A stretch of DNA of 64,000 nucleotides from Salinirubellus salinus (GTDB taxonomy: Archaea > Halobacteriota > Halobacteria > Halobacteriales > Haloarculaceae): positions 3,224,001-3,288,000 of the forward strand of contig NZ_CP104003.1 in NCBI RefSeq assembly GCF_025231485.1. Reading direction: 5' to 3'. Position 1 is the stretch's first letter, and each line of letters begins with the position of its first letter. Position numbers and translations under genes: made by a program. Positions 1-64,000 of the stretch are shown here, in pieces. The notes under the pieces are model-generated. The model saw nothing but the letters and a program-made list of their open reading frames with translations, was not told the origin of the DNA and did no database searches.

Positions 1-54
1 GCTCGTGGAGTCGGAGTGTACGTGGGTGTGCGTGGAGTCGAGCGGGGAGCCGAG

Positions 55-193
55 CGCGGTACAACTGGACCCCACCGTTGGACTCGCTACGCTCGGCCAG
101 CGAGGCTCGCCTCACCTCGTTCGGCTCGCCACCGCTCAGCACCGCAGCGCGACCGCCGCCGGCGGCCGTGCTTGGCGGTCCAGTTGTACCGCG
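55..193. repeat. 17-bp inverted repeat bounding 139 bp of intergenic DNA
   Basis: CGCGGTACAACTGGACC at 55-71 is the exact reverse complement of 177-193. The left arm and its flank (35-71) recur with about 30 of 37 matches at 48870-48906. No gene is visible in 1-289; the open frames across it are antisense continuations of the gene at 290. The layout resembles a small MITE-like or palindromic intergenic element; no target duplication is evident. Confidence 0.6.
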
Positions 194-289
194 ATTCGTG
201 GGTCTGCTCGTCGGTCGAACCGCTGTCACGCCGCGGTTCGTACGCGTCCGCTGGACCTGCTAGTGGCACACGCCCTCGGTGGCCACGTC

Positions 290-1078
290 TCACCCTACCA
301 GTTCGTCGACGTGGCGCTTCCCCAGCGCAATGGTGTCGTAGTCGTGGGTCCCGACTTCGAGCGTCGCCGTCCCCTTCCACCCTGCCAGCCCCTCGAACAC
401 CGTCGCGAAGTCGATGCGGCCCATCCCCACCGGCAGGTGTTCGTCCCCGCTCCGGGTGTCGACGAGGTGGAGGTGGGCGATGCGGTCTGTCCACTCGCGG
501 CAGAACGCGGCCATCTCGGCCTCGTCCATCCCGGCGAGCAGGGCGTGGCTGGTGTCGAACGTCATCGCCATCTCCGGGTAGCGCTCGAGCAGGTCCGGGA
601 AGCCGTGGACGTCGTAGTAGCCGTTCACGATGTTCTCGACGCACGGCGTGAGGCCGCGCTCGCGGGCCGCCGGCACCAGTTCGTCCAGTCCGGCGTGGAC
701 GAACTCGCGGGTCTCGGCCTCGGTCCAGCCGCGCTCCCACGCGTCCGAGTCGGGGTGGAAGACGACCCGGTCCGCGCCCAGGTCGACGGCGAGGTCCATC
801 CCGGCGACGAACTCTCGGACGACGCCCTCGCGGACCGATTCGAACGGGGACCCCACGGCGACGGCGAACGGGAGGTGGACCGCGCAGTCGACGCCGTGCG
901 CCTCGAGCGTCTCGCGCATCGCGTCGGCGTGCGACTCGATTCGGTGGCGGGCGTAGGGCCCGTCGAGCAGTATCTCGACGAACGCGAACCCCTCCCGGGC
1001 GGCGAACGCGACGCTGGTCTCGAAGTCGAGGCCGAGCCCGACGGTGTAGCCCACTGAGAGGGTGGGAGGGCTGTCCAT
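290..1078 (-). CDS. Sugar phosphate isomerase/epimerase-like TIM-barrel protein
   Basis: A 262-residue protein with the features of the AP-endonuclease-2/xylose-isomerase-like TIM barrel family, whose members isomerise or epimerise sugars using a divalent metal. Likely metal ligands are the acidic and histidine residues in FHPDSD, CVENIV, FDTSH and LEVG, spread along the chain as in the family. There is no signal peptide, so it should be cytoplasmic. I start at the ATG at 1078 (MDSPPTL); the frame is open 34 codons further but that part looks like upstream DNA. It is transcribed away from the small membrane gene at 1164. The substrate cannot be inferred. Confidence 0.8.
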   Translation of the reverse strand: MDSPPTLSVGYTVGLGLDFETSVAFAAREGFAFVEILLDGPYARHRIESHADAMRETLEAHGVDCAVHLPFAVAVGSPFESVREGVVREFVAGMDLAVDLGADRVVFHPDSDAWERGWTEAETREFVHAGLDELVPAARERGLTPCVENIVNGYYDVHGFPDLLERYPEMAMTFDTSHALLAGMDEAEMAAFCREWTDRIAHLHLVDTRSGDEHLPVGMGRIDFATVFEGLAGWKGTATLEVGTHDYDTIALGKRHVDELVG

Positions 1079-1163
1079 GGCGGCCTTGCGACGTGCTCCC
1101 GGAAATGGATTCGGGGCTGCCGGGGGACAGGGAGTTATGCCGCCGCCCCGCGTCCGGTGGGGC

Positions 1164-1400
1164 ATGGAACTGCGACTCACCCGGACCGAGCGGCGAGTGC
1201 TCGCCGTCGGGGCGTTGCTGAACGGCCTCGCGCACCTCGCCTTCCCCGGCCTGCTGACCGACCTCGTACGGATGGTGTACGACGCGGCGCTCGACGTCTC
1301 GTTCGTCCCGCGCGACGAGACGGACCGGCGGGTCCGCGCGCTGGGCGTGCTCTCGTGTCTGCTGGTCCCGCTGCTGTTCCTCGTGCCGCTGGAGGAGTAG
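1164..1400 (+). CDS. Small two-helix membrane protein, function unknown
   Basis: A 78-residue protein starting MELRLTRTERR. It has two hydrophobic stretches, around residues 13-35 and 60-75, separated by a charged loop (PRDETDRRVRALG), so it is probably a small integral membrane protein. I recognise no family. The start lies 85 bases from the divergent gene at 1078. It is followed after about 40 bases by the upstream half-site of the iron-type box, which belongs to the next operon. Confidence 0.6.
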   Translation: MELRLTRTERRVLAVGALLNGLAHLAFPGLLTDLVRMVYDAALDVSFVPRDETDRRVRALGVLSCLLVPLLFLVPLEE

Positions 1401-1436
1401 CGGGCGACCCGGGCGGGGTCCCTCGCGAGCCGTGCT

Positions 1437-1486
1437 TTCGGGCGGCCTAAAATTCGACGGATTCTTGTATCCTTAGGCTGGCCTAA
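1437..1486 (+). promoter_or_regulatory. DtxR/IdeR-like iron box pair upstream of the first binding-protein gene
   Basis: A palindrome TTAGGCTGGCCTAA at 1473-1486 ends five bases before the ATG at 1492. A degenerate copy TTCGGGCGGCCTAA lies at 1437-1450, 36 bases upstream, keeping only the right half. The half-site TTAGGC resembles DtxR-family operators, which in haloarchaea are bound by SirR/Idr regulators. Position over the expected transcription start fits a repressor. Assignment to iron is inference. Confidence 0.7.
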
Positions 1487-1491
1487 AACTC

Positions 1492-2649
1492 ATGGAACGA
1501 CCGACGCGACGAGGCCTGCTGGCCGGTGGTGCGGCGGCCACGGCGCTCCTCGCTGGCTGTACGAGTACCGACACCGGCGACGACGGGACACCGACGAGTA
1601 CACCCGCGGACACGGCGACCGAGACGGCGACACCCGACTCGTCGTACGACGTCGAGATGGCACCGGCCGGGACGGTGACGTTCGACGCCCCGCCCGAGTC
1701 GGTCACGCACTACTTCCCCGACTACGGCGACATGGCGGTGGCGCTCGGCCACGGCGACTCGGTCGTCTCGATGGGGCTCCCCTCCCGGTTCCACACGAGC
1801 CACTACGACGAACTGGACGGGGTGCGCTTCGACGTCGACTCGCTGACGAAGTTGAACGGCGACAGCGGCATCGACAAGGAGGTGTTCTACGAACTGGACG
1901 CGGACCTCCACCTCGTCGACCCGCAGTGGCTCGTGCACAACTCCTTCTTCGGCCTGGACGAGGCCGACGTCGCGGAGGTGCGCGAGAACGTCGCGCCGTT
2001 CCTCGGGAACACCATCTTCCGGCGCACCGACTCGTGGCACGACTACCGCTACTACACGCTGTACGAGGCGTTCGAGAAGGTCGCACAGGTCCACCGGGAG
2101 GAGGCGAAGTTCGAGGCCTTCCGCGCACTCCACGACGAGTACGTCGAGCGCGTGCAGTCGGAACTCCCGTCCGAGGGCGACCGGCCGAACGCGCTGCTCA
2201 CGTTCGCCGCGGCCGACGACCCCGAGGCGTTCTACCCCTACCGTGTGAGCGACGAGGGGACGAACAAGAAGCAGTTCCACGACCTCGGCATCACCGACGC
2301 GCTGGCCGGGACGGGTATCGAGGGGCTCTCGACGAACGACCGGGGCCAGATCGACTACGAGACGATGCTGGAGGTGGACCCCGACTCGATCCTGGTGCGG
2401 GGCCACGAGACCAAGACCGAGCAGGAGTTCCGCGACACCGTCCTCGCGTTCATGCGCGAGCACAGCGTGGCGAGCGACCTCACCGCCGTCCAGGAGGGGC
2501 AGGTGTTCCGCGGCGGGCCCATCTACGCCGGCCCGCTCCACCACCTGTTCCTGCTGGAGCGGTACGCGACCGGGTTCTTCCCCGAGACGTTCTCGGGCGA
2601 ACTGTTCGACCGGGGCCGCGTGAGCGACATCGTGGCCGGCGAGAACTGA
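1492..2649 (+). CDS. Iron-type ABC transporter substrate-binding lipoprotein (copy 1)
   Basis: A 385-residue periplasmic-binding-type protein of the FecB/BtuF class, which captures a metal chelate outside the membrane and hands it to a FecCD permease. The N terminus has a twin arginine (TRRGLLAGG) and a lipobox LLAGC with Cys23, followed by a Thr/Asp-rich linker typical of haloarchaeal lipoproteins. The body shares landmarks with three paralogues downstream: a YFPDYGDMAVALGHGD segment, a YRYYTLYEAF segment and DPDSIL before the C-terminal lobe. The start follows the iron-type box by five bases, suggesting a leaderless regulated transcript. It may co-transcribe with the next two genes. Confidence 0.85.
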   Translation: MERPTRRGLLAGGAAATALLAGCTSTDTGDDGTPTSTPADTATETATPDSSYDVEMAPAGTVTFDAPPESVTHYFPDYGDMAVALGHGDSVVSMGLPSRFHTSHYDELDGVRFDVDSLTKLNGDSGIDKEVFYELDADLHLVDPQWLVHNSFFGLDEADVAEVRENVAPFLGNTIFRRTDSWHDYRYYTLYEAFEKVAQVHREEAKFEAFRALHDEYVERVQSELPSEGDRPNALLTFAAADDPEAFYPYRVSDEGTNKKQFHDLGITDALAGTGIEGLSTNDRGQIDYETMLEVDPDSILVRGHETKTEQEFRDTVLAFMREHSVASDLTAVQEGQVFRGGPIYAGPLHHLFLLERYATGFFPETFSGELFDRGRVSDIVAGEN

Positions 2650-2650
2650 G

Positions 2651-3145
2651 ATGCCGCCCGCGAGCGACGAGTCGACGGAGACGCCCGCCTACGAGTCACC
2701 GCTGCTCCGGGCTCGCGACCGGGTGGCGGCGCTCGTCGCCGACGAGGGCCCGTTCACGGTCGCCTGCGCCGAGACCGGCGTGAGTCCGCCGCCCGTCTCG
2801 GACGCCCGGTTCGCGTCGTTCGCGGACGCCGAACGCGCCCGCGACGCGGCGGTCGACTACCGGACGGCGCTCCGGAACCTCGACCCGGGGCTCCCCTCCT
2901 ACGACCTCGCAGTCTGCGAGGCGCGGGACACGTCGCTCGGGTTCGCCAGCGTCCGCGAGACGACGGCCGACCGGCGGGCGAACGGTCTCCCGCGGACGCG
3001 CCGGACGGTCACGCTGGCCGGTGCCGGCTCCGACGAGTGGCTCCGCGTCGAGAACGCACCCGTGGTCGACCTCGTCGGCCCGGAGACGCTCCTCGACGAC
3101 GAGGTGGTCGAGCGGCAACTGGAGGCGATGGGGCGCGAGCGGTGA
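2651..3145 (+). CDS. Conserved haloarchaeal protein of unknown function
   Basis: A 164-residue acidic, soluble protein starting one base after the stop of the binding-protein gene, so the two are almost certainly one transcript. It has no signal peptide, membrane segment or Cys cluster. Residues 20-45 (RARDRVAALVADEGPF) look helical, and two cysteines lie at VACAETG and AVCEARD. I do not recognise the family. Its position under the iron-type box suggests a role in the same response, but nothing in the sequence shows what. Confidence 0.65.
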   Translation: MPPASDESTETPAYESPLLRARDRVAALVADEGPFTVACAETGVSPPPVSDARFASFADAERARDAAVDYRTALRNLDPGLPSYDLAVCEARDTSLGFASVRETTADRRANGLPRTRRTVTLAGAGSDEWLRVENAPVVDLVGPETLLDDEVVERQLEAMGRER

Positions 3146-3221
3146 CGACGTGACCGGGGGCGTGCCCGGCGAGCTTCGCGCGCCACCGGGATTGATGCCC
3201 CCGCCGCACCCGGAGGATGAC

Positions 3222-4124
3222 GTGACCGACGAGGAGTCAACCCCCCCGTTGCTGGCCGCCCGCGAGGGGCCCGACCGACTCGCGGCGGCGCTTCCGGCCG
3301 CCCCCGACGCCCGTGCCGACACCATCCGCGCCGTCCGTGACCGTGCCGAGGCCGACCCGGCGAGCGTGGCAGACGCTCTCCCCGGACTCGCGGTCCTGTT
3401 CGACGACGAGGCCGACACGGTGCGACTGCTGACCGCCAAGACGTTCCTCGCCGTCGCCGAGGCAGATCCGACGGCGGTTCCGACCGAGCCGCTCCGTGCG
3501 GCGCTCGACGACGAGTTCTACTACGTCCGCGGCCGGGCCGCACAGGCGCTCGGACGGGTCGCTCGCGCGACGGGCGGGGCCGACCCGACCCTCGTGGCCC
3601 GCCTGCTCAACGGGCTCTCACTCGAACGCGAGGAGTCCCGCGAACGTTACGCGGGTGCGCTGGCGGACGTGGCGCTCGGCGTGCCCGACGCGCTCCGGAC
3701 GGTGAGCCCCGACCTCGCCGACTCGCTCGGGGACGGCGACGTCCGGGTACGTTACCACCTCGCCACGGCGCTGGCGGCGCTCGCCGTCGCGCACCCGGGC
3801 CGGGTCGAGGCGGTGGCCGACCGCCTGCGCGAGCGACTTGAGGACGAGGACCCGCACGTCGCCGGGCGGGCGGCCGAGGCACTCGGGTACGCGGGCGTCG
3901 ACTGTGACCCGCCGACGCCAGCTGAAGACGGCGACGACGCCCACGCGTTCGCGGCCGAGCGTGCCGCGTTCGCTCGCGACCCCGACTCGTCGACCCGTGA
4001 GCGACTGGGCGCCGACCTCCGAGGGGGACACGACGCCGTGGCCGAGCGTGTCGGTGTGCCCGACGAACCGGACGGCCCGCCGGGACTCCCGCCCGGAGTG
4101 GGTCCCGGTGGCAGGCCGTTCTGA
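3222..4124 (+). CDS. HEAT-repeat domain protein
   Basis: A 300-residue protein built of HEAT-like helical repeats, visible as recurring units such as DEADTVRLLTAKTFLAVAEA, DEFYYVRGRAAQALGRVA, GDVRVRYHLATALAALA and EDPHVAGRAAEALGYAG. Such solenoids serve as protein-binding scaffolds. The C terminus (about 220-300) is a less ordered Asp/Gly/Pro-rich tail. I start at GTG 3222 because GGAGG lies nine bases upstream; an ATG at 3195 is in frame but has no such site. It follows the unknown gene by 76 bases and probably belongs to the first iron-regulated operon. Confidence 0.75.
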   Translation: MTDEESTPPLLAAREGPDRLAAALPAAPDARADTIRAVRDRAEADPASVADALPGLAVLFDDEADTVRLLTAKTFLAVAEADPTAVPTEPLRAALDDEFYYVRGRAAQALGRVARATGGADPTLVARLLNGLSLEREESRERYAGALADVALGVPDALRTVSPDLADSLGDGDVRVRYHLATALAALAVAHPGRVEAVADRLRERLEDEDPHVAGRAAEALGYAGVDCDPPTPAEDGDDAHAFAAERAAFARDPDSSTRERLGADLRGGHDAVAERVGVPDEPDGPPGLPPGVGPGGRPF

Positions 4125-4151
4125 ACGCCCGACTAGCCACTCACGCTCGAT

Positions 4152-4201
4152 TTAGGCTGGCCTAAAAATCGGTGGATTGATGGTTGATTAGGCGAGCCTA
4201 A
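4152..4201 (+). promoter_or_regulatory. Tandem iron boxes upstream of the second operon
   Basis: Two full palindromes, TTAGGCTGGCCTAA at 4152-4165 and TTAGGCGAGCCTAA at 4188-4201, are spaced 36 bases centre to centre. The proximal one ends five bases before the ATG at 4207. Spacing to the start and between copies is the same as in the first operon. The CCTAAAAA of the distal box may double as part of the TATA/BRE region. Confidence 0.75.
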
Positions 4202-4206
4202 AACAT

Positions 4207-5427
4207 ATGTCACCAGGACGGACGCGGCGCGACGTCATCAAGTACGGCGGCATCGCTGGCGGTGCGAGTCTGCTCGCCGGCTGTACCGGGAACGCGGACC
4301 AGACGCCCGAACCGGGCGACGACCCGACGGAGACGCCGACCGAGAGCGCGACCCCCACCGAAGACCCGAGCTACACGGTCGAACTCTCGCCGGTCGGCGA
4401 GGTCACGTTCGAGGAGGTGCCGTCGAACGTGATGGCCTACAGCCCGCAGTACATCGACATGCTGGCAGCGCTCGGCCACGCGGACTCGCTGAACTCGATG
4501 GGCTTTCTCGGCTACGCCGAGACGATGGACTACTTCTTCACGCACCTTGACGGAGTCGATATTCCACCGACGGACGACCTCACGCAGCTGTTCTCGAACG
4601 GTTCGTTCGACAAGGAACTGCTCTACGAACTGGACAGCGACGTCCACCTGATGGATCCGGCGTGGCTCTCGGGGTTCGAAGGCTGGTCGAAGGCCGACAC
4701 CGAGGAGATTCGGGACACCGTCGGGCCGTTCTTCGCGAACCGCTACAGCCGACAGCACACCCAACCGCCGGAGGGGTGGCGCGAGGGCTACCGCTACTAC
4801 ACGCTCTGGGAACTGACGGGGAAGGTGTCGCAGGTGTTCCAGGAACCCGAGCGATTCGAGGCGCTGAAAGCCGAGTACGAGTCACTCTACGGTACCATCC
4901 GCGCGAACCTGCCCCCGAAGGACGAACGGCCACAGGTCGGCCTGCTGTCGTACTACGACGGCCAGTTCTACCCCTACAAGATCTCCGGGCCGGGCTTCGG
5001 GAAGGCCCACACCCGGCCGATGGGTGCCATCGACGCGTTCGCCGACTCCGACCGAACGTACGACGAGAACTACAACGCGGCATACGACTTCGAGGGACTC
5101 CTCGAGATCGACCCCGACGTCATCCTCCACAACTTCGCCGTGACGCCGTTCTACGACTGGACCAAGGTCCAGGAGGAGGTCACAGACAACGACGTGGGCA
5201 AGGAACTGACCGCGGTCAAGAACGACCGCTTCTACGCCTCCGGCCAGTCGTTCCAGGGGCCGCTCCAGAACCTCCTGCAGGTCGAGATGACCGCGAAACA
5301 GCTCTACCCCGAGCAGTTCGGCGAGTGGCCCCGCTTCGAGGAGGGAGACACATACCCGGACTTCGACGAGGACGAACAGCTGTTCGACCACGCCCGGGTC
5401 GCGGCCATCGCGCGGGGTGAGCTCTGA
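4207..5427 (+). CDS. Iron-type ABC transporter substrate-binding lipoprotein (copy 2)
   Basis: A 406-residue binding lipoprotein, first gene of a five-gene operon. The Tat motif TRRDVIKYGG and lipobox LLAGC (Cys26) are followed by a Thr/Pro/Glu linker to about residue 55. The mature part has the paralogue landmarks YSPQYIDMLAALGHAD, DVHLMDPAWL, YRYYTLWEL and a C-terminal lobe ending YPEQFGEWPRF. It should capture a ferric chelate or related metal complex at the outer face of the membrane. The stop overlaps the next start (TGATG), indicating translational coupling. Confidence 0.85.
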   Translation: MSPGRTRRDVIKYGGIAGGASLLAGCTGNADQTPEPGDDPTETPTESATPTEDPSYTVELSPVGEVTFEEVPSNVMAYSPQYIDMLAALGHADSLNSMGFLGYAETMDYFFTHLDGVDIPPTDDLTQLFSNGSFDKELLYELDSDVHLMDPAWLSGFEGWSKADTEEIRDTVGPFFANRYSRQHTQPPEGWREGYRYYTLWELTGKVSQVFQEPERFEALKAEYESLYGTIRANLPPKDERPQVGLLSYYDGQFYPYKISGPGFGKAHTRPMGAIDAFADSDRTYDENYNAAYDFEGLLEIDPDVILHNFAVTPFYDWTKVQEEVTDNDVGKELTAVKNDRFYASGQSFQGPLQNLLQVEMTAKQLYPEQFGEWPRFEEGDTYPDFDEDEQLFDHARVAAIARGEL

Positions 5428-6659
5428 TGCCCGAGCGACCCACGCGACGAGACGTCATCAAGTACGGCGGTATCGCGGGTGGTGCCGGGATGCTGGCTGG
5501 CTGTGCGAGCCAGTCCGACTCGGGTGCGACGCCCGAGGGGACGGAGACCGACAGCGCGACCGAGACCGCGACCCCGACCGCGGACCCGAGCTACACGGCC
5601 GAACTGTTCCCCGTCGGCGAGGTCGAGTTCGAGTCGGTCCCCCAGTCCGTGACCACCTACAACATGGGCTGGGCGGACATGGTCGTCTCGCTCGGGCAGG
5701 CCGACACGCTCCGGACGAACCGGCTGAGCGCGCCCACGCTGTTCTACGACCGGTTCGACGTCGAGTGGGACAACGACTACCCGGCGCTCTGGCAGAGCGG
5801 CGGCTGGTCGAAGGAGGTCATGTACGAGCGTGACCCTGACGTGTTCCTCTTCGACCCGAACCTCCTCACCCAGTGGGACGACAACTGGGCCGAGGAAGAT
5901 ACGGCCGAGATCGAGGAGAACGTCGCCCCGTTCTTCGGCTGTCACAACCGCCGTATCCGCGGCGAGTGGCAGCAGGAACTCGGCTACCCCGAGGGGGCGC
6001 CGACGATGCTGGAGGCGTTCGAGACGGTCGGGACCGTCCTCGACGAGGAGGCCCGAGCGCAGGCGTGGCTCGACCTCCACGACGACCTCCAGTCGGCAGT
6101 ACAGCCACGGATCCCCGACGGCGAGACGCCGTCCATCGCGCTCATCAACAGCGGGTCCGCACCGGCGAACGGCGAGTTCTACGTCCTCAACCTCGCGCAG
6201 GACGGCTACGAGATGAAGCCGTATCGCGACCTCGGGCTCGTCGAGGCCGACGCCTTCGAGGGCGTCGAGACCGGCCAGTACGGCCTGACCGACTACGAGA
6301 CGATGCTCGAGGTGGACCCCGACATCATCCTCGTCCACTGGGGTATCACGCAGGGCTCGGTGACGTGGGGCGGCGACGGCGCGTTCGACGCCGAGCAGTT
6401 CCACGAGAAGTTCGTCGCGCCGATGGAGGAGGACGACACCGGGAGCGAACTGACCGCGGTGCAGGAGGGCCGCGTCCTCCCCGGGCCGACCGCCGAGCAG
6501 GGGCCGCTCGTCAACGCCTTCCAGACCGAACTCGTCGCGCGGCTGTTCTACCCCGAGGAGTTCGGGGAACTCGACCTCGACGCGCCGCTGGACGTTCCGG
6601 AGGAGGAACGGCTGTTCTCACGTGAGCGGGTGGTGGACATCCTCGCGGGTGATCTCTGA
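5427..6659 (+). CDS. Iron-type ABC transporter substrate-binding lipoprotein (copy 3)
   Basis: A 410-residue paralogue, with the signal MPERPTRRDVIKYGG and Cys26 in the lipobox MLAGC. The start overlaps the stop of copy 2 and its own stop overlaps copy 4, both TGATG. The signal-peptide DNA is nearly identical to copy 4 over about 50 bases, while the mature parts have clearly diverged: this copy has YNMGWADMVVSLGQAD and DVFLFDPNLL where the others have different residues. That points to duplication followed by specialisation for different ligands or receptor partners. Confidence 0.85.
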   Translation: MPERPTRRDVIKYGGIAGGAGMLAGCASQSDSGATPEGTETDSATETATPTADPSYTAELFPVGEVEFESVPQSVTTYNMGWADMVVSLGQADTLRTNRLSAPTLFYDRFDVEWDNDYPALWQSGGWSKEVMYERDPDVFLFDPNLLTQWDDNWAEEDTAEIEENVAPFFGCHNRRIRGEWQQELGYPEGAPTMLEAFETVGTVLDEEARAQAWLDLHDDLQSAVQPRIPDGETPSIALINSGSAPANGEFYVLNLAQDGYEMKPYRDLGLVEADAFEGVETGQYGLTDYETMLEVDPDIILVHWGITQGSVTWGGDGAFDAEQFHEKFVAPMEEDDTGSELTAVQEGRVLPGPTAEQGPLVNAFQTELVARLFYPEEFGELDLDAPLDVPEEERLFSRERVVDILAGDL

Positions 6660-7864
6660 TGCCCGAGCGACCCACGCGACGTGACGTCATCAAGTACGGC
6701 GGTATCGCTGGTGGTGCGGGTCTGCTCGCCGGCTGTACTGGTGGGACGACCCCTGACTCCGCCGAGGGAACGGCAACCGAAACGCCGAGAGAAGCGACCA
6801 CGACCGAACCGGACGCGGCAGCCGAAGCGGGCTACTCGGTGACGATGTCACCCGTCGGCACCGTCGAGTTCGAGGAGCCCCCCGAGACGGTGTTCACGCG
6901 GCTCACCCACCACGCCGACATGGCGTTCGCGCTCGGGAAGGGCGACGGTATCAACGCGATGCACGCGCCCGACTACTACGACTCGCTGTGGAACCAGTTC
7001 GTCGAGCGACTACCGGGCGTCACGCTCGACTGGACGGGGCTGTACTCCTCGTGGCAGGCCGAGAAGGAGCAGCTCTACGAACTCGACAGCGATATCCACC
7101 TCGCGGACCCGGCGTGGGTCACGCAACTCGACAACTGGGACCGCTCGGCTATCGAGGAGGTGGCCGAGAACGTCGGCCCGTGGTTCGGGAACTCGCTCAG
7201 TGACCGCCACCAGGAGCCATCGGCCGAGTGGGCCGAGGGCTACGAGTACTACGGCCTGTGGGAGCAGTTCGGCCTCGTCGCGGACGCGTTCCGCGAACGC
7301 GAGCGATACGAGGCGCTTGCCGCGGTCCACAACGACCTGCTGGAAACCATCGAAGACGGCCTGCCGCCCGAGTCCGAGCGCCCGAGCGCGGTGATGTTCT
7401 CCTCTGCCGACCTGGAGACCATCTACGCCTACACGCTGAGCACTCCAGGCTTCCTGACGGCTCACACCCGTCCGCTCGCTCCACGGGACGCCTTCGAGGG
7501 CTCCGTCGAGTCGGGGTCGACGGTGGACTTCGAGGCATTGCTGGAGGCCGACCCGGACGTGGTGCTCTACCTCGGCGGGATGCTCCCCACCACCGACATG
7601 GCGACGGTGCGCGAGACGCTCGCCTCGAACCCCGTCGCCGGTGAGATGACCGCCGTCGCGGAGGGCCGGGTCCACGCACAGGGCGCCCGATACCAGGGGC
7701 CGATACTGAACCTGTTCCAGCTCGAGATGACAGCGAAACAGCTCTACCCCGAGCGGTTCGGCGCGTGGCCCGACTACGAGAACGGGCCGTACCCGGAGCT
7801 GCCGACCGAGGAGCGGTTGTTCGACCGCCAGCGGGTCGCGGACATCGTGAACGGAGACGGATGA
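6659..7864 (+). CDS. Iron-type ABC transporter substrate-binding lipoprotein (copy 4)
   Basis: A 401-residue paralogue. The Tat/lipobox signal MPERPTRRDVIKYGG...LLAGC has Cys26, then a Thr/Glu-rich linker to about residue 58. Landmarks are RLTHHADMAFALGKGD, DIHLADPAWV, YEYYGLWEQF and a C-terminal segment LFQLEMTAKQLYPERFG that closely matches copy 2, so copies 2 and 4 are probably nearest relatives. The stop overlaps the flavoprotein start by four bases (ATGA). Only one FecCD permease is nearby for all four binding proteins. Confidence 0.85.
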   Translation: MPERPTRRDVIKYGGIAGGAGLLAGCTGGTTPDSAEGTATETPREATTTEPDAAAEAGYSVTMSPVGTVEFEEPPETVFTRLTHHADMAFALGKGDGINAMHAPDYYDSLWNQFVERLPGVTLDWTGLYSSWQAEKEQLYELDSDIHLADPAWVTQLDNWDRSAIEEVAENVGPWFGNSLSDRHQEPSAEWAEGYEYYGLWEQFGLVADAFRERERYEALAAVHNDLLETIEDGLPPESERPSAVMFSSADLETIYAYTLSTPGFLTAHTRPLAPRDAFEGSVESGSTVDFEALLEADPDVVLYLGGMLPTTDMATVRETLASNPVAGEMTAVAEGRVHAQGARYQGPILNLFQLEMTAKQLYPERFGAWPDYENGPYPELPTEERLFDRQRVADIVNGDG

Positions 7865-8772
7865 CCATCGCGTTCGACCACGACGTCTGCGTCGTCGGTG
7901 GCGGCCCGGCCGGCAGTTCGGCGGCCGTCTTCACCGCTCGCGAGGGGCTCGACACCGTGGTCTTCGACCGGGGGAACTCGTCGCTCCGGCAGTGTGCCTA
8001 TCTGGAGAACTACCTCGGCTTCCCGGCGGGCGTGGACGTCGAGACGGCCTACGACCTGTTCCACGACCACGTCCGTGAGGCCGGCGGCGAGGTCGTCGAC
8101 GACCTCGTGGCGTCGGTCGAGCCGCTGGAGACCGGGTTCCGGGTCACGACACAGGAGGGTCGCGAACTGACCACAGAGCGCGTGGTGGCGGCCAGCACGT
8201 ACGACGACTCGTACCTACTGGACCTCCACGACGCGTTCGCCGTGGTCGAGACGGACGAGGACGGCGAGGAGAGCCGACATTTCGACTACGACCACCCCGA
8301 CGAGCACGGCCGCACCGCCGTCGACGGACTCTACGTCGCGGGCCCGCTGGGGGGCGTCGAGAGTCAGGTCGCTATCGCCGTCGGCCACGGGGCGCGCGTC
8401 GGCGTCGGCCTCCTCACCGACCGCAACGAGGCCGCGGGGCTGTGGGCCGAGGCGGCCTCGCACACCGACTGGGTGGTAAAGCAGGGTCGCTACGCGGGCG
8501 AAGAGTGGCTGGAGACCGTCACGGGGTACTACGCCGAGCGCGCCCCCGAGTCGATGGACGAGGAGACGGCCCGGGAGCGTGCCCGCGCGCTCGCCGAGGA
8601 ACAGCAGGACTGGCAGATTCCGGAAGCGGAGGTCGAGCGGCGGCGCGAGACGGGCCACCGCGAACTGGCCCGACGCCTCGACTCCGAGGCGGTGCTGGAC
8701 GCCGTGGATGACGAGCGCATCCGCGAGTACGCCGCCGGACTCGACGGCGTGGAGGCGAGCGGTGACGACTGA
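7861..8772 (+). CDS. Thioredoxin-reductase-like FAD protein lacking the NADPH domain
   Basis: A 303-residue flavoprotein. Residues 1-115 match the first half of the FAD domain of thioredoxin reductases, with the dinucleotide motif GGGPAG (13-18) and RQCAYLENYLGFP (43-55). Residues 152-188 match the closing FAD segment (VDGLYVAGPLGG then AIAVGHGARVGVGLL). Between them only about 35 residues remain where the family has a full NADPH domain with its CxxC, so both are absent. A charged helical extension of about 115 residues follows. It overlaps the binding-protein gene by four bases, so it is coupled to uptake and may reduce or oxidise a metal chelate; the electron partner is unknown. Confidence 0.75.
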   Translation: MTIAFDHDVCVVGGGPAGSSAAVFTAREGLDTVVFDRGNSSLRQCAYLENYLGFPAGVDVETAYDLFHDHVREAGGEVVDDLVASVEPLETGFRVTTQEGRELTTERVVAASTYDDSYLLDLHDAFAVVETDEDGEESRHFDYDHPDEHGRTAVDGLYVAGPLGGVESQVAIAVGHGARVGVGLLTDRNEAAGLWAEAASHTDWVVKQGRYAGEEWLETVTGYYAERAPESMDEETARERARALAEEQQDWQIPEAEVERRRETGHRELARRLDSEAVLDAVDDERIREYAAGLDGVEASGDD

Positions 8773-9010
8773 CGGCGAACGCGGGTCGGGGTCGGTGGAC
8801 GCGGACGACGACGCCACCAGCCCGCCAGCGGGTGGCGCGATGCGCGTCCGCCGGTGGTGTATCGCCGCGAACTATCGCGAGCCGTCGGACTACGACATCC
8901 CGGAACTCCCCGACTGGACCGTCTACCGGGACGCGGACGGCACCCTCGCGTTCGGTGAGGATGGCGAGCGGTTCCTCTCGGCCGGGAACCCCGTCCGGGT
9001 GCGCCGGTGA
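8762..9010 (+). CDS. Small conserved-looking protein coupled to the flavoprotein
   Basis: An 82-residue protein starting at GTG 8762, overlapping the flavoprotein stop by 11 bases. The first 26 residues are Asp/Gly/Ser-rich and disordered; the remainder is compact: MRVRRWCIAANYREPSDY, then DIPELPDWTVYRDADGT and FGEDGERFLSAG. An internal ATG at 8840 is an alternative start. No family is recognised. The gene closes the second iron-regulated operon and ends 38 bases before the next box. Confidence 0.55.
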   Translation: MTTDGERGSGSVDADDDATSPPAGGAMRVRRWCIAANYREPSDYDIPELPDWTVYRDADGTLAFGEDGERFLSAGNPVRVRR

Positions 9011-9048
9011 CCGTCGGAGCGAACGGGGACCGCAACCCACAAGTCGTG

Positions 9049-9062
9049 TTAGGCCGGCCTAA
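9049..9062 (+). promoter_or_regulatory. Iron box upstream of the permease operon
   Basis: A perfect 14-bp palindrome TTAGGCCGGCCTAA, followed by AAAATCAAG. It matches the boxes at 1473, 4152 and 4188 in both half-sites and differs only in the two centre bases. The permease GTG lies 20 bases further on, after a GGAGG ribosome site at about 9072; a short ATG-started frame lies between. Confidence 0.75.
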
Positions 9063-9082
9063 AATCAAGATGGAGGGAGACG

Positions 9083-10237
9083 GTGGCGACTGAGACGGAG
9101 ACCGAGACGGGGGCTCGCTACGGCGAGCGGTTCGGCTGGCTGGACCGCTCGCTCGCGCTGACCTGTGCGGGGAGCCTCGCGGTCGCCGGCCTCGCTGGTC
9201 TGATACAGGTCAGCTACGGCACGTTCTCTATGTCCGTGTTCCAGGCGTGGAGCGCGGTGCTCGACCCGCTCGTCTGGACGAACCCGGGCGTCATCGTCTC
9301 GTTCCTGTTCGGCGACGGCCTCGCCGAGTCGCTCGGCCTCGCCACCGAGGTGGACCTGCCGAAGGAGACGCTCATCGTCTGGAACATCCGCCTGCCGCGG
9401 GTGCTCGTCGCGGCGTTCGTCGGCTTCAACCTCGCTATCTCCGGAGCCATCTTCCAGGCGGTCACGCGGAACGAACTGGCGAGTCCGTTCATCCTCGGGG
9501 TCTCCTCCGGGGCCGGGTTCGCCGTGCTGGTGACGCTCGTGCTCGTGCCGACGTTCGCTGCGTTCCTCCCGCTGACCGCGGCGCTGGGCGGCACGCTCGC
9601 GTTCCTCGTCGTCTACGCCATCGCGTGGCAGGGCGGCACCTCGCCCGTCCGGCTCGTCCTCGCCGGCGTCATCGTCGGGACGGTCCTCAACTCGCTGCAG
9701 ACGGCGTTGTTCTTCTTCGCGGGCGACATCGGCACCGTGCAGGCGGCCATCGCGTGGACCACCGGGTCGCTCACCGGCGTCGACTGGGAGCAGGTCCGCA
9801 CCGTGTGGCCCGCCACCGTCCTCGTCGTCCTCCCCGGCCTCGTCCTCGGCGCCCGGCAACTGAACGTCCTCCTGCTCGGCGAGGGGACCGCCAGCGCGCT
9901 CGGGATGCGCGTCGAGCGGACCCGGTTCCTCCTCTCCGCGCTGGCCATCGTCGCCGCGGCCGCGTCCGTGGCGGTCGCCGGCATCGTCGGCTTCGTCGGC
10001 CTCATCGTCCCGCACGCGGTCCGGGTGCTGGTCGGCGGTGACCACAAGCGCCTGCTCGTGGGCTGTGCGTTCCTCGGGCCGGCCCTGCTCGTCGGCGCGG
10101 ACCTCGGTGCGCGACTGTTCTTCGAGGTGGTGTTCGCCTCGCCCACCCAGCTCCCGGTCGGCATCGTCACCGGTCTCGTCGGTGGGCCGTACTTCCTCTA
10201 CCTGATGCGGAAACGCCAGTCACTCGGTGAACTATGA
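9083..10237 (+). CDS. FecCD-family ABC transporter permease
   Basis: A 384-residue polytopic membrane protein of the FecCD/BtuC family that forms the channel for ferric siderophores, heme or cobalamin. It starts at GTG 9083 behind GGAGG; the acidic head (ETETETGARYGERFG) precedes about nine or ten membrane helices. Family signatures include RLPRVLVAAFVGFNLAISGA near residue 105, NELASPFILGVSSGAGFAV, and the late GIVGFVGLIVPHAVR loop that docks the ATPase. The stop overlaps the ATPase start (ATGA). It is the only importer permease in the window, so it probably serves all four binding proteins. Confidence 0.9.
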   Translation: MATETETETGARYGERFGWLDRSLALTCAGSLAVAGLAGLIQVSYGTFSMSVFQAWSAVLDPLVWTNPGVIVSFLFGDGLAESLGLATEVDLPKETLIVWNIRLPRVLVAAFVGFNLAISGAIFQAVTRNELASPFILGVSSGAGFAVLVTLVLVPTFAAFLPLTAALGGTLAFLVVYAIAWQGGTSPVRLVLAGVIVGTVLNSLQTALFFFAGDIGTVQAAIAWTTGSLTGVDWEQVRTVWPATVLVVLPGLVLGARQLNVLLLGEGTASALGMRVERTRFLLSALAIVAAAASVAVAGIVGFVGLIVPHAVRVLVGGDHKRLLVGCAFLGPALLVGADLGARLFFEVVFASPTQLPVGIVTGLVGGPYFLYLMRKRQSLGEL

Positions 10238-11109
10238 GCCGGAGCGACGCGCCCGAGACGGGCGAGACGGAGGGGGCGGAGGAGACGGAGGCCGAGGGCA
10301 CCCCGTCGACGGACCCCATCGACCTCGTCGGCCGCGACCTCGAGGTCGGTTATCCGGCCACCGACGACCCCGTCGTCGAGTGCGAGCGGGTCGTCCTCCC
10401 GGCGGGCGAGGTGACGGCGCTCGTCGGCCCGAACGGCTCGGGCAAGTCGACCCTGCTGAAGGCGCTCTCCGGGCAACTCGAACCGTGGGGCGGTGCGGTC
10501 GAACTCGACGGGGAGGACGTGTACGGGATGGCCGACAAACGACGCGCCCGCCGACTCGGACTGCTCTCACAGGAACGGGAGTCACCGGGTTCGCTCACCG
10601 TCGAGGATCTCGTTCTCCACGGGCGCTACCCGCACCGGGGGTTCATGGAGGCCGTCACCGAGGCCGACCGCGAGGCCGTCGAGCGGGCCATCGACCTCGC
10701 GGGTGTCGGCCACCTGCGCGAGCGGGAGCTCGGGAACCTCTCCGGCGGGCAGAAGCAACTGGCGTGGATCGCGATGACGCTCGCACAGGAGACGGACGTC
10801 CTCCTGCTGGACGAGCCGACGACGTTCCTCGACCTGCGCCACCAGCTCGGGGTGCTGGAGACGGTCCGGCAACTCAACCGCGAGCGCGGGGTCACGGTCG
10901 GGGTCGTCCTCCACGACATCTCGCAGGCGGCCCGGTTCGCCGACAACCTCGTCGCCCTCCGGGACGGGACGCCCTACGACTGGGGGCCGCCGGACGAGGT
11001 GGTGACAGAGGACCTGCTGGCCGACGTGTTCGGCGTCGAGGCGAGTGTCGGTCCCGGCCCGGAGGGCCCGACAATCCGCCCGCACAGGCCCCTCGATGAG
11101 CGAGAGTAA
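10234..11109 (+). CDS. FecE/FhuC-type ABC transporter ATP-binding protein
   Basis: A 291-residue cytoplasmic ATPase that energises the FecCD permease. After an acidic, low-complexity head (about 30 residues) come Walker A GPNGSGKST, the signature LSGGQKQ, Walker B VLLLDEPTTFLDLRHQ and the switch His in VVLHDISQA. The pattern is that of ATPases for ferric-chelate and vitamin B12 uptake. It is translationally coupled to the permease by a four-base overlap. The next gene, an exporter, starts 24 bases after its stop and probably shares the transcript. Confidence 0.9.
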   Translation: MSRSDAPETGETEGAEETEAEGTPSTDPIDLVGRDLEVGYPATDDPVVECERVVLPAGEVTALVGPNGSGKSTLLKALSGQLEPWGGAVELDGEDVYGMADKRRARRLGLLSQERESPGSLTVEDLVLHGRYPHRGFMEAVTEADREAVERAIDLAGVGHLRERELGNLSGGQKQLAWIAMTLAQETDVLLLDEPTTFLDLRHQLGVLETVRQLNRERGVTVGVVLHDISQAARFADNLVALRDGTPYDWGPPDEVVTEDLLADVFGVEASVGPGPEGPTIRPHRPLDERE

Positions 11110-11133
11110 CCCCTATCGGCCCGCCGGCCGTCG

Positions 11134-13059
<1,926 letters not shown>

Positions 13060-13165
13060 CCGCCACTTTTTGCACTTCGCTCGGCGCTCTGTGAGCGCCT
13101 CGCGCGCTGGCTCCGGCCCTTCGGGCCTCCGCCAGTAGGTGCGCTAGCCCGACCGCCCCGCACAG
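13060..13165. repeat. GC-rich palindromic intergenic DNA after the exporter
   Basis: Directly after the exporter stop comes CACTTTTTGCACTT, a T-run that could terminate transcription. It is followed by short palindromes (GGCGCTCTGTGAGCGCC and GGCCCTTCGGGCC) and GCGCTAGCCC. The order (T-run, hairpins, CTAG centre, Ac-CGCAC tract) resembles the intergenic element at 56851-57050. Confidence 0.5.
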
Positions 13166-13170
13166 CCCCG

Positions 13171-13623
13171 CTACTCCACCGCTCGCTCCACGTACGCCAC
13201 CGCCGCCTCCGGTGTCTCCACCGCCCGGAACCCCTCGAACGCCGAGCAGTCGTGCGTGTCCAGCCCCGCGACGCGACGCTCGTAGACGAACGCCATCCCC
13301 AGCTCCGAGAGCGTCCCGGCCGCCCCGTCGATGGCGATACACGCCCCGCCGTTCAGGACGACCAGCGCGTTCCGCGCGTCGCCCATCCCGGTCGCGATGG
13401 GCGTCGTGATCCACTCGTTCCCCTCGGCCGGGTCGGTCCCTTTCAGCACACCGATGGTCTCGCCGTCGTGCTCGCGGGCGCCGCGACAGACCGCCTCCAT
13501 CACGCCGCCGTAGCCCCCGCAGACGACGGTGTGGCCCCGCTCGGCGAGCAGGCGACCGACATCGCGGGCCGTCTCGTAGGTGGCTTCGTCGACCGTGCTC
13601 CCGCCGATGACGCTGACTCTCAC
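13171..13623 (-). CDS. LOG/TIGR00725-type Rossmann protein
   Basis: A 150-residue protein of the lysine-decarboxylase-like (LOG/SLOG) superfamily. The N terminus VSVIGGST, the loop CGGYGGVMEAVCRGA and the late DGAAGTLSELGMA are the nucleotide-binding landmarks of this fold. Bacterial relatives include cytokinin-riboside phosphorylases and Möbius-type nucleotide sensors, but for TIGR00725-like members the reaction is not established. It lies 42 bases downstream of the phaB-like gene on the same strand and may be co-transcribed. Confidence 0.8.
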   Translation of the reverse strand: MRVSVIGGSTVDEATYETARDVGRLLAERGHTVVCGGYGGVMEAVCRGAREHDGETIGVLKGTDPAEGNEWITTPIATGMGDARNALVVLNGGACIAIDGAAGTLSELGMAFVYERRVAGLDTHDCSAFEGFRAVETPEAAVAYVERAVE

Positions 13624-13665
13624 GGGCGGTGGTTCGGACGCGGGTGGCTTAGAACGAGGTCCCGC

Positions 13666-14406
13666 CTACCACTCCATCCCGCCGTTGACGGCGAGGATCT
13701 GCCCGGTCATGTAGCTCGAGTCCTCGCTGGCGACGAACCGGACGATGCCGGCGACGTCCTCCACCTCGGCGAAGCGGCCCAGTGGGATGCGGTCCAGGAT
13801 CTTCTCCTTCACGCGCTCGGGCACCGTCTCCAGCATGTCCGTGGCGACGAAGCCGGGCGCGACACAGTTCGCGGTGGAGTCGTGCCGCGCGAGTTCGAGC
13901 GCCAGCGTCCGGGTGAACCCGAACAGGCCGGACTTCGTCGTCGCGTAGTTGGCCTGCCCGTAGTTGCCCTGCTGGCCCACCACGGAGGAGATGTTGACGA
14001 GCCGGCCGTTCTCGGCCTTCTTGATGTCGTCGAACAGGCAGTGCGTGCAGTTGAACACGCCGCCGAGGTTCACCTGCATCACCCGGTCCCAGTCCTCGCG
14101 GGTCATGTGCTCGAACTTCTTGTCCACGGTGATGCCCGCGTTGTTGACGAGGACGTCCACCGGTCCGAACGCGTCGTGGATGCGCTCGCACATCACCTCG
14201 ACCTCGGCGTGGTCTGCGACGTCACCCTGCACGGCGATGGCACGGCCGCCGGCGTCCTCGATGGCGTCGACGACCTCGTGGGCCTCGGCCTCCGAGGAGC
14301 GGTAGTTGACGGCGACGTCGTTGCCCTCGCCGCCGAGTTCCTCGGCGATAGCCCGCCCGATACCCCGCGATCCACCGGTTATCAGACAGGTTCGTCCTGC
14401 GTCCAT
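13666..14406 (-). CDS. phaB: Acetoacetyl-CoA/3-oxoacyl reductase (PhaB/FabG-like SDR)
   Basis: A 246-residue classical short-chain dehydrogenase. It has the NADP(H) motif GGSRGIGRA (11-19), NNAG (88-91) and the triad Ser141, Tyr154, Lys158 in SSVVG and YATTK. In PHA-making haloarchaea such enzymes reduce acetoacetyl-CoA to (R)-3-hydroxybutyryl-CoA, the PHA monomer. The position next to the phaRPEC genes supports that role, although a fatty-acyl or unrelated ketoreductase role is possible because the phosphodiesterase gene lies between. Confidence 0.75.
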   Translation of the reverse strand: MDAGRTCLITGGSRGIGRAIAEELGGEGNDVAVNYRSSEAEAHEVVDAIEDAGGRAIAVQGDVADHAEVEVMCERIHDAFGPVDVLVNNAGITVDKKFEHMTREDWDRVMQVNLGGVFNCTHCLFDDIKKAENGRLVNISSVVGQQGNYGQANYATTKSGLFGFTRTLALELARHDSTANCVAPGFVATDMLETVPERVKEKILDRIPLGRFAEVEDVAGIVRFVASEDSSYMTGQILAVNGGMEW

Positions 14407-14502
14407 AGCCGGGGGTTCACGGCTGACGACAAAACTCCACCGCCGACGGTCGGTTCGCGGGACTGTCCCCGGAGACGACTGGTCGGTCCGCGACGCGCCA
14501 AA

Positions 14503-14527
14503 ATTTATTTACTCGAAATATGAGTAA
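14503..14527 (+). promoter_or_regulatory. TATA box and overlapping inverted repeat before the phosphodiesterase gene
   Basis: An AT-rich AATTTATTTA at 14502-14511 lies 22-31 bases before the GTG at 14533, as expected for a leaderless haloarchaeal gene. TTACTC-N7-GAGTAA at 14509-14527 is a six-base inverted repeat filling the space between the TATA box and the start, a place where a repressor would block initiation. Confidence 0.6.
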
Positions 14528-14532
14528 CCAAT

Positions 14533-15798
14533 GTGGGCGCCCTCGAACGTCGCCTCCGGGCCCCTGGTCCCCAGGACGTGGTCCGCCCAGACTACGAGTC
14601 GTACTGCACCTCGAACGTTCCCGGTACCGTCGGCGACGTCCTCGACGTCCCCCTCGGCCCGGCGCTCCCGGCGAGCGTCCCCGTCCCGAGGAACGGGGTC
14701 GACCGGGTCGTGGTGGTCCTCCTCGACGGCCTCGGCCTGCAACGGTGGCGACGGGACTCCTCCGAGGTCTCCCTCCTCCACCGGGTCGACACGGCGGCCA
14801 CGGTGACGCCGCTGACCGCCACCTTCCCCTCGGCCACCGCGACGGCGCTGGTGACGCTCAACACCGGTCGGACCCCGGCCGACCACGGCCTCGTCTCGGA
14901 CAACTGCTGGCTCCCCGATCGGGCGTCAGTCCTCGAGTCGCTCCCGTTCCGGCTCCGAGGCGGGACCGACGCCCGAGCGGTGGGACCCGACCGCGAGACG
15001 CTCCACGACGGTCCCACGGTCCACGAGCGACTGACCGACGCGGGGCGGTCGAGTGCCGCGGTGGTCCCGCGGTCCATCGTGAGGACGGGGTACGCCGCGA
15101 GCGTCCTCGCCGGGAGCGACCGGCACCCGTACGAGGCCGTCGACCCGACCGAGGGTGGCGCGGACGCCAGCGCGAGCGACGGCCCCTCCCTCGACGCGGC
15201 CCTGGCCGAGGCCCTCGCACACGCCGACTACACGTACTGTTACCTGCCGCACGTCGACGCGCTCTCGCACGACCACGGGCCCGACAGCGACGCCTACCGG
15301 GCTGGACTCCGGACCGCCTGCGAGGGGGTCGAGCGCGCACTCGACGCGGTCCCCGAGGCCCGCGCGGAGCGCACGCTCGTCCTCGCCCTCGCCGACCACG
15401 GCCACGTCCCGACGGCCCCGGACACCCGCACCGACCTCACCGCCGACCCGGTCGTCTCCGAGGCCCTCGTCCGGGTCGACGGCGAACCGCTCGCCCCCTC
15501 CGGCGGCCCCCGGTCTGTGTATCTCCACCTGCGGGAGGGGACCACCGACCGTGTCGCCGGTCACCTCCGCGAGTCGACCGACGCCCACGTGTTCACCCGC
15601 GAGACGGTGCTCTCCGATCTCGAACTGTTCGGCCCCGACCCGGGTCTCCGGGCGCGCGAACGGTGTGGTGACGTGGTCGTCGTGCCCCGCGAGGGGAGCG
15701 TCTGGCACGAGTCGCTGGCCCACCGGAGTCTCCACGGGGGACTCTCGCCACGGGAGATGCTGGTGCCGTTCGCGGCCGCACGGCTCTCGGACATCTGA
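14533..15798 (+). CDS. Type I phosphodiesterase / alkaline-phosphatase-superfamily enzyme
   Basis: A 421-residue metalloenzyme of the alkaline phosphatase superfamily (nucleotide pyrophosphatase/phosphodiesterase branch). Metal and nucleophile motifs are in order: LLDGLG near residue 64, FPSATATA with TLNTGRTPADHG near 98-120, HVDALSHDHG near 240 and LADHGHVP near 290. No signal peptide is visible, so it is probably cytoplasmic. The start GTG 14533 is set by the TATA box about 27 bases upstream. It sits between the phaB-like gene and phaC on the opposite strand and need not take part in PHA metabolism. The substrate is unknown. Confidence 0.8.
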   Translation: MGALERRLRAPGPQDVVRPDYESYCTSNVPGTVGDVLDVPLGPALPASVPVPRNGVDRVVVVLLDGLGLQRWRRDSSEVSLLHRVDTAATVTPLTATFPSATATALVTLNTGRTPADHGLVSDNCWLPDRASVLESLPFRLRGGTDARAVGPDRETLHDGPTVHERLTDAGRSSAAVVPRSIVRTGYAASVLAGSDRHPYEAVDPTEGGADASASDGPSLDAALAEALAHADYTYCYLPHVDALSHDHGPDSDAYRAGLRTACEGVERALDAVPEARAERTLVLALADHGHVPTAPDTRTDLTADPVVSEALVRVDGEPLAPSGGPRSVYLHLREGTTDRVAGHLRESTDAHVFTRETVLSDLELFGPDPGLRARERCGDVVVVPREGSVWHESLAHRSLHGGLSPREMLVPFAAARLSDI

Positions 15799-15845
15799 AA
15801 CGGGTCGTCGAACGAAAACACGGAACCGAGCGTCTGTCCCGGTGA

Positions 15846-17282
15846 CTACCGGGTCTGTTCCAGCCAGCCCTCGGCGCGGGAGACGGGCACCTCGGCGAGT
15901 TCGGCCAGCGTCTCCGCGTCAGCCTCCGCCAGTTGCGCGACGGACGCGACGCCACCCGACCGGAGGCGCTCGGCGTAGGTCGGCCCGATGCCGTTCAGCT
16001 CCTCCAGGTCGTCGCCCTCGGACGCGGCGGGGTCGGCCTCGGCCTCGACTTCGACCTCGGTGTCGGTGTCGGCGGGGGTCTCCACCTCGACGGCGACCTC
16101 CGAGTCGTCCGTCTCGGCCTCGTGGCTCGCGGCTGCGTCGCTCGCCCCTTCCGAGGGCTCGCTCCGTTCGCCCTCGCACCCTCCGGACTTCTCGTAGTAC
16201 CAGTCGGCGACCTGCGGCCAGACCTCCTTGTGCGAGGAGCCCGAGACGGAGAGGCCGATGTGGCCCGTCGGGTACTTGATGTTCGTCACGTCGTCGGTGC
16301 CGACGATGTCGCCGAACGGTTCGCTCGCCCCGCACGGGATGAGGTGGTCGTACTCGCCCATGATGAACAGGAGCGGCATGTCGATGTTCGAGACGTCGAC
16401 GTGCTTCCCGTCCAGTTCGAGCTCGTTCTCGTAGAGCTTGTTCCCCTGGTAGATGTCCTCGAGGAACTGGACGTACGCCTCGCCGGCGACGTCGATGCCC
16501 TCGTCGAGCCAGCGCTCCATCCGCGCGAAGTTCTCGACGAAGTCGTCGTCCTCCATGTTGTCGTAGAACCGAGCGTACTTCGAGACGAAGTTCGAGACGG
16601 GGTCCATCAGCGCGAACCCGATGGCGAGTACGTCGGCGGGCATGTTGCCGTAGGCGTCACGCACCGTCTCGGGGTCGTAGTACTGCTCGTCACCCCAGAG
16701 TTCGAGGACGCCGCCGGTGTCCTCGAAGTAGAGGCCCGCGGCCATCAGCCCCATCGCACGGACCTTCTCGGGGTGGAGCGCGGCGTACATCGCCGTCATC
16801 GTCCCGCCCATGCAGTAGCCGAGGATGTTGATGCTGTCCTGGCCGGAGCGCTCGCGGACGACGTCGACGCAGTTGTCGATGTAGCGGTTGACGTAGTCGT
16901 CGAGCGTGAGGTACTGGTCGAGGCGCGAGGGCTCGTTCCAGTCGATCATGTAGACGTCGTGGCCCGCCTCGAGCAGCCGTCGGACGACCGAGCGGTCGGG
17001 CTGCAGGTCGAGGATGAACGGCTTGTTGATGAGTGCGTAGACGACGAGGATGGGGACCTTGTGCTGCTCGTCGGTCTGGGACTCGTAGTGGAGAAGCTCC
17101 AGTTTGTTCTCCGTGTAGACGACCTCGCTCGGTGTCTGGCCGACGTCGACGCTCTCGGCCCGCTCCAGTTGCTCGTCGATGACGGTGGACTTCTCCAGCG
17201 CCTCGGTGGCCGAGGAGAACAGCTCCCGCTGGGTGTTCAACGCGAGGGCGAACGGGTTGGTGGGTCGCTGTTCGCGGGACAT
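15846..17282 (-). CDS. phaC: Class III PHA synthase catalytic subunit, with C-terminal helix-hairpin-helix domain
   Basis: A 478-residue polyhydroxyalkanoate synthase subunit that polymerises hydroxyacyl-CoA with PhaE on the granule surface. The alpha/beta-hydrolase core carries the lipase-like box GYCMGG with Cys157, Asp312 in GEYDHLIP and His341 in PTGHIGL, the known PhaC triad. The core ends near residue 365. An acidic linker rich in Glu/Asp/Ala (about 365-425) leads to a domain at about 428-478 with [16 protein letters not shown], a helix-hairpin-helix signature known from DNA- and protein-binding domains. The gene starts one base after the phaE stop, so the two are coupled. Confidence 0.95.
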
Positions 17283-17283
17283 C

Positions 17284-17841
17284 TCACTCCTCCACGGCCG
17301 CCAGGATCCGGTCGAGCTTCTTCTCGACGCTGTGCTGGCGGCGCTCGAGTTCGACGAGGCGCTCGGCCACCTCGTCGACCTCCTTGGCGCTGGCCATCCC
17401 CATCTGGGCGAGGGCCTCGGTGCTCGCCTCGCGGCTCTGTTCCTGCAGGTCCATCAGCGCCTCGAATAGCTGACCGTTGCCCGCGGCGAACGCGGAGGTG
17501 CTCATCACCTGCTTGAACGCCTCGTTGGCGCTCTGGAGCCAGATGTCACGCATCTCGCCGAGCTCGACGTCCTCGCCCTCGGCGGCGTCGGCGGTCCGCT
17601 CGAACAGCTGTTCGGCGGCGTCCATCCAGACGTCGTAGGCGCCGGCGACGCCCTCGAACCCCTCGGTCATCGCCTCCTCGGTCGGCATCGACTCGTCCAT
17701 CGCGTCGGCCCACGACTCGGCGAACGCGGCCTGTGCCTCCACGTTCTGCTCCATCGTCCGGGCCATCGCCTCGTTCATCCGACCGAACATCTCGGTCCAC
17801 TGTTCCTGCATCCCGCGGTTGCGCTCGGTCATACGTGACAT
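17284..17841 (-). CDS. phaE: Class III PHA synthase subunit PhaE
   Basis: A 185-residue, mostly helical acidic protein rich in Met, Ala, Glu and Gln. Repeated stretches such as [19 protein letters not shown] and [11 protein letters not shown], and a C-terminal coiled coil ([22 protein letters not shown]) that PhaE proteins have before their end. It has no catalytic motifs and serves as the partner that activates and positions PhaC. It is short, as expected for haloarchaeal PhaE. It lies between phaP and phaC, one base before phaC. ATG 17832 is an alternative start. Confidence 0.9.
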
Positions 17842-17893
17842 GTCTCGGTGTAGGTGAATATTTCTGTGGGTGGTTCTCGGCGGAGACCGGGGC

Positions 17894-18517
17894 TCAGTCG
17901 GCAGGCTGGGTCATCCGGGTCTGCATCTCCTCGATGCGACCCTGGACCTCCTCGAGCTGGCCGCCGAACGCCTCGAGCTGCTCCTCGAAGCGCGCCTGGA
18001 AGGCGTCGCTCTGTTCCGTCATCTGTTCGCTCATCTCGTCGAACTGCTCCTCGAGGCGCTCGAACGCCTCCATCGTCTGTTCCTCGGCGTCGGCGTGCGC
18101 GGAGAGGAGCGCCTCGACCTGCTCGTCGAGCGTCGCGAGGTACTCCTCGGAGAACTCGTCGTAGTTCTCGATGCCCTGCTCCATCCCCTCGCCGGCGGCG
18201 TCGAACGCGTCGGCGTGGGCCTCGTAGAGCCCGTCGAACGCCTCGTCGACGTTCTCGCGCAGTTCGGCGACCATCTCGGCGCTGCCGGGGACGGTCGCCT
18301 CGACGGCGTCGAGATAGCTGTGGATGCCGGACTCGGCCAGCTCCACCGTGGAGCGCTGGGCCGTCTCCGTCGAGCCCATGCCGTCCATCGCCATCGCGTT
18401 CAGGCGCTGCTGGAACTCGAGGCTACGGCCGACGGCCTCCTGGCTCTGCTCGATCAGGTTCCGCTGGAGTTCGAACACTGTGCTGACGGGGGTCGTGAAG
18501 GGGGAATCGTCACTCAT
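17894..18517 (-). CDS. phaP: Phasin PhaP-like granule protein
   Basis: A 207-residue, acidic, fully helical protein without cysteines or enzyme motifs, composed of long amphipathic stretches (for example NLIEQSQEAVGRSLEFQQRL and AERLEEQFDEM-like heptads). This is the character of phasins, which coat PHA granules and set their size. Gene order phaR-phaP-phaE-phaC matches the Haloferax mediterranei locus. I start at ATG 18517, nine bases after a GGAG; a GTG at 18526 is in frame. Its start overlaps the phaR stop. Confidence 0.85.
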   Translation of the reverse strand: MSDDSPFTTPVSTVFELQRNLIEQSQEAVGRSLEFQQRLNAMAMDGMGSTETAQRSTVELAESGIHSYLDAVEATVPGSAEMVAELRENVDEAFDGLYEAHADAFDAAGEGMEQGIENYDEFSEEYLATLDEQVEALLSAHADAEEQTMEAFERLEEQFDEMSEQMTEQSDAFQARFEEQLEAFGGQLEEVQGRIEEMQTRMTQPAD

Positions 18518-18824
18518 CTGAATCACTCCGGTTCCGCTTGACGGGGATGACGACGGTCTGGACGATGTCGCCCTCCTGGATGTCCAGGGCCTCGCGCTCG
18601 GCGTCGGGGATGCTGATGCGCCCGCCGCTCTGGACGCGCGTCTTGAACATCGCCATCTGGCTCATGCTGCCCAGTTGGGGGGCCAGCCCGCCCCGGTCGC
18701 CGCCCGCCGTGCCGGTCAAGAGCTGCTGGAGCAGCTCCTGCTGGCTGCGGGTCGCCGACTCGGTCGCCTGCTGGAACGCCTTGAACATCGGGGGCAAACT
18801 CAGCCCGTCGTCGTCCTCGCTCAT
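18510..18824 (-). CDS. phaR: AbrB-domain PHA regulator PhaR
   Basis: A 104-residue protein. The N-terminal half (LPPMFKAFQQATESATRSQQ) is helical and resembles phasin-type granule-binding helices; the C-terminal half is a SpoVT/AbrB swapped-hairpin DNA-binding domain (VQSGGRISIPDAEREALDI, then EGDIVQTVVIPVKR). In Haloferax mediterranei the AbrB-type PhaR binds both granules and its own promoter region, titrating repression to polymer amount. The same scheme is inferred here. It leads the phaRPEC operon; the stop overlaps phaP by eight bases. A phased repeat array lies 47-86 bases upstream. Confidence 0.9.
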   Translation of the reverse strand: MSEDDDGLSLPPMFKAFQQATESATRSQQELLQQLLTGTAGGDRGGLAPQLGSMSQMAMFKTRVQSGGRISIPDAEREALDIQEGDIVQTVVIPVKRNRSDSDE

Positions 18825-18870
18825 CGCGTACTGGTAGTGATGCCCCGCACGAGGATAAGTGTTACTCTCA

Positions 18871-18937
18871 GTGGTGTCTGATGGTTCTGGATGGTATCGG
18901 GTGGTTTCCAGCCCCGAACCGACCACACCCTTTAAGA
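18871..18937. promoter_or_regulatory. Divergent phaR/phaJ promoter with four 10-bp direct repeats
   Basis: Four consecutive decamers at 18871-18910 (GTGGTGTCTG, ATGGTTCTGG, ATGGTATCGG, GTGGTTTCCA) share the consensus RTGGTNTCNG, one per helical turn. A TATA-like CTTTAAGAC at 18930-18937 sits about 30 bases before the phaJ ATG. The array lies between the phaR start (18824) and that TATA box, so a bound regulator could act on both directions. PhaR is the obvious candidate; this is inference. Confidence 0.6.
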
Positions 18938-18964
18938 CGCCGTGTACCTTCATACGTGGTAGTG

Positions 18965-19573
18965 ATGTCCGACTCCTACTCGTCGCTGTTCGACGCCTGG
19001 TCACGGGCGTCGACGCGGGCGTTCGAGAACTACCTGGCCGCCAACCGGGCCGCGATGGCCGCGATGGGGGTCTCGACCGAGGAGACGTGGGGCGACACCG
19101 CCGCCACGCTCGGGAACGGTCAGGTGGAGACGACGGTCGCGGCCGACGCGACACTCCCCGGATGGGAGGTCGAGCTCGACGCCACCGACGGCGGCCTGCA
19201 GGTCGGTGACAGCGTCCGCTTCAGCAAGACCCTCTCGGCCGAGGACGTAGAACAGTTCGCCGCCGTCTCCGGCGACACCAACCCCCTCCACCTCGACGAC
19301 GAGGCCGCCAGCCAGACCCGCTTCGGCGGCCGTATCGTCCACGGCAGCCTCGTCTCCGGTCTCATCTCCGCCGCCCTCGCCCGTCTCCCCGGTACCGTCG
19401 TCTACCTCTCGCAGGACACCGAGTTCCGCGCGCCCGTCCGCATCGGCGACCGTGTCACCGCCGACGTGGAGGCCGTCGAGGACCTCGGCGGCAACCGCTT
19501 CCGACTCCGGACGCAGGTGCTCCGCGACGACGACCCCGTCATCGACGGCGAGGCCGTCGTCCTCATCGAGTAG
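18965..19573 (+). CDS. phaJ: (R)-specific enoyl-CoA hydratase (MaoC/PhaJ) with N-terminal extension
   Basis: A 202-residue protein. Residues about 75-202 form a MaoC-type hotdog hydratase with the catalytic Asp/His in SGDTNPLHLDDEAA and the FGGRIVHGSLVSGL segment. Such enzymes turn enoyl-CoA from beta-oxidation into (R)-3-hydroxyacyl-CoA for PHA synthase. Residues 1-60 are extra compared with a bare PhaJ (about 130-160 residues): SSLFDAWSRASTRAFENYL is an amphipathic helix like those of phasins and may dock the enzyme on the granule. It is transcribed divergently from phaR. Its stop abuts the stop of the next gene on the other strand. Confidence 0.85.
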   Translation: MSDSYSSLFDAWSRASTRAFENYLAANRAAMAAMGVSTEETWGDTAATLGNGQVETTVAADATLPGWEVELDATDGGLQVGDSVRFSKTLSAEDVEQFAAVSGDTNPLHLDDEAASQTRFGGRIVHGSLVSGLISAALARLPGTVVYLSQDTEFRAPVRIGDRVTADVEAVEDLGGNRFRLRTQVLRDDDPVIDGEAVVLIE

Positions 19574-20473
19574 TCAGGAGAGGAACCCGGTCACGTCCGC
19601 GACGAACCGCCCCGGCACTTCTCTGGGGGCCCAGTGTCCCACCCCGTCGTAGAGCCGCGCCTCCGCGTCGGGGAGCTGTTCGGCCGCCCGCGACGCCCAC
19701 GCCGCCGGCAACAGCGGGTCGCGCTTCCCGTGGACCAGCAGCGTCGGCACCTCCAGTCCCGCGAGCCGCGACGAGTGGTCCGTCGCCAACCCCGTCGCGC
19801 CGAACTCCGAGCGCTGCCACGACCGGACGGTCCGGCCCACAGCCGGGTCGCCCACGACGCCGTGCACGTCGCTGACCAGTTCCCCGGGGGGTGCCGCGCC
19901 GGTCAGCGTCCGGAGGTGGGCCCGCACGCTCGCCTCGCTGGCCGCGAAGGTCGACCACCACGCGCGGTGGAGCGCCGGCACCCGCAGGCCGACGCTCGCG
20001 GCCGGGCGCCACGCGGCGTCCCCACCCAGCCCGTAGCTGTCGACGAGGACGAGACGGTCCACCTCCCGGTCGAGCGCGTGGCCGAGAGCCACCGCCCCGC
20101 CCATCGAGATGCCGACCATCGCGGGCGACTCCAGCCCCAGCGCGTCGCGGAAGGCGTCGACGACCCCCTCGAAGTAGTCGGTCGTGTAGCGCACGCTCGG
20201 CTTCTCGCTCCGGCCGTGACCCGGCAGGTCCAGCGCGTACACTCGCCGGTCGGCGGCCAGTTCGGGCAGCAGGTAGCGGTACGACACCGAGGCGGCGTCC
20301 AGCCCACAGCCGTGGAGCAACAGCGCCGGCGGGGCGTCGGGGTCGCCGGCCACGTCGTAGGCCACCTCCACCTCGTGTCGCCCGCCGCGGCCGTCTCCAG
20401 CGGTCAACGTCGTCCGTCCAGTCTCGCGGTCCACGGGGTCGCGCGTACCGCCCCCGTGGGACTCACCGTCCAT
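19574..20473 (-). CDS. Alpha/beta hydrolase
   Basis: A 299-residue alpha/beta-hydrolase fold protein. The oxyanion segment LLLHGCGLDA, nucleophile elbow GISMGG, acid in HGKRDPLLP and the late His in GHWAPRE give a full triad. No signal peptide is present, so it is intracellular. It converges on phaJ with no bases between the two stop codons. Its place beside the PHA genes allows a role in PHA or acyl-ester turnover, but the sequence does not show substrate; the known haloarchaeal PHA depolymerase is a patatin-like protein, not of this type. Confidence 0.8.
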   Translation of the reverse strand: MDGESHGGGTRDPVDRETGRTTLTAGDGRGGRHEVEVAYDVAGDPDAPPALLLHGCGLDAASVSYRYLLPELAADRRVYALDLPGHGRSEKPSVRYTTDYFEGVVDAFRDALGLESPAMVGISMGGAVALGHALDREVDRLVLVDSYGLGGDAAWRPAASVGLRVPALHRAWWSTFAASEASVRAHLRTLTGAAPPGELVSDVHGVVGDPAVGRTVRSWQRSEFGATGLATDHSSRLAGLEVPTLLVHGKRDPLLPAAWASRAAEQLPDAEARLYDGVGHWAPREVPGRFVADVTGFLS

Positions 20474-20626
20474 ACCTCAGGATAGCACCGGCGTGACTGA
20501 TACACCTTCGGAACGAATCGGCGGGGGACGGTCGCCCCGCTTCGCTCGTCCACCACCACCACCCTCGTTCGCGTCGTCGTCGGCGCGAAGCGCCGGCTTC
20601 CAGCGGGGCCTTCGGTCCCGCCCGAT
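20474..20626. repeat. GC-rich imperfect palindromes between hydrolase and ferredoxin genes
   Basis: An AATCGGCGGGGGACGGTC segment near 20517 is mirrored by AGCGGGGCCTTCGGTCCCGC and CGATT near 20600-20628. The inner part has GGCGCGAAGCGCCGGC. No open gene is supported. Only about 35 bases remain for the hydrolase promoter next to 20473; no clear TATA box was found. Confidence 0.35.
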
Positions 20627-20956
20627 TCACTTCCACGGGTTCTCGACCAGCTCGGCCTGCACGTTCGCGCCCACCCGCAGGCGACAGTCCGTCTCCGGCA
20701 CGGCCACGCAGGCGAGGACGAACCCCGCCTCGATGTGCCGCGCTTTCAGCGCCCGTGGGGCGCGGCGATACCGGACCTCCCCGTCGAGTAGTTCGGCCGT
20801 GCAGGTCCCACAGGCACCGGTCAGACAGCCGAACGGGACGTGTTCGTCCGCCCGCCCGGCCGCCTCCAGCACCGTCTCGCCCGGTTCGGCCCGCACCGTC
20901 GTCTCGCGCCGCTCGCCGTCGCCCTCGCGGACGAGTGTCACCCGTCGCCGACTCAC
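20627..20956 (-). CDS. Plant-type [2Fe-2S] ferredoxin
   Basis: A 109-residue electron carrier. The cluster motif CLTGACGTC (Cys spacing C-x4-C... as CxxxxxCxxC context) and a later Cys in FVLACVA supply four ligands of the plant-type [2Fe-2S] fold; the sheet opens with VTLVREGDGERRETTVRA. It starts at GTG 20956, sharing GTGA with the stop of the SBP56 gene, so it is translated from the same message. This suggests that it takes electrons from, or maintains, the SBP56 enzyme. It is much shorter than the ferredoxins with inserted domains common in haloarchaea. Confidence 0.85.
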   Translation of the reverse strand: MSRRRVTLVREGDGERRETTVRAEPGETVLEAAGRADEHVPFGCLTGACGTCTAELLDGEVRYRRAPRALKARHIEAGFVLACVAVPETDCRLRVGANVQAELVENPWK

Positions 20957-22377
20957 TGCCAGACGTCGCTCGTGCAGTCCCCGTCGGGCCACCGGATCTC
21001 GTGGGCGCGTGACGGGCCGTGGGGCATCTCGCCGAAGTCGACGAGGAACTCCTCGTCGAGTTCCATCGTCCCGCGCCGGGGGTCGACGTCGGCCTTCAGC
21101 ATCACGGACCCCTGCTCGGCCTCCTCGGGGTAGAACTGGTTGTCCCACGAGGAGAACAGCGAGGTGGTCCAGTAGAGCCGCTCGCCGTCGAGCGAGAGCT
21201 GGAGCATCTGCGGGCCAGCGATGACCTCCCGCTCGCCCTCGATGGGGTGGCTCGGGCCGAAGTTCCCGCCCGCCCACAGCTGGTCGGCCAGCCGCGGGTT
21301 CGACGGGTCCGAGATGTCGTACATCCGCACGTCCCCGTGGAGCCAGTTCGAGAAGAACAGGTAGCGGTCGTCCATCGACACCAGCAGGTCCGTCACCAGA
21401 CCCGGGACGGGCATGTCCCAGTCCTCGTGTTCACGGGGCTCGATGTCGATGACCTTCTCCGCCTCGAAGTGGCCCACTCGCTCGTCCGGCGAGCGTTCGG
21501 TCTCCTGGAAGTGGAAGACGTTCGAGGAGAGCGCGGCCCCCACGTAGCCGTGGGCGTGGTCGGGGCTGTGGAGGAACCGGACCTCCAGCGGTATCATCCC
21601 CTCCTCGCCGAGGTCGAGGGTCTGCTCGACGGTGCCGGCCTCCCAGTCCCAGACGTGGAGCTGTCGGCCGTACTTGCCCGCCTCCACGTCGTCCAGGTCG
21701 AAGCCCGGGTAGTAGGTCTTCGGTGCGGCCCACTCGCTGGATATCATCACGTTCCGCCGTGGCTGGTACCAGTAGTCGTAGTTCATCTCGATGTCGCCCG
21801 GCGCGTCCCAGCGCCCGACGATCGAGAAGTCCGACTCGTCGAGTTGGAGGAAGCCCCCCGGCAGGTCGCCGTCGGCGTCACCGAGCATCGAGAGCACGAT
21901 CTGGCCGTCGGGGATGCAGTGGACCGTGTGTGGCGCGCTCAGGTCGTACTCGAACACCTCCTCGGGTTCGATCACGTGCGTCAGCTCCGGGTTCCGGCGG
22001 TCCTCCGTGTCCACGATGTGGATGCGCGAGGAGCGCTGGCCGGGGATCACGAGGTGTCGTCGCTCCAGCCCCCCGACGTGACACGACGAGGAGCAGGCGT
22101 TCCACCCGAAGTGGTGGAGTTCGTCACCCATGTTGGGCATCTCCACCCGGTCGACCACCTCGGCGTAGGTGTCCGAGTCGGGATCCAGGTCCACTACCCC
22201 GAGGAAGTCGGGGGCCTCCACGTCCGTCCCCACGTACAGGCACATCACGTAGGCGAGTTCCTCGGGTTCGGACTCCTCGATGGCCGCCTGCGGGGTCGCG
22301 TAGCCCGGTCCCTCGTGGTCGTGCTGTGCGTGGTCGTGGCCCGCGTGTGCGTCGTCCGGGTTCTCTGCGTCGCTCAT
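20953..22377 (-). CDS. Selenium-binding protein SBP56 / methanethiol oxidase family
   Basis: A 474-residue seven-bladed beta-propeller protein of the SBP56 family; bacterial and human members oxidise methanethiol to formaldehyde, H2S and H2O2 in a copper-dependent way. Conserved features are NMGDELHHFGWNACSSSCH near the N terminus, His-rich metal motifs (LSAPHTVHCIPDG, HSPDHAHGYVG, NWLHGDVRMYD) and the C-terminal GPSRAHEIRWPDGDCTSDVW. The His-rich head (HAGHDHAQHDHEG) may bind metal. I start at ATG 22377; five codons further upstream are open but the TATA-like TAGTATG lies about 25 bases before 22377. Coupled to the ferredoxin downstream. Confidence 0.9.
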   Translation of the reverse strand: MSDAENPDDAHAGHDHAQHDHEGPGYATPQAAIEESEPEELAYVMCLYVGTDVEAPDFLGVVDLDPDSDTYAEVVDRVEMPNMGDELHHFGWNACSSSCHVGGLERRHLVIPGQRSSRIHIVDTEDRRNPELTHVIEPEEVFEYDLSAPHTVHCIPDGQIVLSMLGDADGDLPGGFLQLDESDFSIVGRWDAPGDIEMNYDYWYQPRRNVMISSEWAAPKTYYPGFDLDDVEAGKYGRQLHVWDWEAGTVEQTLDLGEEGMIPLEVRFLHSPDHAHGYVGAALSSNVFHFQETERSPDERVGHFEAEKVIDIEPREHEDWDMPVPGLVTDLLVSMDDRYLFFSNWLHGDVRMYDISDPSNPRLADQLWAGGNFGPSHPIEGEREVIAGPQMLQLSLDGERLYWTTSLFSSWDNQFYPEEAEQGSVMLKADVDPRRGTMELDEEFLVDFGEMPHGPSRAHEIRWPDGDCTSDVWQ

Positions 22378-22387
22378 GCCTTTGCAA

Positions 22388-22419
22388 GTCACTGTGTGAC
22401 ATACTACCCTGATGGGTAG
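22388..22419. promoter_or_regulatory. Two palindromes in the SBP56 promoter
   Basis: GTCAC-TGT-GTGAC (22388-22400) and CTACCC-TGAT-GGGTAG (22404-22419) stand four bases apart, 11-42 bases upstream of the SBP56 start. The second overlaps the likely TATA region. Both are exact dyads and suit dimeric regulators; the regulator is unknown. Confidence 0.5.
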
Positions 22420-22526
22420 CAGCCACCGTCACCGCTGTCTGCGACAAATGTTACCGCAATACCGAACACGGGACACCGTCACTGTCTCCGAGTCACGTTC
22501 GTCATAGGAATCTGCAAATTTTGCCG

Positions 22527-23048
22527 CTACCGGTCGACCACCAGCAGCGCCACGCGCTCGAGGACCAGTTCTTCGAGACTGGCGTCGGTCGCCGCGAGTT
22601 CCCGCTCGCCCACGTCGAAGAACTCGCGCACGCGGGTCTCGTCGAACGCGTCGAGCGTCGCGGCCGGCTCGAGCAGGTCGCGCACCGCCTCGGCCGCCCC
22701 GGCCTCGTCGCCCGCCCCGTCAGCGGCCACCAGCACCACGGCGGGCGTCTCGCCCTCGCCGACGCCCAGCTCCAGTGCTCGGTCTATCTGTCGGCGGCCG
22801 GCGGCGTACAGCAGGACCTCGACCCCCCGGTCGCGGGCGATGCCCGCCCCCCGCGAGCGCTCCCGGTCCGCGAGTTCGAGTGCCCGCTCGAGGTGCCGAC
22901 GCGAGACGACGTACCGGGCGTCGAACGCCTGTGCCGTGACGCCGTGTTCGTCGCCGACGGCGTCGAGCGCCTCGACGAACGCGCCGACGGAGGGGTGACT
23001 CCGCTCGGCGTCGGTGCCGACGTGGACCACGCCCTCCACCAGTTCCAT
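22527..23048 (-). CDS. cgi121: KEOPS complex subunit Cgi121
   Basis: A 173-residue protein of the Cgi121 family, the KEOPS subunit that recruits tRNA for the t6A37 modification. Family features are the N-terminal VEGVVHVG strand, the AFDARYVVSRRHLERALELA helix and the NILLYAAGRRQI-like core (VLLYAAGRRQIDRALELG). It lies downstream of hel308 on the same strand; the pair is a frequent neighbour arrangement in haloarchaea. Here 293 bases separate them, so it may have its own promoter. Confidence 0.85.
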   Translation of the reverse strand: MELVEGVVHVGTDAERSHPSVGAFVEALDAVGDEHGVTAQAFDARYVVSRRHLERALELADRERSRGAGIARDRGVEVLLYAAGRRQIDRALELGVGEGETPAVVLVAADGAGDEAGAAEAVRDLLEPAATLDAFDETRVREFFDVGERELAATDASLEELVLERVALLVVDR

Positions 23049-23341
23049 ACCCGGCCTCGAAACCGCGCGGGCCTACACGTTTCGGTCCGTGCTCGGGGAC
23101 CAGTTGCAGGTCGTCCCCGTGGCCAGACCGGCCTCGTCGACGTGCTGGCGGGTGTGCAGACGCGGGTCGCGGTACAACCGAGACCGCACCGCTGTCGGCC
23201 GGTCGGCTCTGTCGAGCCGACACGGCGTGGCCCTCCCCTTCCGGCAGCGCAAGCTCTGCCGACGTTCGTCCCTACGCTCGGCTCACCGTCCCACCGCACA
23301 CGCTCGCTCGCGCGAGCGGTTCGGCGCGGCCGTTCGCCCCG
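23049..23341. other. Intergenic region between hel308 and cgi121
   Basis: No gene is supported in these 293 bases. Present are a dyad TCGGCTC-TGTC-GAGCCGA near 23203-23220 and a GCGGTACAACCGAGACC segment near 23169 that resembles the repeat at 55-71. A weak AT-poor region upstream of 23048 gives no clear TATA box. Confidence 0.4.
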
Positions 23342-25642
23342 CTAGAAGTCCCCGAACGTCGCCTGGTTCTCCGCACCGTCCTCGGCCTCCGCACCGTCAC
23401 GCTCGTCCACCACCGGTGCCGCGGACTCGTCGGCCTCCACGTCCTCCATCGAGGGGTGCTGGTGGCCGGCGTTCTCGAGGATGCGCTCGGCCGTCTTCCG
23501 GCGCCCCCGGAGTGCTCCCAGCACGACCGCCTTCTCGGCCTCTCGGAGGTCCGCGCGGGTCTCGATGCCCGCCTCGAACAGCCGCCGGGCACGCTTCCGA
23601 CCGACCCCGCGAACGCCGGCGAGGTCGAGCAACTCCTCGCGGACCCCGTCGTCGACGCGCTTCTTCGCCCGCCGGACCGCCGTGGCGCTCCCGAGGTCGA
23701 GTTCGGCGGCGAGCGACTCCGCCGCCCCGAGGAGCCAGCCCGCCGTGTCGACCTTCCCCCGGATGTCGCCCGGGCCGACGCCGTACTTCTCTGTGATGCG
23801 GTCCTCGTCCACCTCCTCGGCCCAGTCCTCCAGCAGGAGCGCGGTCTTGAGCGCCGAGAGCCAGTCCTCGAACCGTTCGTCCTCGAACTCGCTGGGCATC
23901 GCGCCGAGGAACTCCCCTTCGCGCTCGTAGGCCTCCATCGTCAGCTCCTCGCGGTCGCCCGAGCGGAGGTAGAGCTGGTACATGTCCGGCGTGCGCGAGA
24001 CGAGGTGGTAGAGGCCCATCGCGGTCGGGTCGCGCCCGGCCTCGCTCGCCTCGCGCAGTCCGTCCACGATCTCCGCGGCGCTCATCGGGTCGAGGTAGAG
24101 CCGCGAGACGGTGTGGCCCAGCCCCGTCGCCTTCAGCCCGCCGTCCGCTTCGCGCTCCACGAACCCGTTCGCCTCGAGGTAGCCGAGCATCCGCTCCATC
24201 ACCCGCTCGAGGCGTCCCTGTTCGTCCGTCTGGGCGGCGTACAGTGTCTCCTCGAGGAACTCGAGCAGGGTGTCCCGCGAGGAGGCGAAGCCGCTCGCCA
24301 CCGTCGCGAGGATGTGGGTCCGCATCGCCGGCTCGGCCGCGAGTTTCGACCGGACCGGCTCCGGTTGCGCCCAGACGTACCGCTCGAACAGTTCGTCCAG
24401 TTCGTCGTGGCTGTTGGCCAGCAGGACCGCCTCGCCGTAGGGGTCCATCCCCGGCCGCCCCGCCCGGCCCATCATCTGGTGGACCTCGAGCACCGAGAGC
24501 GGCGTCATCCCGCCGGCGTCGCCGGAGTAGCGCCGCCAGTCGCGGACGACGACGCGACGAGAAGGGGTGTTCACCCCGGCCGCGAGCGTCGGCGTCGCCG
24601 AGACGCACTTGATGAGCCGGTCGCGGAACGCGTCCTCGACGAGAGAGCGCTGGCGCGACTCGAGGCCGGCGTGGTGGAACGCCGCGCCCTTCGCCACGCA
24701 GTCGGCGAGGTCGTCGCTCGTCTCGGTGTCGCTCACGCCGCGTATCTCCTCGCTGACCGCCTGCAGGCGCGCTACCTCGTCGCCATCGAGGTGGTCGACG
24801 GTGGTGTTCGCGAGGCGCTTCGCTGCGGACTCGGCGTTCCGCCGGGAGTTGACGAACACCAGCGAGGAGCCACCAGCCTCCACGACCTCGCCGTCCTCGT
24901 CCACGTCGTCCTGCAGGGTGTCGCGGACGATGGCCTCGGTCGCCCGCTCGCTCGACTTCACCCGCAACTCCCGCTGGCTCCCGTCGTCGAAGTGGAGCGC
25001 CTGGCCGTAGTGGACGCCCTTGCGGAGGTCGATGGGCCGCCACTCCGAGTCGACGAGTTCGGCGTCCAGCCACCCGGCCAGCTCCTCGGCGTTGCCGATG
25101 GTCGCCGAGAGCGCGACCACCTGCAGGTTCGGGTTGATGCGCCGGAGTTTGGCGAGGGTGACCTCGAGCGTCGGGCCGCGGTTCGGGTCGTCGACGAGGT
25201 GGACCTCGTCGGCGACGACGCAGTCGAGTCGGTCGAGCCACGAGGCGCCGTTGCGCACCAGCGAGTCCACCTTCTCGGAGGTGGCGACGACGATGTCCTT
25301 CTCGCCCAGCCACCGCTCGTTGGACTCGTAGTTCCCCGTCGACACCCCGACCTCCACGCCGTAGGGGGTGAACTGCTCGAACTCGGCCTTCTTCTCGCTC
25401 GCGAGCGCGCGCAGGGGGACGATGTAGAGCGCCTTCCCCCCGGCCGCGACGCTGGCGAGCATCGCGAGTTCGGCGACGAGCGTCTTGCCGGAGGCGGTCG
25501 GTACCGACGCCACGAGACTCTCCCCTCGCGTCACGCCGGCGTCGACTGCCTCCGCCTGCGGCGGGTAGAGCGCCTCGATTCCCTCGTCCGAGAGGTGCCC
25601 GGGGAGCCACTCGGGGATACCGTCGACCGCCGTCAGTTCCAT
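23342..25642 (-). CDS. hel308: ATP-dependent DNA helicase Hel308
   Basis: A 766-residue superfamily 2 helicase that unwinds lagging strands at stalled replication forks. In order: Q-motif-like [10 protein letters not shown], Walker A PTASGKT (48-54), DEVH box near 150, SAT (ALSATIGN), GRAGRPG motif VI near 390, winged-helix and ratchet domains, and a C-terminal helix-hairpin-helix [19 protein letters not shown]. The last residues ([22 protein letters not shown]) form an acidic tail ending in a motif like a PCNA-interacting peptide (QATFGDF). Length is normal. I start at MELTAV (25642), since a TATA box lies about 27 bases upstream. Confidence 0.95.
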
Positions 25643-25666
25643 TGAGGGAGGGTTGGGCGGTTTCGG

Positions 25667-25674
25667 ATTTAAAC
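25667..25674 (-). promoter_or_regulatory. TATA box of hel308
   Basis: GTTTAAAT on the minus strand, 25-32 bases before the ATG at 25642. This spacing implies a leaderless transcript and excludes the longer upstream frame. Confidence 0.6.
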
Positions 25675-25798
25675 TGTGGGTGAGCCGAGCGTAGCGAGGC
25701 GAGTCTCGATAGCCGACTGTAGGGAGTCCACCGGGAGCGAGGCCGCCGCGCGGCGGCCTCACCGACACCATCAATACCCCGCGGCCGGAGGACCGGAC

Positions 25799-25972
25799 AT
25801 GCGCAGCGAGGAGGCCATCCGCGACCGGATCGCGGCGCTCGAAGCCGAGTACGACAGTCACGACCCCCCCTCGTCGGCGTTCGAGGACGAGGCCGAGGTG
25901 GCCATCCTGCGGGCCATCGAGGAACTGGAGTGGGTACTGGAGGAGTACGAGGGAGAGGAGTTCACCACCTAG
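25799..25972 (+). CDS. Small acidic helical protein
   Basis: A 57-residue protein, [19 protein letters not shown], then [20 protein letters not shown]. Two helices with heptad leucines and isoleucines suggest a coiled-coil hairpin. GGAGG stands at 25788, nine bases before the ATG. No family recognised. It is transcribed divergently from hel308. Confidence 0.6.
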
Positions 25973-26153
25973 CCGCGACCGAACGCTCCTCGTCGGGTTC
26001 GTGTCACAGGCGCGAACCGCTCTCTGCTCGCGGCGGACAGGTGCGCCCGTGAGACCTCACCGCTCTGCACCACCCAGCACCGCCGCTCTCGTCTCCCCGT
26101 GGGTGGCCGTCACTGGCGAAAAGTCGAAGTGGTTCCGTGCTATAGCATAGCAC
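25973..26153. repeat. Intergenic DNA with palindromic repeat remnants
   Basis: Between small genes. CGCTCCTCGTCGGGTTCG... and GCGCGAACCGCTCTC are halves of the same hairpin seen at 58500-58530, here with an altered centre; CACCGCTCTGCACCACCCAGCACC resembles the trailing tract of that element. No gene is seen. Confidence 0.4.
26137..26153 (+). promoter_or_regulatory. 17-bp palindrome abutting a start codon
   Basis: GTGCTAT-AGC-ATAGCAC is an exact seven-base dyad ending at the base before the ATG at 26154. A leaderless transcript would begin inside or next to it, so it could be an operator, or a hairpin hiding the start if transcription begins upstream. Confidence 0.5.
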
Positions 26154-26465
26154 ATGCTGGGCATCGAGCCGTCGTGGCTACTCGCGGGGTTGGTGGTCGT
26201 CCACCTCCTGACGCTGGGGTACGCGTACTGGCGTCGTTCGGAGGCCGAAGGAGCGACGGGGACCCGTCACGAGGCGCTCGAGGCCCTCGACTCGCCGGCA
26301 CCCGAGGTCGAGTTCGACGACGACACGCCCACCGTCGACTGCGAGGTGTGTGGCGCGGAGAACGCCGCCGAGTACGCGTTCTGTCGCGGCTGTGCGAGCG
26401 AACTCCCCGGCGGCCCGGCCGGAGACGAGGCCCCCACCGCGGCGTTCGGCTCCGGGTCTGTCTGA
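26154..26465 (+). CDS. Membrane-anchored zinc-ribbon protein
   Basis: A 103-residue protein. Residues 8-27 (WLLAGLVVVHLLTLGYAYW) form one membrane helix; a charged linker follows, then a double CxxC zinc ribbon CEVCGAENAAEYAFCRGC at about 63-80 and a short tail. The ribbon should face the cytoplasm. Haloarchaea have many such small proteins of unknown role. A 17-bp palindrome ends one base before its ATG. Confidence 0.75.
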   Translation: MLGIEPSWLLAGLVVVHLLTLGYAYWRRSEAEGATGTRHEALEALDSPAPEVEFDDDTPTVDCEVCGAENAAEYAFCRGCASELPGGPAGDEAPTAAFGSGSV

Positions 26466-26515
26466 GCGCCGAGTCGGGGCGAACCGCTATGGCCCCTCGG
26501 TCACCAGCGTCCGGT

Positions 26516-26974
26516 ATGCCGGAGATTCGCCTCACCGAGGAGCAACTCGAACGCCTCGAGGCCGTGACCGCCGACGTCGAGGCGGCCTACGTCGGCCGCT
26601 ACGGCCGGGCCACCCCCACCGACGCCATCGACTACCTGCTCGACACCTACACCCCACCGAGCGCCACCGTCGAGGCCGACGCCGCGCCCCCGTCGAACGG
26701 CGACTCGGCGGACGGGGGAGCCGACGAGACGGACGAGGCGGAGGAGACGGAGGCCGACACGGGGGCGACCGAGTCGGCCTCGACCGGCGGGTCCGGGTCG
26801 GGTGGTGGCGGCTCGCCGCTCACGGCGGCCGCGGCGCTCCTCGAGGAGAACGACGACGTCTGGCGGAAGTCCGGCGGTGACGCCCCCTACGAGGTCGACC
26901 TCCCGGACGGGACGACGGAGGCCGTCCGGACCAAGGGTGACGTGAAACGGCTCCTGTTCAAGCACTATCGTTGA
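26516..26974 (+). CDS. Haloarchaeal protein with N- and C-terminal small domains, unknown function
   Basis: A 152-residue protein. The N-terminal 45 residues (PEIRLTEEQLERLEAVTADV, YVGRYGRATPTDAIDYLLDTY) are helical. A disordered Asp/Glu/Thr/Gly stretch (about 50-105) follows. The C-terminal 45 residues (LLEENDDVWRKSGGDAPYEV then RTKGDVKRLLFKHYR) form a second small conserved-looking domain. No known family is assigned. The layout of two ordered ends with a flexible acidic middle suits a linker between partners. It starts 50 bases after the zinc-ribbon gene. Confidence 0.6.
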   Translation: MPEIRLTEEQLERLEAVTADVEAAYVGRYGRATPTDAIDYLLDTYTPPSATVEADAAPPSNGDSADGGADETDEAEETEADTGATESASTGGSGSGGGGSPLTAAAALLEENDDVWRKSGGDAPYEVDLPDGTTEAVRTKGDVKRLLFKHYR

Positions 26975-26988
26975 GCCCGCCCCCCGGC

Positions 26989-28080
26989 TCAGTTCATCCC
27001 TTCGGTGCCGATGTCCGGGTTCGCCTCGTAGAACGAGACGAGGCTCTCCGCGTACTCCGAGAAGTGCGGACACTCGATGCCCGACCCTTCGAGGTCCTCG
27101 ACGGCGTTCGTGCAGTCGAACGACGCCGGCCACGTCTGGTACTCCAGCCCCCCGCTCTTGAGCAGGTCTGACTCGCCCAGCAGGGGCGTCAGCGACCCGC
27201 GAAGCCCCTCCACGAGGCGCTTCGGGTACGGCAGGACGATGGTGCGGTCCTTCCCCGCCGCTTCGCCCAGTAGCCTCACCATCTCGGTCGTCGACGGGGG
27301 GTCCGGGTCCGCGAGGTGGTACGTCTTCCCCTCGCTCTCGTCGATGCCCGAGAGGTAGCCGATGGCGTCGACGATGTAGTCGCTCGGGACGACGTTGAAC
27401 TCCGCCGCCGAGGCGCCGCGCGGCACCGGGACGACGGCGGTGTTCCCCTGGTCGACCAGCCCCTCCACGAACGCGTAGATGCCGTCGTACTTCTGGGTCT
27501 CGCCGGTCTCCGAGTCGCCGACGGCGACCCCCGGTCGGTAGATGGTCGTCGAGACCTCGTCCATCCGCTCGCGCACGGCCACCTCCGCCATGTGCTTCGT
27601 GGACTCGTAGTAGTTGAAGAACGTCTGTCCCTCCTGGAGCATCGATTCCTCGAAACGGCCCTCGTAGTCGCCCGCGACGACCACGGTGGAGACGTAGTGG
27701 TAGCGCTCGACGCCGGCGGCGACGGCGAACTCGGTGACGTTGCGCGTCCCCTCGATGTTGACGGCCTTCCCCGGCGCCCGGTCCATCGTCAGGTCGTAGA
27801 TGGCCGCGAGGTGGTAGACGTGGGCGGTGTCGGCGACGACGTCGTCGTACGCGTCGCCGAGGCCGAGGTCGGTCTCGGTGATGTCTCCCTCGACGAGGTC
27901 GATGCGGCCGTCGGTCCCGTGGTCGGCCTCGATGGTCGCGGCACGCTCCTCCGCCTCGGCGCGGAACTTCGACTGGACCAGACAGGTGACGGTGGTCTCC
28001 TGGTCGTGTCTGTCGAGCAGTCGCTTCACGAGCGCCGACCCGAGGAAGCCCGGAAATCCGGTCAGGAATACGGCTGGCAT
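26989..28080 (-). CDS. Extended SDR family NAD(P)-dependent reductase
   Basis: A 363-residue extended short-chain dehydrogenase. The NAD(P) motif TGFPGFLG (8-15) is that of fatty-acyl-CoA-reductase-like and dihydroflavonol-like members; the active site is YYESTKHMAE (Tyr/Lys) with Ser in YVSTVVV. The C-terminal 150 residues bind the substrate (GKTYHLADPDPPSTTEM). Likely role is reduction of an acyl or sugar carbonyl, but the substrate cannot be read. It starts at ATG 28080 and converges on the gene ending 26974, with 14 bases between. Confidence 0.8.
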   Translation of the reverse strand: MPAVFLTGFPGFLGSALVKRLLDRHDQETTVTCLVQSKFRAEAEERAATIEADHGTDGRIDLVEGDITETDLGLGDAYDDVVADTAHVYHLAAIYDLTMDRAPGKAVNIEGTRNVTEFAVAAGVERYHYVSTVVVAGDYEGRFEESMLQEGQTFFNYYESTKHMAEVAVRERMDEVSTTIYRPGVAVGDSETGETQKYDGIYAFVEGLVDQGNTAVVPVPRGASAAEFNVVPSDYIVDAIGYLSGIDESEGKTYHLADPDPPSTTEMVRLLGEAAGKDRTIVLPYPKRLVEGLRGSLTPLLGESDLLKSGGLEYQTWPASFDCTNAVEDLEGSGIECPHFSEYAESLVSFYEANPDIGTEGMN

Positions 28081-28190
28081 GGACTGGCACGGGCGGTCGG
28101 CGAACAAGAAAGTTCCCCCGTCGCGCACGGGTGGGTTCAAGTCGGCACGGACATCGCGCCCCGTCGACTCACGTCGGGGGTGGGCCGTGT

Positions 28191-28409
28191 TCAGTCCTCG
28201 CGCTCCCCGCCGACGGGACTCCCCTCGGCGAGGTGGTGTGTCAGCCACCCCATCCCCGTCTCGTCGTCCAGCTCCGCCCCGTCCAGCTGGTCGATGAACT
28301 CCTCGGAGGCGACGACGGTCGCGTAGAGGTCACAGACGAGCTGTTTCAGGAGCTCCGGGTCGTCGGGCAGGTCCGCGGGGTCGAGTTCGGCCGGCAGGTC
28401 GTCGGTCAT
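28191..28409 (-). CDS. Small acidic protein, unknown
   Basis: A 72-residue, strongly acidic protein (MTDDLPAELDPADLPDDPE). The central helix LLKQLVCDLYATVVASEEFI contains the single Cys. It ends GSPVGGERED. No family is recognised. It lies 110 bases upstream of the SDR gene on the same strand. Confidence 0.55.
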   Translation of the reverse strand: MTDDLPAELDPADLPDDPELLKQLVCDLYATVVASEEFIDQLDGAELDDETGMGWLTHHLAEGSPVGGERED

Positions 28410-28733
28410 GGTCGGACGTGGGGGAGGGAGCGGCAAAAGCGTTGGCGAGGACCGGCCGGCGGCCGCTGAGCCGGTCGCCCCGCGAGCGGCGAGTCTCGTC
28501 GGGGAAGTGTCGACTCGAATTGATACGCACGGGGAGAGTGGACGATCACAGATTCGCGGTTCACAGCCGTCGGGAGCTCACAGACACGACGTTCCGGTCA
28601 CGTGGGCGCCTCTCGAGACGGGTGAAATCACGCCGGACTGACACGGGCTTATTTGCGTACGTGGCCCCAACGACCGGGCTGTTCGAATGAATCCACCAGG
28701 GAAGCCCGGTTCGACGGCGGAGGGCCCGACCCC
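28410..28733. other. Intergenic region upstream of the PAS histidine kinase
   Basis: These 324 bases separate two divergent genes. I see a TATA-like CTTATTTG at 28648-28655, which would place a kinase transcript start near 28678, and GGAGG at 28719 before the GTG at 28734. The remainder contains no supported gene; a TTG at 28653 would extend the kinase by 27 unconvincing residues. Confidence 0.4.
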
Positions 28734-30203
28734 GTGACAGGGGCCGAGCGAGCGATCACCAGTCCGTCGTCGTTCAGGCGAGCGGTCGAGGCGGCCGGAC
28801 ACGCCATCTTCTTCGCGGACGCCTCTGGCGAGATCGTCTACGTCAACCCGGCGTTCGAGGAGATGACCGGGTACCCTGCCGAGGAGGCGATCGGTCGAAC
28901 CCCGGCGATACTCAACTCCGGCCACCACGACCCGGAGTACTTCGAGCGGCTCTGGGAGACGATAGCGAGCGGCGACGTCTGGGAGGAGGAGGTCGTCAAC
29001 CGTCGGCGCGACGGGGAGACGTACCTCGCCAACCAGACCATCGCGCCGGTCGCAGACCGAGAGGACGGGACTATCTCTCACTTCGTCGCGATCCAGACGG
29101 ACGTCACGACGCAGCGGGAGTACCGGCGGGAGATACGACGGCAACAGGACCTCTCGACGCGGACCGAGGCGAAGGCGAACGTGGGGGGCTGGGAGCTGAA
29201 CCCGGAGACGGATACCCTTCGCTGGACGGCCGGGACACGCCGGCTCCACCAGGTGGAGTCGGCGTACGAGCCGACGGTCGACGACGCCCTCGAGTTCTAC
29301 CACCCCGACGACCGTGGGCGCATCGAGAACGCCGTGACCGAAGCGCTGGAGTGGAACCTCCCCTACGACGTGGAAGCACGTCTCGTCACGGCGGAGGGGA
29401 GTACCAGAGTCGTCCGCACGACGGGAACGCCGGTCGCCCCCGACGACGGCGGCACGCTGCTGCGGGGAACGATCACGGACATCACGGACGAACAGACGCG
29501 CCAGCAGCAGTTGATGGTGTTCAACCGGATCCTCCGACACAACCTCCGCAACGAACTCAACGTCGTGCTGGGTCACGCCGGCCTGCTTCGGGATTCGTTC
29601 GGCGCGAGCGACGCATCCGTCACACTCTCACGGACCGAGGCGCTGGACGCCCTCGAGGATATCGAGGCGGCGGCCGACGGCCTCCTGAGCACCGCCGAGC
29701 GCGCGCGAGAGTTCGACCGCGTCTACCGACAGCTCCACGACACCACGCCGGTCGAGATACGCCCACTCGCCGACGCCGTCGCCGCACAGCATCGAGCGGT
29801 GACGCCGGCCGCGACCGTTCGAGTCGAGGGGCTCGAGCCGGTCCTGCTCGGTAACTCCGATGCCCTCCGGCTCGTGCTCGAGGAACTCGTCGAGAACGCG
29901 GTCGAACACACCGACGAGGAGGCTCCGACCGTCACTGTCCGACTCCGTGAGACGGCAGACGGGTCGCTCCAGATCTCCATCGCCGACCACGGACGTGGCC
30001 TCCCCGAGCTAGAGCGGCAGGTGCTCACGGAGGGGGAAGAGAGCCAGCTCAAGCACGGGCGCGGCATCGGGTTGTGGGTGGTCAAGTGGCTCCTGACCCC
30101 ACTCGGCGGGTCCCTCGAGATGACGGAGAACGAGCCGAAAGGGACCGTGGTCAGAGTGACGTTCCCCCCATCGCGGTGGACGTCGAGTAGCGACGCAGCG
30201 TAG
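28734..30203 (+). CDS. Cytoplasmic PAS-domain sensor histidine kinase
   Basis: A 489-residue soluble kinase. A first PAS domain (about 15-125: AGHAIFFADASGEIVYVN, then GYPAEEAIGRTP) and a second PAS/PAC-like region (about 140-260) precede the dimerisation box ILRHNLRNELNVVLGH, whose His is the phospho-acceptor, and an ATPase domain with N box LEELVENAVEH, G1 DHGRGLP and G2 GRGIGLWVVKWL. There are no membrane helices, so it senses an intracellular signal such as redox or light via PAS. No response regulator is adjacent. The start GTG 28734 is chosen because of GGAGG upstream. Confidence 0.85.
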   Translation: MTGAERAITSPSSFRRAVEAAGHAIFFADASGEIVYVNPAFEEMTGYPAEEAIGRTPAILNSGHHDPEYFERLWETIASGDVWEEEVVNRRRDGETYLANQTIAPVADREDGTISHFVAIQTDVTTQREYRREIRRQQDLSTRTEAKANVGGWELNPETDTLRWTAGTRRLHQVESAYEPTVDDALEFYHPDDRGRIENAVTEALEWNLPYDVEARLVTAEGSTRVVRTTGTPVAPDDGGTLLRGTITDITDEQTRQQQLMVFNRILRHNLRNELNVVLGHAGLLRDSFGASDASVTLSRTEALDALEDIEAAADGLLSTAERAREFDRVYRQLHDTTPVEIRPLADAVAAQHRAVTPAATVRVEGLEPVLLGNSDALRLVLEELVENAVEHTDEEAPTVTVRLRETADGSLQISIADHGRGLPELERQVLTEGEESQLKHGRGIGLWVVKWLLTPLGGSLEMTENEPKGTVVRVTFPPSRWTSSSDAA

Positions 30204-30259
30204 TGGGAACAGCCGCTCAATTCCCCCGACTCTCAGTTCGCAGTCGCTCGGGATCTGCA

Positions 30260-30368
30260 TGGGCCCTGCCGGATTTGAACCAGCGATCACCCGGTGTCCC
30301 ACAGTCCCGAAAAATGTCGGGAAACTGATATGAGCCGGGGGCTTTGAACCAGACTAAGCTAAGGGCCC
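30260..30368 (-). tRNA. tRNA with CAU anticodon (Met elongator or Ile2), intron-containing
   Basis: A 109-base gene folding to a complete tRNA after removal of 33 bases. Acceptor GGGCCCU/AGGGCCC, D stem GCUU/AAGC, anticodon stem CCCGG/CCGGG with loop CUCAUAA, T stem GCUGG/CCGGC with loop UUCAAAU, and discriminator A. CCA is not encoded. The anticodon CAU fits elongator Met; it also fits the Ile2 tRNA whose C34 becomes agmatidine, and the GGGCCC acceptor leans toward Ile. I cannot decide. It is not typical of the initiator. Confidence 0.85.
30296..30328 (-). other. BHB-type intron of the CAU tRNA
   Basis: A 33-base intron between positions 37 and 38. Exon CUCA pairs with intron UGGG as the four-base central helix; the bulges are UA|U and AC|A, a canonical bulge-helix-bulge for the archaeal splicing endonuclease. 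The intron itself forms a hairpin CAGU..CCCG / CGGG..ACUG. Confidence 0.8.
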
Positions 30369-30390
30369 TGTGTACCGAACTGCCCGGCCC

Positions 30391-30400
30391 GGATTATTGA
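30391..30400 (-). promoter_or_regulatory. tRNA TATA box overlapping an endonuclease stop codon
   Basis: TCAATAATCC on the minus strand, about 25-32 bases before the tRNA 5' end. The TAA inside it (30394-30396) is the stop codon of the upstream endonuclease-like gene. Confidence 0.6.
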
Positions 30401-31155
30401 ACCTGTCGGGTTAACGCATCACCTCGCCCGCCCAGTGTCTGTTCCAATTCTTCCACGCTCCGGACCACCACACACTCCTTGCCGGTCCGGTCGTAGAGCG
30501 CCAGTTTTCGCTCGAACTGCTCGGCGTTGGGGCGCTCGCCGGAGGCGTACCCGTTCACCTCCACCCAGAGGTCCCGGTCCGCGAGGTAGAAATCACCGTA
30601 CCAGTTGTTCTCTCCGAGCGGCGGGTGGACCTCGTACTCGATGCCGTTCTGGTGTAGATACATCGCGACGGCCAGTTCGTGCCGACTGTCGAGTCTCGCA
30701 CCTCCGGGTCCCATCGTGGACGTTCCGTGTCGCTCTCCGGGGCTGATTCCGCTCGCCTCACACGCCTCGCGCCACGACCCGAAGTGCTTCTTCACGCTAC
30801 TGCTAGCGTACTCGCCGTACTCGTCGTACTGTCGCATCGTCAGGTGGTCGGTACTCACCCGTTCGTGAACGGACTGCACGTCCACCACCATCGCATCCCG
30901 CTCGGCCTCGCCGTACTCCCCCACCTGCATCCCGTCCGGCGTCACCCCGGCCTCCCGGAGCACCTCGGACCAGCTGGAGTCGATTACGCTGTACATCCGC
31001 TCGAGACAGGGAAATCGGTCGTCAGCCTGCGCGTCTCGTGTGGTCGGTGGCTGGCCCATCTCCTCGGCGAGCATCTGTAGTGATGCGACCAACTCCTCGT
31101 GCGTGTACCCCTCGTACTCTGTTTCAGTGTGCTGGTTTCCGTGGAACTCGCCCAT
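30394..31155 (-). CDS. Homing-endonuclease-like protein with two associated repeats and a PD-(D/E)XK-type nuclease domain
   Basis: A 253-residue protein. Residues about 18-71 and 86-137 are two copies of the homing-endonuclease-associated repeat (each ending in a W-E-A-G pattern: SSWSEVLREAG and FGSWREACEASG), helical DNA-binding units. Residues 157-240 look like an Vsr/EDxHD-type PD-(D/E)XK nuclease: Glu160, Asp188 in WYGDFYL, Glu199 in WVEVNGY. GC is lower than its neighbours (for example CATCTGTAGTGATGCGACC), suggesting transfer. It ends 25 bases upstream of an intron-bearing tRNA, and its stop codon lies in that tRNA's TATA box. I start at ATG 31155; the frame is open to 31332. Confidence 0.75.
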   Translation of the reverse strand: MGEFHGNQHTETEYEGYTHEELVASLQMLAEEMGQPPTTRDAQADDRFPCLERMYSVIDSSWSEVLREAGVTPDGMQVGEYGEAERDAMVVDVQSVHERVSTDHLTMRQYDEYGEYASSSVKKHFGSWREACEASGISPGERHGTSTMGPGGARLDSRHELAVAMYLHQNGIEYEVHPPLGENNWYGDFYLADRDLWVEVNGYASGERPNAEQFERKLALYDRTGKECVVVRSVEELEQTLGGRGDALTRQVQ

Positions 31156-31371
31156 GCGACCTCTCACTCCGACGTCGCACTTCAACGCTCGCCGCCCCCT
31201 CGGTGAAAGTAGAACGGCCGAGATGGTCGCTCGCCCTCGAGCGACGGTTCCCCCGGTCGGCGTGTGGACGGCCCCGTCAGAACTATCACTCGAAACGCAC
31301 TTTCTCACGGTCTTGTAATCATCGCACCTCACTATCCCCGTGCTCGCCGTCTCTGTCGCCGTGAACCGACG

Positions 31372-31770
31372 ATGACAGGCTACGCGATCGTACTGGCGTC
31401 CGGAAAGTTCGAACGACTACAGGCAGTGAGCAACATCGCGTCCATCGCGGCGGCGTCCGACATCCCCGTCGACGTGTTCGCCACGATGGACGGACTGGAG
31501 GCCTTCGACCGCGACGTGGTCGCGGGGATGGACTTCGAGATGAGCGCCGTGGGCCGCGCGATGCTGGAGGCCGAGCACATGAACATGTCGCTGTTCAGTG
31601 AGAACCTCGCCCGCGCGAAGGACCTCGGCCCCATCCACGTCTACGCGTGTGAGCTCTCGATGGACGCCCTCGACAAGGACCTCGACGACTACGTCGACGT
31701 GTTCGACGACGTCCTCGGCGTCTCCGGGTTCCTGACCCACGCCGCCGACAAGCAGGTGATGTTCGTCTGA
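31372..31770 (+). CDS. DsrE/F-like family protein
   Basis: A 132-residue protein of the DsrE-like fold, used for sulfur relay or, in single-subunit archaeal members, unknown sulfur handling. Landmarks: YAIVLASGKFERLQAVSNIA, DIPVDVFATMDGLEAF and HVYACELSMDALDKDLDDY, where the Cys is at the place of the persulfide cysteine of DsrE proteins. It has no membrane segments. It is first of a three-gene set with a TusA-like and a DUF1641-type gene. I start at ATG 31372, not the GTG at 31264 that begins the open frame. Confidence 0.8.
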   Translation: MTGYAIVLASGKFERLQAVSNIASIAAASDIPVDVFATMDGLEAFDRDVVAGMDFEMSAVGRAMLEAEHMNMSLFSENLARAKDLGPIHVYACELSMDALDKDLDDYVDVFDDVLGVSGFLTHAADKQVMFV

Positions 31771-31830
31771 CCCTGCGCTGCGGCCAGTCCTGTAGCAGCG
31801 TATCACGACCACAGAACCCAACACGAGACA

Positions 31831-32073
31831 ATGAGCACGGAGATCAACCCTGACGTGACGATCGACGCCCGCGGCGCGACCTGCCCCGGGCCCCTGATGG
31901 ACCTCATCGGCGAGATAAAACACGCGGACGTCGGCACCGTCTTCGAACTCCAGACGAGCGACAGCTCCTCCAGCCACGACGTCCCCGAGTGGGTCGAGAA
32001 GGCCGGTCACGACCTCCTCGGCGTCGAGGAACACGACGACTACTGGAGCGTCTTCGTCGAGACGACGAAGTGA
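31831..32073 (+). CDS. tusA: TusA-family sulfur carrier protein
   Basis: An 80-residue SirA/TusA fold protein. The motif DARGATCPGPLMDLI carries the Cys-Pro-x-Pro where persulfide sulfur is held. The second strand (FELQTSDSSSSHDVPEWV) and the helix AGHDLLGVEE complete the fold. TusA-like proteins hand sulfur to tRNA thiolation, molybdenum cofactor or sulfur-oxidation enzymes. It lies 60 bases after the DsrE-like gene; the pair is a common sulfur-relay unit. Confidence 0.85.
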   Translation: MSTEINPDVTIDARGATCPGPLMDLIGEIKHADVGTVFELQTSDSSSSHDVPEWVEKAGHDLLGVEEHDDYWSVFVETTK

Positions 32074-32153
32074 ACGACCTCACGGCTCGCGGGCGGTCGA
32101 CGCCACGCGAACAGAGCGGCCCGTTTTAGGAGGTACGGCCCACACCGGAGGCC

Positions 32154-32756
32154 ATGGACGACGCGGACGACCCCACGCCAGAGGACGCCCGTCGTGCCCT
32201 CGACCGGGCCATCGAGGAGCGCCCCGCCGAGGTCGTCGCCTTCGTGGAGCGACTCGACCGGGCCAACGACGTACTCGACGGTACACGCCGGTCGACCGAC
32301 CGCGAGCGCCGTCCGCGGCGCACGCCCGCCGAGGAACTCCTCGACGGGTTCGCCGAGACCACCTCCGCCCTGTTCGGTGCCGGGACGGGTACCGAGAACC
32401 CCGCCGCCCTCGCGACACTCGCCACCGCCGTCGGCACGAACGCCGGCGACATGGAGCGTGCGCTCCGGAAACTCGCGGCGCTCGAACGCGATGGCACCCT
32501 CCGGGACCTCGCCGAGGCGGGCGAGACCCTCCGGCAGTTCGAGACCGAACTCGGCGAGGAGACGGCCGACCTGCTCGAGGACCCGACCACGGCGGGCGAG
32601 GTGGGGCGGATGCTCCGGGCGCTCGAGGCGGCCGAGGCGGCCCCGGAGACCCGACTCGGCCTCGTCGGGTTCGCCCGTGAGCTCCGCGACGAGGAGGTCC
32701 AGCGGGGGATGGGGTACCTGGTGGCGCTGGCGCGGGAACTGGGGCGGGAGGAGTAG
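32154..32756 (+). CDS. DUF1641-domain protein
   Basis: A 200-residue acidic helical protein. The central region (LATLATAVGTNAGDMERALR, LGEETADLLEDPTTAGEVGRML) and the end (LVGFARELRDEEVQRGMGYLV) match the DUF1641 pattern. This family accompanies sulfide:quinone reductases, formate dehydrogenases and DsrE/TusA genes, and may be an accessory subunit. It follows tusA by 80 bases. No transmembrane helices or Cys are present. Confidence 0.75.
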   Translation: MDDADDPTPEDARRALDRAIEERPAEVVAFVERLDRANDVLDGTRRSTDRERRPRRTPAEELLDGFAETTSALFGAGTGTENPAALATLATAVGTNAGDMERALRKLAALERDGTLRDLAEAGETLRQFETELGEETADLLEDPTTAGEVGRMLRALEAAEAAPETRLGLVGFARELRDEEVQRGMGYLVALARELGREE

Positions 32757-32800
32757 CGGTCGCTCGCAGCCGAGACTGCTCGCAGAAGGTATCCGCGGGA

Positions 32801-32906
32801 CGCCACCTCCAGGGCTCGAACCTGGGACCACCTCGTCTCTGCGGCCGACAGCGCGAGACTGCGCGGCCGTAACAGCGAGGTGCTCTACCAACTGAGCTAA
32901 GGCGGC
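32801..32906 (-). tRNA. tRNA-Asn (GUU), intron-containing
   Basis: A 106-base gene folding to a 73-base tRNA after removing 33 bases. Acceptor GCCGCCU/AGGUGGC, D stem GCUC/GAGC, anticodon stem CCUCG/CGAGG with loop CUGUUAA, T stem CCAGG/CCUGG with loop UUCGAGC, discriminator G as expected for archaeal Asn tRNA. CCA is not encoded; the CCA-adding enzyme gene lies about 110 bases away, divergent. Confidence 0.9.
32837..32869 (-). other. BHB-type intron of tRNA-Asn
   Basis: A 33-base intron between positions 37 and 38. Exon CUGU pairs with intron GCAG; bulges UA|C and AG|A give a canonical bulge-helix-bulge. The intron body forms a stem GGCCG/CGGCC. Confidence 0.8.
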
Positions 32907-33019
32907 TTACACTCCACCGTAGTCGGATTGATTTCATAGGGCTTTCGCTTCCGCGTCGGCGTGTCACTCCCCCACCAGCCATCGACACGCTTTCACGCCA
33001 CTCCCCCGAATCGCCGGCG

Positions 33020-34387
33020 ATGAGCGACGAGCAGGACGCGTTCGACGCGGTGGTCCGAGCGGTCCACGACCGGGTCACGCCCGACGCCGAGGAGCGCGCC
33101 CGCCTCGAGTCGGTGGCCGCCGAACTCACGGCCCGCGCCGAGGCGGCCGTCGAGGACATCGGCGTCGACGCCGACATCGTCCGGGTCGGCTCCACCGCCC
33201 GCGGCACGTGGCTCGCCGGCGACCGCGACATCGACCTGTTCGTCCGGTTCCCCGACGATCTCTCGCGCGAGCGACTGGAGGCCTACGGCCTGCAGGTCGG
33301 GAGCCACGTCCTCCCCGAGGGCCACGAGGAGTACGCCGAACACCCCTACGTCAAGGGCGAGTACGACGGCTTCGACGTGGACTGCGTGCCGTGCTACGAC
33401 GTCGACAGCGCCGCGGAGATCCAGTCGGCCGTCGACCGCACTCCGTTCCACAACGCCTACCTCGCCGAGCGACTGGACGACGCCCTCGCCGGCGAGGTCA
33501 GGGTCGCCAAGGCGTTCCTGAAGGCCGTCGGTGCCTACGGCTCGAACCTCCGGACCAAGGGGTTCTCGGGCTACCTCGTCGAACTCCTCATCCTCGAGTT
33601 CGGCGGCTTCCGCGAACTCGTCGAGTCGGCGGCCGACTGGAACCCTCCCGTCCGCTTCGACCCCGAGGACCACGGCACCCGCGAGTACGGCGACGACCTC
33701 GTCGTCGTGGACCCCACCGACCCCGAGCGGAACGTCGCGGCCGCCTGCTCGGCCACCAACGTCGCGCGCCTCCAGCACTACAGCCGAGCGTTACTCGCCG
33801 GCCCACGCGAGTCGCTGTTCGAGCCGCACGACCCGGCGCCGCTCGACGCCGCGGGGGTCCGCGAGGCCGTCCGCGAACGGGCCACAGAACCCGTCGCGGT
33901 GCGCTTCGAGACGCCAGACGTCGTGGAGGACCAGCTCTACCCACAGCTCGACAAGTCACTCGCCGGCCTCCGCGACGAACTCGCCCGGCGCGGGTTCGAC
34001 CCGCTCCGCTCGGCCCGCTTCGCCACCGACGAGCACGCGGTCCTCCTCGTCGAGTGTGGCGTCGCCGAGCGTCCGCACGTCCAGCGCCACGACGGACCGC
34101 CGGTCGGGGTGCGCGCGCACGCCGAGGGGTTCTACGGGAAGTACGACGACGACCCGGACGTCTACGGCCCCTACATCGAGGACGGGCGCTACGTCGTCGA
34201 GCGCGAACGCGAGTTCCGCACGCCCGTCGCCTTCTGCGAGAGCGACGCGCTGTTCGGCGTGGCGCTCGGCCCGCACGTCGAATCCTCGCTGGAGCGCGGC
34301 TACGACGTGCTCGCCGGCGAGACGCTCGGGGCGCTGGCGCCCGAGTTCGGCGACGAACTGGCGCGGTACTTCGCCCCCGTCCCGTGA
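33020..34387 (+). CDS. cca: CCA-adding enzyme (archaeal class I tRNA nucleotidyltransferase)
   Basis: A 455-residue enzyme that adds CCA to tRNA 3' ends. The nucleotidyltransferase core has GSTARGTW (57-64), DRDIDLFVRF with catalytic Asp70 and Asp72, and the third carboxylate in GFDVDCVPCY. Central and tail domains follow (RTKGFSGYLVELLI, DPTDPERNVAAACS, KSLAGLRDEL). Length matches archaeal class I enzymes. It is divergent from the tRNA-Asn gene, which has no encoded CCA. ATG 33020 follows a GGCGATG context; no TATA box is clear. Confidence 0.95.
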   Translation: MSDEQDAFDAVVRAVHDRVTPDAEERARLESVAAELTARAEAAVEDIGVDADIVRVGSTARGTWLAGDRDIDLFVRFPDDLSRERLEAYGLQVGSHVLPEGHEEYAEHPYVKGEYDGFDVDCVPCYDVDSAAEIQSAVDRTPFHNAYLAERLDDALAGEVRVAKAFLKAVGAYGSNLRTKGFSGYLVELLILEFGGFRELVESAADWNPPVRFDPEDHGTREYGDDLVVVDPTDPERNVAAACSATNVARLQHYSRALLAGPRESLFEPHDPAPLDAAGVREAVRERATEPVAVRFETPDVVEDQLYPQLDKSLAGLRDELARRGFDPLRSARFATDEHAVLLVECGVAERPHVQRHDGPPVGVRAHAEGFYGKYDDDPDVYGPYIEDGRYVVEREREFRTPVAFCESDALFGVALGPHVESSLERGYDVLAGETLGALAPEFGDELARYFAPVP

Positions 34388-34412
34388 CCGGCGGGACCCA
34401 CCCCGCGCTCCG

Positions 34413-34838
34413 TCACGCGCCACCCAGCACCTCGTCGAACGACCGGTCCGTGTCGACGGGTTCGCTGAACACGAACTGGTAGCCGTCCGGGTCGCGGAGC
34501 CGCAGTTCGCGGGTGTTGTACGGCGTCTCCGTCGGCTCCTCGGCCGTGCCACCAGTGGTGCGGAGCCGCTCGAACACGTCCTCGAGTGGCTCGCTCGCGT
34601 TCACGTAGACGGTCACGCCGGCCCCGGCCCCGGTGGGGGCGCCGCGCCCGACCAGCATCAGGTCGGCCCCCGTCGCGTACCGGAGGTGGACCGTCTCGCC
34701 GTACGCGAAGACGGGCTCGAACCCGAGTCGCTCGTACCACGCGGTGCTGCGCTCCGTGTCCGAGACGGCCAACTGCGGGAACAGCGCCATCGGGTAGAAC
34801 TCGGCGCCGTCGGCCACCTCGTAGGGTCGCTCGGCCAT
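34413..34838 (-). CDS. Glyoxalase/VOC-family protein
   Basis: A 141-residue VOC superfamily protein with two beta-alpha-beta3 units: FPQLAVSDTERSTAWYERLG opens the first, LRLRDPDGYQFVFSEP closes the second. Possible metal ligands are Glu (GETVHLRY) and Glu/His positions in the second half, but the full set is not clear. Members include glyoxalase I, dioxygenases and resistance proteins. Function cannot be assigned. It starts at ATG 34838 and ends 25 bases from cca (convergent). Confidence 0.75.
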   Translation of the reverse strand: MAERPYEVADGAEFYPMALFPQLAVSDTERSTAWYERLGFEPVFAYGETVHLRYATGADLMLVGRGAPTGAGAGVTVYVNASEPLEDVFERLRTTGGTAEEPTETPYNTRELRLRDPDGYQFVFSEPVDTDRSFDEVLGGA

Positions 34839-34892
34839 GGCACCCGCAGGCGAGCCCCCGAGATAGCGTTTGTGCTGCCGTGCGAGCGGGTC

Positions 34893-35900
34893 TCAGTCCA
34901 GGTCGTGGACCTCGCGCACCCGGTCGACCACGCTCGTCGCCCGCTCGGAGGGGTCGCCGTCCGGTTCGACCGGTTCGCGCCCGTCGAACACGTCGTTGAC
35001 CATCGCCACCGAGGAGGCCAGCGCGTCCAGCCCGTAGCCTCCTTCGAGGACGAACGCGAGCGCCGCGTCGGTCCGGTCGGCGAGCTCGCGACAGCGGTCG
35101 GTCATGACACCGTACCCCTCCGTCGAGATGCGCATCCGGGAGATGGGGTCGTGCTGGTGGGCGTCGAACCCGGCGGAGACGATGAACAGGTCCGGGTCGT
35201 ACCGCTCCAGCGCCGGCATCAGCAGTCGCTCGACGGCGTCGAGGTACTCCGCGTCGCCACTCCCCCCCGGCAGCGGTGCGTTCACGAGTGTCCCCTCGCC
35301 GTCACCCTCGCCGGTCTCCTCCACGTCGCCGGTCCCGGGGTAGAGACCGCGTTCGTGGAACGAGGTGTAGTGGACGTCGCCCCGGTCGACCGTGAGGTCC
35401 TGCGTGCCGTTGCCGTGGTGGACGTCCCAGTCGAAGATGGCGACGCGGTCCACGTCCGGCCGGTCGAGCGCCACCTCGGCCGCGACGGCGGCGTTGTTGA
35501 AGAAGCAGAAGCCCATGGCGTTCGCCCAGACGGCGTGGTGGCCCGGTGGCCGCCCGAGCGAGAACGGCGTCATCCGGCCGTCCGTGCCGTCGAGGGCGGC
35601 CTCACACGCGTCGATGGCGAGCCCAGCGCTGTAGCGGGCGGCGTCCCACGTCGACTCGACGGCGACGGTGTCGGCGTCCCACGTCCCGCCACCGTTCGCA
35701 CAGAACTCCTTGACCGACGCGACGTACTCCGCGTCGTGGACGCGCGCCAGCGTCTCCTCGTCGGCCGGGTCGGTCGACTCGTACTCGACGGCGTGCTCAC
35801 GGGCGAGGCGCCGGCGGATGGCCTCCAGCCGGTCCGACGTCTCCGGGTGCCGCGGGCCAGTGTCGTGGTCCAGACAGCGGTCGTCGTAGCCGAATCGCAT
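34893..35900 (-). CDS. Histone deacetylase family protein
   Basis: A 335-residue zinc-dependent deacetylase of the class I/II HDAC superfamily. Landmarks: GPRHPETSDRL near residue 15, RPPGHHA (His-His catalytic pair) near 127, FDWDVHHGNGTQ (Asp/His zinc ligands) near 163, AGFDAHQHDP (zinc Asp) near 245, and GGYG with the catalytic Tyr near 292. It removes acyl groups from lysine; a small polyamine substrate is also possible in this superfamily. The start overlaps the histone stop by one base (TGATG), so the two are translated from one message. Confidence 0.9.
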   Translation of the reverse strand: MRFGYDDRCLDHDTGPRHPETSDRLEAIRRRLAREHAVEYESTDPADEETLARVHDAEYVASVKEFCANGGGTWDADTVAVESTWDAARYSAGLAIDACEAALDGTDGRMTPFSLGRPPGHHAVWANAMGFCFFNNAAVAAEVALDRPDVDRVAIFDWDVHHGNGTQDLTVDRGDVHYTSFHERGLYPGTGDVEETGEGDGEGTLVNAPLPGGSGDAEYLDAVERLLMPALERYDPDLFIVSAGFDAHQHDPISRMRISTEGYGVMTDRCRELADRTDAALAFVLEGGYGLDALASSVAMVNDVFDGREPVEPDGDPSERATSVVDRVREVHDLD

Positions 35901-36337
35901 CAGAAGTATCGTTGGAGTTCGTAGTAGGTCTCGACGTCCTCGGCCTTGACCGTTCGCCGGGCGGCGTGTCGGGCGAGGACGGCGGCGGCGGCGGCCACCC
36001 GGTCGGCGTAGGCCTCCAGGACCGCCGCCAGCGCCACACGCGCGTCCATCGACACCCGGTAGCGGTCGTCGATGTCGAGGCGAGCGATGCGGTCGACGGG
36101 GGCGATCGGGAGTTCGAGTCCGTCGCGGGTGGCGTCGGCCCCCTCCGGGAAGTCCGAGGCCATCAGCGTCTTGCGGCCGTCGTCGGTGGCTCGCTCGGCG
36201 GCCTCGGCCGCCAGCGCCGCGCCGTGTTCCTGTATCCGTCGAGCGAGTTCCTCCGCCGCCTCGGCGCTCACGCGCAGGTCCCCTGCGTTCCGTCGGATGA
36301 TGGTGTCCACCGGGGCGAACGGGAGCTCGACGCTCAT
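35900..36337 (-). CDS. hstA: Archaeal histone doublet
   Basis: A 145-residue protein made of two histone folds in tandem: the first at about 5-68 (VELPFAPVDTIIRRNAGD, then ILMASDF) and the second at about 74-145 (LELPIAPVDRIARLD, RTVKAEDVETYYEL). Each keeps the short L1/L2 loops seen in archaeal histones. Such fused histones compact DNA or act as gene regulators in haloarchaea. It is acidic, as expected for a high-salt cytoplasm. A TATA box at 36361 sets a leaderless ATG at 36337. It is followed without a gap by the deacetylase gene. Confidence 0.9.
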   Translation of the reverse strand: MSVELPFAPVDTIIRRNAGDLRVSAEAAEELARRIQEHGAALAAEAAERATDDGRKTLMASDFPEGADATRDGLELPIAPVDRIARLDIDDRYRVSMDARVALAAVLEAYADRVAAAAAVLARHAARRTVKAEDVETYYELQRYF

Positions 36338-36360
36338 ACCCGTGTGCGGGTCCGTGGCGC

Positions 36361-36368
36361 GCTTAAAT
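36361..36368 (-). promoter_or_regulatory. TATA box of the histone-deacetylase operon
   Basis: ATTTAAGC on the minus strand, 24-31 bases before ATG 36337. The gap to the rpa2 stop is only about 67 bases, so histone may also be read from rpa2. Confidence 0.55.
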
Positions 36369-36404
36369 CCCCCGGTCACTCCCGTCTCCACTGGACGGTC
36401 ACGG

Positions 36405-37865
36405 TCACCGGACCTCGTCGGCCACGATGCGCTCGCCGTCGCGCTTGCCCCGGACCGTCACCTCCTGCCCGAGTTCGACGGTCGCGCTCGTCTCGACGAT
36501 GCGCGTCGACTCCCCGTCGTCCAGCATCACCGGGTCGCCCGTCTGGACGACGACGCCGGTGAACTCCTCGACCTCACCGTCTGCCGACTCCTCTGCCGTC
36601 GCGGCCGTCCCGTCGGTCGACTGGGTGCCCGAACTCGCCTCCGCGTCCGCGTCCGCGTTCGTCCCGTCCGCGAACGCGTCCAGCCCGGCCGGGTCCTCGC
36701 CTGCGTCGTCGCTGGACTCGCCGGCGTCACCCGCCTTCGACCGCCGAGCCGTCGTCGCGTCGCCCTCCAGTCTGAGGACCGTCGAGCGCCACCCGGCGCT
36801 CGCCTCCAGGTCCTCCTTCCAGCCGTCCTGTATCTCCACGTCGCCGAGGTACACCTCGTCACCCGGCCCGAGGTCGCGGTCGGCGAGGTCACCCCACATC
36901 GCCACGCGGATGTCGCCGGTCTGGTCCTGCACGCGGACGTTCCGGACCTGCCCCTCGCTCCCGTCGTCACGGTCGAACGTCCGCTTGGGGTCCGCAGAGC
37001 GAATCACCCCCGCGATGTCGACGGTCGTGTCGAGTTCGAGCGCCGCGATGTCGGTCGTCTCCGGCGTGAAGTCGACCGGTTCGTCGATCTCCTCGACCGC
37101 CCCGCGCTCCCCGACGTGGAGTTCGAGGCTCCCGTCCCGCTCGCGGACGTAGCCGTCGACGACCTCGACGCTCGTGCCCGGTTCGAGTTCCTCGGCACGG
37201 TCGGCCTGCTCGTCCCAGAGGGTCACCCGCACGCGCCCCGTCTCGTCACCGAGCGTCAGGTTCGAGACCCGCCCCTCGCTCCCGTCGTCCCGCGAGAACG
37301 TCCGGATGGCGTCGGTGTCGAGGACGATCCCGCGGAGGTTCACGTCGGACTGGCCCATCGTCAACGAGTCGGCCGTCGCGCTCCCGTCGAGCGAGATGTC
37401 GATGTCGACGCTGTCGTCAGGCTCGACGCGACTCGCGGAGACCTCGAGGCCGTTGTAGCCGTCCTTCGGCCGCCCGCCGATGCGGAGCACCTGCCCGCGT
37501 TCGAGCGTCTCGTCGGCGCCCGCGGCCTGCTCGTCCCAGAGCGCCACCCGTACGCGCCCCGTCTCGTCCGCCACCTCGACGTTCAGGACCATCCCGTCCT
37601 CGTCCTCGCCCTCGCGCTCGAAGGTGCGCACGTCGCCGATGGAGACCACCTTGCCGACGAACTTCACCTCCTCCATCCCGGGTTCGATGTCCGCGATGGT
37701 CTCCACCTCACCCTCGGTCAGGTCGTGGGCGATGAGCATCGCCGCCGTCTCCTCGTCCGCGAGCCCCCCCATCTGTTCGACCTTGGCCTCGACCGCCTCG
37801 CGGAACTCCTCCAGCGAGACGTCCTCGGTCTCGAGGTCCTCGTAGATGTCCTCGATAGCACCCAT
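36405..37865 (-). CDS. rpa2: Single-stranded DNA-binding protein, RPA/Rpa2-like
   Basis: A 486-residue ssDNA-binding protein with at least three OB folds, visible as repeated units GRVRVALWDEQA (near 105), GRVRVTLWDEQA (near 210) and GDIRVAMWGDLA (near 315), each preceded by a D-D-G-S-E-G-x-V strand (EDEDGMVLNVEVADETG and the like). A short N-terminal domain (about 1-50) and an acidic Asp/Ala/Ser linker (about 360-430) lead to a fourth OB-like segment (EEFTGVVVQTGDPVML). It lies immediately upstream of the histone and deacetylase genes. The ATG 37865 is 27-34 bases from a TATA box at 37892. Confidence 0.85.
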   Translation of the reverse strand: MGAIEDIYEDLETEDVSLEEFREAVEAKVEQMGGLADEETAAMLIAHDLTEGEVETIADIEPGMEEVKFVGKVVSIGDVRTFEREGEDEDGMVLNVEVADETGRVRVALWDEQAAGADETLERGQVLRIGGRPKDGYNGLEVSASRVEPDDSVDIDISLDGSATADSLTMGQSDVNLRGIVLDTDAIRTFSRDDGSEGRVSNLTLGDETGRVRVTLWDEQADRAEELEPGTSVEVVDGYVRERDGSLELHVGERGAVEEIDEPVDFTPETTDIAALELDTTVDIAGVIRSADPKRTFDRDDGSEGQVRNVRVQDQTGDIRVAMWGDLADRDLGPGDEVYLGDVEIQDGWKEDLEASAGWRSTVLRLEGDATTARRSKAGDAGESSDDAGEDPAGLDAFADGTNADADAEASSGTQSTDGTAATAEESADGEVEEFTGVVVQTGDPVMLDDGESTRIVETSATVELGQEVTVRGKRDGERIVADEVR

Positions 37866-37891
37866 AGTTAGCGGAGGGTGGGAACTGCCGC

Positions 37892-37899
37892 GATTAAGT
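37892..37899 (-). promoter_or_regulatory. TATA box of rpa2
   Basis: ACTTAATC on the minus strand, 27-34 bases before the ATG at 37865, consistent with a leaderless message. Confidence 0.5.
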
Positions 37900-38011
37900 G
37901 TTGTCGTGTGGGCATCGTGGGCCGGGGTGTGTCGGCATGCTATGTGAAGGTTCGGCGGGGGCGCGCGTGGACCGCAACCCATATACGACGAAACCCGGAA
38001 TGTGTAGTTGA

Positions 38012-38084
38012 GTCCCGATAGGGTAGTGGACTATCCTCTTGGCTTGCGGAGCCAGGGACCGGCGTTCAAATCGCCGTCGGGACG
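38012..38084 (+). tRNA. tRNA-Arg (GCG)
   Basis: A 73-base tRNA without intron. Acceptor GUCCCGA/UCGGGAC, D arm with AGGGUAGUGGACUAUCCU, anticodon stem UUGGC/GCCAG with loop UUGCGGA (anticodon GCG, reading CGC and CGU), T stem GGCG(U)/CGCC with loop UUCAAAU, discriminator G. CCA is not encoded. A TATA-like ATATACGA at 37981 lies about 27 bases before it. A hairpin follows at 38105-38130. Confidence 0.9.
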
Positions 38085-38104
38085 TTTCTGTTTCGAGCCA
38101 CCCA

Positions 38105-38152
38105 GCGAGCACCGCGTAGCGTGTGCTCGCGTCGGCGGGACGTCTCTGTTCC
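38105..38152 (+). repeat. Hairpin and near-copy of the tRNA-Arg 3' flank
   Basis: GCGAGCAC and GTGCTCGC at 38105-38112 and 38123-38130 form an eight-base hairpin with a ten-base loop. Next, CGGGACGTCTCTGTT at 38136-38150 repeats CGGGACGTTTCTGTT, the last tRNA bases and flank at 38079-38093, with one mismatch. The T-run TTTCTGTTT at 38085-38093 may end the tRNA transcript. Confidence 0.5.
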
Positions 38153-38320
38153 CAGCACCCCTTCGAGCCCCGCCTGGCGCACGACTCCGCCGGGGGCTGC
38201 TACCCCCAGCGGAGCGACCCGTGCCACCTCTATATACCGCTCCCCAGTCGTCCGCGACGTTCGAAGCCCGATATATAGCAAATACGACGGCTTATGTGGG
38301 GGCCACGAGGCGCTTCGCCT

Positions 38321-39343
38321 ATGGTTCCTGACACGCACGCCGTCGGTCGGTCGGGGCCGGTGCTGGCCCACCTCGACCGGCCGCGGACGCCCGAGCGGAC
38401 GACGCTGGCGGTGTTCGCCGACGCCCACCTCACCGCCGAGGCGAGCGGGACGTGGAAGGTCCTCCACCGCACCGAGGAGCGCCTGCGGGCGGCCGTCGCC
38501 GACGCGAACCGTCGCGACGTGGACGCGGTGCTGGTCGCTGGCGACCTGACGAAGGACGGCGCGCCCACGGAGTACGCCCTCACAGACGAGGTGCTCGCGG
38601 GCCTCGACGCGCCGTTCGTGGCGATTCCGGGCAACCACGACGTGCCCAAGCCCCGCTGGGACCCGTACGACGCGCCGGACCGCGAGTCGTTCGCCCGCCG
38701 GTACGCGAGCGGCCACCTCCCGTTCGTCGAGCGCGTCGGCGGCGTGGACCTCGTCGGGCTGGACTCGGCCTCCAACGCCGACGGGTCGCTCGGCGGCACC
38801 CACGAGGGCGAGGTCGGCGCCGACCAGCGCGCGTGGCTCGACTCGGTCCTCCCCGACCTCGAGACCCCGGTCGTCGCCGTCCACCACAACGTCTCACACC
38901 CCTCGACGCACGCCGAGGGGTTCCCCGAGAGCGACCTCTATCAGGTGAACGACGCCGACGCGGTGGCGGCGCTGCTGGCGCGCCACGACGTCCCGCTGAC
39001 GCTCTCCGGACACCTCCACTGGCCGGGTGTGGCCCCGCTCGCCGGTGGCCACGAACTCGTCTGCCCCGCCGTCTGCTCGTTCCCGCAGGCGTACGTCTGT
39101 CTCCACGTGGGTCCCGACGGCACGACGGCCGAACTCGTGCCGCTCGCCGACCGTGCCGGACTGGAGGAGGCGTACGTCCACGCCCGCGAGGGGGCCGCAC
39201 ACGGCCGCGGCGTGGCCGCCCGAGCGGACTCCCGACTGCTCGACGAACTCCTGCTGGCCGAGGAGGCTGGCCCACCGCTCGTCCAGCGCGCAGGGCCGCC
39301 GAAGCGAGAGGCACCCCACCGCGCAGACCGGGTGGAACCGTGA
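38321..39343 (+). CDS. Calcineurin-like metallophosphoesterase
   Basis: A 340-residue dinuclear metal phosphoesterase. Motifs in order: FADAHL (first metal Asp/His), AGDLTKDG, GNHDVP, VAVHHNV and SGHLHWPG. No signal peptide, so intracellular. Substrate unknown; relatives hydrolyse cyclic nucleotides or phosphate esters. Two TATA-like runs, at 38231 and 38270, precede it. I choose ATG 38321 because it lies 43-51 bases from the nearer box; ATG 38294 would be too close to that box. The stop shares GTGA with the following gene. Confidence 0.8.
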   Translation: MVPDTHAVGRSGPVLAHLDRPRTPERTTLAVFADAHLTAEASGTWKVLHRTEERLRAAVADANRRDVDAVLVAGDLTKDGAPTEYALTDEVLAGLDAPFVAIPGNHDVPKPRWDPYDAPDRESFARRYASGHLPFVERVGGVDLVGLDSASNADGSLGGTHEGEVGADQRAWLDSVLPDLETPVVAVHHNVSHPSTHAEGFPESDLYQVNDADAVAALLARHDVPLTLSGHLHWPGVAPLAGGHELVCPAVCSFPQAYVCLHVGPDGTTAELVPLADRAGLEEAYVHAREGAAHGRGVAARADSRLLDELLLAEEAGPPLVQRAGPPKREAPHRADRVEP

Positions 39344-40080
39344 TCACCGAGGCCCGGCGGACGGTGCGTCGCGAGCGCCGTCGCACGGTCGACGAGCGCG
39401 AGGCGTTCGACGCGTTCGCCGACGCGGTCCGCGACATCCCGGTCGACGGCCCGCAATCCGGCGTCCGCGTCGGGGCGCGACTCGCCACGCCCGACGCCGC
39501 GAGTGCTGCACGTGCCGTCCGCGAGGCGTACGAACGGACCGTGATGGCCGTCCCACACTACCACGAGGAGTACGACGACACCTACGCCGAGAGCCTCGAG
39601 GCGGAGCTGGGGCCGACGGTCGCGGCGGCCGCGACCGGCCCGCGTCTGACCGCGGCCGCGAAGTCCGGCCTCGTCGACGCCGCACTGAACGCCCGTGCGG
39701 ACCGCGCCCGGTTCGTGGAAGCGCTCGACGTCGAGGACGAGACGCTCCGTGAGGCCGACGACCGCCTCGGCGAGCTACTGGCCGAGGCCGCCGAACTCGA
39801 CACCGAACCGCTCGAGGACCTCCGGTTCGGGTCGCTCGACGCCATCCGGACCCGCCTGCAGACGCTCGAACGACACGCCGAGGCGGTGGGTGCCGACCGG
39901 CAGGCCACCCTCCGCGAGCAGACCGACGACCTGTCGCTCCCCGACTGTGCGCCGGACCTCCCCACCTACGTCTACCAGGACCACGAGGTGACCTACCCGG
40001 TCCTCGCCACGGTGGCACGGACCGCCACAATCCTCCAGCGCATCCGCGAGGACGTCGAGCGGTCGATGGCACGGGTCTGA
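39340..40080 (+). CDS. Haloarchaeal helical protein coupled to the phosphoesterase
   Basis: A 246-residue, almost entirely helical soluble protein. Notable segments: TEARRTVRRERRRTVDEREA (basic N terminus, unusual in this proteome), AYERTVMAVPHYHEEYDDTY, and a late coiled-coil-like part (EPLEDLRFGSLDAIRTRL). It ends with LPTYVYQDHEVTYPVLATVA. I recognise a haloarchaeal protein family pattern but no function. The start GTG overlaps the phosphoesterase stop, so it may be its partner. Confidence 0.6.
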   Translation: MITEARRTVRRERRRTVDEREAFDAFADAVRDIPVDGPQSGVRVGARLATPDAASAARAVREAYERTVMAVPHYHEEYDDTYAESLEAELGPTVAAAATGPRLTAAAKSGLVDAALNARADRARFVEALDVEDETLREADDRLGELLAEAAELDTEPLEDLRFGSLDAIRTRLQTLERHAEAVGADRQATLREQTDDLSLPDCAPDLPTYVYQDHEVTYPVLATVARTATILQRIREDVERSMARV

Positions 40081-40185
40081 GTCCGGCCGTGCTACTCGCG
40101 GCTTCGCCGCTCGCTGTCTCGGCGGTCTCACTCCGTTCGACCGCCCTGGCGACACGCCTTTCTTCCTGCCAGCGCTTCGCCAACC

Positions 40186-40824
40186 GTGACCGACGCCGTC
40201 GACGTCCCCGCCCACCTGCGCGCGGGGGCCGCCCTCTACACCGCCGGCCGCTTCCACGCTGCGCACGACCCGTGGGAGCACGCGTGGCTCGCCGTCCGTG
40301 ACACCGCACCCGACGACGCGGCCCTCCTCCAGGGGCTGATACAGACCACCGCCGCGCTCCACCACGCCCGCGCCGGGAACCGCGAAGGGGCGACCGGCCT
40401 CGCCGGGAGCGCCGCCGACTACCTCGCCGGAGTCCCCGACGACCATCGCGACGTGGACCTCGACCCCATACGGGCGTTCCTCCCCGGCCTCGCGGCGTCG
40501 CTCGACGCGGCGGGCACCCCGCCGCCGCTCCACATCGACGGCCGCGAGTGGACGCTCGCCGACCTCGAACTCCCGGCGGCCGGTCCCGCGGCCGTCGCCC
40601 TCGCCGAGGACGAGGGGTTCGACGAGTCGCCCGTCGAACGGGCCGTCACGTTCGCGTGGGCCGACCTCGCCGACTCGCCCACCTCGGCGTTCGCCGACGC
40701 GATACTGGCGTTCGTCGCCGGGACGGGCGCGCCGCGGACGGTGGCGTACGACCGCCTCCGGCGACGGGTCGAGGAGCGACAGGCGAAGGAGGACGACGTC
40801 TCGGGGCTGTTCGACACCGACTAG
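40186..40824 (+). CDS. DUF309-family protein
   Basis: A 212-residue protein. The N terminus has FHAAHDPWEHAWL, the H-x-x-W-E motif of DUF309, whose members are small helical bundles with a likely bound metal; LLQGLIQTTAALHHARAGN follows. The second half (about 105-212) is an additional helical domain (FAWADLADSPTSAFADAIL, TVAYDRLRRRVEERQ) less common in the family. No function is established. Its stop overlaps the convergent lipid-kinase stop within the palindrome CTAG. Confidence 0.75.
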   Translation: MTDAVDVPAHLRAGAALYTAGRFHAAHDPWEHAWLAVRDTAPDDAALLQGLIQTTAALHHARAGNREGATGLAGSAADYLAGVPDDHRDVDLDPIRAFLPGLAASLDAAGTPPPLHIDGREWTLADLELPAAGPAAVALAEDEGFDESPVERAVTFAWADLADSPTSAFADAILAFVAGTGAPRTVAYDRLRRRVEERQAKEDDVSGLFDTD

Positions 40825-41717
40825 GGCGAGGGCTCGTACGTCGGCCCGACCCGCACGTCGAGCGTCTGGCGCCGACAGTCGAGGTGGAGCGACTCGTGTT
40901 CGGAGAGTTCGCCGTCTCGCGAGAATCGGACCGGCCCATCGCTGACGATGTCCACCTCGTCGGCGCGGAAGTGGGCGACCCCCTCGGTCCCGCGTCCGAG
41001 GATGCGGTGGGTGACCGCCTCGATGGCGAGGTTCCCCGCCGGCATCCGCTCGACGACGGCCACGTCGAACAGGCCGTCCTCCATGTCGGCCTGCCCACCC
41101 TCCTCGACGAACTTCCGGGCGTTACCGACGAGGACGCACATCGCGTCGCCCTCCCAGTGTTCCGTCTCGGCGCCGGCGCGGGCCTCCAGTTCGAGGTGGA
41201 GCCCGTCGAACTCCAGGGCCTCCTGGACGCCGGTGACGACGAACGCCAGCGTGCCGAGTCGTTCCTTCAGGTCGCCGGAGGCGGCCGTGCTCGCGTCGGC
41301 CGGGAGGCCGGCGATGCACGAGACGAGGAACGGTTCGCCGCCGGCGACCCCCACGTCCACGCTCCTGACCTCGCCGTCGTCGGTGAGGTCGAGTCCGTGT
41401 CGCGTGTCGCGGATGCCGAGGGTGCCGGCCAGCAGGTTCGCCGTCCCCGCTGGCACCACGTCGAGGGTCACCTCGCCGAGGTGCTCCTCGGCGGCCAGTC
41501 CCCGGAGCACCTCGTTGATGGTGCCGTCACCGCCGCAGACGGCGAGTTCGCCAACGCCGTCGCGGGCCGCCTCGCGGGCCAGTTCGACGCCGTGTTCGGC
41601 ACCCTCGGTCTCCCAGACGGCGAACCCCTTCGCCCGAGCCTTCCGGCGCACCCACTCGGCGTGGGTTCCGGTCCCCGAGACGGGGTTCACGATCAGCGTC
41701 CGCGTGCCGACCTGCAT
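40821..41717 (-). CDS. Diacylglycerol/sphingosine kinase-family lipid kinase
   Basis: A 298-residue protein of the DAG kinase catalytic fold. The N terminus LIVNPVSGTG and the hallmark CGGDGTINEVLRGL (ATP-binding GGDGT) are clear, as is the later VPAGTANLLAGTLG. The C-terminal half is a beta-sandwich with FSRDGELSEHESLHL. The likely role is phosphorylation of a lipid-like alcohol; archaeal substrates are not defined. It has no membrane helix. Overlaps DUF309 stop by four bases. Confidence 0.8.
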   Translation of the reverse strand: MQVGTRTLIVNPVSGTGTHAEWVRRKARAKGFAVWETEGAEHGVELAREAARDGVGELAVCGGDGTINEVLRGLAAEEHLGEVTLDVVPAGTANLLAGTLGIRDTRHGLDLTDDGEVRSVDVGVAGGEPFLVSCIAGLPADASTAASGDLKERLGTLAFVVTGVQEALEFDGLHLELEARAGAETEHWEGDAMCVLVGNARKFVEEGGQADMEDGLFDVAVVERMPAGNLAIEAVTHRILGRGTEGVAHFRADEVDIVSDGPVRFSRDGELSEHESLHLDCRRQTLDVRVGPTYEPSP

Positions 41718-41774
41718 GGCTCGGCGGAGGACGGGGGGCTACGTAGACGTAGTGGTTGCACTCGCCAGCCGTGG

Positions 41775-42629
41775 TCAGTCGACCTCGGCCTCCGTGTCGA
41801 CTTCGGCCCCGGCCCCAGCGCCCGAGTCCGGACCACTAGCCGCGTCGGGCTCCCGTCCGGCCTCGGCCGGTTCGGCCGTCCCCTGCTCGGTCGTCTCCTG
41901 CCCGGCCGGCAGTTCGCTCACGGCCACCAGCAGTCGCCCGTCGTCGAGTGCCTGCACCAGTTTCGACTCGGTGAACCTCGTCCCGTCGGCGCGGCAGCCC
42001 TCACTGCGGCCCGACCACTGTCCGCCCGCCTGCACAACCGGGAGGATATGTGAGCGGACGTGCTCGGCCGCCGACTCGGGGTGGAGGTCGGCCCAGTGTC
42101 GACCTCTCACCTCCTCGGCGGTGTAGCCGTAGAGCGCGGCGTACTCCTCGTCGACGGTCTCGAACCGCTCGTCACGGCCGATGACCGCCACCCGGTCCAG
42201 CTCCACGTCTGCCTCGTCGTCGAACGCGCCGTCGCCGTCCGCCAGCGCGTGGTTCACCCGCCGGACCAGCATCGTGTACTGGTCGGCCCCGAACCCCTTC
42301 TCGAGGAAGTCCGTCACCCCCGCTTCGACGACGCGGCCGGCCACGTCGCTGGCCTCCCCGCTCGCGAACAGCACCACCGGGACCCCCGGCTGGTACTCGC
42401 GGACGGTCTCGACGAATCGGATGCCGTCCATCCCCGGCAGCCGCGAGTCGCTCACGACGCAGTCGAACCGCTCGCCGCCTTCGAAGCGCTCCAGCGCCGC
42501 CATCGGGTCGGTCGCCGTCGTGACACGCGCGTCGATCCCACTCCCCTGTCGCTCGAGGTACTCGGCGACGAGTTCCACCTCGTCGCGGTCGCCGTCGACC
42601 AGCAGTACCGTCGGCTGCGCTCCACCCAT
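41775..42629 (-). CDS. Response regulator receiver fused to PAS, no output domain
   Basis: A 284-residue protein. Residues about 6-120 are a receiver: VLLVDGDRD with the acidic pocket, VVSDSRLPGMDG with the phospho-acceptor Asp, SGEASD and LEKGF (Lys). Residues about 140-245 are a PAS-like domain (FETVDEEYAALYGYTAEEV, GRSEGCRADGTRFTE). The rest is an acidic, disordered tail. Haloarchaea have many receiver-PAS proteins that lack a DNA-binding or kinase end and probably relay signals. Start ATG 42629. Confidence 0.75.
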   Translation of the reverse strand: MGGAQPTVLLVDGDRDEVELVAEYLERQGSGIDARVTTATDPMAALERFEGGERFDCVVSDSRLPGMDGIRFVETVREYQPGVPVVLFASGEASDVAGRVVEAGVTDFLEKGFGADQYTMLVRRVNHALADGDGAFDDEADVELDRVAVIGRDERFETVDEEYAALYGYTAEEVRGRHWADLHPESAAEHVRSHILPVVQAGGQWSGRSEGCRADGTRFTESKLVQALDDGRLLVAVSELPAGQETTEQGTAEPAEAGREPDAASGPDSGAGAGAEVDTEAEVD

Positions 42630-42711
42630 CTCTCGCTGGGGTAGGCCAACGGTCACAATGAGTTTAGTGTTCCGTTTCAGTGCTGAACGGCCGGTAGGAA
42701 TCCTCGAACGG

Positions 42712-43482
42712 TCAGTCTCCGTCGACGACCCGCTCCTCGCCCTCGAAGTGCGCGGAGTTGTCCTGCGGGTCGTAGCCGAGGACCTCCTTCGCCCGCTCGA
42801 GGGAGTAGTACTTGCGGTCGTTGTCGGAGATGCCGTAGACGATCTCGTAGTCGTACGCCGCGTCGATGGCACACTGGTGGAGGTGCGCGCAGTCGCGGTG
42901 GCTGAGCCACATCGCCTGCCCGCGCTCGTAGTCGATGGGTGGGTGGCCCTTCGTGAGGTTGCCGATGCGGATACAGCAGACCTTGAGGCCGTGCTCGTCG
43001 TGGTAGAAGCGCCCGAGCGTCTCGCCGGCGGCCTTCGAGACGCCGTAGAAGTTACCCGGTCGGGGGAGTTCGGTGCCGTCGAGTCGGAACTCGTCGTGGG
43101 CGCGGTAGAGGTCGGGTTTGCGCTCGGTCTCGTAGTGGCCGACGGCGTGGTTCGAGGAGGCGTAGACGAACTTCTCGACGCCCGCGTCCACCGCGGCCTG
43201 CATGATGACCTTCGTGCCGTGGATGTTGTTCTCGAGCACCGAGTCCCACGGGGCCTCCGGGCGCGGGTCGCCAGCGAGGTGGATGATGGTGTCGATACCC
43301 TCGCAGGCCTCGGCCATCAGCTCCTCGTCGACCACGTCGCCGACGAGGTAGGGGTGGTCCGGCTCCTCGGGCGGCGGGTTGTGGAACAGGAGTCGCCAGT
43401 CGTACTCGTCGGCCAGCCCGTCGAGGATGGCTCTCCCGACGCGCCCCTTGGCCCCCGTCAACAGCACGCTTTCCTCGTCCAT
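42712..43482 (-). CDS. azf: NAD-dependent epimerase/dehydrogenase, Azf-like glucose-6-phosphate dehydrogenase
   Basis: A 256-residue extended SDR. NAD motif GAKGRVGR (10-17), Ser in YASSNHAV, and Tyr146-x3-Lys150 in YGVSK. The sequence and length resemble the archaeal zwischenferment Azf of Haloferax volcanii, an NAD-dependent glucose-6-phosphate dehydrogenase unrelated to classical Zwf; that gene lies, as I recall, near the rpa2/histone region there too. Uronate dehydrogenase is an alternative in this branch. The C terminus carries DNDRKYYSLERAKEVLGY. Confidence 0.7.
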   Translation of the reverse strand: MDEESVLLTGAKGRVGRAILDGLADEYDWRLLFHNPPPEEPDHPYLVGDVVDEELMAEACEGIDTIIHLAGDPRPEAPWDSVLENNIHGTKVIMQAAVDAGVEKFVYASSNHAVGHYETERKPDLYRAHDEFRLDGTELPRPGNFYGVSKAAGETLGRFYHDEHGLKVCCIRIGNLTKGHPPIDYERGQAMWLSHRDCAHLHQCAIDAAYDYEIVYGISDNDRKYYSLERAKEVLGYDPQDNSAHFEGEERVVDGD

Positions 43483-43775
43483 GTGGGCTCTCGGCCGGGG
43501 AGACGGGCAGGCCGAGTAAGAAACGTGCGGTTCGGCCGGCGTGCCGGGGTCGTATCAACGCGAGCGAACTACCTGAGGGGCTACGGTACCTTCTCCCCAC
43601 GTGATCGGCACCTTCTGGATGCTGGACGAACCGCTGTTGTCCGAGTAGCATCTCTCAGAATCCCTCTACTGTACAGAGCGTACGCACTGACTTCCCCAAT
43701 ACTTTTGATGGCTGCTTAGTTACGTTTTAGTGAAAAGTGTATCTCGTTACCATACTCTTCGGGTGACTCCCGAGA
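43483..43775. other. Divergent intergenic region
   Basis: No gene is seen in these 293 bases. Its right half is AT-richer (TACTTTTGATGGCTGCTTAG then TTTTAGTGAAAAG at 43725-43738), giving candidate TATA boxes for the kinase gene at 43776. The GC drop continues into that gene. Confidence 0.4.
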
Positions 43776-44804
43776 ATGTTCTCACCCCCCCAGTTCATCG
43801 AAGACATGGATATCGGGATCGTGGCCCACGACCCCGAGACAGGTGCGTTCGTCTACGCGAACTCCGTCATCGAGGACCTCTACGGCTACTCGTCCGACAC
43901 GTTACGGACGATGTCGGTGGGCACTCTGAGTGCGGAGGGGTTCACGAATAGCGAAGCGTTCGAACGCATCCGCGCTGCCAGCGAGGGGGACTCACAGGAG
44001 TTCACGTGGCAGATACAGCGGGCGTCAGACGAGATTCTCTGGATCAGGGTCAGACTCGTTCGAACGACACAAGATGACACGCCGTACGTGGTCGGCCACG
44101 TCCAGAACATCACGGAGTTCAAGGTCCGTGAACGCCGGCTGAAGCTCCTCCAGCGGATCACGCGCCACAACCTCCGAAATCAGGTCCAGGTTATCCACGG
44201 GATGACCGAGGAGTTGCTCACCGACATCGACTCCCCACAGCACCGAGACGACATCGAGCTAATCGGGGAGGCGACCGACAACCTGCTGAACCTGACGGAG
44301 ACCGTCGACTGGCTGAAGTCCTTCACCAAGGAGGAGAAGACCGTCCGACGACCGGTTCGACTCGAGCGGCTCGTCTCGGACGTAATCGACGCCTACCGGC
44401 GCGAGTACCCCAAGGTCGGCTGGGTGGTCCACTACGAGGACGACTGTTGGGTGACGACCGACGATGGGCTACGGTTCGCGTTCAAGGAGGTGGTCCAGAA
44501 CACGGTCGAGCACAATCCCCCCGACAGCCTCCAGGTCCGGGTCACGGTGCGAGAGACGTCCCAGGACGGCCTCGCGGTCCTCCGCGTCGAGGATACCGGA
44601 CAGCCGATCCCACAGATTGAGGTCGACGCCCTGGAGGGGATGTACTCCTCCGACCAACTGAACCACGGTATCGGTACCGGCTTCTGGGTGATGAACCACA
44701 TCGTCCAGACGCTGGGCGGCCGCCTGTCCATCGAGTACGACGAGAGCTTCGGGAACCGGGTCGAGTTCTTCCTCCCGCAGGCCGAGCCACCGGCGACCAC
44801 CTGA
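43776..44804 (+). CDS. PAS-domain sensor histidine kinase
   Basis: A 342-residue soluble kinase. One PAS domain at about 8-110 (DIGIVAHDPETGAFVYANS, YGYSSDTLRTM, HVQNITEFK), then the dimerisation helix LQRITRHNLRNQVQVIHG with phospho-acceptor His, and an ATPase domain with N box FKEVVQNTVEHN, G1 VEDTGQPIP and G2 NHGIGTGFWVMNH. GC is a little lower than nearby genes. No response regulator is adjacent. In-frame ATG 43806 is a possible shorter start. Confidence 0.85.
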   Translation: MFSPPQFIEDMDIGIVAHDPETGAFVYANSVIEDLYGYSSDTLRTMSVGTLSAEGFTNSEAFERIRAASEGDSQEFTWQIQRASDEILWIRVRLVRTTQDDTPYVVGHVQNITEFKVRERRLKLLQRITRHNLRNQVQVIHGMTEELLTDIDSPQHRDDIELIGEATDNLLNLTETVDWLKSFTKEEKTVRRPVRLERLVSDVIDAYRREYPKVGWVVHYEDDCWVTTDDGLRFAFKEVVQNTVEHNPPDSLQVRVTVRETSQDGLAVLRVEDTGQPIPQIEVDALEGMYSSDQLNHGIGTGFWVMNHIVQTLGGRLSIEYDESFGNRVEFFLPQAEPPATT

Positions 44805-44835
44805 TCTCCGGACGGGACAGTGTCAACCCCAGTGC

Positions 44836-45297
44836 CTACAGGTCGTCTGTGCCATCCAAGTCGGCCAGAATCTCCTCGGCGTGCCCCTCCGGGTCGACAC
44901 CCTCGTACGCGAGGACGACCTCGCCGTCGCGGACGACGTACGTGTTCCGGAAGACGCCGTCGAAGGTCTTGCCGAACATGTTCTTCTCGCCGTAGGAGTC
45001 GTACGCCGTCGAGACGGTCCCGTCCTCGTCCGAGAGGAGGTCGACGGGCAGGTCGTACTCCTCGGCGAACGCCGCGAGGTCCGCCACGGGGTCGTCGCTG
45101 ATGCCGAAGACGGGGACGCCGCGGTCCTCGTACTCGCTCCAGTGGTCGCGGAACGAGCAGGCCTCCGTGGTACAGCCGGGGGTGTCCGCGCGGGGGTAGA
45201 AGTAGACGACGGCGAGTCCCGACTCCGGGAGTGAGACGGCCTCGTCGTGCTGGTTCGGGAGCGTGAACTGGGGGGCGTCGGTGCCGGGTTCGAGCAT
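44836..45297 (-). CDS. bcp: Bcp/PrxQ-type peroxiredoxin
   Basis: A 153-residue thiol peroxidase that reduces hydroperoxides. The motif YPRADTPGCTTEACSFRD holds peroxidatic Cys42 and the resolving Cys47 typical of the Cys-x4-Cys Bcp subtype. The core PDVL... segment (LLSDEDGTVSTAYDSYGEKN) and the late RNTYVVRDGEVV complete the fold. It is cytoplasmic and probably regenerated by thioredoxin, one gene for which lies at 57918. Confidence 0.9.
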   Translation of the reverse strand: MLEPGTDAPQFTLPNQHDEAVSLPESGLAVVYFYPRADTPGCTTEACSFRDHWSEYEDRGVPVFGISDDPVADLAAFAEEYDLPVDLLSDEDGTVSTAYDSYGEKNMFGKTFDGVFRNTYVVRDGEVVLAYEGVDPEGHAEEILADLDGTDDL

Positions 45298-45383
45298 GGT
45301 AGGGGTGCGCGAGCGACCGTCAAACCGGTTGCGTTCCGGGTCCCGACCACAAGGTTTGGGTCGGCCACGCCCGAACTCGGCGT

Positions 45384-45758
45384 ATGCACTTCGACCAGCG
45401 CGAACAGGCCGCGCTCCGCGACGCCGGCCTCTCGACCGAGGACCTCCAGGCCGCCTCGGACCACGTCGCCGCGCTCGTCCGCGAGGACGCCGCCGACCTG
45501 CAGGCGTTCTTCGACGCCCACGACACGCTCTACTCGGACCTGTCGACGGCTCACTCCGCGAACGACTACCAGACTCACGAGGCCCCGACGCTGGACCTCT
45601 ACACCCACGCGGCCGACCTCCGCGGGTGGGTCCGCTTCGAGAACTGGGGCGTCTACGTCGAGGACGGCCGGACGCTCACCGACACGATGGTGGAGTTGAC
45701 GCTCGGCCCGACGGTCCACGACCGGGTGAAGTTCGCCACCGACCCCGGTGAGCTGTGA
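45384..45758 (+). CDS. Haloarchaeal protein of unknown function
   Basis: A 124-residue acidic, soluble protein. The N-terminal half is helical (LSTEDLQAASDHVAALVRED, LQAFFDAHDTLYSDL); the second half has strands (RGWVRFENWGVYVEDG, MVELTLGPTVHDRVKF). No family or catalytic motif is recognised. The stop overlaps the FAU-1 RNase gene (TGATG), pointing to a shared role in RNA metabolism, which is inference. Confidence 0.6.
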   Translation: MHFDQREQAALRDAGLSTEDLQAASDHVAALVREDAADLQAFFDAHDTLYSDLSTAHSANDYQTHEAPTLDLYTHAADLRGWVRFENWGVYVEDGRTLTDTMVELTLGPTVHDRVKFATDPGEL

Positions 45759-47167
45759 TGGCCGGGGATGACGACCCTGAGACGCCTGTCTCCGTACAGG
45801 TCCGCGGTATCTACACTACCGCCCTCACCCACCTGTTCGAGTCGAACGGCGAGACGCGCGTGGTCCGCGCGAGCGAACCCATCCGCGACCGGTTCGACGC
45901 CGAGTTCGCCGTCCACCCCGAGGACGTCGTCGTCGACACCACCGGGGACCGGCAGGGGGTCGGCGTCACGGGCGACCCGGACGCCGTCGCGTCCCTCGAC
46001 GACCACCTCCGGGTCGGCGTGGACACGCTCGCGTGGGACGACCCGGCCCCCGCCGGGGCGGTGTTCGACGGCGTCGTCACCGACACGCTCGGGAGCGGCG
46101 CGGTGCTGGAACTCGACGACGAGAACACCGAGGGGTTCCTGCCGTACGACGCGGCCGACGACTACGTCGAGGAGGGGGCCGTCATCCGGGTGCAGGTCGA
46201 CGACCCGAAGCCGCCCTGGGAGAGCGACCGTGCCGGCCTGACGACCGACCTCCGCGTGGACGGCGGCCTCGTCGAACTCCGGCAGGGGCGCTCGGCCGAC
46301 ACGGGTGAGGCGGCCCGCCTCGCCTCGCTGCTGAACGTCGACCCCCCCGAGGGCTGGGGGCCGCGCTGGGCCTACGGCTCGGACGAGGCGGGGATGGACG
46401 CGCTCCGCACCTCGCTCGAACGGGCCGCCGAGCGCACCGAGGCGCTCGAGACGGCGCTCGTGGACGCCGACCCGGACGCCGCCCCCGCACGCCGCCACGC
46501 GCCCCGGGCGACGCGGTGGTACTGGTTCGGCCGCGAGTCACGGTTCGCGCTCGACGGGCACCGCCGCGCGGTGACGACGACGATGCCGGGCCACCACCGG
46601 ACGAAGGCGGCCCACAGTGACGCGAGCGCCGCCGTCGACTTCGCGGAGGCGGTCTGTGAGCCGGAGGGGGAGTTCCCGTTCGCGGCCGTCACCCGGCAGT
46701 TCGGCCCCCGGGAGGGGGACCGGGTCGGCATCGGCCACGGCAAACCGGAGGGTCGGCTCATCACGCTCGGGCGCGGCGAGGTCACGGCGTACGACCCCGA
46801 GGGCGGTATCACGCTCGAACGCGAGATGTCCCCCGGCGGGAGCTACGACGCGCTGGGCGTCCGCCGCGAGGCCGGCGACGTCGCCGTCACGAAGTTCCGC
46901 GAAGGTCGCTGGTGGTACGCGACGGTCTACCGCGACGAGGCGGGCGAGACGAAGGGGACCTACGTCAACGTCTGCACGCCGCTCGAGATCTTCCCCGACA
47001 GCGTGCGCTACGTGGACCTGCACGTCGACGTGGTGCGGCACGCCGACGGGACGGTGGAGCGCGTCGACGACGACGAACTCGACGCGGCCGTCGAGGCGGG
47101 CTACGTCCCCGAGGCGCTGGCGGAGAAGGCGCGGGACGTGGCGAGCCGGGTGGAGAACGCGCTGTAG
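45758..47167 (+). CDS. FAU-1-type ribonuclease (RNase E/G-like, DUF402 domain)
   Basis: A 469-residue RNA-binding enzyme. The N-terminal third holds an S1-like strand set (VDTLAWDDPAPAGAVFDGVV, DTLGSGAVLELDD, VIRVQVDDPKPPWES); the central part is an RNase E/G-like segment (GHHRTKAAHSDASAAVDFAE); the last third is a DUF402 domain with WWYATVYRDEAGETKGTYVN and FPDSVRYVDLHVDVVRH. In archaea such proteins process 5S rRNA precursors and AU-rich RNA. The ATG at 45758 is used rather than GTG 45755, which would sit before the upstream stop. Coupled to the preceding gene. Confidence 0.85.
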   Translation: MAGDDDPETPVSVQVRGIYTTALTHLFESNGETRVVRASEPIRDRFDAEFAVHPEDVVVDTTGDRQGVGVTGDPDAVASLDDHLRVGVDTLAWDDPAPAGAVFDGVVTDTLGSGAVLELDDENTEGFLPYDAADDYVEEGAVIRVQVDDPKPPWESDRAGLTTDLRVDGGLVELRQGRSADTGEAARLASLLNVDPPEGWGPRWAYGSDEAGMDALRTSLERAAERTEALETALVDADPDAAPARRHAPRATRWYWFGRESRFALDGHRRAVTTTMPGHHRTKAAHSDASAAVDFAEAVCEPEGEFPFAAVTRQFGPREGDRVGIGHGKPEGRLITLGRGEVTAYDPEGGITLEREMSPGGSYDALGVRREAGDVAVTKFREGRWWYATVYRDEAGETKGTYVNVCTPLEIFPDSVRYVDLHVDVVRHADGTVERVDDDELDAAVEAGYVPEALAEKARDVASRVENAL

Positions 47168-47218
47168 GTCGGCACTCGCCACGAACGACTAAAGCCGCCC
47201 CCGTGCGAGGCGGCGGGT

Positions 47219-47704
47219 ATGGTCACCGACAGAGAACCCCACGACGTCCCCGAGGGCTCGGTAGACGCGCTCCAGCACTACTTCGACACGCAACACGAGT
47301 TCCTCTCGTGGCTCGGCATCGAGGTCGAACAGCTCGGCGACGGGAAGGCGGTGATGTCCATCCCGTACCAGACGAAACTGACGAACAAGCCGCCCTCCGG
47401 GCAGGAGAGCGAGGGGCGCGACCCGATCCAGGGCGGGGTCGCATCCACGCTCGTCGACGTGGCCGGCGGGATGGCGCTCCGGCCGTACCTCGACGACCCG
47501 CTCGAGGACAGCCTCGCCACCATCAACCTGAACGTGAACTACCTCCGGCCGGCGACGGGCGACCTGCGTGCTGAGGCACAGGTCGTCCGAGCCGGTGGGT
47601 CGGTCGGGGTCTCGGAGGTCCTCGTCACGAGCGAGACGCCCGACGGCGCGGAGGAGGGTATCGCGTACGGGACCGGCGCGTTCCGGCTGTTCAGCGGCCG
47701 CTGA
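47219..47704 (+). CDS. PaaI-like hotdog thioesterase
   Basis: A 161-residue hotdog-fold protein. Features of the PaaI/DUF4442 group: FLSWLGIEVEQLGDGKAVM, GGVASTLVDVAGGMAL (with the catalytic Asp equivalent) and LNLNVNYLRPATGDL-like (INLNVNYLRPA). It probably hydrolyses an acyl-CoA thioester. Cytoplasmic. It starts 52 bases after the RNase gene and may share its transcript. Confidence 0.85.
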   Translation: MVTDREPHDVPEGSVDALQHYFDTQHEFLSWLGIEVEQLGDGKAVMSIPYQTKLTNKPPSGQESEGRDPIQGGVASTLVDVAGGMALRPYLDDPLEDSLATINLNVNYLRPATGDLRAEAQVVRAGGSVGVSEVLVTSETPDGAEEGIAYGTGAFRLFSGR

Positions 47705-47710
47705 GCCGAC

Positions 47711-48181
47711 TCAGAGCGACTTCTCGAACCCGAGGACGGTGTACCCCATCGCCTGCCGGCGCCCCGTCTCCGCGTAGCCACGCGAGGCGTACAGTTCGCG
47801 GGCCGCCGCCTGCTGCTCGGTGGTCTCCAGTTCGACCCGCTCGTAGCCCGCGTCGCGGGCGAACGCCTCCAGTTCTGCGACGATTCGGTCTCCCAGCCCC
47901 TCGCGGTGGTGGTCCGGGTCGGCGGCGATGCGGACGAGTTCGACGGTGCGGTCGTCGACCCGCTTCGCCCCTCCCATCGCCACCACCTCGTCGTCAGACT
48001 CGAGGACGTAGAACGTCCCGCCGGCGTCGTGGAACGTCCCCTCCACGTCGGCGAGGTAGTTCCCCGGCACGTCCTCCGGGTCGCTCCCGACGCTCGCCAT
48101 GGCCCGCCGGTGGAGCGCCACGAGCGCCTCGCGGTCGGTGTTCGTCGCCTCGCGCAGCGAGGCCGCACGCTCGCGGCTCAC
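47711..48181 (-). CDS. GNAT-family N-acetyltransferase
   Basis: A 156-residue acetyltransferase. The acetyl-CoA loop is DPDHHREGLGDRIVAELEAF (with the R/Q-x-x-G-x-G/A pattern as REGLGD), followed by ERVELETTEQQAAARELYASRG. The target is unknown. The start GTG 48181 shares GTGA with the isochorismatase stop, so the two are coupled. It converges on the thioesterase gene with six bases between. Confidence 0.8.
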   Translation of the reverse strand: MSRERAASLREATNTDREALVALHRRAMASVGSDPEDVPGNYLADVEGTFHDAGGTFYVLESDDEVVAMGGAKRVDDRTVELVRIAADPDHHREGLGDRIVAELEAFARDAGYERVELETTEQQAAARELYASRGYAETGRRQAMGYTVLGFEKSL

Positions 48182-48756
48182 GCGAACCTCAGGTCGTCGC
48201 TCGTCGTCACCTCGCCGAACAGCCACTCGGCGTGCGAGAGCGCGTACTCGCGGTGGTCGTCCTCGATAGCCCCGATACAGTCCTCGACGAGGACGGGCCG
48301 GTAGTCCCGGAGCCCGGCACTCCCGGCCGTGTGGAGGACACAGACGTTCGCCAGCGTCCCGCAGATGGCGAGGTTCCGGATGCCGCGGGCCGAGAGCCAG
48401 CCGTCGAGTTCGGTCTCGTGGAACGCGTCGTAGGTGTGTTTCTCGACGACGTGGTCCTCGGGTCGGACCGGGAGTTCTCCGACGATCTCGGCCTCCCACG
48501 ACCCCTCGAGGACGTGTTCGCCCCACTGCTCGAACTCGTCGTAGTAGTGCGCGCCGTCGAACTGCTGGGGTGGGTGGACGTCCCGGGTGTAGACGACCTG
48601 CACGCCCGCGTCACGGGCCTGCTCGACGAGTGCGGCGACCGGGTCGATGGCCGCCTCGCTCCCGGGCGCGTAGAGCGCCCCGTCGGGCTTGCAGAAGCCG
48701 TTCTGCATGTCCACGACGACGAGGGCCGTGCTCTCGGCGTCGAGTGCTGTCGGCAT
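48178..48756 (-). CDS. Isochorismatase-family amidohydrolase, nicotinamidase-like
   Basis: A 192-residue cysteine hydrolase with the triad Asp16 (VVVDMQNGF), Lys106 (VEKHTYDAF) and Cys139 (GTLANVCVL). Nicotinamidases (PncA) release nicotinate for NAD salvage and have this pattern; the metal-ligand residues D-x-H near HPPQQF (Asp59, His61) fit PncA. I favour nicotinamidase but other isochorismatase-type hydrolases remain possible. Confidence 0.8.
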   Translation of the reverse strand: MPTALDAESTALVVVDMQNGFCKPDGALYAPGSEAAIDPVAALVEQARDAGVQVVYTRDVHPPQQFDGAHYYDEFEQWGEHVLEGSWEAEIVGELPVRPEDHVVEKHTYDAFHETELDGWLSARGIRNLAICGTLANVCVLHTAGSAGLRDYRPVLVEDCIGAIEDDHREYALSHAEWLFGEVTTSDDLRFA

Positions 48757-49119
48757 GTCTGTGTGTTGGAGCCTCCCGGAGATGAGCGTTTGGTCGCGAG
48801 GGTGGGTGCGTTTCGGGTCCGGGCGTGGTTCTGCCTCCCATGGTATCGAGCGTGTGTGGTGATTCTGTGGTGTCGAGCGGGGCGTCTAGCGCGGTACGAC
48901 TGAACCGCACAGCACCACCCCGCGACAGCGGCGACCGGCCACTCTGCTGTGCTGTCTACCGTGTCCCGCGATTCGCACTCTGCTCGTCGTCGCGGCGCCC
49001 GTTCCGCCACTCACCTCCACAGGATACGGAGAAACAGCGAAAGACGGGGGAACGTCCCGTACCCGACGACACCTAGCAAGCGAACCGCTTTTGCCGCCAC
49101 GTCTCGGACCAGACGCTAT
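48757..49119. repeat. Intergenic region with repeat remnants
   Basis: These 363 bases hold no gene. 48870-48906 copies 35-71 (about 30 of 37 bases), including CGCGGTACGACTGAACC, followed by GCACAGCACCACCCCGCGACAGCGGC. A TATA-like GCTTTTGCC near 49088 lies about 30 bases before the ATG at 49120. Confidence 0.5.
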
Positions 49120-49452
49120 ATGGCGACAGACACCGCGAGTCCGCGGGCCTCGCACATCCGGGGCGTGACGGTGACGACGCTGGCCTCGCTGGCCGGCGTC
49201 GTCGCCGCCGTCGTCTCCTCCATCGTCACGGAGGGGGCCGCGAACCCGGCCACCGACACCCTCGGGCTCTACGTCCTCGCCGCCGCGATCCTCGTCCAGC
49301 TCCCCATCCTGCAGGTGCTGGGCAAGACGGGGCTCGTGGCGGTCGACGTCGAGGAGTTCGGCGCGAAGGACTACCTCTACGTCGCGTTCATGACGTTCTC
49401 GCTGTGGTTCGTCTGCTGGACGATCATCCTCACGACGGGGACCACCTTCTGA
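49120..49452 (+). CDS. EMC6-like membrane protein
   Basis: A 110-residue protein with three predicted membrane helices: VTVTTLASLAGVVAAVVSSIV (about 16-36), LGLYVLAAAILVQLPILQVL (about 48-67), and LYVAFMTFSLWFVCWTIIL (about 85-103). The shape and loop (GLVAVDVEEFGAKDYLY) fit the archaeal EMC6/Rab5IP-like group, relatives of a subunit of the ER membrane protein insertase. Its stop overlaps the ABCE1 start (TGATG), linking membrane insertion and ribosome recycling in one message. Confidence 0.75.
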   Translation: MATDTASPRASHIRGVTVTTLASLAGVVAAVVSSIVTEGAANPATDTLGLYVLAAAILVQLPILQVLGKTGLVAVDVEEFGAKDYLYVAFMTFSLWFVCWTIILTTGTTF

Positions 49453-51311
49453 TGGCCGACGACAGTATCGCGGTGGTCGACCTCGACAGGTGCCAGCCCG
49501 ACCGCTGTAACTACGAGTGTGCGAACTACTGCCCGCCCAACCGGACGGGCAAGGAGTGCATCGTCACACGGGAGGAGGCCCACGGCGAGAACGAGCCGTT
49601 CGAGGGCAAGCCCGACCAGATCGTCATCAGCGAGGAGATCTGTCTGGGCGAGACCTGCGGCATCTGCGTCGAGAAGTGCCCGTTCGACGCTATCGAGATC
49701 ATCAACCTCCCACAGGAGCTGGAGGAGGAGCCGGCCCACCGCTACGGCGAGAACGCGTTCGGCCTCTACGGCCTGCCCGCGCCGAAAGAGGGCCGCGTCA
49801 CGGGCCTGCTCGGTCCGAACGGTATCGGGAAGTCGACCGCGGTGCGGATGCTCTCGGGCGAGATAACCCCGAACCTCGGGCAGTACGACCAGCCGCCCAA
49901 CTGGGAGGCCGTCCTGGACCAGTACCGCGGGACGGCGCTCCAGAACTACCTCGAAGCGCTCGAGGCCGGCGAGGTCACCGTCGCGCGCAAACCACAGTAC
50001 GTCGACAAGATTCCGGACCAGTTCGACGGCGCGACCAACGAACTGCTCGCTGGCGTCGACGAGCGGGGCGTGGCCGACGAACTCGTCCAGCGCCTCGAAC
50101 TCGAGGCCGTCTACGACCAGCCCATCGACACGCTCTCCGGTGGCGAACTCCAGCGCGTCGCGCTCGCCGCCACGCTCGTCCGGGACGCCGACTTCTACTT
50201 CCTCGACGAGGTGACGCCCTACCTCGACATCGGCCAGCGCGTGACCGCCGCGCGCCTCATCCGCGAACTCGCCGACGAGGAGGACCGCTCGATGATGGTC
50301 GTGGAGCACGACCTCGCCATCCTCGACCTCGTGGCCGACACGCTCCACGTCACCTACGGTGAGCCGGGCGCGTTCGGTGTCGTCACGACGCCCAAGTCGA
50401 CCCGGAACGGCATCAACGAGTACCTCTCCGGGTATCTGGAGAACGAGAACATGCGCATCCGGCCGGAGGCCATCAAGTTCGAGGAGCACGCGCCCCGGAC
50501 CGTCAGCGGTAACGAGGACGCCCTCGTCTCCTACCCGGCACTCACGAAGTCGTACGGCGACGGCGAGTTCACGCTCGAGGTCGACGCCGGCGAGATCCGG
50601 AACAACGAGGTGCTGGGTATCGTCGGCCCGAACGGCATCGGGAAGTCGACGTTCGCCAAGCTACTGGCCGGCCGCCTCGACCCCACCGAGGGCGAGGTGG
50701 ACTTCCGCCTCGACATCTCCTACAAACCGCAGTACGTCGAGGTCGACCAGCCGATGCGCGTCGACGCGTTCCTGTCGTCCATCACGAGCGACTTCGGCTC
50801 CTCGTACTGGAACACCGAGATCGCCCAGCCGCTCCAGCTCCAGCGCATCATGGAGCAGCAGCTGACCGACCTCTCGGGCGGTGAGCGCCAGCGCGTCGCC
50901 ATCGCGGCCTGTCTCTCCCGCGAGGCGGACCTCTACCTGCTCGACGAGCCGAGCGCCCACCTCGACGTCGAACAGCGGGTGATGGCCACCCGCGCCATCC
51001 GCCGCTACACGGAGAACCACGGCAAGACGGCGATGGTCATCGACCACGACATCTACATGATCGACCTGCTGGCCGACCGGCTGCAGGTGTTCGAGGGTAC
51101 CCCGGCCGAGCACGGGCACGCCGGCGCCCCCGTCGGGATGCGCGAGGGGATGAACACGTTCCTCTCGAACCTCGACGTGACGTTCCGCCGGGACAAGCGC
51201 ACGGGCCGCCCGCGCATCAACAAGCCCGGTTCGCAGAAGGACCGCGAGCAGAAGAAGGCGGGCGAGTACTACTACGCACCGACGGCCGAGGACGACGAGG
51301 ACGACAGCTGA
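49452..51311 (+). CDS. rli: Ribosome-recycling ATPase ABCE1 (RLI)
   Basis: A 619-residue ABCE1 protein that splits ribosomes after termination. Two [4Fe-4S] clusters are held by CQPDRCNYECANYCPP with CLGETCGICVEKCP. Twin ATPase domains follow: GPNGIGKST (about 117 and 399), LSGGELQRVALA with YFLDEVTPYLD, and LSGGERQRVAIA with YLLDEPSAHLD. The hinge and C-terminal Lys/Arg-rich tail are present. The start ATG 49452 overlaps the EMC6-like stop. Confidence 0.97.
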   Translation: MADDSIAVVDLDRCQPDRCNYECANYCPPNRTGKECIVTREEAHGENEPFEGKPDQIVISEEICLGETCGICVEKCPFDAIEIINLPQELEEEPAHRYGENAFGLYGLPAPKEGRVTGLLGPNGIGKSTAVRMLSGEITPNLGQYDQPPNWEAVLDQYRGTALQNYLEALEAGEVTVARKPQYVDKIPDQFDGATNELLAGVDERGVADELVQRLELEAVYDQPIDTLSGGELQRVALAATLVRDADFYFLDEVTPYLDIGQRVTAARLIRELADEEDRSMMVVEHDLAILDLVADTLHVTYGEPGAFGVVTTPKSTRNGINEYLSGYLENENMRIRPEAIKFEEHAPRTVSGNEDALVSYPALTKSYGDGEFTLEVDAGEIRNNEVLGIVGPNGIGKSTFAKLLAGRLDPTEGEVDFRLDISYKPQYVEVDQPMRVDAFLSSITSDFGSSYWNTEIAQPLQLQRIMEQQLTDLSGGERQRVAIAACLSREADLYLLDEPSAHLDVEQRVMATRAIRRYTENHGKTAMVIDHDIYMIDLLADRLQVFEGTPAEHGHAGAPVGMREGMNTFLSNLDVTFRRDKRTGRPRINKPGSQKDREQKKAGEYYYAPTAEDDEDDS

Positions 51312-51322
51312 GCGGCCGAAGG

Positions 51323-51328
51323 CTTATT
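51323..51328 (+). promoter_or_regulatory. TATA box of hicAB
   Basis: CTTATT, 26-31 bases before the ATG at 51354, so hicB has its own leaderless promoter after the ABCE1 stop. Confidence 0.55.
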
Positions 51329-51353
51329 CACTCGCTCTCACTACTCGTATCCG

Positions 51354-51617
51354 ATGAGCACCACGGCCGGTGACCGCCGCGAGGAGGGCGTCGAGTTCAC
51401 GCACGAGGACGGCCTCGTGACGGCACTCGACCTCGAGACCGGCGTCGCGGCGAGCGGCGAGTCGAAGGCCGAAGCCCTGTCGATGCTCGCGGAGGCCCTG
51501 GAACTCCACGAGGGCGGTGGCGAACCCATCGAGGACGAGGCGGCGTTCCTCCGTGAGGTCGGTATCGACCCCGAGGAGGTCGACGCGGACGAAACGCCGC
51601 CACCGTGGCTCGAATAA
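51354..51617 (+). CDS. hicB: HicB-like antitoxin
   Basis: An 87-residue, very acidic protein. The partial RNase-H-like HicB fold is seen in VEFTHEDGLVTALDLETGVAASGESKAEALSML and the helix AEALELHEGG; a short acidic tail ends TPPPWLE. No DNA-binding arm is present, as in other haloarchaeal HicB proteins. It is intact and precedes the toxin gene by one base. It should bind and silence HicA. Confidence 0.8.
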   Translation: MSTTAGDRREEGVEFTHEDGLVTALDLETGVAASGESKAEALSMLAEALELHEGGGEPIEDEAAFLREVGIDPEEVDADETPPPWLE

Positions 51618-51618
51618 C

Positions 51619-51869
51619 GTGGTCTACGCGGACTTCTCCGGACGGGAGATGGTGAAGGCGCTTCGAAGGATGGGGTATCGACCAGTCAGACGCGCCGGCA
51701 GCCACGTCAAACTCCGCTACGAACATCCGGAGACCGACGAGGTCCGGGTCGTCACGGTGCCACTCACGGACGCCGACCACATCTCGCAGGACACCTACCG
51801 GTCTATCGCTCGTCAGTGCGTGCGAAGGAGTTCGAAGCGTGGGTCGAGTGGATGCGAGACGTCCGCTGA
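51619..51869 (+). pseudogene. hicA: hicA toxin, frameshifted near the 3' end
   Basis: The frame from GTG 51619 encodes a normal HicA mRNA-interferase head: MVYADFSGREMVKALRRMG, GSHVKLRYEH with the catalytic His, VPLTDADHISQDTYRSIARQ. Instead of the usual end it then runs VRRSSKRGSSG... into the next gene's antisense. In the -1 frame the bases at 51821-51869 encode AKEFEAWVEWMRDVR and a stop, the typical HicA C terminus. One G missing in TGC(G)GTGCG at about 51817-51821 explains this. The toxin is probably altered or dead; a sequencing error is the alternative. Confidence 0.75.
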
Positions 51870-51881
51870 GTGCGTTCGCGC

Positions 51882-52487
51882 TCAGCGACAGACCACGGGC
51901 GTCCCACCTTCGGCCAACCGCCGCAACGAGTCGGCGTCACGCGGTGTCCCCTCGTAGCCCCGCCGGAGTGCCACGTCCGGGCCGGCGTAGTAGACGGCGA
52001 ACAGGTAGTCGTCCGTGATGACGGTGTCGCCCTCCCGGTTGCGCTCGCTGGTCGAGAAGAAGCCGTCGACAGCGACGAGGTACCCCTCGCCGGCCCGCTC
52101 TGTCCGGTTCGACTGCGGGTCGACACGCAGTTCGAGGTTCTCGGTGTCCCCGTTCGCCTCGGTCGCGAGGTAGCGGTTGTACCGGTACACTTCCTCGAAC
52201 GCGGTCGCGAACGACTCGGCCGTGCCGGCGTCGAGCGGCTCGGGATACTCGGGGTACGACCTCGGTTCGTAGCCAGCGACCGGGGTCGGCTGTGGCCACT
52301 CGAGCGCCTCGCACTCGCCGGCTTCTGGCGTCTCGAACGGTCTGGGAGTCGGTGTCTCGGTTGGCGAGGCGGGGGCCGAACTGGCGGTCGGCGACGCCCC
52401 ACCGTCCGACTCGGCACACCCGGCGAGGGCGACACCGGCGCTCACGAGGCCGGCACGGAGGAGCGTTCGACGGGAGACGGGGGCCAC
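51882..52487 (-). CDS. Twin-arginine lipoprotein of unknown function
   Basis: A 201-residue exported protein. SRRTLLRAGLVSAG with lipobox ALAGC (Cys24) gives Tat export and a lipid anchor. A Thr/Pro/Ser linker (about 28-52) leads to a soluble domain: EPLDAGTAESFATAFEEVYR, LATEANGDTENLELRVDPQ, GYLVAVDGFFSTSERN. No known family. It overlaps the frameshift extension of hicA on the other strand. Confidence 0.7.
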   Translation of the reverse strand: MAPVSRRTLLRAGLVSAGVALAGCAESDGGASPTASSAPASPTETPTPRPFETPEAGECEALEWPQPTPVAGYEPRSYPEYPEPLDAGTAESFATAFEEVYRYNRYLATEANGDTENLELRVDPQSNRTERAGEGYLVAVDGFFSTSERNREGDTVITDDYLFAVYYAGPDVALRRGYEGTPRDADSLRRLAEGGTPVVCR

Positions 52488-52578
52488 ACTGGCGCTTCCC
52501 GAATTGCGGGTAAGTGTCTTCTCCCGAGAGGGTCCACCACAGATAGTTAACCGCTCGCCGCCTCCCCTCCACCACCGA

Positions 52579-53352
52579 ATGCGGTTCGACTACCACACCC
52601 ACTCCACCTACTCCGACGGGTCGTTCCTCTGGTCGATGGCCCGCGCCGCCGAGGAGGCCGGCTTCGAGGGCATCGGGTTCGCCGACCACTGCAACGTCTC
52701 GCCCGACTCGAAACAGGAGGGCCGGAAGAAGGCGATGGGGTTCAACCTCGACACCACCTACGACCGCCGTCGCGAGGGTATCGACCTCGTCCGCGACCGG
52801 TTCGACATCCGGGTGTTCGACGCCGTCGAGATGGACTACGAACCCGAGGACGAGGCCGCAATCCGCGAGTTCCTCGACTCGGCGGGGTTCGACTACGCCA
52901 TCGGGAGCGTCCACTACCTCGACGACGTGAACGTCCACATCCAGCCGTACTTCGAGCGCAAGCCCGAGGCCGAACGCCGCGAACTGGTCGCGCAGTACTT
53001 CGACAAACTGGTCGCGCTCGCGGAGTCCGAACTGTTCGACGTGGCCGCACACCCCGACCTGTTCGAGCGGACACCCGCGCTCCGGGGGCTCGCCACGCGC
53101 GAGCAGTACGAACGCGCCGCCGAGGCGTTCGCCGACTCCCGGACGGTTCCGGAGGTGAACGCCGGGCGCGCGCTCCGGGAGTACGGGGAGTTCCACCCGA
53201 ACCCGACGTTCCTCGACGTGCTCGCGGAGTACGGCGTCGAACTGACGGCGGGGACCGACAGTCACGACCCGGCGGACGTGGGGCCGCGGAAGACGGCGCT
53301 GGAGGAGACGCTGGCAGAACGGGGGTTAGAGGTGGTGGAACTGGACCTGTAA
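52579..53352 (+). CDS. PHP-domain phosphoesterase, histidinol-phosphatase-like
   Basis: A 257-residue metal-dependent phosphatase of the PHP fold. Metal motifs: YHTHSTYSDG near residue 4, FADHCNV near 35, AVEMDYEPED near 80, GSVHYLDD near 105, AAHPDL near 155, TAGTDSHDP near 230. HisJ/HisK-type histidinol phosphatases have this set, making the last phosphate step of histidine synthesis the likeliest job; other PHP substrates are possible. ATG 52579; the phosphatase gene is not in a his operon here, although hisE lies at 59913. Confidence 0.75.
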   Translation: MRFDYHTHSTYSDGSFLWSMARAAEEAGFEGIGFADHCNVSPDSKQEGRKKAMGFNLDTTYDRRREGIDLVRDRFDIRVFDAVEMDYEPEDEAAIREFLDSAGFDYAIGSVHYLDDVNVHIQPYFERKPEAERRELVAQYFDKLVALAESELFDVAAHPDLFERTPALRGLATREQYERAAEAFADSRTVPEVNAGRALREYGEFHPNPTFLDVLAEYGVELTAGTDSHDPADVGPRKTALEETLAERGLEVVELDL

Positions 53353-53357
53353 GCGCG

Positions 53358-53879
53358 CTACAGCACCTGCCGATTGCAGGTGCCACACAGGTTCTCCTCT
53401 TTCACGTCTACCTCACGCACCGTCGGGGAGAAACTCATCACACAGCGGTTGTTGTCGCAGTGCTCTAGACCGAGCGTGTGGCCGATCTCGTGGACGACCT
53501 CCTTGCGGACGCGGTTCGAGAACACCTCGCCGGAGGAGGTGTGTGAGATGCCGCCGTCGGAGGACGTCTGGAGCCGGTAGGTCGAGATGACCGACCCGTT
53601 CCCGGAGAGGTACGCGAGGCCGAAGACGTAGTTGCGTCGGCGGTAGTAGAGGTCGAGTTCGGTGATAGCGATGTTCTTCTCGCCCGACCCTATCCGCGAC
53701 GCCAACTCGATGAACTCCTCGGCCCGGTACTGCTTCCGGCCGGGGTCGTACGCGCCGTCGGGGACGTCCTGCTGGTCGTGGATGGTCACCTCGCATCCGT
53801 AGACCGACCGCAGGCCGGCGGAGGCCTCTCGCTTCACCCCCGCCTTGACGTCGCCGACCGGCACGATGTCGACGTGCAT
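53358..53879 (-). CDS. amzA: Archaemetzincin (M54) zinc metalloprotease
   Basis: A 173-residue protease. The zinc site is HEIGHTLGLEH (His130, Glu131, His134, His140) and the second, structural zinc is held by Cys141, Cys146, Cys165 and Cys168 (C-x4-C...C-x2-C), the family pattern. The N-terminal part begins MHVDIVPVGDVKAGV. Cytoplasmic; physiological substrate unknown. It is convergent with the PHP gene (five bases) and divergent from the UPF0146 gene across about 39 bases. Confidence 0.93.
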   Translation of the reverse strand: MHVDIVPVGDVKAGVKREASAGLRSVYGCEVTIHDQQDVPDGAYDPGRKQYRAEEFIELASRIGSGEKNIAITELDLYYRRRNYVFGLAYLSGNGSVISTYRLQTSSDGGISHTSSGEVFSNRVRKEVVHEIGHTLGLEHCDNNRCVMSFSPTVREVDVKEENLCGTCNRQVL

Positions 53880-53918
53880 GAGAAAGCATTAGATAGGCCG
53901 GTTCATAAACATCCCGAC

Positions 53919-54350
53919 GTGTCTACCGAGCCGAGCGAGGCGCTGGTCGCCCGACTGGAAGGCCACGGCCGCGCCGTCGAGGTGGGTGTCGGCCGCCGTC
54001 CCGACGTGGCCCGCGCGCTCGCCGCGCGTGGCGTCGACGTGACCGCCACCGACGTCCACGAGCGCCCGACGCCCACCGAGGTCCGGTTCGTCCGCGACGA
54101 CGTGACCGACCCCACGCTCGCCCACTACCGGGGTGCGGGCGTCGTCTACGCGCTGAACTGCCCGCCCGAACTCCAGCGGCCGCTCGTGGACGTGGCCCGT
54201 CGGGTCGGCGCCGAGTGCTACTTCACCACGCTCGGGGCGGACCCGGCCGTCGTGCCCGCGAGCCGCGAGTCGCTCCCCGGCGAGACGCTGTTCCACGCCA
54301 GCGGGGCCGCCGCCGACGCGCCCGCGCCGCTACGGGGTGAGCGGCCGTGA
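53919..54350 (+). CDS. UPF0146 family protein
   Basis: A 143-residue protein with a Rossmann-like fold: [20 protein letters not shown] (a degenerate methyltransferase-like glycine loop), [10 protein letters not shown] and FVRDDVTDP, then [19 protein letters not shown]. The UPF0146 group has no experimentally known function; a missing SAM motif suggests nucleotide binding without methyl transfer. The start GTG 53919 is in a short divergent promoter; the stop shares GTGA with the HAD gene. Confidence 0.8.
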
Positions 54351-55240
54351 CCGGTTCCGACCGGTTCGCCGTCGACGCCGTCGTCCTCGACGTGGACGGC
54401 GTCCTCGTCGACGTGGCCGACTCCTACCGCCGGGCGGTCGTCGAGAGCCTCGAACGCGTCTACGGCGAGACCGTCGAGAAGACGGCGATACAGGCGTTCA
54501 AGGACGCCGGCGGCTTCAACGACGACTGGGAACTCACCTACGCGCTCGCGCTCTACCTGCTCGCCCGCCGCGAGGGCCTGGACCGCGACGTCGACGCCTT
54601 CACCGACGTGGTGGCCGCCTCGGGCGGTGGACTGTCGGGGGCCGAGGCCGTCGTCGCCGACCTGCTCGGCCCGGCCGCTCGCGAACGTGCACGGGCCGCG
54701 TGGGACCCGGACCGACTTCGCGACGTGTTCCAGCAACTCTACCTCGGGGCCGACCTCTACCGCGACCTCGAGGGGGGTGAGCCGGACGAACTCCCCGACC
54801 ACGAGGGGTTCATCAACGACGAACCGACGCTCGTCACCGAGGCCACCATCACGGACCTCACCGAGCGGTTCGACGTGGGCGTCGTCACCGGCCGCCCCGC
54901 CGCCGAGGCGGACATCGCGCTCTCGCGGGTCGGCCTCTCGCTCGCCGACGAGTTCGTGTTCACGATGGACTCGCCCGAACCGGGCAAGCCCGAACCCGAC
55001 GCGCTGGTCGAACTCGCCCGTCGCTTCGACAGCGAGGCGACGGTCTTCGTCGGTGACACGCTGGACGATGTCCGGACCGTCGTCAACGCCCGCGAGGCCG
55101 ACAGTCGGACCTACTACGGCGCGGGCGTCCTCACCGGTGGGCTGACCGGCGAGGCCGGTCGCGAGAAGTACCACGAGACGGGGGCAGACGTCGTCCTCGA
55201 CACCGTGAACGACCTGCCTGACGTGGTCGAGCCCCGGTAG
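54347..55240 (+). CDS. HAD-superfamily hydrolase (TIGR01548-like)
   Basis: A 297-residue haloacid-dehalogenase-type phosphatase. Motif [12 protein letters not shown] (two catalytic Asp), motif II VVTGRP, Lys in GKPEPDAL, and motif [11 protein letters not shown] are all present. The cap is large and alpha-helical (about residues 25-150). TIGR01548-type members occur in archaea beside UPF0146 genes; a link to histidine or nucleotide metabolism has been suggested but not shown. It overlaps the preceding gene by four bases. Confidence 0.85.
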
Positions 55241-55271
55241 CTTCATCCGTCCCGACACGTACTCTCGAGCG

Positions 55272-55706
55272 ATGCCCTCCAGCACCGACGAGACGCTCGG
55301 CCGCGCCGGTGACCTGCTCTGGCTGGCGGCGAGAGCGGCGGCACTCGCCCTGCTCGTCACCGCCGCCGTCCTCCTCGCGCTCGGCGCCCTCCGGAACCTC
55401 GGAACGTGGGTGGTGACCCTGACCGGCGTCCTCGTCCTCGGCGGCGTCGTCGGGGCACTGTTCGGCAACGGCCAGTGGGGACCCGGCGGCGAGGCGCGAC
55501 AGCACGCCACCTTCGTCGTGTCGCTGGTGCTCCTCAACGTCGGGTTCTGGTCGCTCCGTGACTGGACGCTCGGGTCCCCCACCCCGTCGCCGACGGCCGC
55601 GTTCCTGCGGCTGTTCGCCGGCCTCTGTCTCCTCGCGACCGCCGGGTGGCTGGCGTACTTCGGCGGGCTGGCACGGCTGCGGGCGCTGGTCGCGCTGGAC
55701 GGGTGA
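55272..55706 (+). CDS. Four-helix membrane protein, unknown
   Basis: A 144-residue protein with four predicted membrane helices: LLWLAARAAALALLVTAAVL, WVVTLTGVLVLGGVVGALF, HATFVVSLVLLNVGFWSL and LLATAGWLAYFGGL (approximate centres 20, 55, 88, 120). A short soluble N terminus (MPSSTDETLGRAG) faces the cytoplasm by the positive-inside rule. No family recognised. Confidence 0.65.
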   Translation: MPSSTDETLGRAGDLLWLAARAAALALLVTAAVLLALGALRNLGTWVVTLTGVLVLGGVVGALFGNGQWGPGGEARQHATFVVSLVLLNVGFWSLRDWTLGSPTPSPTAAFLRLFAGLCLLATAGWLAYFGGLARLRALVALDG

Positions 55707-55723
55707 CCGGTGACGGGTGACTT

Positions 55724-56134
55724 ATGCCCGTCCCGCCGCTCGGTCTCCGCGTGTCCCGCCTCCACCCCGAACTCCTCCCGACGACGGCCGTCCTCCTGAC
55801 GGTCGCGTTCGTCACACTCGCGCTCACCACGCCGCCCGACCCGTACACGCAGGTGCTGTACGGCGGGCCCGCGCTCCTCGTCGCGGGCGGTCTCGCCGCC
55901 CTCCTGACCCACGGCGGGGGGTTCGACCGCCTCGGCTGGTCGCCCGCCGGGAAGGACCACGGCTGGACGGTCGCCGTCTTCCTCGGCGTGACCGTCGTCG
56001 TCGGGGTGTTCGTTCCGGACGCCACCTCGCCGGCCGTCACCGGCATCGGTCCCCTCGCGGGGTTCCTCCTCGGCGCGTGGCTCGGGTGGGGTGACGGGCG
56101 CTCGCGGCTCTCTCGCGCCGAATCGGCGGCCTGA
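55724..56134 (+). CDS. Membrane protein, unknown
   Basis: A 136-residue protein with four predicted hydrophobic helices: LLPTTAVLLTVAFVTLALTT, PALLVAGGLAALLTHGGG, WTVAVFLGVTVVVGVFVP and IGPLAGFLLGAWLGWG. It starts 18 bases after the previous membrane gene, so they are probably one transcript. ATG 55724 or GTG 55751 could be the start. No family recognised. Confidence 0.6.
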   Translation: MPVPPLGLRVSRLHPELLPTTAVLLTVAFVTLALTTPPDPYTQVLYGGPALLVAGGLAALLTHGGGFDRLGWSPAGKDHGWTVAVFLGVTVVVGVFVPDATSPAVTGIGPLAGFLLGAWLGWGDGRSRLSRAESAA

Positions 56135-56181
56135 TTCACCGCTCTCGGAACGCTTACCTGCCGAACGGCCGACCGTGGGGT

Positions 56182-56850
56182 ATGCGAATCGCGCTACTCG
56201 GCGGCACCGGCGATATCGGCGAGGGACTGGCGCTGCGGTGGGCCTACCACACCAACCACGAGGTGCTGGTCGGGTCGCGTGACCCCGACCGCGCCCGTGC
56301 GAAGGCCGAGGAGTACGAGACGGAACTCGACAGTCGCGGCGTCGAGTGCACCGTGAAGGGGTTCGAGAACGCGATGGCGGCCGACCGTGCGGACGTGGTC
56401 GTCCTCGCCGTCCCCGCGTACCACCTCGTCGACACCGTCGAACACGTCGCGGACCGACTGGACGACGAAACCGTACTGGTCACCCCGGCCGTCGGGATGC
56501 GCCGGGACGACCACGGCTTCCACTACAACCCGCCCTCGGCCGGGAGCGTCGCGGCGCTCGCCGCCAACGCCAAGCCGGACGACGTGCCGCTCGTCGGCGC
56601 GTTCCACAACCTCGCGGCCGGCCGTCTCGCGGACCTCGACAGCGAGTTCGAGTGGGACACGCTCGTCTTCGGTGACGACGACGACGCGACCGACCTCGTC
56701 TCGACGCTCGCCGAGGAGATCGAGGGGCTCCGTGCCGTCGACGCCGGCGGCCTCGCCAACGCGGCCGAGGTGGAGTCGCTCACGCCGCTGCTCATCAACG
56801 TCGCGGCGAACAACGAGGGGATGCACGCGCTGGGCGTCCGCTTCCACTGA
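56182..56850 (+). CDS. npdG: F420H2:NADP+ oxidoreductase
   Basis: A 222-residue enzyme that exchanges hydride between coenzyme F420 and NADP. The N-terminal Rossmann loop LLGGTGDIGEGLALRWA and VGSRDPDRARAKAEE mark NADP binding; VVLAVPAYHLVDTV and VGAFHNLAAGRL belong to the F420 side as in archaeal Fno/NpdG. No membrane segment. Haloarchaea carry F420 and this enzyme links it to NADPH supply. The stop is followed at once by the U-run and hairpins of the intergenic element. Confidence 0.9.
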   Translation: MRIALLGGTGDIGEGLALRWAYHTNHEVLVGSRDPDRARAKAEEYETELDSRGVECTVKGFENAMAADRADVVVLAVPAYHLVDTVEHVADRLDDETVLVTPAVGMRRDDHGFHYNPPSAGSVAALAANAKPDDVPLVGAFHNLAAGRLADLDSEFEWDTLVFGDDDDATDLVSTLAEEIEGLRAVDAGGLANAAEVESLTPLLINVAANNEGMHALGVRFH

Positions 56851-57050
56851 ACCTTTTTCTCGTCGGGTGCGCCTGCGGCGCACCACTCCTCGAAAAACGT
56901 CCTCAGAAATCGAAGATTTCTGATGGGCTCCGGTAGAGCTCCGCTCTACCGAACGTTCGTGAAAAAGGCGGCGCTCACTCCGTTCGCGCCGGGTGGGTGA
57001 GCTAGCCCACCCGCACCGCGACAGCACCGCAACCGGACCGTACCGCGCTC
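56851..57050. repeat. Structured intergenic element after npdG
   Basis: CCTTTTTCTCGTCGGG starts two bases after the npdG stop and CTCCTCGAAAAACG at 56886-56899 closes it, with TGCGCCTGCGGCGCA between. Two exact hairpins follow: CAGAAATC-GAA-GATTTCTG (56904-56922) and CGGTAGAGC-TCC-GCTCTACCG (56931-56951). Then comes a GTGAAAAAGGCGGCG... tract centred on GAGCTAGCCC and an ACCGCACCGCGACAGCACCG run. The T-run should work as a terminator. The front half matches the elements at 57781-57912 and 58487-58629. Confidence 0.6.
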
Positions 57051-57740
57051 TCACTCCTCTATCGCTCGATAGCCGCTCCGCAGCAGGGCGACTCCCGCCC
57101 CGATACCGACGACCCAGACGACCGGCTCGATACCCGCCGAACTCGACAGACTGTACCCCCGGAGGTAGACGAGCGTGTAGCCGTCGCCCGTCTCGACGAC
57201 GCGACCCTCGAACGTCGGTCGCTGGTCGGCGGCGACACCACCGGTCCGGACGGCCCACTCGCCGGCCAGCGGGAGGGTGCCCGGTGGGACGGCGACATCC
57301 TCGAGGACGGTCCGCGCCGACACGCGTTCGAGCGCCAGTCGCGTCCCGTCGTCGGTCAGGGTCGTGTTCCGCTCGTAGTACTCGCCACCGACCTCCACGT
57401 ACTCGGGGTCCGGCACCCGCTCGACGATGCCGGGGACGGTCCGCGGGCCGTCGGCGACCAGTTCGCGTTCTAGGCCACAGACCCGACCCCACTCGAAGGG
57501 GTTGTCGCTCGAGCAGTCGACCCCCTCGACCCCGTGGAGCCGGAGCGCGTCCTCGTCACCGAACGCGAGTTCGCCGTCCTCGACGGTCACGTCCGTCGTC
57601 CGGTAGCGATACTCGGTGCCGTCGAGGTCGAGCGGGACGTACCCGACCCAGAGCGGCGTCACCAGCAGGAGCGTCCCGACGACGAACCGCGCGGCTATCG
57701 CCTGTCGTCGAGTGGGGGACCAGCCACGGGCGAGCGACAT
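57051..57740 (-). CDS. Membrane-anchored protein, unknown
   Basis: A 229-residue protein. A first membrane helix at about 17-37 (FVVGTLLLVTPLWVGYV) is followed by an external domain rich in charge with two Cys (VDCSSDNPFEWGRVCGL), and a second helix near the end (GIEPVVWVVGIGAGVALL). The external part has beta-like segments (YVEVGGEYYERNTTL, PTFEGRVVETGDGYTLVYL). I start at MSLARG (57740). No family recognised. Confidence 0.65.
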   Translation of the reverse strand: MSLARGWSPTRRQAIAARFVVGTLLLVTPLWVGYVPLDLDGTEYRYRTTDVTVEDGELAFGDEDALRLHGVEGVDCSSDNPFEWGRVCGLERELVADGPRTVPGIVERVPDPEYVEVGGEYYERNTTLTDDGTRLALERVSARTVLEDVAVPPGTLPLAGEWAVRTGGVAADQRPTFEGRVVETGDGYTLVYLRGYSLSSSAGIEPVVWVVGIGAGVALLRSGYRAIEE

Positions 57741-57780
57741 GGCAGGCGCTTTTCGGGGACGGGACAAGTGTCTGCTGGCG

Positions 57781-57912
57781 GGGCGGTGGCGGGCGGTGCG
57801 GTCGCTGTTAGGCTAGTTCACCTACCCGCGGCGAGCGTCAGCGAGGCGCGCCTTTTGAATCCAAAGTTTTGCGCGAGTGGTAGGCGAAGCCGACCCGAGC
57901 GGAAAACTTTGG
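57781..57912 (-). repeat. ~130-bp intergenic repeat, inverted copy
   Basis: On the minus strand the element begins six bases after the thioredoxin stop: CCAAAGTTTTCCGCTCGGG at 57912, AAAACTTTGGATTC at 57870, then CTCGCTGACGCTCGCCGCG and a GTAGG...CTAGCC turn. The arms CCAAAGTTTT (57861-57870) and AAAACTTTGG (57903-57912) are exact dyads. 57821-57870 matches 58537-58586 at about 45 of 50 bases. The partial TTAGGCTAG...CACCTA at 57808 lies inside it. Confidence 0.7.
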
Positions 57913-57917
57913 TGGCC

Positions 57918-58196
57918 TTAGGCGGTAGCCACGGCGCCCGCTTCCTTCAGCGCCGCCTCGATGTCGTCGCGCTGGGTGACGCCGACGAACCGCTGGACGA
58001 TGCCGTCGTCGTTCTCGACCACGACGGTCGGGAGCGAGCGGACCTGGTACTCGTTGGCGACGTCCTGTTCCTCGTCGACGTTCACCTTCTCGAACGATAC
58101 CTCGGGGTAGTCCTCCACGAGCTCCTCCAGGATGGGGTCCTGGGTCTTGCAGGGGCCACACCAGTCCGCGTAGAAGTCCTTGAGGCTGACGGTCAT
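57918..58196 (-). CDS. trxA: Thioredoxin
   Basis: A 92-residue thioredoxin. The redox site WCGPC has Cys13 and Cys16; the cis-Pro follows in RSLPTVVV. It is short at the N terminus, lacking the first strand of classical thioredoxins (begins [16 protein letters not shown]), as in many haloarchaeal copies. It reduces protein disulfides, for instance the Bcp peroxiredoxin. It is divergent from secG. The repeat element begins right after its stop. Confidence 0.9.
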
Positions 58197-58330
58197 GGGT
58201 ACGTCAGGAGTTGCGGAGCATCGCGCATAAGGGTTTCCCAGCGACGCCCCGGGGGCGCACTGCCGCGTCAGCGAGTCACCCACGCCGGCGAGGGGGAAGG
58301 CTTACGGTCCGTGCTCACCCATCAGCGGAC

Positions 58331-58486
58331 ATGAGCAGCAGTGGCGGCGGACTGATGTCCAGTGCGGGACTGGTCCGCTACTTCGACAGCGAGGACCGCA
58401 ACGCACCCACCATCGACCCGAAGACCGTCGTCGCGTTCGGGGTCCTGTTCGGCGTGCTGATCCAGATCCTGAACGCCGTCGCGTAA
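58331..58486 (+). CDS. secG: Preprotein translocase subunit Sec61-beta/SecG
   Basis: A 51-residue single-helix protein. The cytoplasmic head [19 protein letters not shown] and the [19 protein letters not shown] membrane helix match the archaeal Sec61-beta pattern, where a short Gly/Ser head and a conserved Y-F-x-x-E region precede one C-terminal helix. It is a small, non-essential part of the SecYEG channel. The stop is followed one base later by the second copy of the repeat element. Confidence 0.9.
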
Positions 58487-58629
58487 CCCCAAACTTTTCT
58501 CGTCGGGTTCGCGCCTGCGGCGCGAACCGCTCCTCGAAAACTTTGGATTCGAAAGCGCGGCTCGCTGACGCTCGCCGCGAGTAGCGGCACTGGCCGCTAC
58601 AGCACTGCACCGCACCGCGACCGCTCCGC
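58487..58629 (+). repeat. ~140-bp intergenic repeat, direct copy
   Basis: Begins at the secG stop: CCCCAAACTTTTCTCGTCGGG, hairpin TTCGCGCCTGCGGCGCGAA (58508-58526), CTCCTCGAAAACTTTGGATTC, then GCTCGCTGACGCTCGCCGCG, a GCGGCACTGGCCGC dyad and ACTGCACCGCACCGCGACCGC. The front AAACTTTT and the back AAAACTTTGG form an imperfect dyad. It forms an inverted pair with 57781-57912, flanking trxA and secG. Confidence 0.7.
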
Positions 58630-58672
58630 CCGATTCCAGCGGATTCTTGCTCCTCCTGTCCCTACGGTGGCT

Positions 58673-59281
58673 ATGAAACTCATCGCCGGCGTCGTCGCCG
58701 TCCAGGGCGACGTCTCGGAACACGCCGAGGCCATCCGCCGGGCCGCGGCGAGCCACGGCCACGATGTCGAGATACGCGAGATACGGACCAGCGGCGTCGT
58801 CCCCGAGTGCGACCTCCTGCTCCTACCGGGCGGGGAGTCGACGACCATCTCCAGACACCTCCAGCGGGAGGGCATCGCCGATGAGATACTCGACCACGTC
58901 GCGGCCGAGAAGCCGGTGCTGGCGACCTGCGCGGGGCTCATCGTCTGCTCGCGCGACCCGAAGGACGACCGGGTCGCGGAACTGGGCGTCCTCGACGTGA
59001 GCGTCGACCGGAATGCGTTCGGCCGGCAGGCCGACTCCTTCGAGGCACCGCTGGACGTCGCCGGGCTGGACGAACCCTTCCCGGCCGTGTTCATCCGTGC
59101 ACCCGTCATCGACGAGGTCGGTGACGACGTCGAGGTGCTAGCGACGTGGGACGACCGTCCCGTCGCGGTCCGCGACGGCCCCGTCGTGGCCACCTCGTTC
59201 CACCCCGAACTGACCGGCGACTCGCGCATCCACGACCTCGCGTTCTTCGAGAACGTCGAAGCGGAGACGCCGCCGAAGTAG
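58673..59281 (+). CDS. pdxT: Pyridoxal 5'-phosphate synthase glutaminase subunit PdxT
   Basis: A 202-residue class I glutamine amidotransferase that feeds ammonia to PdxS for PLP synthesis. VVAVQGDVSEHAEAI opens the fold; LLLPGGESTTISRHL, nucleophile Cys86 in ATCAGLIV, and His177/Glu179 in SFHPELT form the triad and oxyanion parts. Length is normal. ATG 58673 is chosen over GTG 58667. No pdxS is in the window. Confidence 0.95.
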   Translation: MKLIAGVVAVQGDVSEHAEAIRRAAASHGHDVEIREIRTSGVVPECDLLLLPGGESTTISRHLQREGIADEILDHVAAEKPVLATCAGLIVCSRDPKDDRVAELGVLDVSVDRNAFGRQADSFEAPLDVAGLDEPFPAVFIRAPVIDEVGDDVEVLATWDDRPVAVRDGPVVATSFHPELTGDSRIHDLAFFENVEAETPPK

Positions 59282-59469
59282 CGGCGACCGCCGCCAATTC
59301 GCCGAGCCGCCGCTCGCTCCGCTCGCGGGGACACCAGCGAACCGAGTCGGGCACCGCTTCCCGCCGAACCGCTCCGGTCGGGCCGCCCGCTGGGCTGCCG
59401 ACACACGCCGCCCCGTCAGCAGCTAGCCGCGACCAACTCACTTTTCCACGCGCCGCGCCTCCTCGGCGT
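59282..59469. other. Intergenic region before the BFN gene
   Basis: No gene is seen. A TATA-like CTCACTTTTCC at 59436-59446 lies 24-34 bases before ATG 59470. The rest is GC-rich with short dyads such as GCGAGCGGAGCGAGC-like runs near 59312. Confidence 0.4.
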
Positions 59470-59916
59470 ATGAACGCGACCATCGACGCCGTCCGGGTAG
59501 CGGGCACGCCAGACGGTCCCGTCCCCGTGGTCATCCTCGCAGTCGAGGGCGAGACGGACGTCGTCCCCATCTTCATCGGCATCGAGGAGGCCCGCGCCAT
59601 CGCCCACGGGATGGACGCCGTCGACATCGGCCGACCGCTGACCCACGACCTCACCCTCGACATCGTCGAGGAACTCGGCAGTCGGGTCGACCACGTCGTC
59701 GTCTCCGGTCTCGACGAGGGGACCTACCTCGCCGAACTCCACCTCCAGACCCCGCGCGGCGAGGCCGTCGTGGACGCCCGCCCGAGCGACTCGCTGGCAC
59801 TCGCCTCGCGGACGAACGCCCCCATCGAGGTCGCGACCGAGGTGTTCGAGGAGGGCCGACAGGCGCCCGAGGAGTTCGCGGACCTGCAGGACATCAGGGA
59901 GGCGTTCGAACAGTGA
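59470..59916 (+). CDS. Bifunctional nuclease (BFN) domain protein
   Basis: A 148-residue protein of the BFN (DUF151) family. Landmarks: VPVVILAVEGETDVVPIFIG, IEEARAIAHGMD, RPLTHDLTLDIVEELG and ARPSDSLALASRT. Plant members have RNase and DNase activity; in archaea the function is untested. A short helix (EEFADLQDIREAFEQ) ends the protein. The stop overlaps hisE by four bases. Confidence 0.85.
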   Translation: MNATIDAVRVAGTPDGPVPVVILAVEGETDVVPIFIGIEEARAIAHGMDAVDIGRPLTHDLTLDIVEELGSRVDHVVVSGLDEGTYLAELHLQTPRGEAVVDARPSDSLALASRTNAPIEVATEVFEEGRQAPEEFADLQDIREAFEQ

Positions 59917-60212
59917 CGGACGAGTCGGCCGACGCGATCCTCGAGGAACTGTTCGCCGTCATCGAGTCCCGGAAGGCGGACCTCCCGGAGGGCTCGTACA
60001 CCGCCTCGCTGTTCACCCACGAGAAGGGCGAGAACAGGGTGCTGGAGAAACTCGGCGAGGAGGCGACCGAGACCATCCTCGCGGCGAAGGACGACGACCA
60101 CGAGGAACTCGCGGCGGAGTCGGCCGACCTCGTCTACCACCTGCTCGTCCTGCTGTCGATGAAGGGGATGGACCTCGCGGACCTGCGCGAGGAACTGGCG
60201 GCGCGTCGTTAG
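59913..60212 (+). CDS. hisE: Phosphoribosyl-ATP pyrophosphatase HisE
   Basis: A 99-residue all-helical enzyme that hydrolyses phosphoribosyl-ATP in histidine synthesis. Family motifs are SLFTHEKGENRVLEKLGEE and ESADLVYHLLVLLSMKGMDL, including the E-E-x-x-E and D-x-x-Y-H metal segments. Starts at GTG 59913 within the BFN stop region. Other his genes are not adjacent. Confidence 0.93.
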   Translation: MTDESADAILEELFAVIESRKADLPEGSYTASLFTHEKGENRVLEKLGEEATETILAAKDDDHEELAAESADLVYHLLVLLSMKGMDLADLREELAARR

Positions 60213-60565
60213 CCCCAGCGCCACGCCAGCCCTATCGCACCGCCTGCAAGCAGACTCTCGACGGCGACGACACCACCGAATCCGAACAGGAGCACCACGG
60301 AGAGGCCGAACCCCGGAGCCACGCGCTCCGGCGGCGCGAACGTGAGCCACGCGAACAGCCCCGCCCACACCAGCACCGCACAGCACACCCCCACGAGCAG
60401 CCCGTGGACCAGCCCGCCCCGGAGGCCGGGCGCGCCGAAGACGCCCGCCACGACGCCGGGGGCGCCGCCCGCGAGGACGACGAGGACGGGGTCGGTGACC
60501 AGCGCCCACGTGACGCTCCCGACGAACGCGACCAGCCCGAAGCCGACGGCACGGAGGGACACCAT
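60209..60565 (-). CDS. Small membrane protein, unknown
   Basis: A 118-residue protein with four predicted helices (AVGFGLVAFVGSVTWALV, LVVLAGGAPGVVAGVF, LVHGLLVGVCCAVLVW, LSVVLLFGFGGVVAVESL). The Gly-rich arrangement resembles the DUF5518-like protein at 61567. The stop overlaps the hisE stop on the opposite strand. I start at ATG 60565. Confidence 0.6.
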   Translation of the reverse strand: MVSLRAVGFGLVAFVGSVTWALVTDPVLVVLAGGAPGVVAGVFGAPGLRGGLVHGLLVGVCCAVLVWAGLFAWLTFAPPERVAPGFGLSVVLLFGFGGVVAVESLLAGGAIGLAWRWG

Positions 60566-60607
60566 CGAGCGGTCTGCGTCCCCCGCCCGCAAAAAGGTCA
60601 GTCCGTC

Positions 60608-60931
60608 TCAGTCCTGCTTCTCGAACCGGTAGCGGACCACGGTACTGGAGTCGTCCCACTCGAAGTTGCCGCCGTGGACCTTCACCATCCGTTGCTTGTA
60701 CGCCGCCAGCGACTCGCTCCCCTCGCGGCGGGCGTCCTCGTCGGTCATGTCGCCGAGGGTGCGGTCGTCGACGCTCGTCACCTCGAACGTCGTCCCGTCC
60801 ACCTCGAAGGTGTCGCCCTCGTCGGCGTAGTGCTGGCTCGCGCCGCGGTGGATCTGGCTCACCTCGCCGGAGAGGGCCATCTGCTGGACGCGGTCGTTCG
60901 GCAGGAGCTCCGAGGCGTCTATCTCTGCCAT
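60608..60931 (-). CDS. ASCH-like domain protein
   Basis: A 107-residue protein. The segment ELLPNDRVQQMALSGEVSQI then DTFEVDGTTFEVTSVDDRTL and DARREGSESLAAYKQRMVK fits the ASCH/PUA-like beta-barrel family, in which a late Lys is functional in RNA binding or amidohydrolase activity. Assignment is by pattern only; the role is unknown. Confidence 0.6.
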   Translation of the reverse strand: MAEIDASELLPNDRVQQMALSGEVSQIHRGASQHYADEGDTFEVDGTTFEVTSVDDRTLGDMTDEDARREGSESLAAYKQRMVKVHGGNFEWDDSSTVVRYRFEKQD

Positions 60932-60966
60932 ACCAGGTGTTGGACCGCGAGGCGCATAAATCCGGG

Positions 60967-61533
60967 TCAGCCGGAAGGTGTGGTGGTCGACGTGTCGCTC
61001 GGGACCCGGGTCGGGGTCGGCCGGGGCGTCTCGGGTTCGCGCTGTTCGACCACCACCACGTAGCGCGTCGGGCGTTCGGCCTCGCTCTCGACGTCGACCG
61101 TGGTGCTCACGTCCACCTCGGTACCGGCCGGCTTCGGGTCGAGGAACGGCTTCGTGTAGCGGTTCAGCGCCTCGTAGCTGTCGCCCGCGTACACCCGCCA
61201 CGTGACGGTGACCGACTCGACCTCGGCGGTCGTCGTCACCCGCCCGCGAATCTTCACGACGCCGGCGTCCTCGGCGTAGGTTGCCCAGAGGTGCTCGTAC
61301 TCGGCGGTGCTCCCGGTAGCCACCTCCCAGTCGACGGTGTAGGCTGGCGTGGGCGAGACGGTGGGCGTCGGCGAGTCGGTCACCGTCCGGGCCGGCGTTC
61401 CGGTGACGGTCGCCGTCGGCTCTGCCGTGTCATCGGGGGCCGGCGTCTCGTCGCTTCCGCTGAGTGCTGAACAGCCGGCGAGGGCCGCGAGCGACCCCGC
61501 CCCGAGTGCCAACAGCCGTCGTCTGGAGGGCAT
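60967..61533 (-). CDS. Twin-arginine lipoprotein, unknown
   Basis: A 188-residue exported protein. SRRRLLALGAGSLAALAGC gives a Tat signal and lipobox with Cys21. A Thr/Pro linker of about 40 residues is followed by a single beta-sandwich-like domain (VDWEVATGSTAEYEHLWATY, VVKIRGRVTTTAEVESVTVT, WRVYAGDSYEALNRY). The C terminus is another Thr/Pro/Arg stretch. No family recognised. Confidence 0.7.
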   Translation of the reverse strand: MPSRRRLLALGAGSLAALAGCSALSGSDETPAPDDTAEPTATVTGTPARTVTDSPTPTVSPTPAYTVDWEVATGSTAEYEHLWATYAEDAGVVKIRGRVTTTAEVESVTVTWRVYAGDSYEALNRYTKPFLDPKPAGTEVDVSTTVDVESEAERPTRYVVVVEQREPETPRPTPTRVPSDTSTTTPSG

Positions 61534-61566
61534 CGAGCGACCGTTCGACCCCTCCCCACTTCACTC

Positions 61567-61941
61567 TCAGGCGAACAGGGCGCCGAGGAGACCGCCGATG
61601 GCGCTGTCGAGCGCGAACACGAACGCCAGCACCACGCCGACGACGAGGACGCCGCCCCCGCCGAGGAGGCTCCCGACGGGACCGCCGGCGAGGCCCCCGA
61701 TAGCCGCGCCGAACAGCGCGAACAACAGTGCCAGCAGGATACCGCCGATGGCCCCCGCGAGCATCCCGTGCCACGCGCCACGGAGGAGGCCACCCGGCCC
61801 CTCCGAGCAGGCGACGTAGCCCGCCGCGATGCCGGCGATGAGCCCGGCCCCGACGTGCCCGATGACCGGGATCACGAACGCCACCAGTCCCGCGACGATA
61901 CCCACGAGGAAGCCGATGCCGACCGCACGCCAGTCTGTCAT
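61567..61941 (-). CDS. DUF5518-like membrane protein
   Basis: A 124-residue protein with four Gly-rich membrane helices (VGIGFLVGIVAGLVAFVIPV, GAGLIAGIAAGYVA, GAIGGILLALLFALFGAA and VLVVGVVLAFVFALDSAI). This glycine-rich four-helix pattern is typical of a haloarchaeal DUF5518-type family with no known role. The start is ATG 61941 (MTDWRAV). Confidence 0.7.
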   Translation of the reverse strand: MTDWRAVGIGFLVGIVAGLVAFVIPVIGHVGAGLIAGIAAGYVACSEGPGGLLRGAWHGMLAGAIGGILLALLFALFGAAIGGLAGGPVGSLLGGGGVLVVGVVLAFVFALDSAIGGLLGALFA

Positions 61942-62092
61942 GCCCGTCCGTAGACCGGCGCCGGATATGGGTTTAGTGGCCGGTGATATCCTCGATACGG
62001 GAGCGGGACACACTGGCCGTGCGTCGCCGTCTCACGGACCGTCCGGCCCACATGGACGGCCTTATGAACGTCCACACGGTAACTCGGGTAGC

Positions 62093-63061
62093 ATGAGCGG
62101 GCCCTTCGAGAACCTCCCGACGACGCCGCGGTCCGAGGAGCTGCTGGACAAGGCGTTCTCGCGAGCGGCCCGTGCCGGCCGTGCCAAGACCGGTATCGAG
62201 GCACAGGAGTCGATGCTCCAGACCGCCGGCAACATCCTGAGTGACAACCTCCAGAACGTGGTCACCTCGTGGCCGGACTTCTCCGAACTCGACCCGTTCC
62301 ATTACGAACTCGCCGACGCCATCGTCGACGTGGACTCGCTCCGACAGGCGCTCTCGGAGGTCCAGTGGGCCTCCCGGCAGGTCGGGAACCTCAAGGGCGA
62401 GTACCAGGGGAAGATACGGCGTGCCGACACCGACACGGCCCGGAAACACCGGAAGCAGGCGTTCGCCCGCTTCGCCAGCATCCTCGAGGAGGTCGAGGAC
62501 GACCTGCTCGAGATCGGTGCGGCGCGCGACGAACTCAAGCACGTCCCCGAACTCGACCCGGACGAACCCGCCATCGTCGTCGCAGGCTACCCGAACGTCG
62601 GCAAGACCTCGTTCATCAACCGCGTGACGAACGCGCGCAACGAGATCGCGAGCTACCCGTTCACGACGACGGAACTCCACGTCGGGCACGTCGAGCGTGA
62701 CTACCTCCGCTACCAGCTCGTCGACACGCCCGGCCTGCTCGACCGCCCGGCCGACGAGCGCAACGACGTCGAGAGACAGGCCGTCTCGGCGCTCACCCAC
62801 CTCGCCGACGCGGTGCTGTTCGTCGTGGACGCGAGCGGGAACTGTGGCTACCCGCTGGAGATACAGCTCGCCCTGCGTGACGACCTGAAGGACCGGTTCC
62901 GCGACGTGCCGGTCGTCACCGTCTGCAACAAGATGGACCAGTCGACAGACGTGGCCGCGGACTTCTTCATGAGCGTCGAGACGGGCGAGGGCGTCGACGA
63001 GGTGCTCGACGCGGCCGTCGAGGCGGTCGGGTACGAGCCGGAACTGCCGTTCGACGAGTAA
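62093..63061 (+). CDS. NOG1-family GTPase
   Basis: A 322-residue GTPase of the Obg/NOG1 class, associated with 50S ribosomal subunit assembly. A long helical N terminus (about 1-155; LPTTPRSEELLDKAFSRAA, LDPFHYELADAIVDVD) is followed by the G domain: G1 GYPNVGKTS, G2 TT in FTTTELHVGH, G3 DTPGLLD, G4 NKMD. G5 is SVETGEG. Typical of archaeal homologues of eukaryotic Nog1. A TATA box CTTATGAAC at 62061 is about 28 bases upstream, so ATG 62093 is a leaderless start. Confidence 0.9.
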   Translation: MSGPFENLPTTPRSEELLDKAFSRAARAGRAKTGIEAQESMLQTAGNILSDNLQNVVTSWPDFSELDPFHYELADAIVDVDSLRQALSEVQWASRQVGNLKGEYQGKIRRADTDTARKHRKQAFARFASILEEVEDDLLEIGAARDELKHVPELDPDEPAIVVAGYPNVGKTSFINRVTNARNEIASYPFTTTELHVGHVERDYLRYQLVDTPGLLDRPADERNDVERQAVSALTHLADAVLFVVDASGNCGYPLEIQLALRDDLKDRFRDVPVVTVCNKMDQSTDVAADFFMSVETGEGVDEVLDAAVEAVGYEPELPFDE

Positions 63062-63274
63062 CACCGGTCTACTTCCGCCCGTTCCGAGGTTCTCGATACC
63101 ACAGACGACAGCGCGATAGCTGGTACAACGTAGACCGCGACCGCGCAGCAGTAGCCCCGGTCAGCCCTGGCGGGCTGCCCCGGGAGCCCTGCCCTTCCCC
63201 GGCGCGCGGCCACGCGCTCCCGTTCGGTCGCGCTGGCCACGCAGGCCGTCTGGTTCGACCGGCCGAGCGGTCGC
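63062..63274. repeat. Intergenic palindromes between GTPase and SIMPL gene
   Basis: Short dyads (GGGCTGCCCCGGGAGCCCTGCCC, CGGCGCGCGGCCACGCGC) and a GGTACAACGTAGACCGCGACCGCGCAGCAG run that resembles other intergenic repeats. No gene is seen. Confidence 0.35.
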
Positions 63275-64000
63275 TTACTGTTCGGCGTCGATGCCGTAGA
63301 CCACGCTGACCGACGCGGTCACCGACACGTCGCCGGGTTCGAGGACGGTCCTGCTCTCGGCGGCGTCCCCTCGGGCGAACTCGACCGGGGAGACCGGTCC
63401 GACACTGTTCGACGTGGAGAGCGACTGGACCGGGCCGACCGAGACGCCGGCGGCGGCGGCCATCGTCTCCGCGTCGGTGCGGGCGTTCTCCACCGCGAGG
63501 GTCAGCGCCTCCTGTCGGAGTTCGGCACGCTTCTCCTCGGAAAGGGTGAACGCGACGCCGGCGACGCGGTCGGCGCCGTTGCCGACGGCCACGTCGACGA
63601 TCTCACCGGCCCGGTCGGGGCTCACCTCGATGCGGAACGAGTGGACGGCGCGGTAGCCGTCGAGGGTGCGCTCGCCGTCGTCGTACTGGTACTGCGGGAA
63701 GACGCCGAACGACTCCGTGGTGACGTTCGCGTCGGGCACACCGGCGTCGCGGAGCGCCTCGCGCATCTCCTCGACGGCCGTGGCCACGTCACCGCGGGCG
63801 CGGTCGGCCGTGTCCGCCTCACGCTCGACGGCCACGCGCACGACGGCGAGGTCCGGAGCGGCCTCGACGGTGGCCGCCCCCGAGACGCTGATGCTCGGGG
63901 TGCTGTCGGCCGTCTGCTCGGTCGTCTCGGCGGTCGACTGGGCGAGCGGGGTCGGACTGCCGGCCCCGACACAGCCGGCCAGCAGGACCAGCAGCGCCAC
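63275..64000 (-). CDS. SIMPL-domain (DUF541) lipoprotein, 5' end missing
   Basis: At least 241 residues, cut by the window edge. A lipobox VLLAGC (Cys10 of the visible part) and a Thr/Ser linker precede a SIMPL domain: ISVSGAATVEAAPDLAVVRV, EALRDAGVPDANVTTESFG, FRIEVSPDRAGEIVDVA, and DVSVTASVSVVYGI near the end. SIMPL proteins sit in the envelope and respond to stress; the archaeal role is unclear. The visible signal is too short for Tat export, so the true start is probably beyond the window. Confidence 0.85.
   Translation of the reverse strand: MALLVLLAGCVGAGSPTPLAQSTAETTEQTADSTPSISVSGAATVEAAPDLAVVRVAVEREADTADRARGDVATAVEEMREALRDAGVPDANVTTESFGVFPQYQYDDGERTLDGYRAVHSFRIEVSPDRAGEIVDVAVGNGADRVAGVAFTLSEEKRAELRQEALTLAVENARTDAETMAAAAGVSVGPVQSLSTSNSVGPVSPVEFARGDAAESRTVLEPGDVSVTASVSVVYGIDAEQ

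Follow-up and report, generated by a model that had tools for sequence, protein, structure and literature searches.

A putative free-standing homing endonuclease gene lodged upstream of an intron-bearing tRNA-Met gene in haloarchaea

A gene found directly upstream of an intron-bearing tRNA-Met(CAU) gene probably encodes a free-standing homing endonuclease dedicated to that locus in haloarchaea. The gene lies in a stretch of 64,000 nucleotides, the whole of which we refer to as the window (Table 1). On sequence evidence, the best reading of its protein is a free-standing homing endonuclease that combines homing endonuclease associated repeats (HEAR) with an I-Bth0305I/Vsr-like domain and is dedicated to tRNA-Met. 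The gene occurs exclusively at this location, inserted just upstream of the tRNA promoter; empty sites are found in close relatives, some copies are decayed and whole copies are associated with the tRNA intron. The nuclease is thus a likely selfish element and a candidate route for the spread of archaeal tRNA introns. As the gene is fixed beside one tRNA and, if whole, is always next to the intron, and as close relatives have neither, intron mobility becomes testable.

Table 1. Coordinates of the nuclease gene, its domains and the adjoining tRNA features in the window
Feature	Positions	Strand	Basis and remarks
Free-standing homing-endonuclease-like gene	30394..31155	-	253 aa, ATG at 31155; start set by homologs
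HNH_repeat (homing endonuclease associated repeat) 1, PF18780	30943..31107	-	Profile match
HNH_repeat 2, PF18780	30745..30882	-	Profile match
Predicted PD-(D/E)XK / Vsr-like nuclease domain	30433..30693	-	Fold and profile; limits approximate
TAA stop overlapping 3' edge of tRNA promoter element	30394..30396	-	Open reading frame and promoter motif
tRNA-Met promoter motif CCCGACAGGTTCAAT (consensus CCCGACAGGCTAAAG, -42 to -28)	30396..30410	-	Motif from gene-less loci
tRNA-Met(CAU) with intron	30260..30368	-	Rfam, 52.7 bits; 85.9 bits with tRNA-Met model
Archaeal tRNA intron, 33 nt, canonical position 37/38, BHB-like fold	30296..30328	-	Alignment to intronless relatives and RNA fold
tRNA-Asn(GUU) with intron, usual upstream neighbour of tRNA-Met	32801..32906	-	Rfam

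Read along the minus strand, the order is tRNA-Asn(GUU), the nuclease gene and tRNA-Met(CAU), with three plus-strand genes (DsrE-like, TusA and one unnamed) between tRNA-Asn and the nuclease gene, and 25 nt between the nuclease stop and the first base of tRNA-Met (30368). Both intron-bearing tRNA genes were detected by Rfam and missed by ARAGORN, which overlooks tRNA-Met because of its intron. The intron of tRNA-Asn is about 33 nt long, and its presence varies within genera (for example, g55). The ATG at 31155 is most likely the true start of the nuclease gene, since homologs begin there, and a longer open reading frame with a GTG start is probably spurious.

The initial annotation had described a protein with two endonuclease-associated repeats and a nuclease domain, encoded by a gene of lower GC content than its surroundings, and each of these points held. 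GC content is ~0.62-0.65 in the gene versus 0.67-0.75 in most adjoining stretches. The two PF18780 repeats were recovered at E 2.4e-17 (63.4 bits against a curated cut-off of 26), the general HNH_repeat family being common in haloarchaea; an NCBIfam search with the protein gave no match. AlphaFold modelled the full-length protein with moderate confidence (mean pLDDT 78, pTM 0.48), local pLDDT being mostly high in the nuclease domain. Foldseek returned I-Bth0305I as the best PDB match to this model (E 1.5e-3, probability 1.00), with Vsr among the next plausible matches, and a profile of eight homologs found the same I-Bth0305I chain using hmmsearch (E 3.3e-5), with no other significant match. 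Together these searches predict a Vsr-like fold for the catalytic domain and, judged from the modelled structure and the profile, the nuclease domain of the protein is real. Residues E160, H177, D188 and E199, candidate counterparts of the EDxHD catalytic residues, are invariant in an alignment of the eight homologs; the E, H and second E align with 3r3p, in which the chain has Ala at the position of D188. Dehydroquinase matches obtained with phmmer from the single sequence were weak only and were judged spurious. A single further PF18780 protein was found in the same genome (G000; L002, G000:C1:2850783-2853941); its architecture is different, and its gene lies between a TnpB-like gene on the upstream side and tRNA-Gln on the downstream side.

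We surveyed the distribution of the gene with protein searches of 293 genomes of the order, its other families being sampled, and with profile searches of all available genomes of four haloarchaeal families (146 + 26 + 170 + 125 = 467). Full-length homologs number 12 in the 467 genomes and are spread over the four families; a first alignment of eight gave 41-48% identity to the window protein. The sequence of Halorientalis salina NEN8 (L034) is the same as that of G267 and was counted once. A 13th genome (G301) has a deleted remnant of the gene at the same site. The gene stays beside tRNA-Met even where other DNA parts it from tRNA-Asn (G000, G365 and G368). A scan of viral contigs for relatives gave a single weak partial relative, and a phage origin was set aside.

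These comparisons strongly support the tRNA-Met gene as the landing site of the nuclease gene, as the initial annotation had proposed. All 12 homologs share the strand of tRNA-Met and immediately precede it, within 100 nt, and no full-length homolog away from tRNA-Met was found in the 467 genomes of the four families or in the sampled order. Empty sites in close relatives have tRNA-Asn, a short spacer and then tRNA-Met, the spacer measuring 48-122 nt in gene-less congeners (g69 and g55). Flank homology stops 11-13 nt past tRNA-Asn in g69 and g55; in genera g44, g68 and g10 it starts again near -43 to -48, immediately before the promoter motif. In g69, flanking DNA rejects a grouping of carrier G205 with carrier G230 (p-AU 0.00075), and the closest relative of G230 by the same measure is G412, which is gene-less and intronless. 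Gain of the gene is the simpler reading in this genus; replacement in the opposite sense, or co-loss of gene and intron instead of co-gain, is possible.

The presence of the tRNA-Met intron was scored with a covariance model of spliced tRNA-Met, whose match length parts intron-bearing from intronless genes; counts were read by hand, and 45 genomes, among them G411 of g69, were left unresolved. The intron is present in 12 of 12 gene-bearing tRNA-Met genes and absent in 63% of scored genomes. Among resolved genomes, it occurs in 41 of 125 in family f1 (33%), 21 of 149 in f4 (14%), 75 of 122 in f7 (61%) and 18 of 26 in f12 (69%). The joint probability of an intron in all carriers by chance is 3e-6 for resolved genomes and, conservatively, 5e-5 when all unresolved genomes are assumed to have the intron, both values being uncorrected for relatedness; within genera alone, the probability is ~0.2 x 0.07-0.14 x 0.43. 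In g55 the intron is confined to the carrier, and in g69 both carriers have it and four gene-less species lack it. Introns beside the gene are also longer (median 37 versus 30 nt, p 1e-4, with lengths good to +/- ~2 nt and rows not independent). The intron is found in many gene-less genomes as well, and the remnant in G301 adjoins an intronless tRNA-Met. The tRNA-Met exons of G110 exactly match those of G000, a member of another family, yet 9 positions separate them from those of all four congeners. An earlier suggestion that the intron may mark the history of the target fits this pattern, in which the intron goes with the gene, and the sequences suggest that the whole gene possibly moves the tRNA-Met intron along with it.

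Two further loci (L148 in G295 and L211 in G490) have an intronless tRNA-Met with exons nearly identical to those of the window and unlike those of the congener G275. It seems that tRNA-Met alleles pass from one lineage to another in the absence of the nuclease gene too.

A homing cycle predicts selection on function together with frequent decay. Three pairs of related copies have dN/dS values of 0.16-0.26, a further pair being saturated at silent sites, and several copies are damaged. A nonsense mutation interrupts G110 at codon 8, a frameshift is present in G267 (Halorientalis salina), the usual ATG is missing from G494, and two pieces of the gene survive in G301. Resolution of the protein tree is poor, and the tree follows taxonomy in part. 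Because it is weak, the tree does not demonstrate transfer between families; rejection is limited to the f12 clade and is marginal (p-AU 0.047), and we did not retain the tree as proof of transfer. This weak, partly family-clustered tree would also suit an ancestral gene of the tRNA-Asn/tRNA-Met interval that descended vertically with many losses and no homing, and a constant location is expected under that reading too. Such a history is nevertheless unlikely: the gene is in so few of the genomes, the g69 carriers are not sisters by flanking DNA, the tRNA-Met allele of G110 is unlike that of its own genus, and each loss must cleanly remove gene and intron and alter the promoter.

The same site has a second nuclease. 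In G298, G036 and G070, the occupant is a PDDEXK_5 protein instead; the two that were tested match PF11645 at E 1.7e-33 and 1.3e-31. This protein is a relative of PDB 2ost, taken here to be I-Ssp6803I. I-Ssp6803I is encoded in a tRNA intron. In a wider search for PDDEXK_5, the best 18 matches were directly upstream of tRNA-Met, as were 22 of the 30 loci examined overall (L162 in G298, L214-L229, L231, L236, L237 and L240 are loci of this kind), and six other loci were downstream of tRNA-Asn with no tRNA-Met nearby. Since the tRNA-Met beside the PDDEXK_5 gene is intronless in 19 of 22 cases, the intron is not required by every nuclease at the site. From these sequence comparisons, we conclude that two unrelated nuclease families use one site and that the HEAR nuclease alone is tied to the intron, which makes the tRNA-Met locus a repeated target in haloarchaea. 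In G389 (L237), the PDDEXK_5 frame enters the tRNA gene by ~10 nt. An apparent PDDEXK_5 remnant consisting of the last codons (L163, G212) lies by the same intron-bearing tRNA-Met allele as in G298; four other species examined from the genus of G212 are intronless.

Occupants of other kinds are present too. Family f7 has a MoCF_biosynth (MoaB-like) gene in the tRNA-Asn/tRNA-Met interval (L116, L118, L123, L196, L200, L204 and L209), and at four loci (L136, L144, L145 and L146) the 3' end of tRNA-Met is partly repeated downstream of the gene, a trace of the kind that integrative elements leave.

The nuclease gene might be cargo or a defence gene that an integrase or general recombination has placed at a tRNA hotspot, in which case its proximity to tRNA-Met would be incidental. 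Compatible with this are the other genes in the interval (MoCF_biosynth and PDDEXK_5), the partial tRNA-Met 3' ends in relatives, which are typical of integration, and a match of PADLOC candidate PDC-S69 to the nuclease domain (E 5e-8). Integrase cargo, however, is expected 3' of a tRNA gene, and this gene is always 5' of it and close by; full-length homologs elsewhere were not found in the genomes searched, and no duplicated tRNA-Met 3' end is present within the window, for which integrase-borne cargo was therefore rejected. We regard the cargo or defence explanation as quite improbable.

It remains to account for the overlap between the end of the gene and the promoter of the tRNA. The initial annotation had placed the TAA stop in the TATA box of the CAU tRNA and had suggested that the gene supplies this promoter from its own end. 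The overlap itself is confirmed: the stop spans -28 to -26 and meets the 3' edge of the promoter motif. This motif, which is ungapped and was trained on 143 tRNA-Met loci without a whole gene, starts mostly at -41 or -42 in those loci and scores far lower in a control stretch farther upstream of tRNA-Met. The stop falls inside the motif in 3 of 12 copies of the HEAR gene (G000, G110 and G365), lying up to ~57 nt upstream of the motif in the remaining copies, and in 6 of 22 PDDEXK_5 copies (G052, G246, G418, G452, G294 and G474). Because 143 gene-less loci have the motif, the promoter is ancestral and the gene was rejected as its origin; the suggestion that the end of the gene brings it is mostly wrong. 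The stop lies inside the motif because the gene abuts it, and we infer that the A/T-rich box holds the first stop met by an abutting frame in GC-rich DNA, for HEAR and PDDEXK_5 genes alike, which explains the overlap without special adaptation. One genus lends the earlier suggestion partial support. In g69, the empty allele has TCGATCCTTTCGGTAGTCTCAAGGG; in G230 the left side retains TCGATCCTTTCG, and both the right-hand promoter ACCGATAGCCTAAAG and the leader depart from those of the gene-less form. Promoter, gene and intron thus seem to have been exchanged together. That the coding end evolved into a TATA box and so made the insertion tolerable is very improbable and largely refuted, since the stops inside the motif and the g69 promoter on which it could draw are set against a motif at the same position in gene-less loci, a stop upstream of the motif in most copies and the expectation that any abutting frame would end in this stop-rich box.

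Under the homing reading, which we prefer, the two HEAR repeats would read DNA and the Vsr/I-Bth0305I-like domain would cut it, the target probably being tRNA-Met alleles without the gene. The break would be repaired from an allele in which the gene adjoins the tRNA promoter on its upstream side, the neighbouring tRNA genes would act as homology arms, and gene, promoter and often the tRNA intron would be copied jointly. The intron may interrupt the recognition site and so shield the resident allele. More tentatively, the nuclease might cut intronless tRNA-Met at or near the anticodon loop, with repair co-converting gene, promoter and intron. If true, a protein-spliced tRNA intron of archaea could home by means of a free-standing endonuclease encoded outside it, with conserved tRNA genes serving as arms.

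The mechanism of archaeal tRNA intron transposition has been stated as unknown (PMC4090602), and the open-access literature searched, which leaves out most subscription papers, yielded no free-standing endonuclease tied to an archaeal tRNA intron that is spliced by proteins. The closest match in structure is I-Bth0305I (EDxHD; PDB 3r3p; PMC3943268), which is the best fold match and sole significant profile match and likewise has a nuclease tethered to a DNA-binding region. Its family, in contrast, is phage-derived and group I intron-associated, the aligned domains are only ~26% identical and the DNA-binding part differs. Rfam finds nothing but tRNA genes in the window, with no group I intron around the gene. 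The nuclease may work like the I-Bth0305I family, and we do not file it as a member because the gene is free-standing and has no group I intron. I-Ssp6803I and PDDEXK_5 (PF11645, PDB 2ost) offer a second comparison, being a PD-(D/E)XK homing enzyme with haloarchaeal relatives at the same tRNA-Asn/tRNA-Met site; that family is separate and lacks HEAR repeats, and its haloarchaeal copies are mostly by intronless tRNA-Met.

Under the collaborative homing model proposed for group I introns (PMC2988022), a free-standing endonuclease can mobilize an intron in which it is not encoded, its target being the site where that intron inserts. The pairing of a free-standing endonuclease with a separate intron is shared here, whereas the intron is of the archaeal, protein-spliced tRNA kind and its mobility is putative. 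In layout, the nearest parallel is SegB of phage T4, a free-standing homing endonuclease between tRNA-Arg and tRNA-Ile (PMC2988022, Table 1), whose listed target is the tRNA intergenic region and which needs no host intron. SegB is a phage-borne GIY-YIG enzyme, unlike the present gene, which resides in an archaeal chromosome, joins HEAR repeats to a Vsr-like nuclease and always accompanies an intron-bearing tRNA-Met. A free-standing endonuclease between tRNA genes is thus already known from T4 SegB, and what appears to be new, against the open-access literature searched, is the link to an archaeal tRNA intron.
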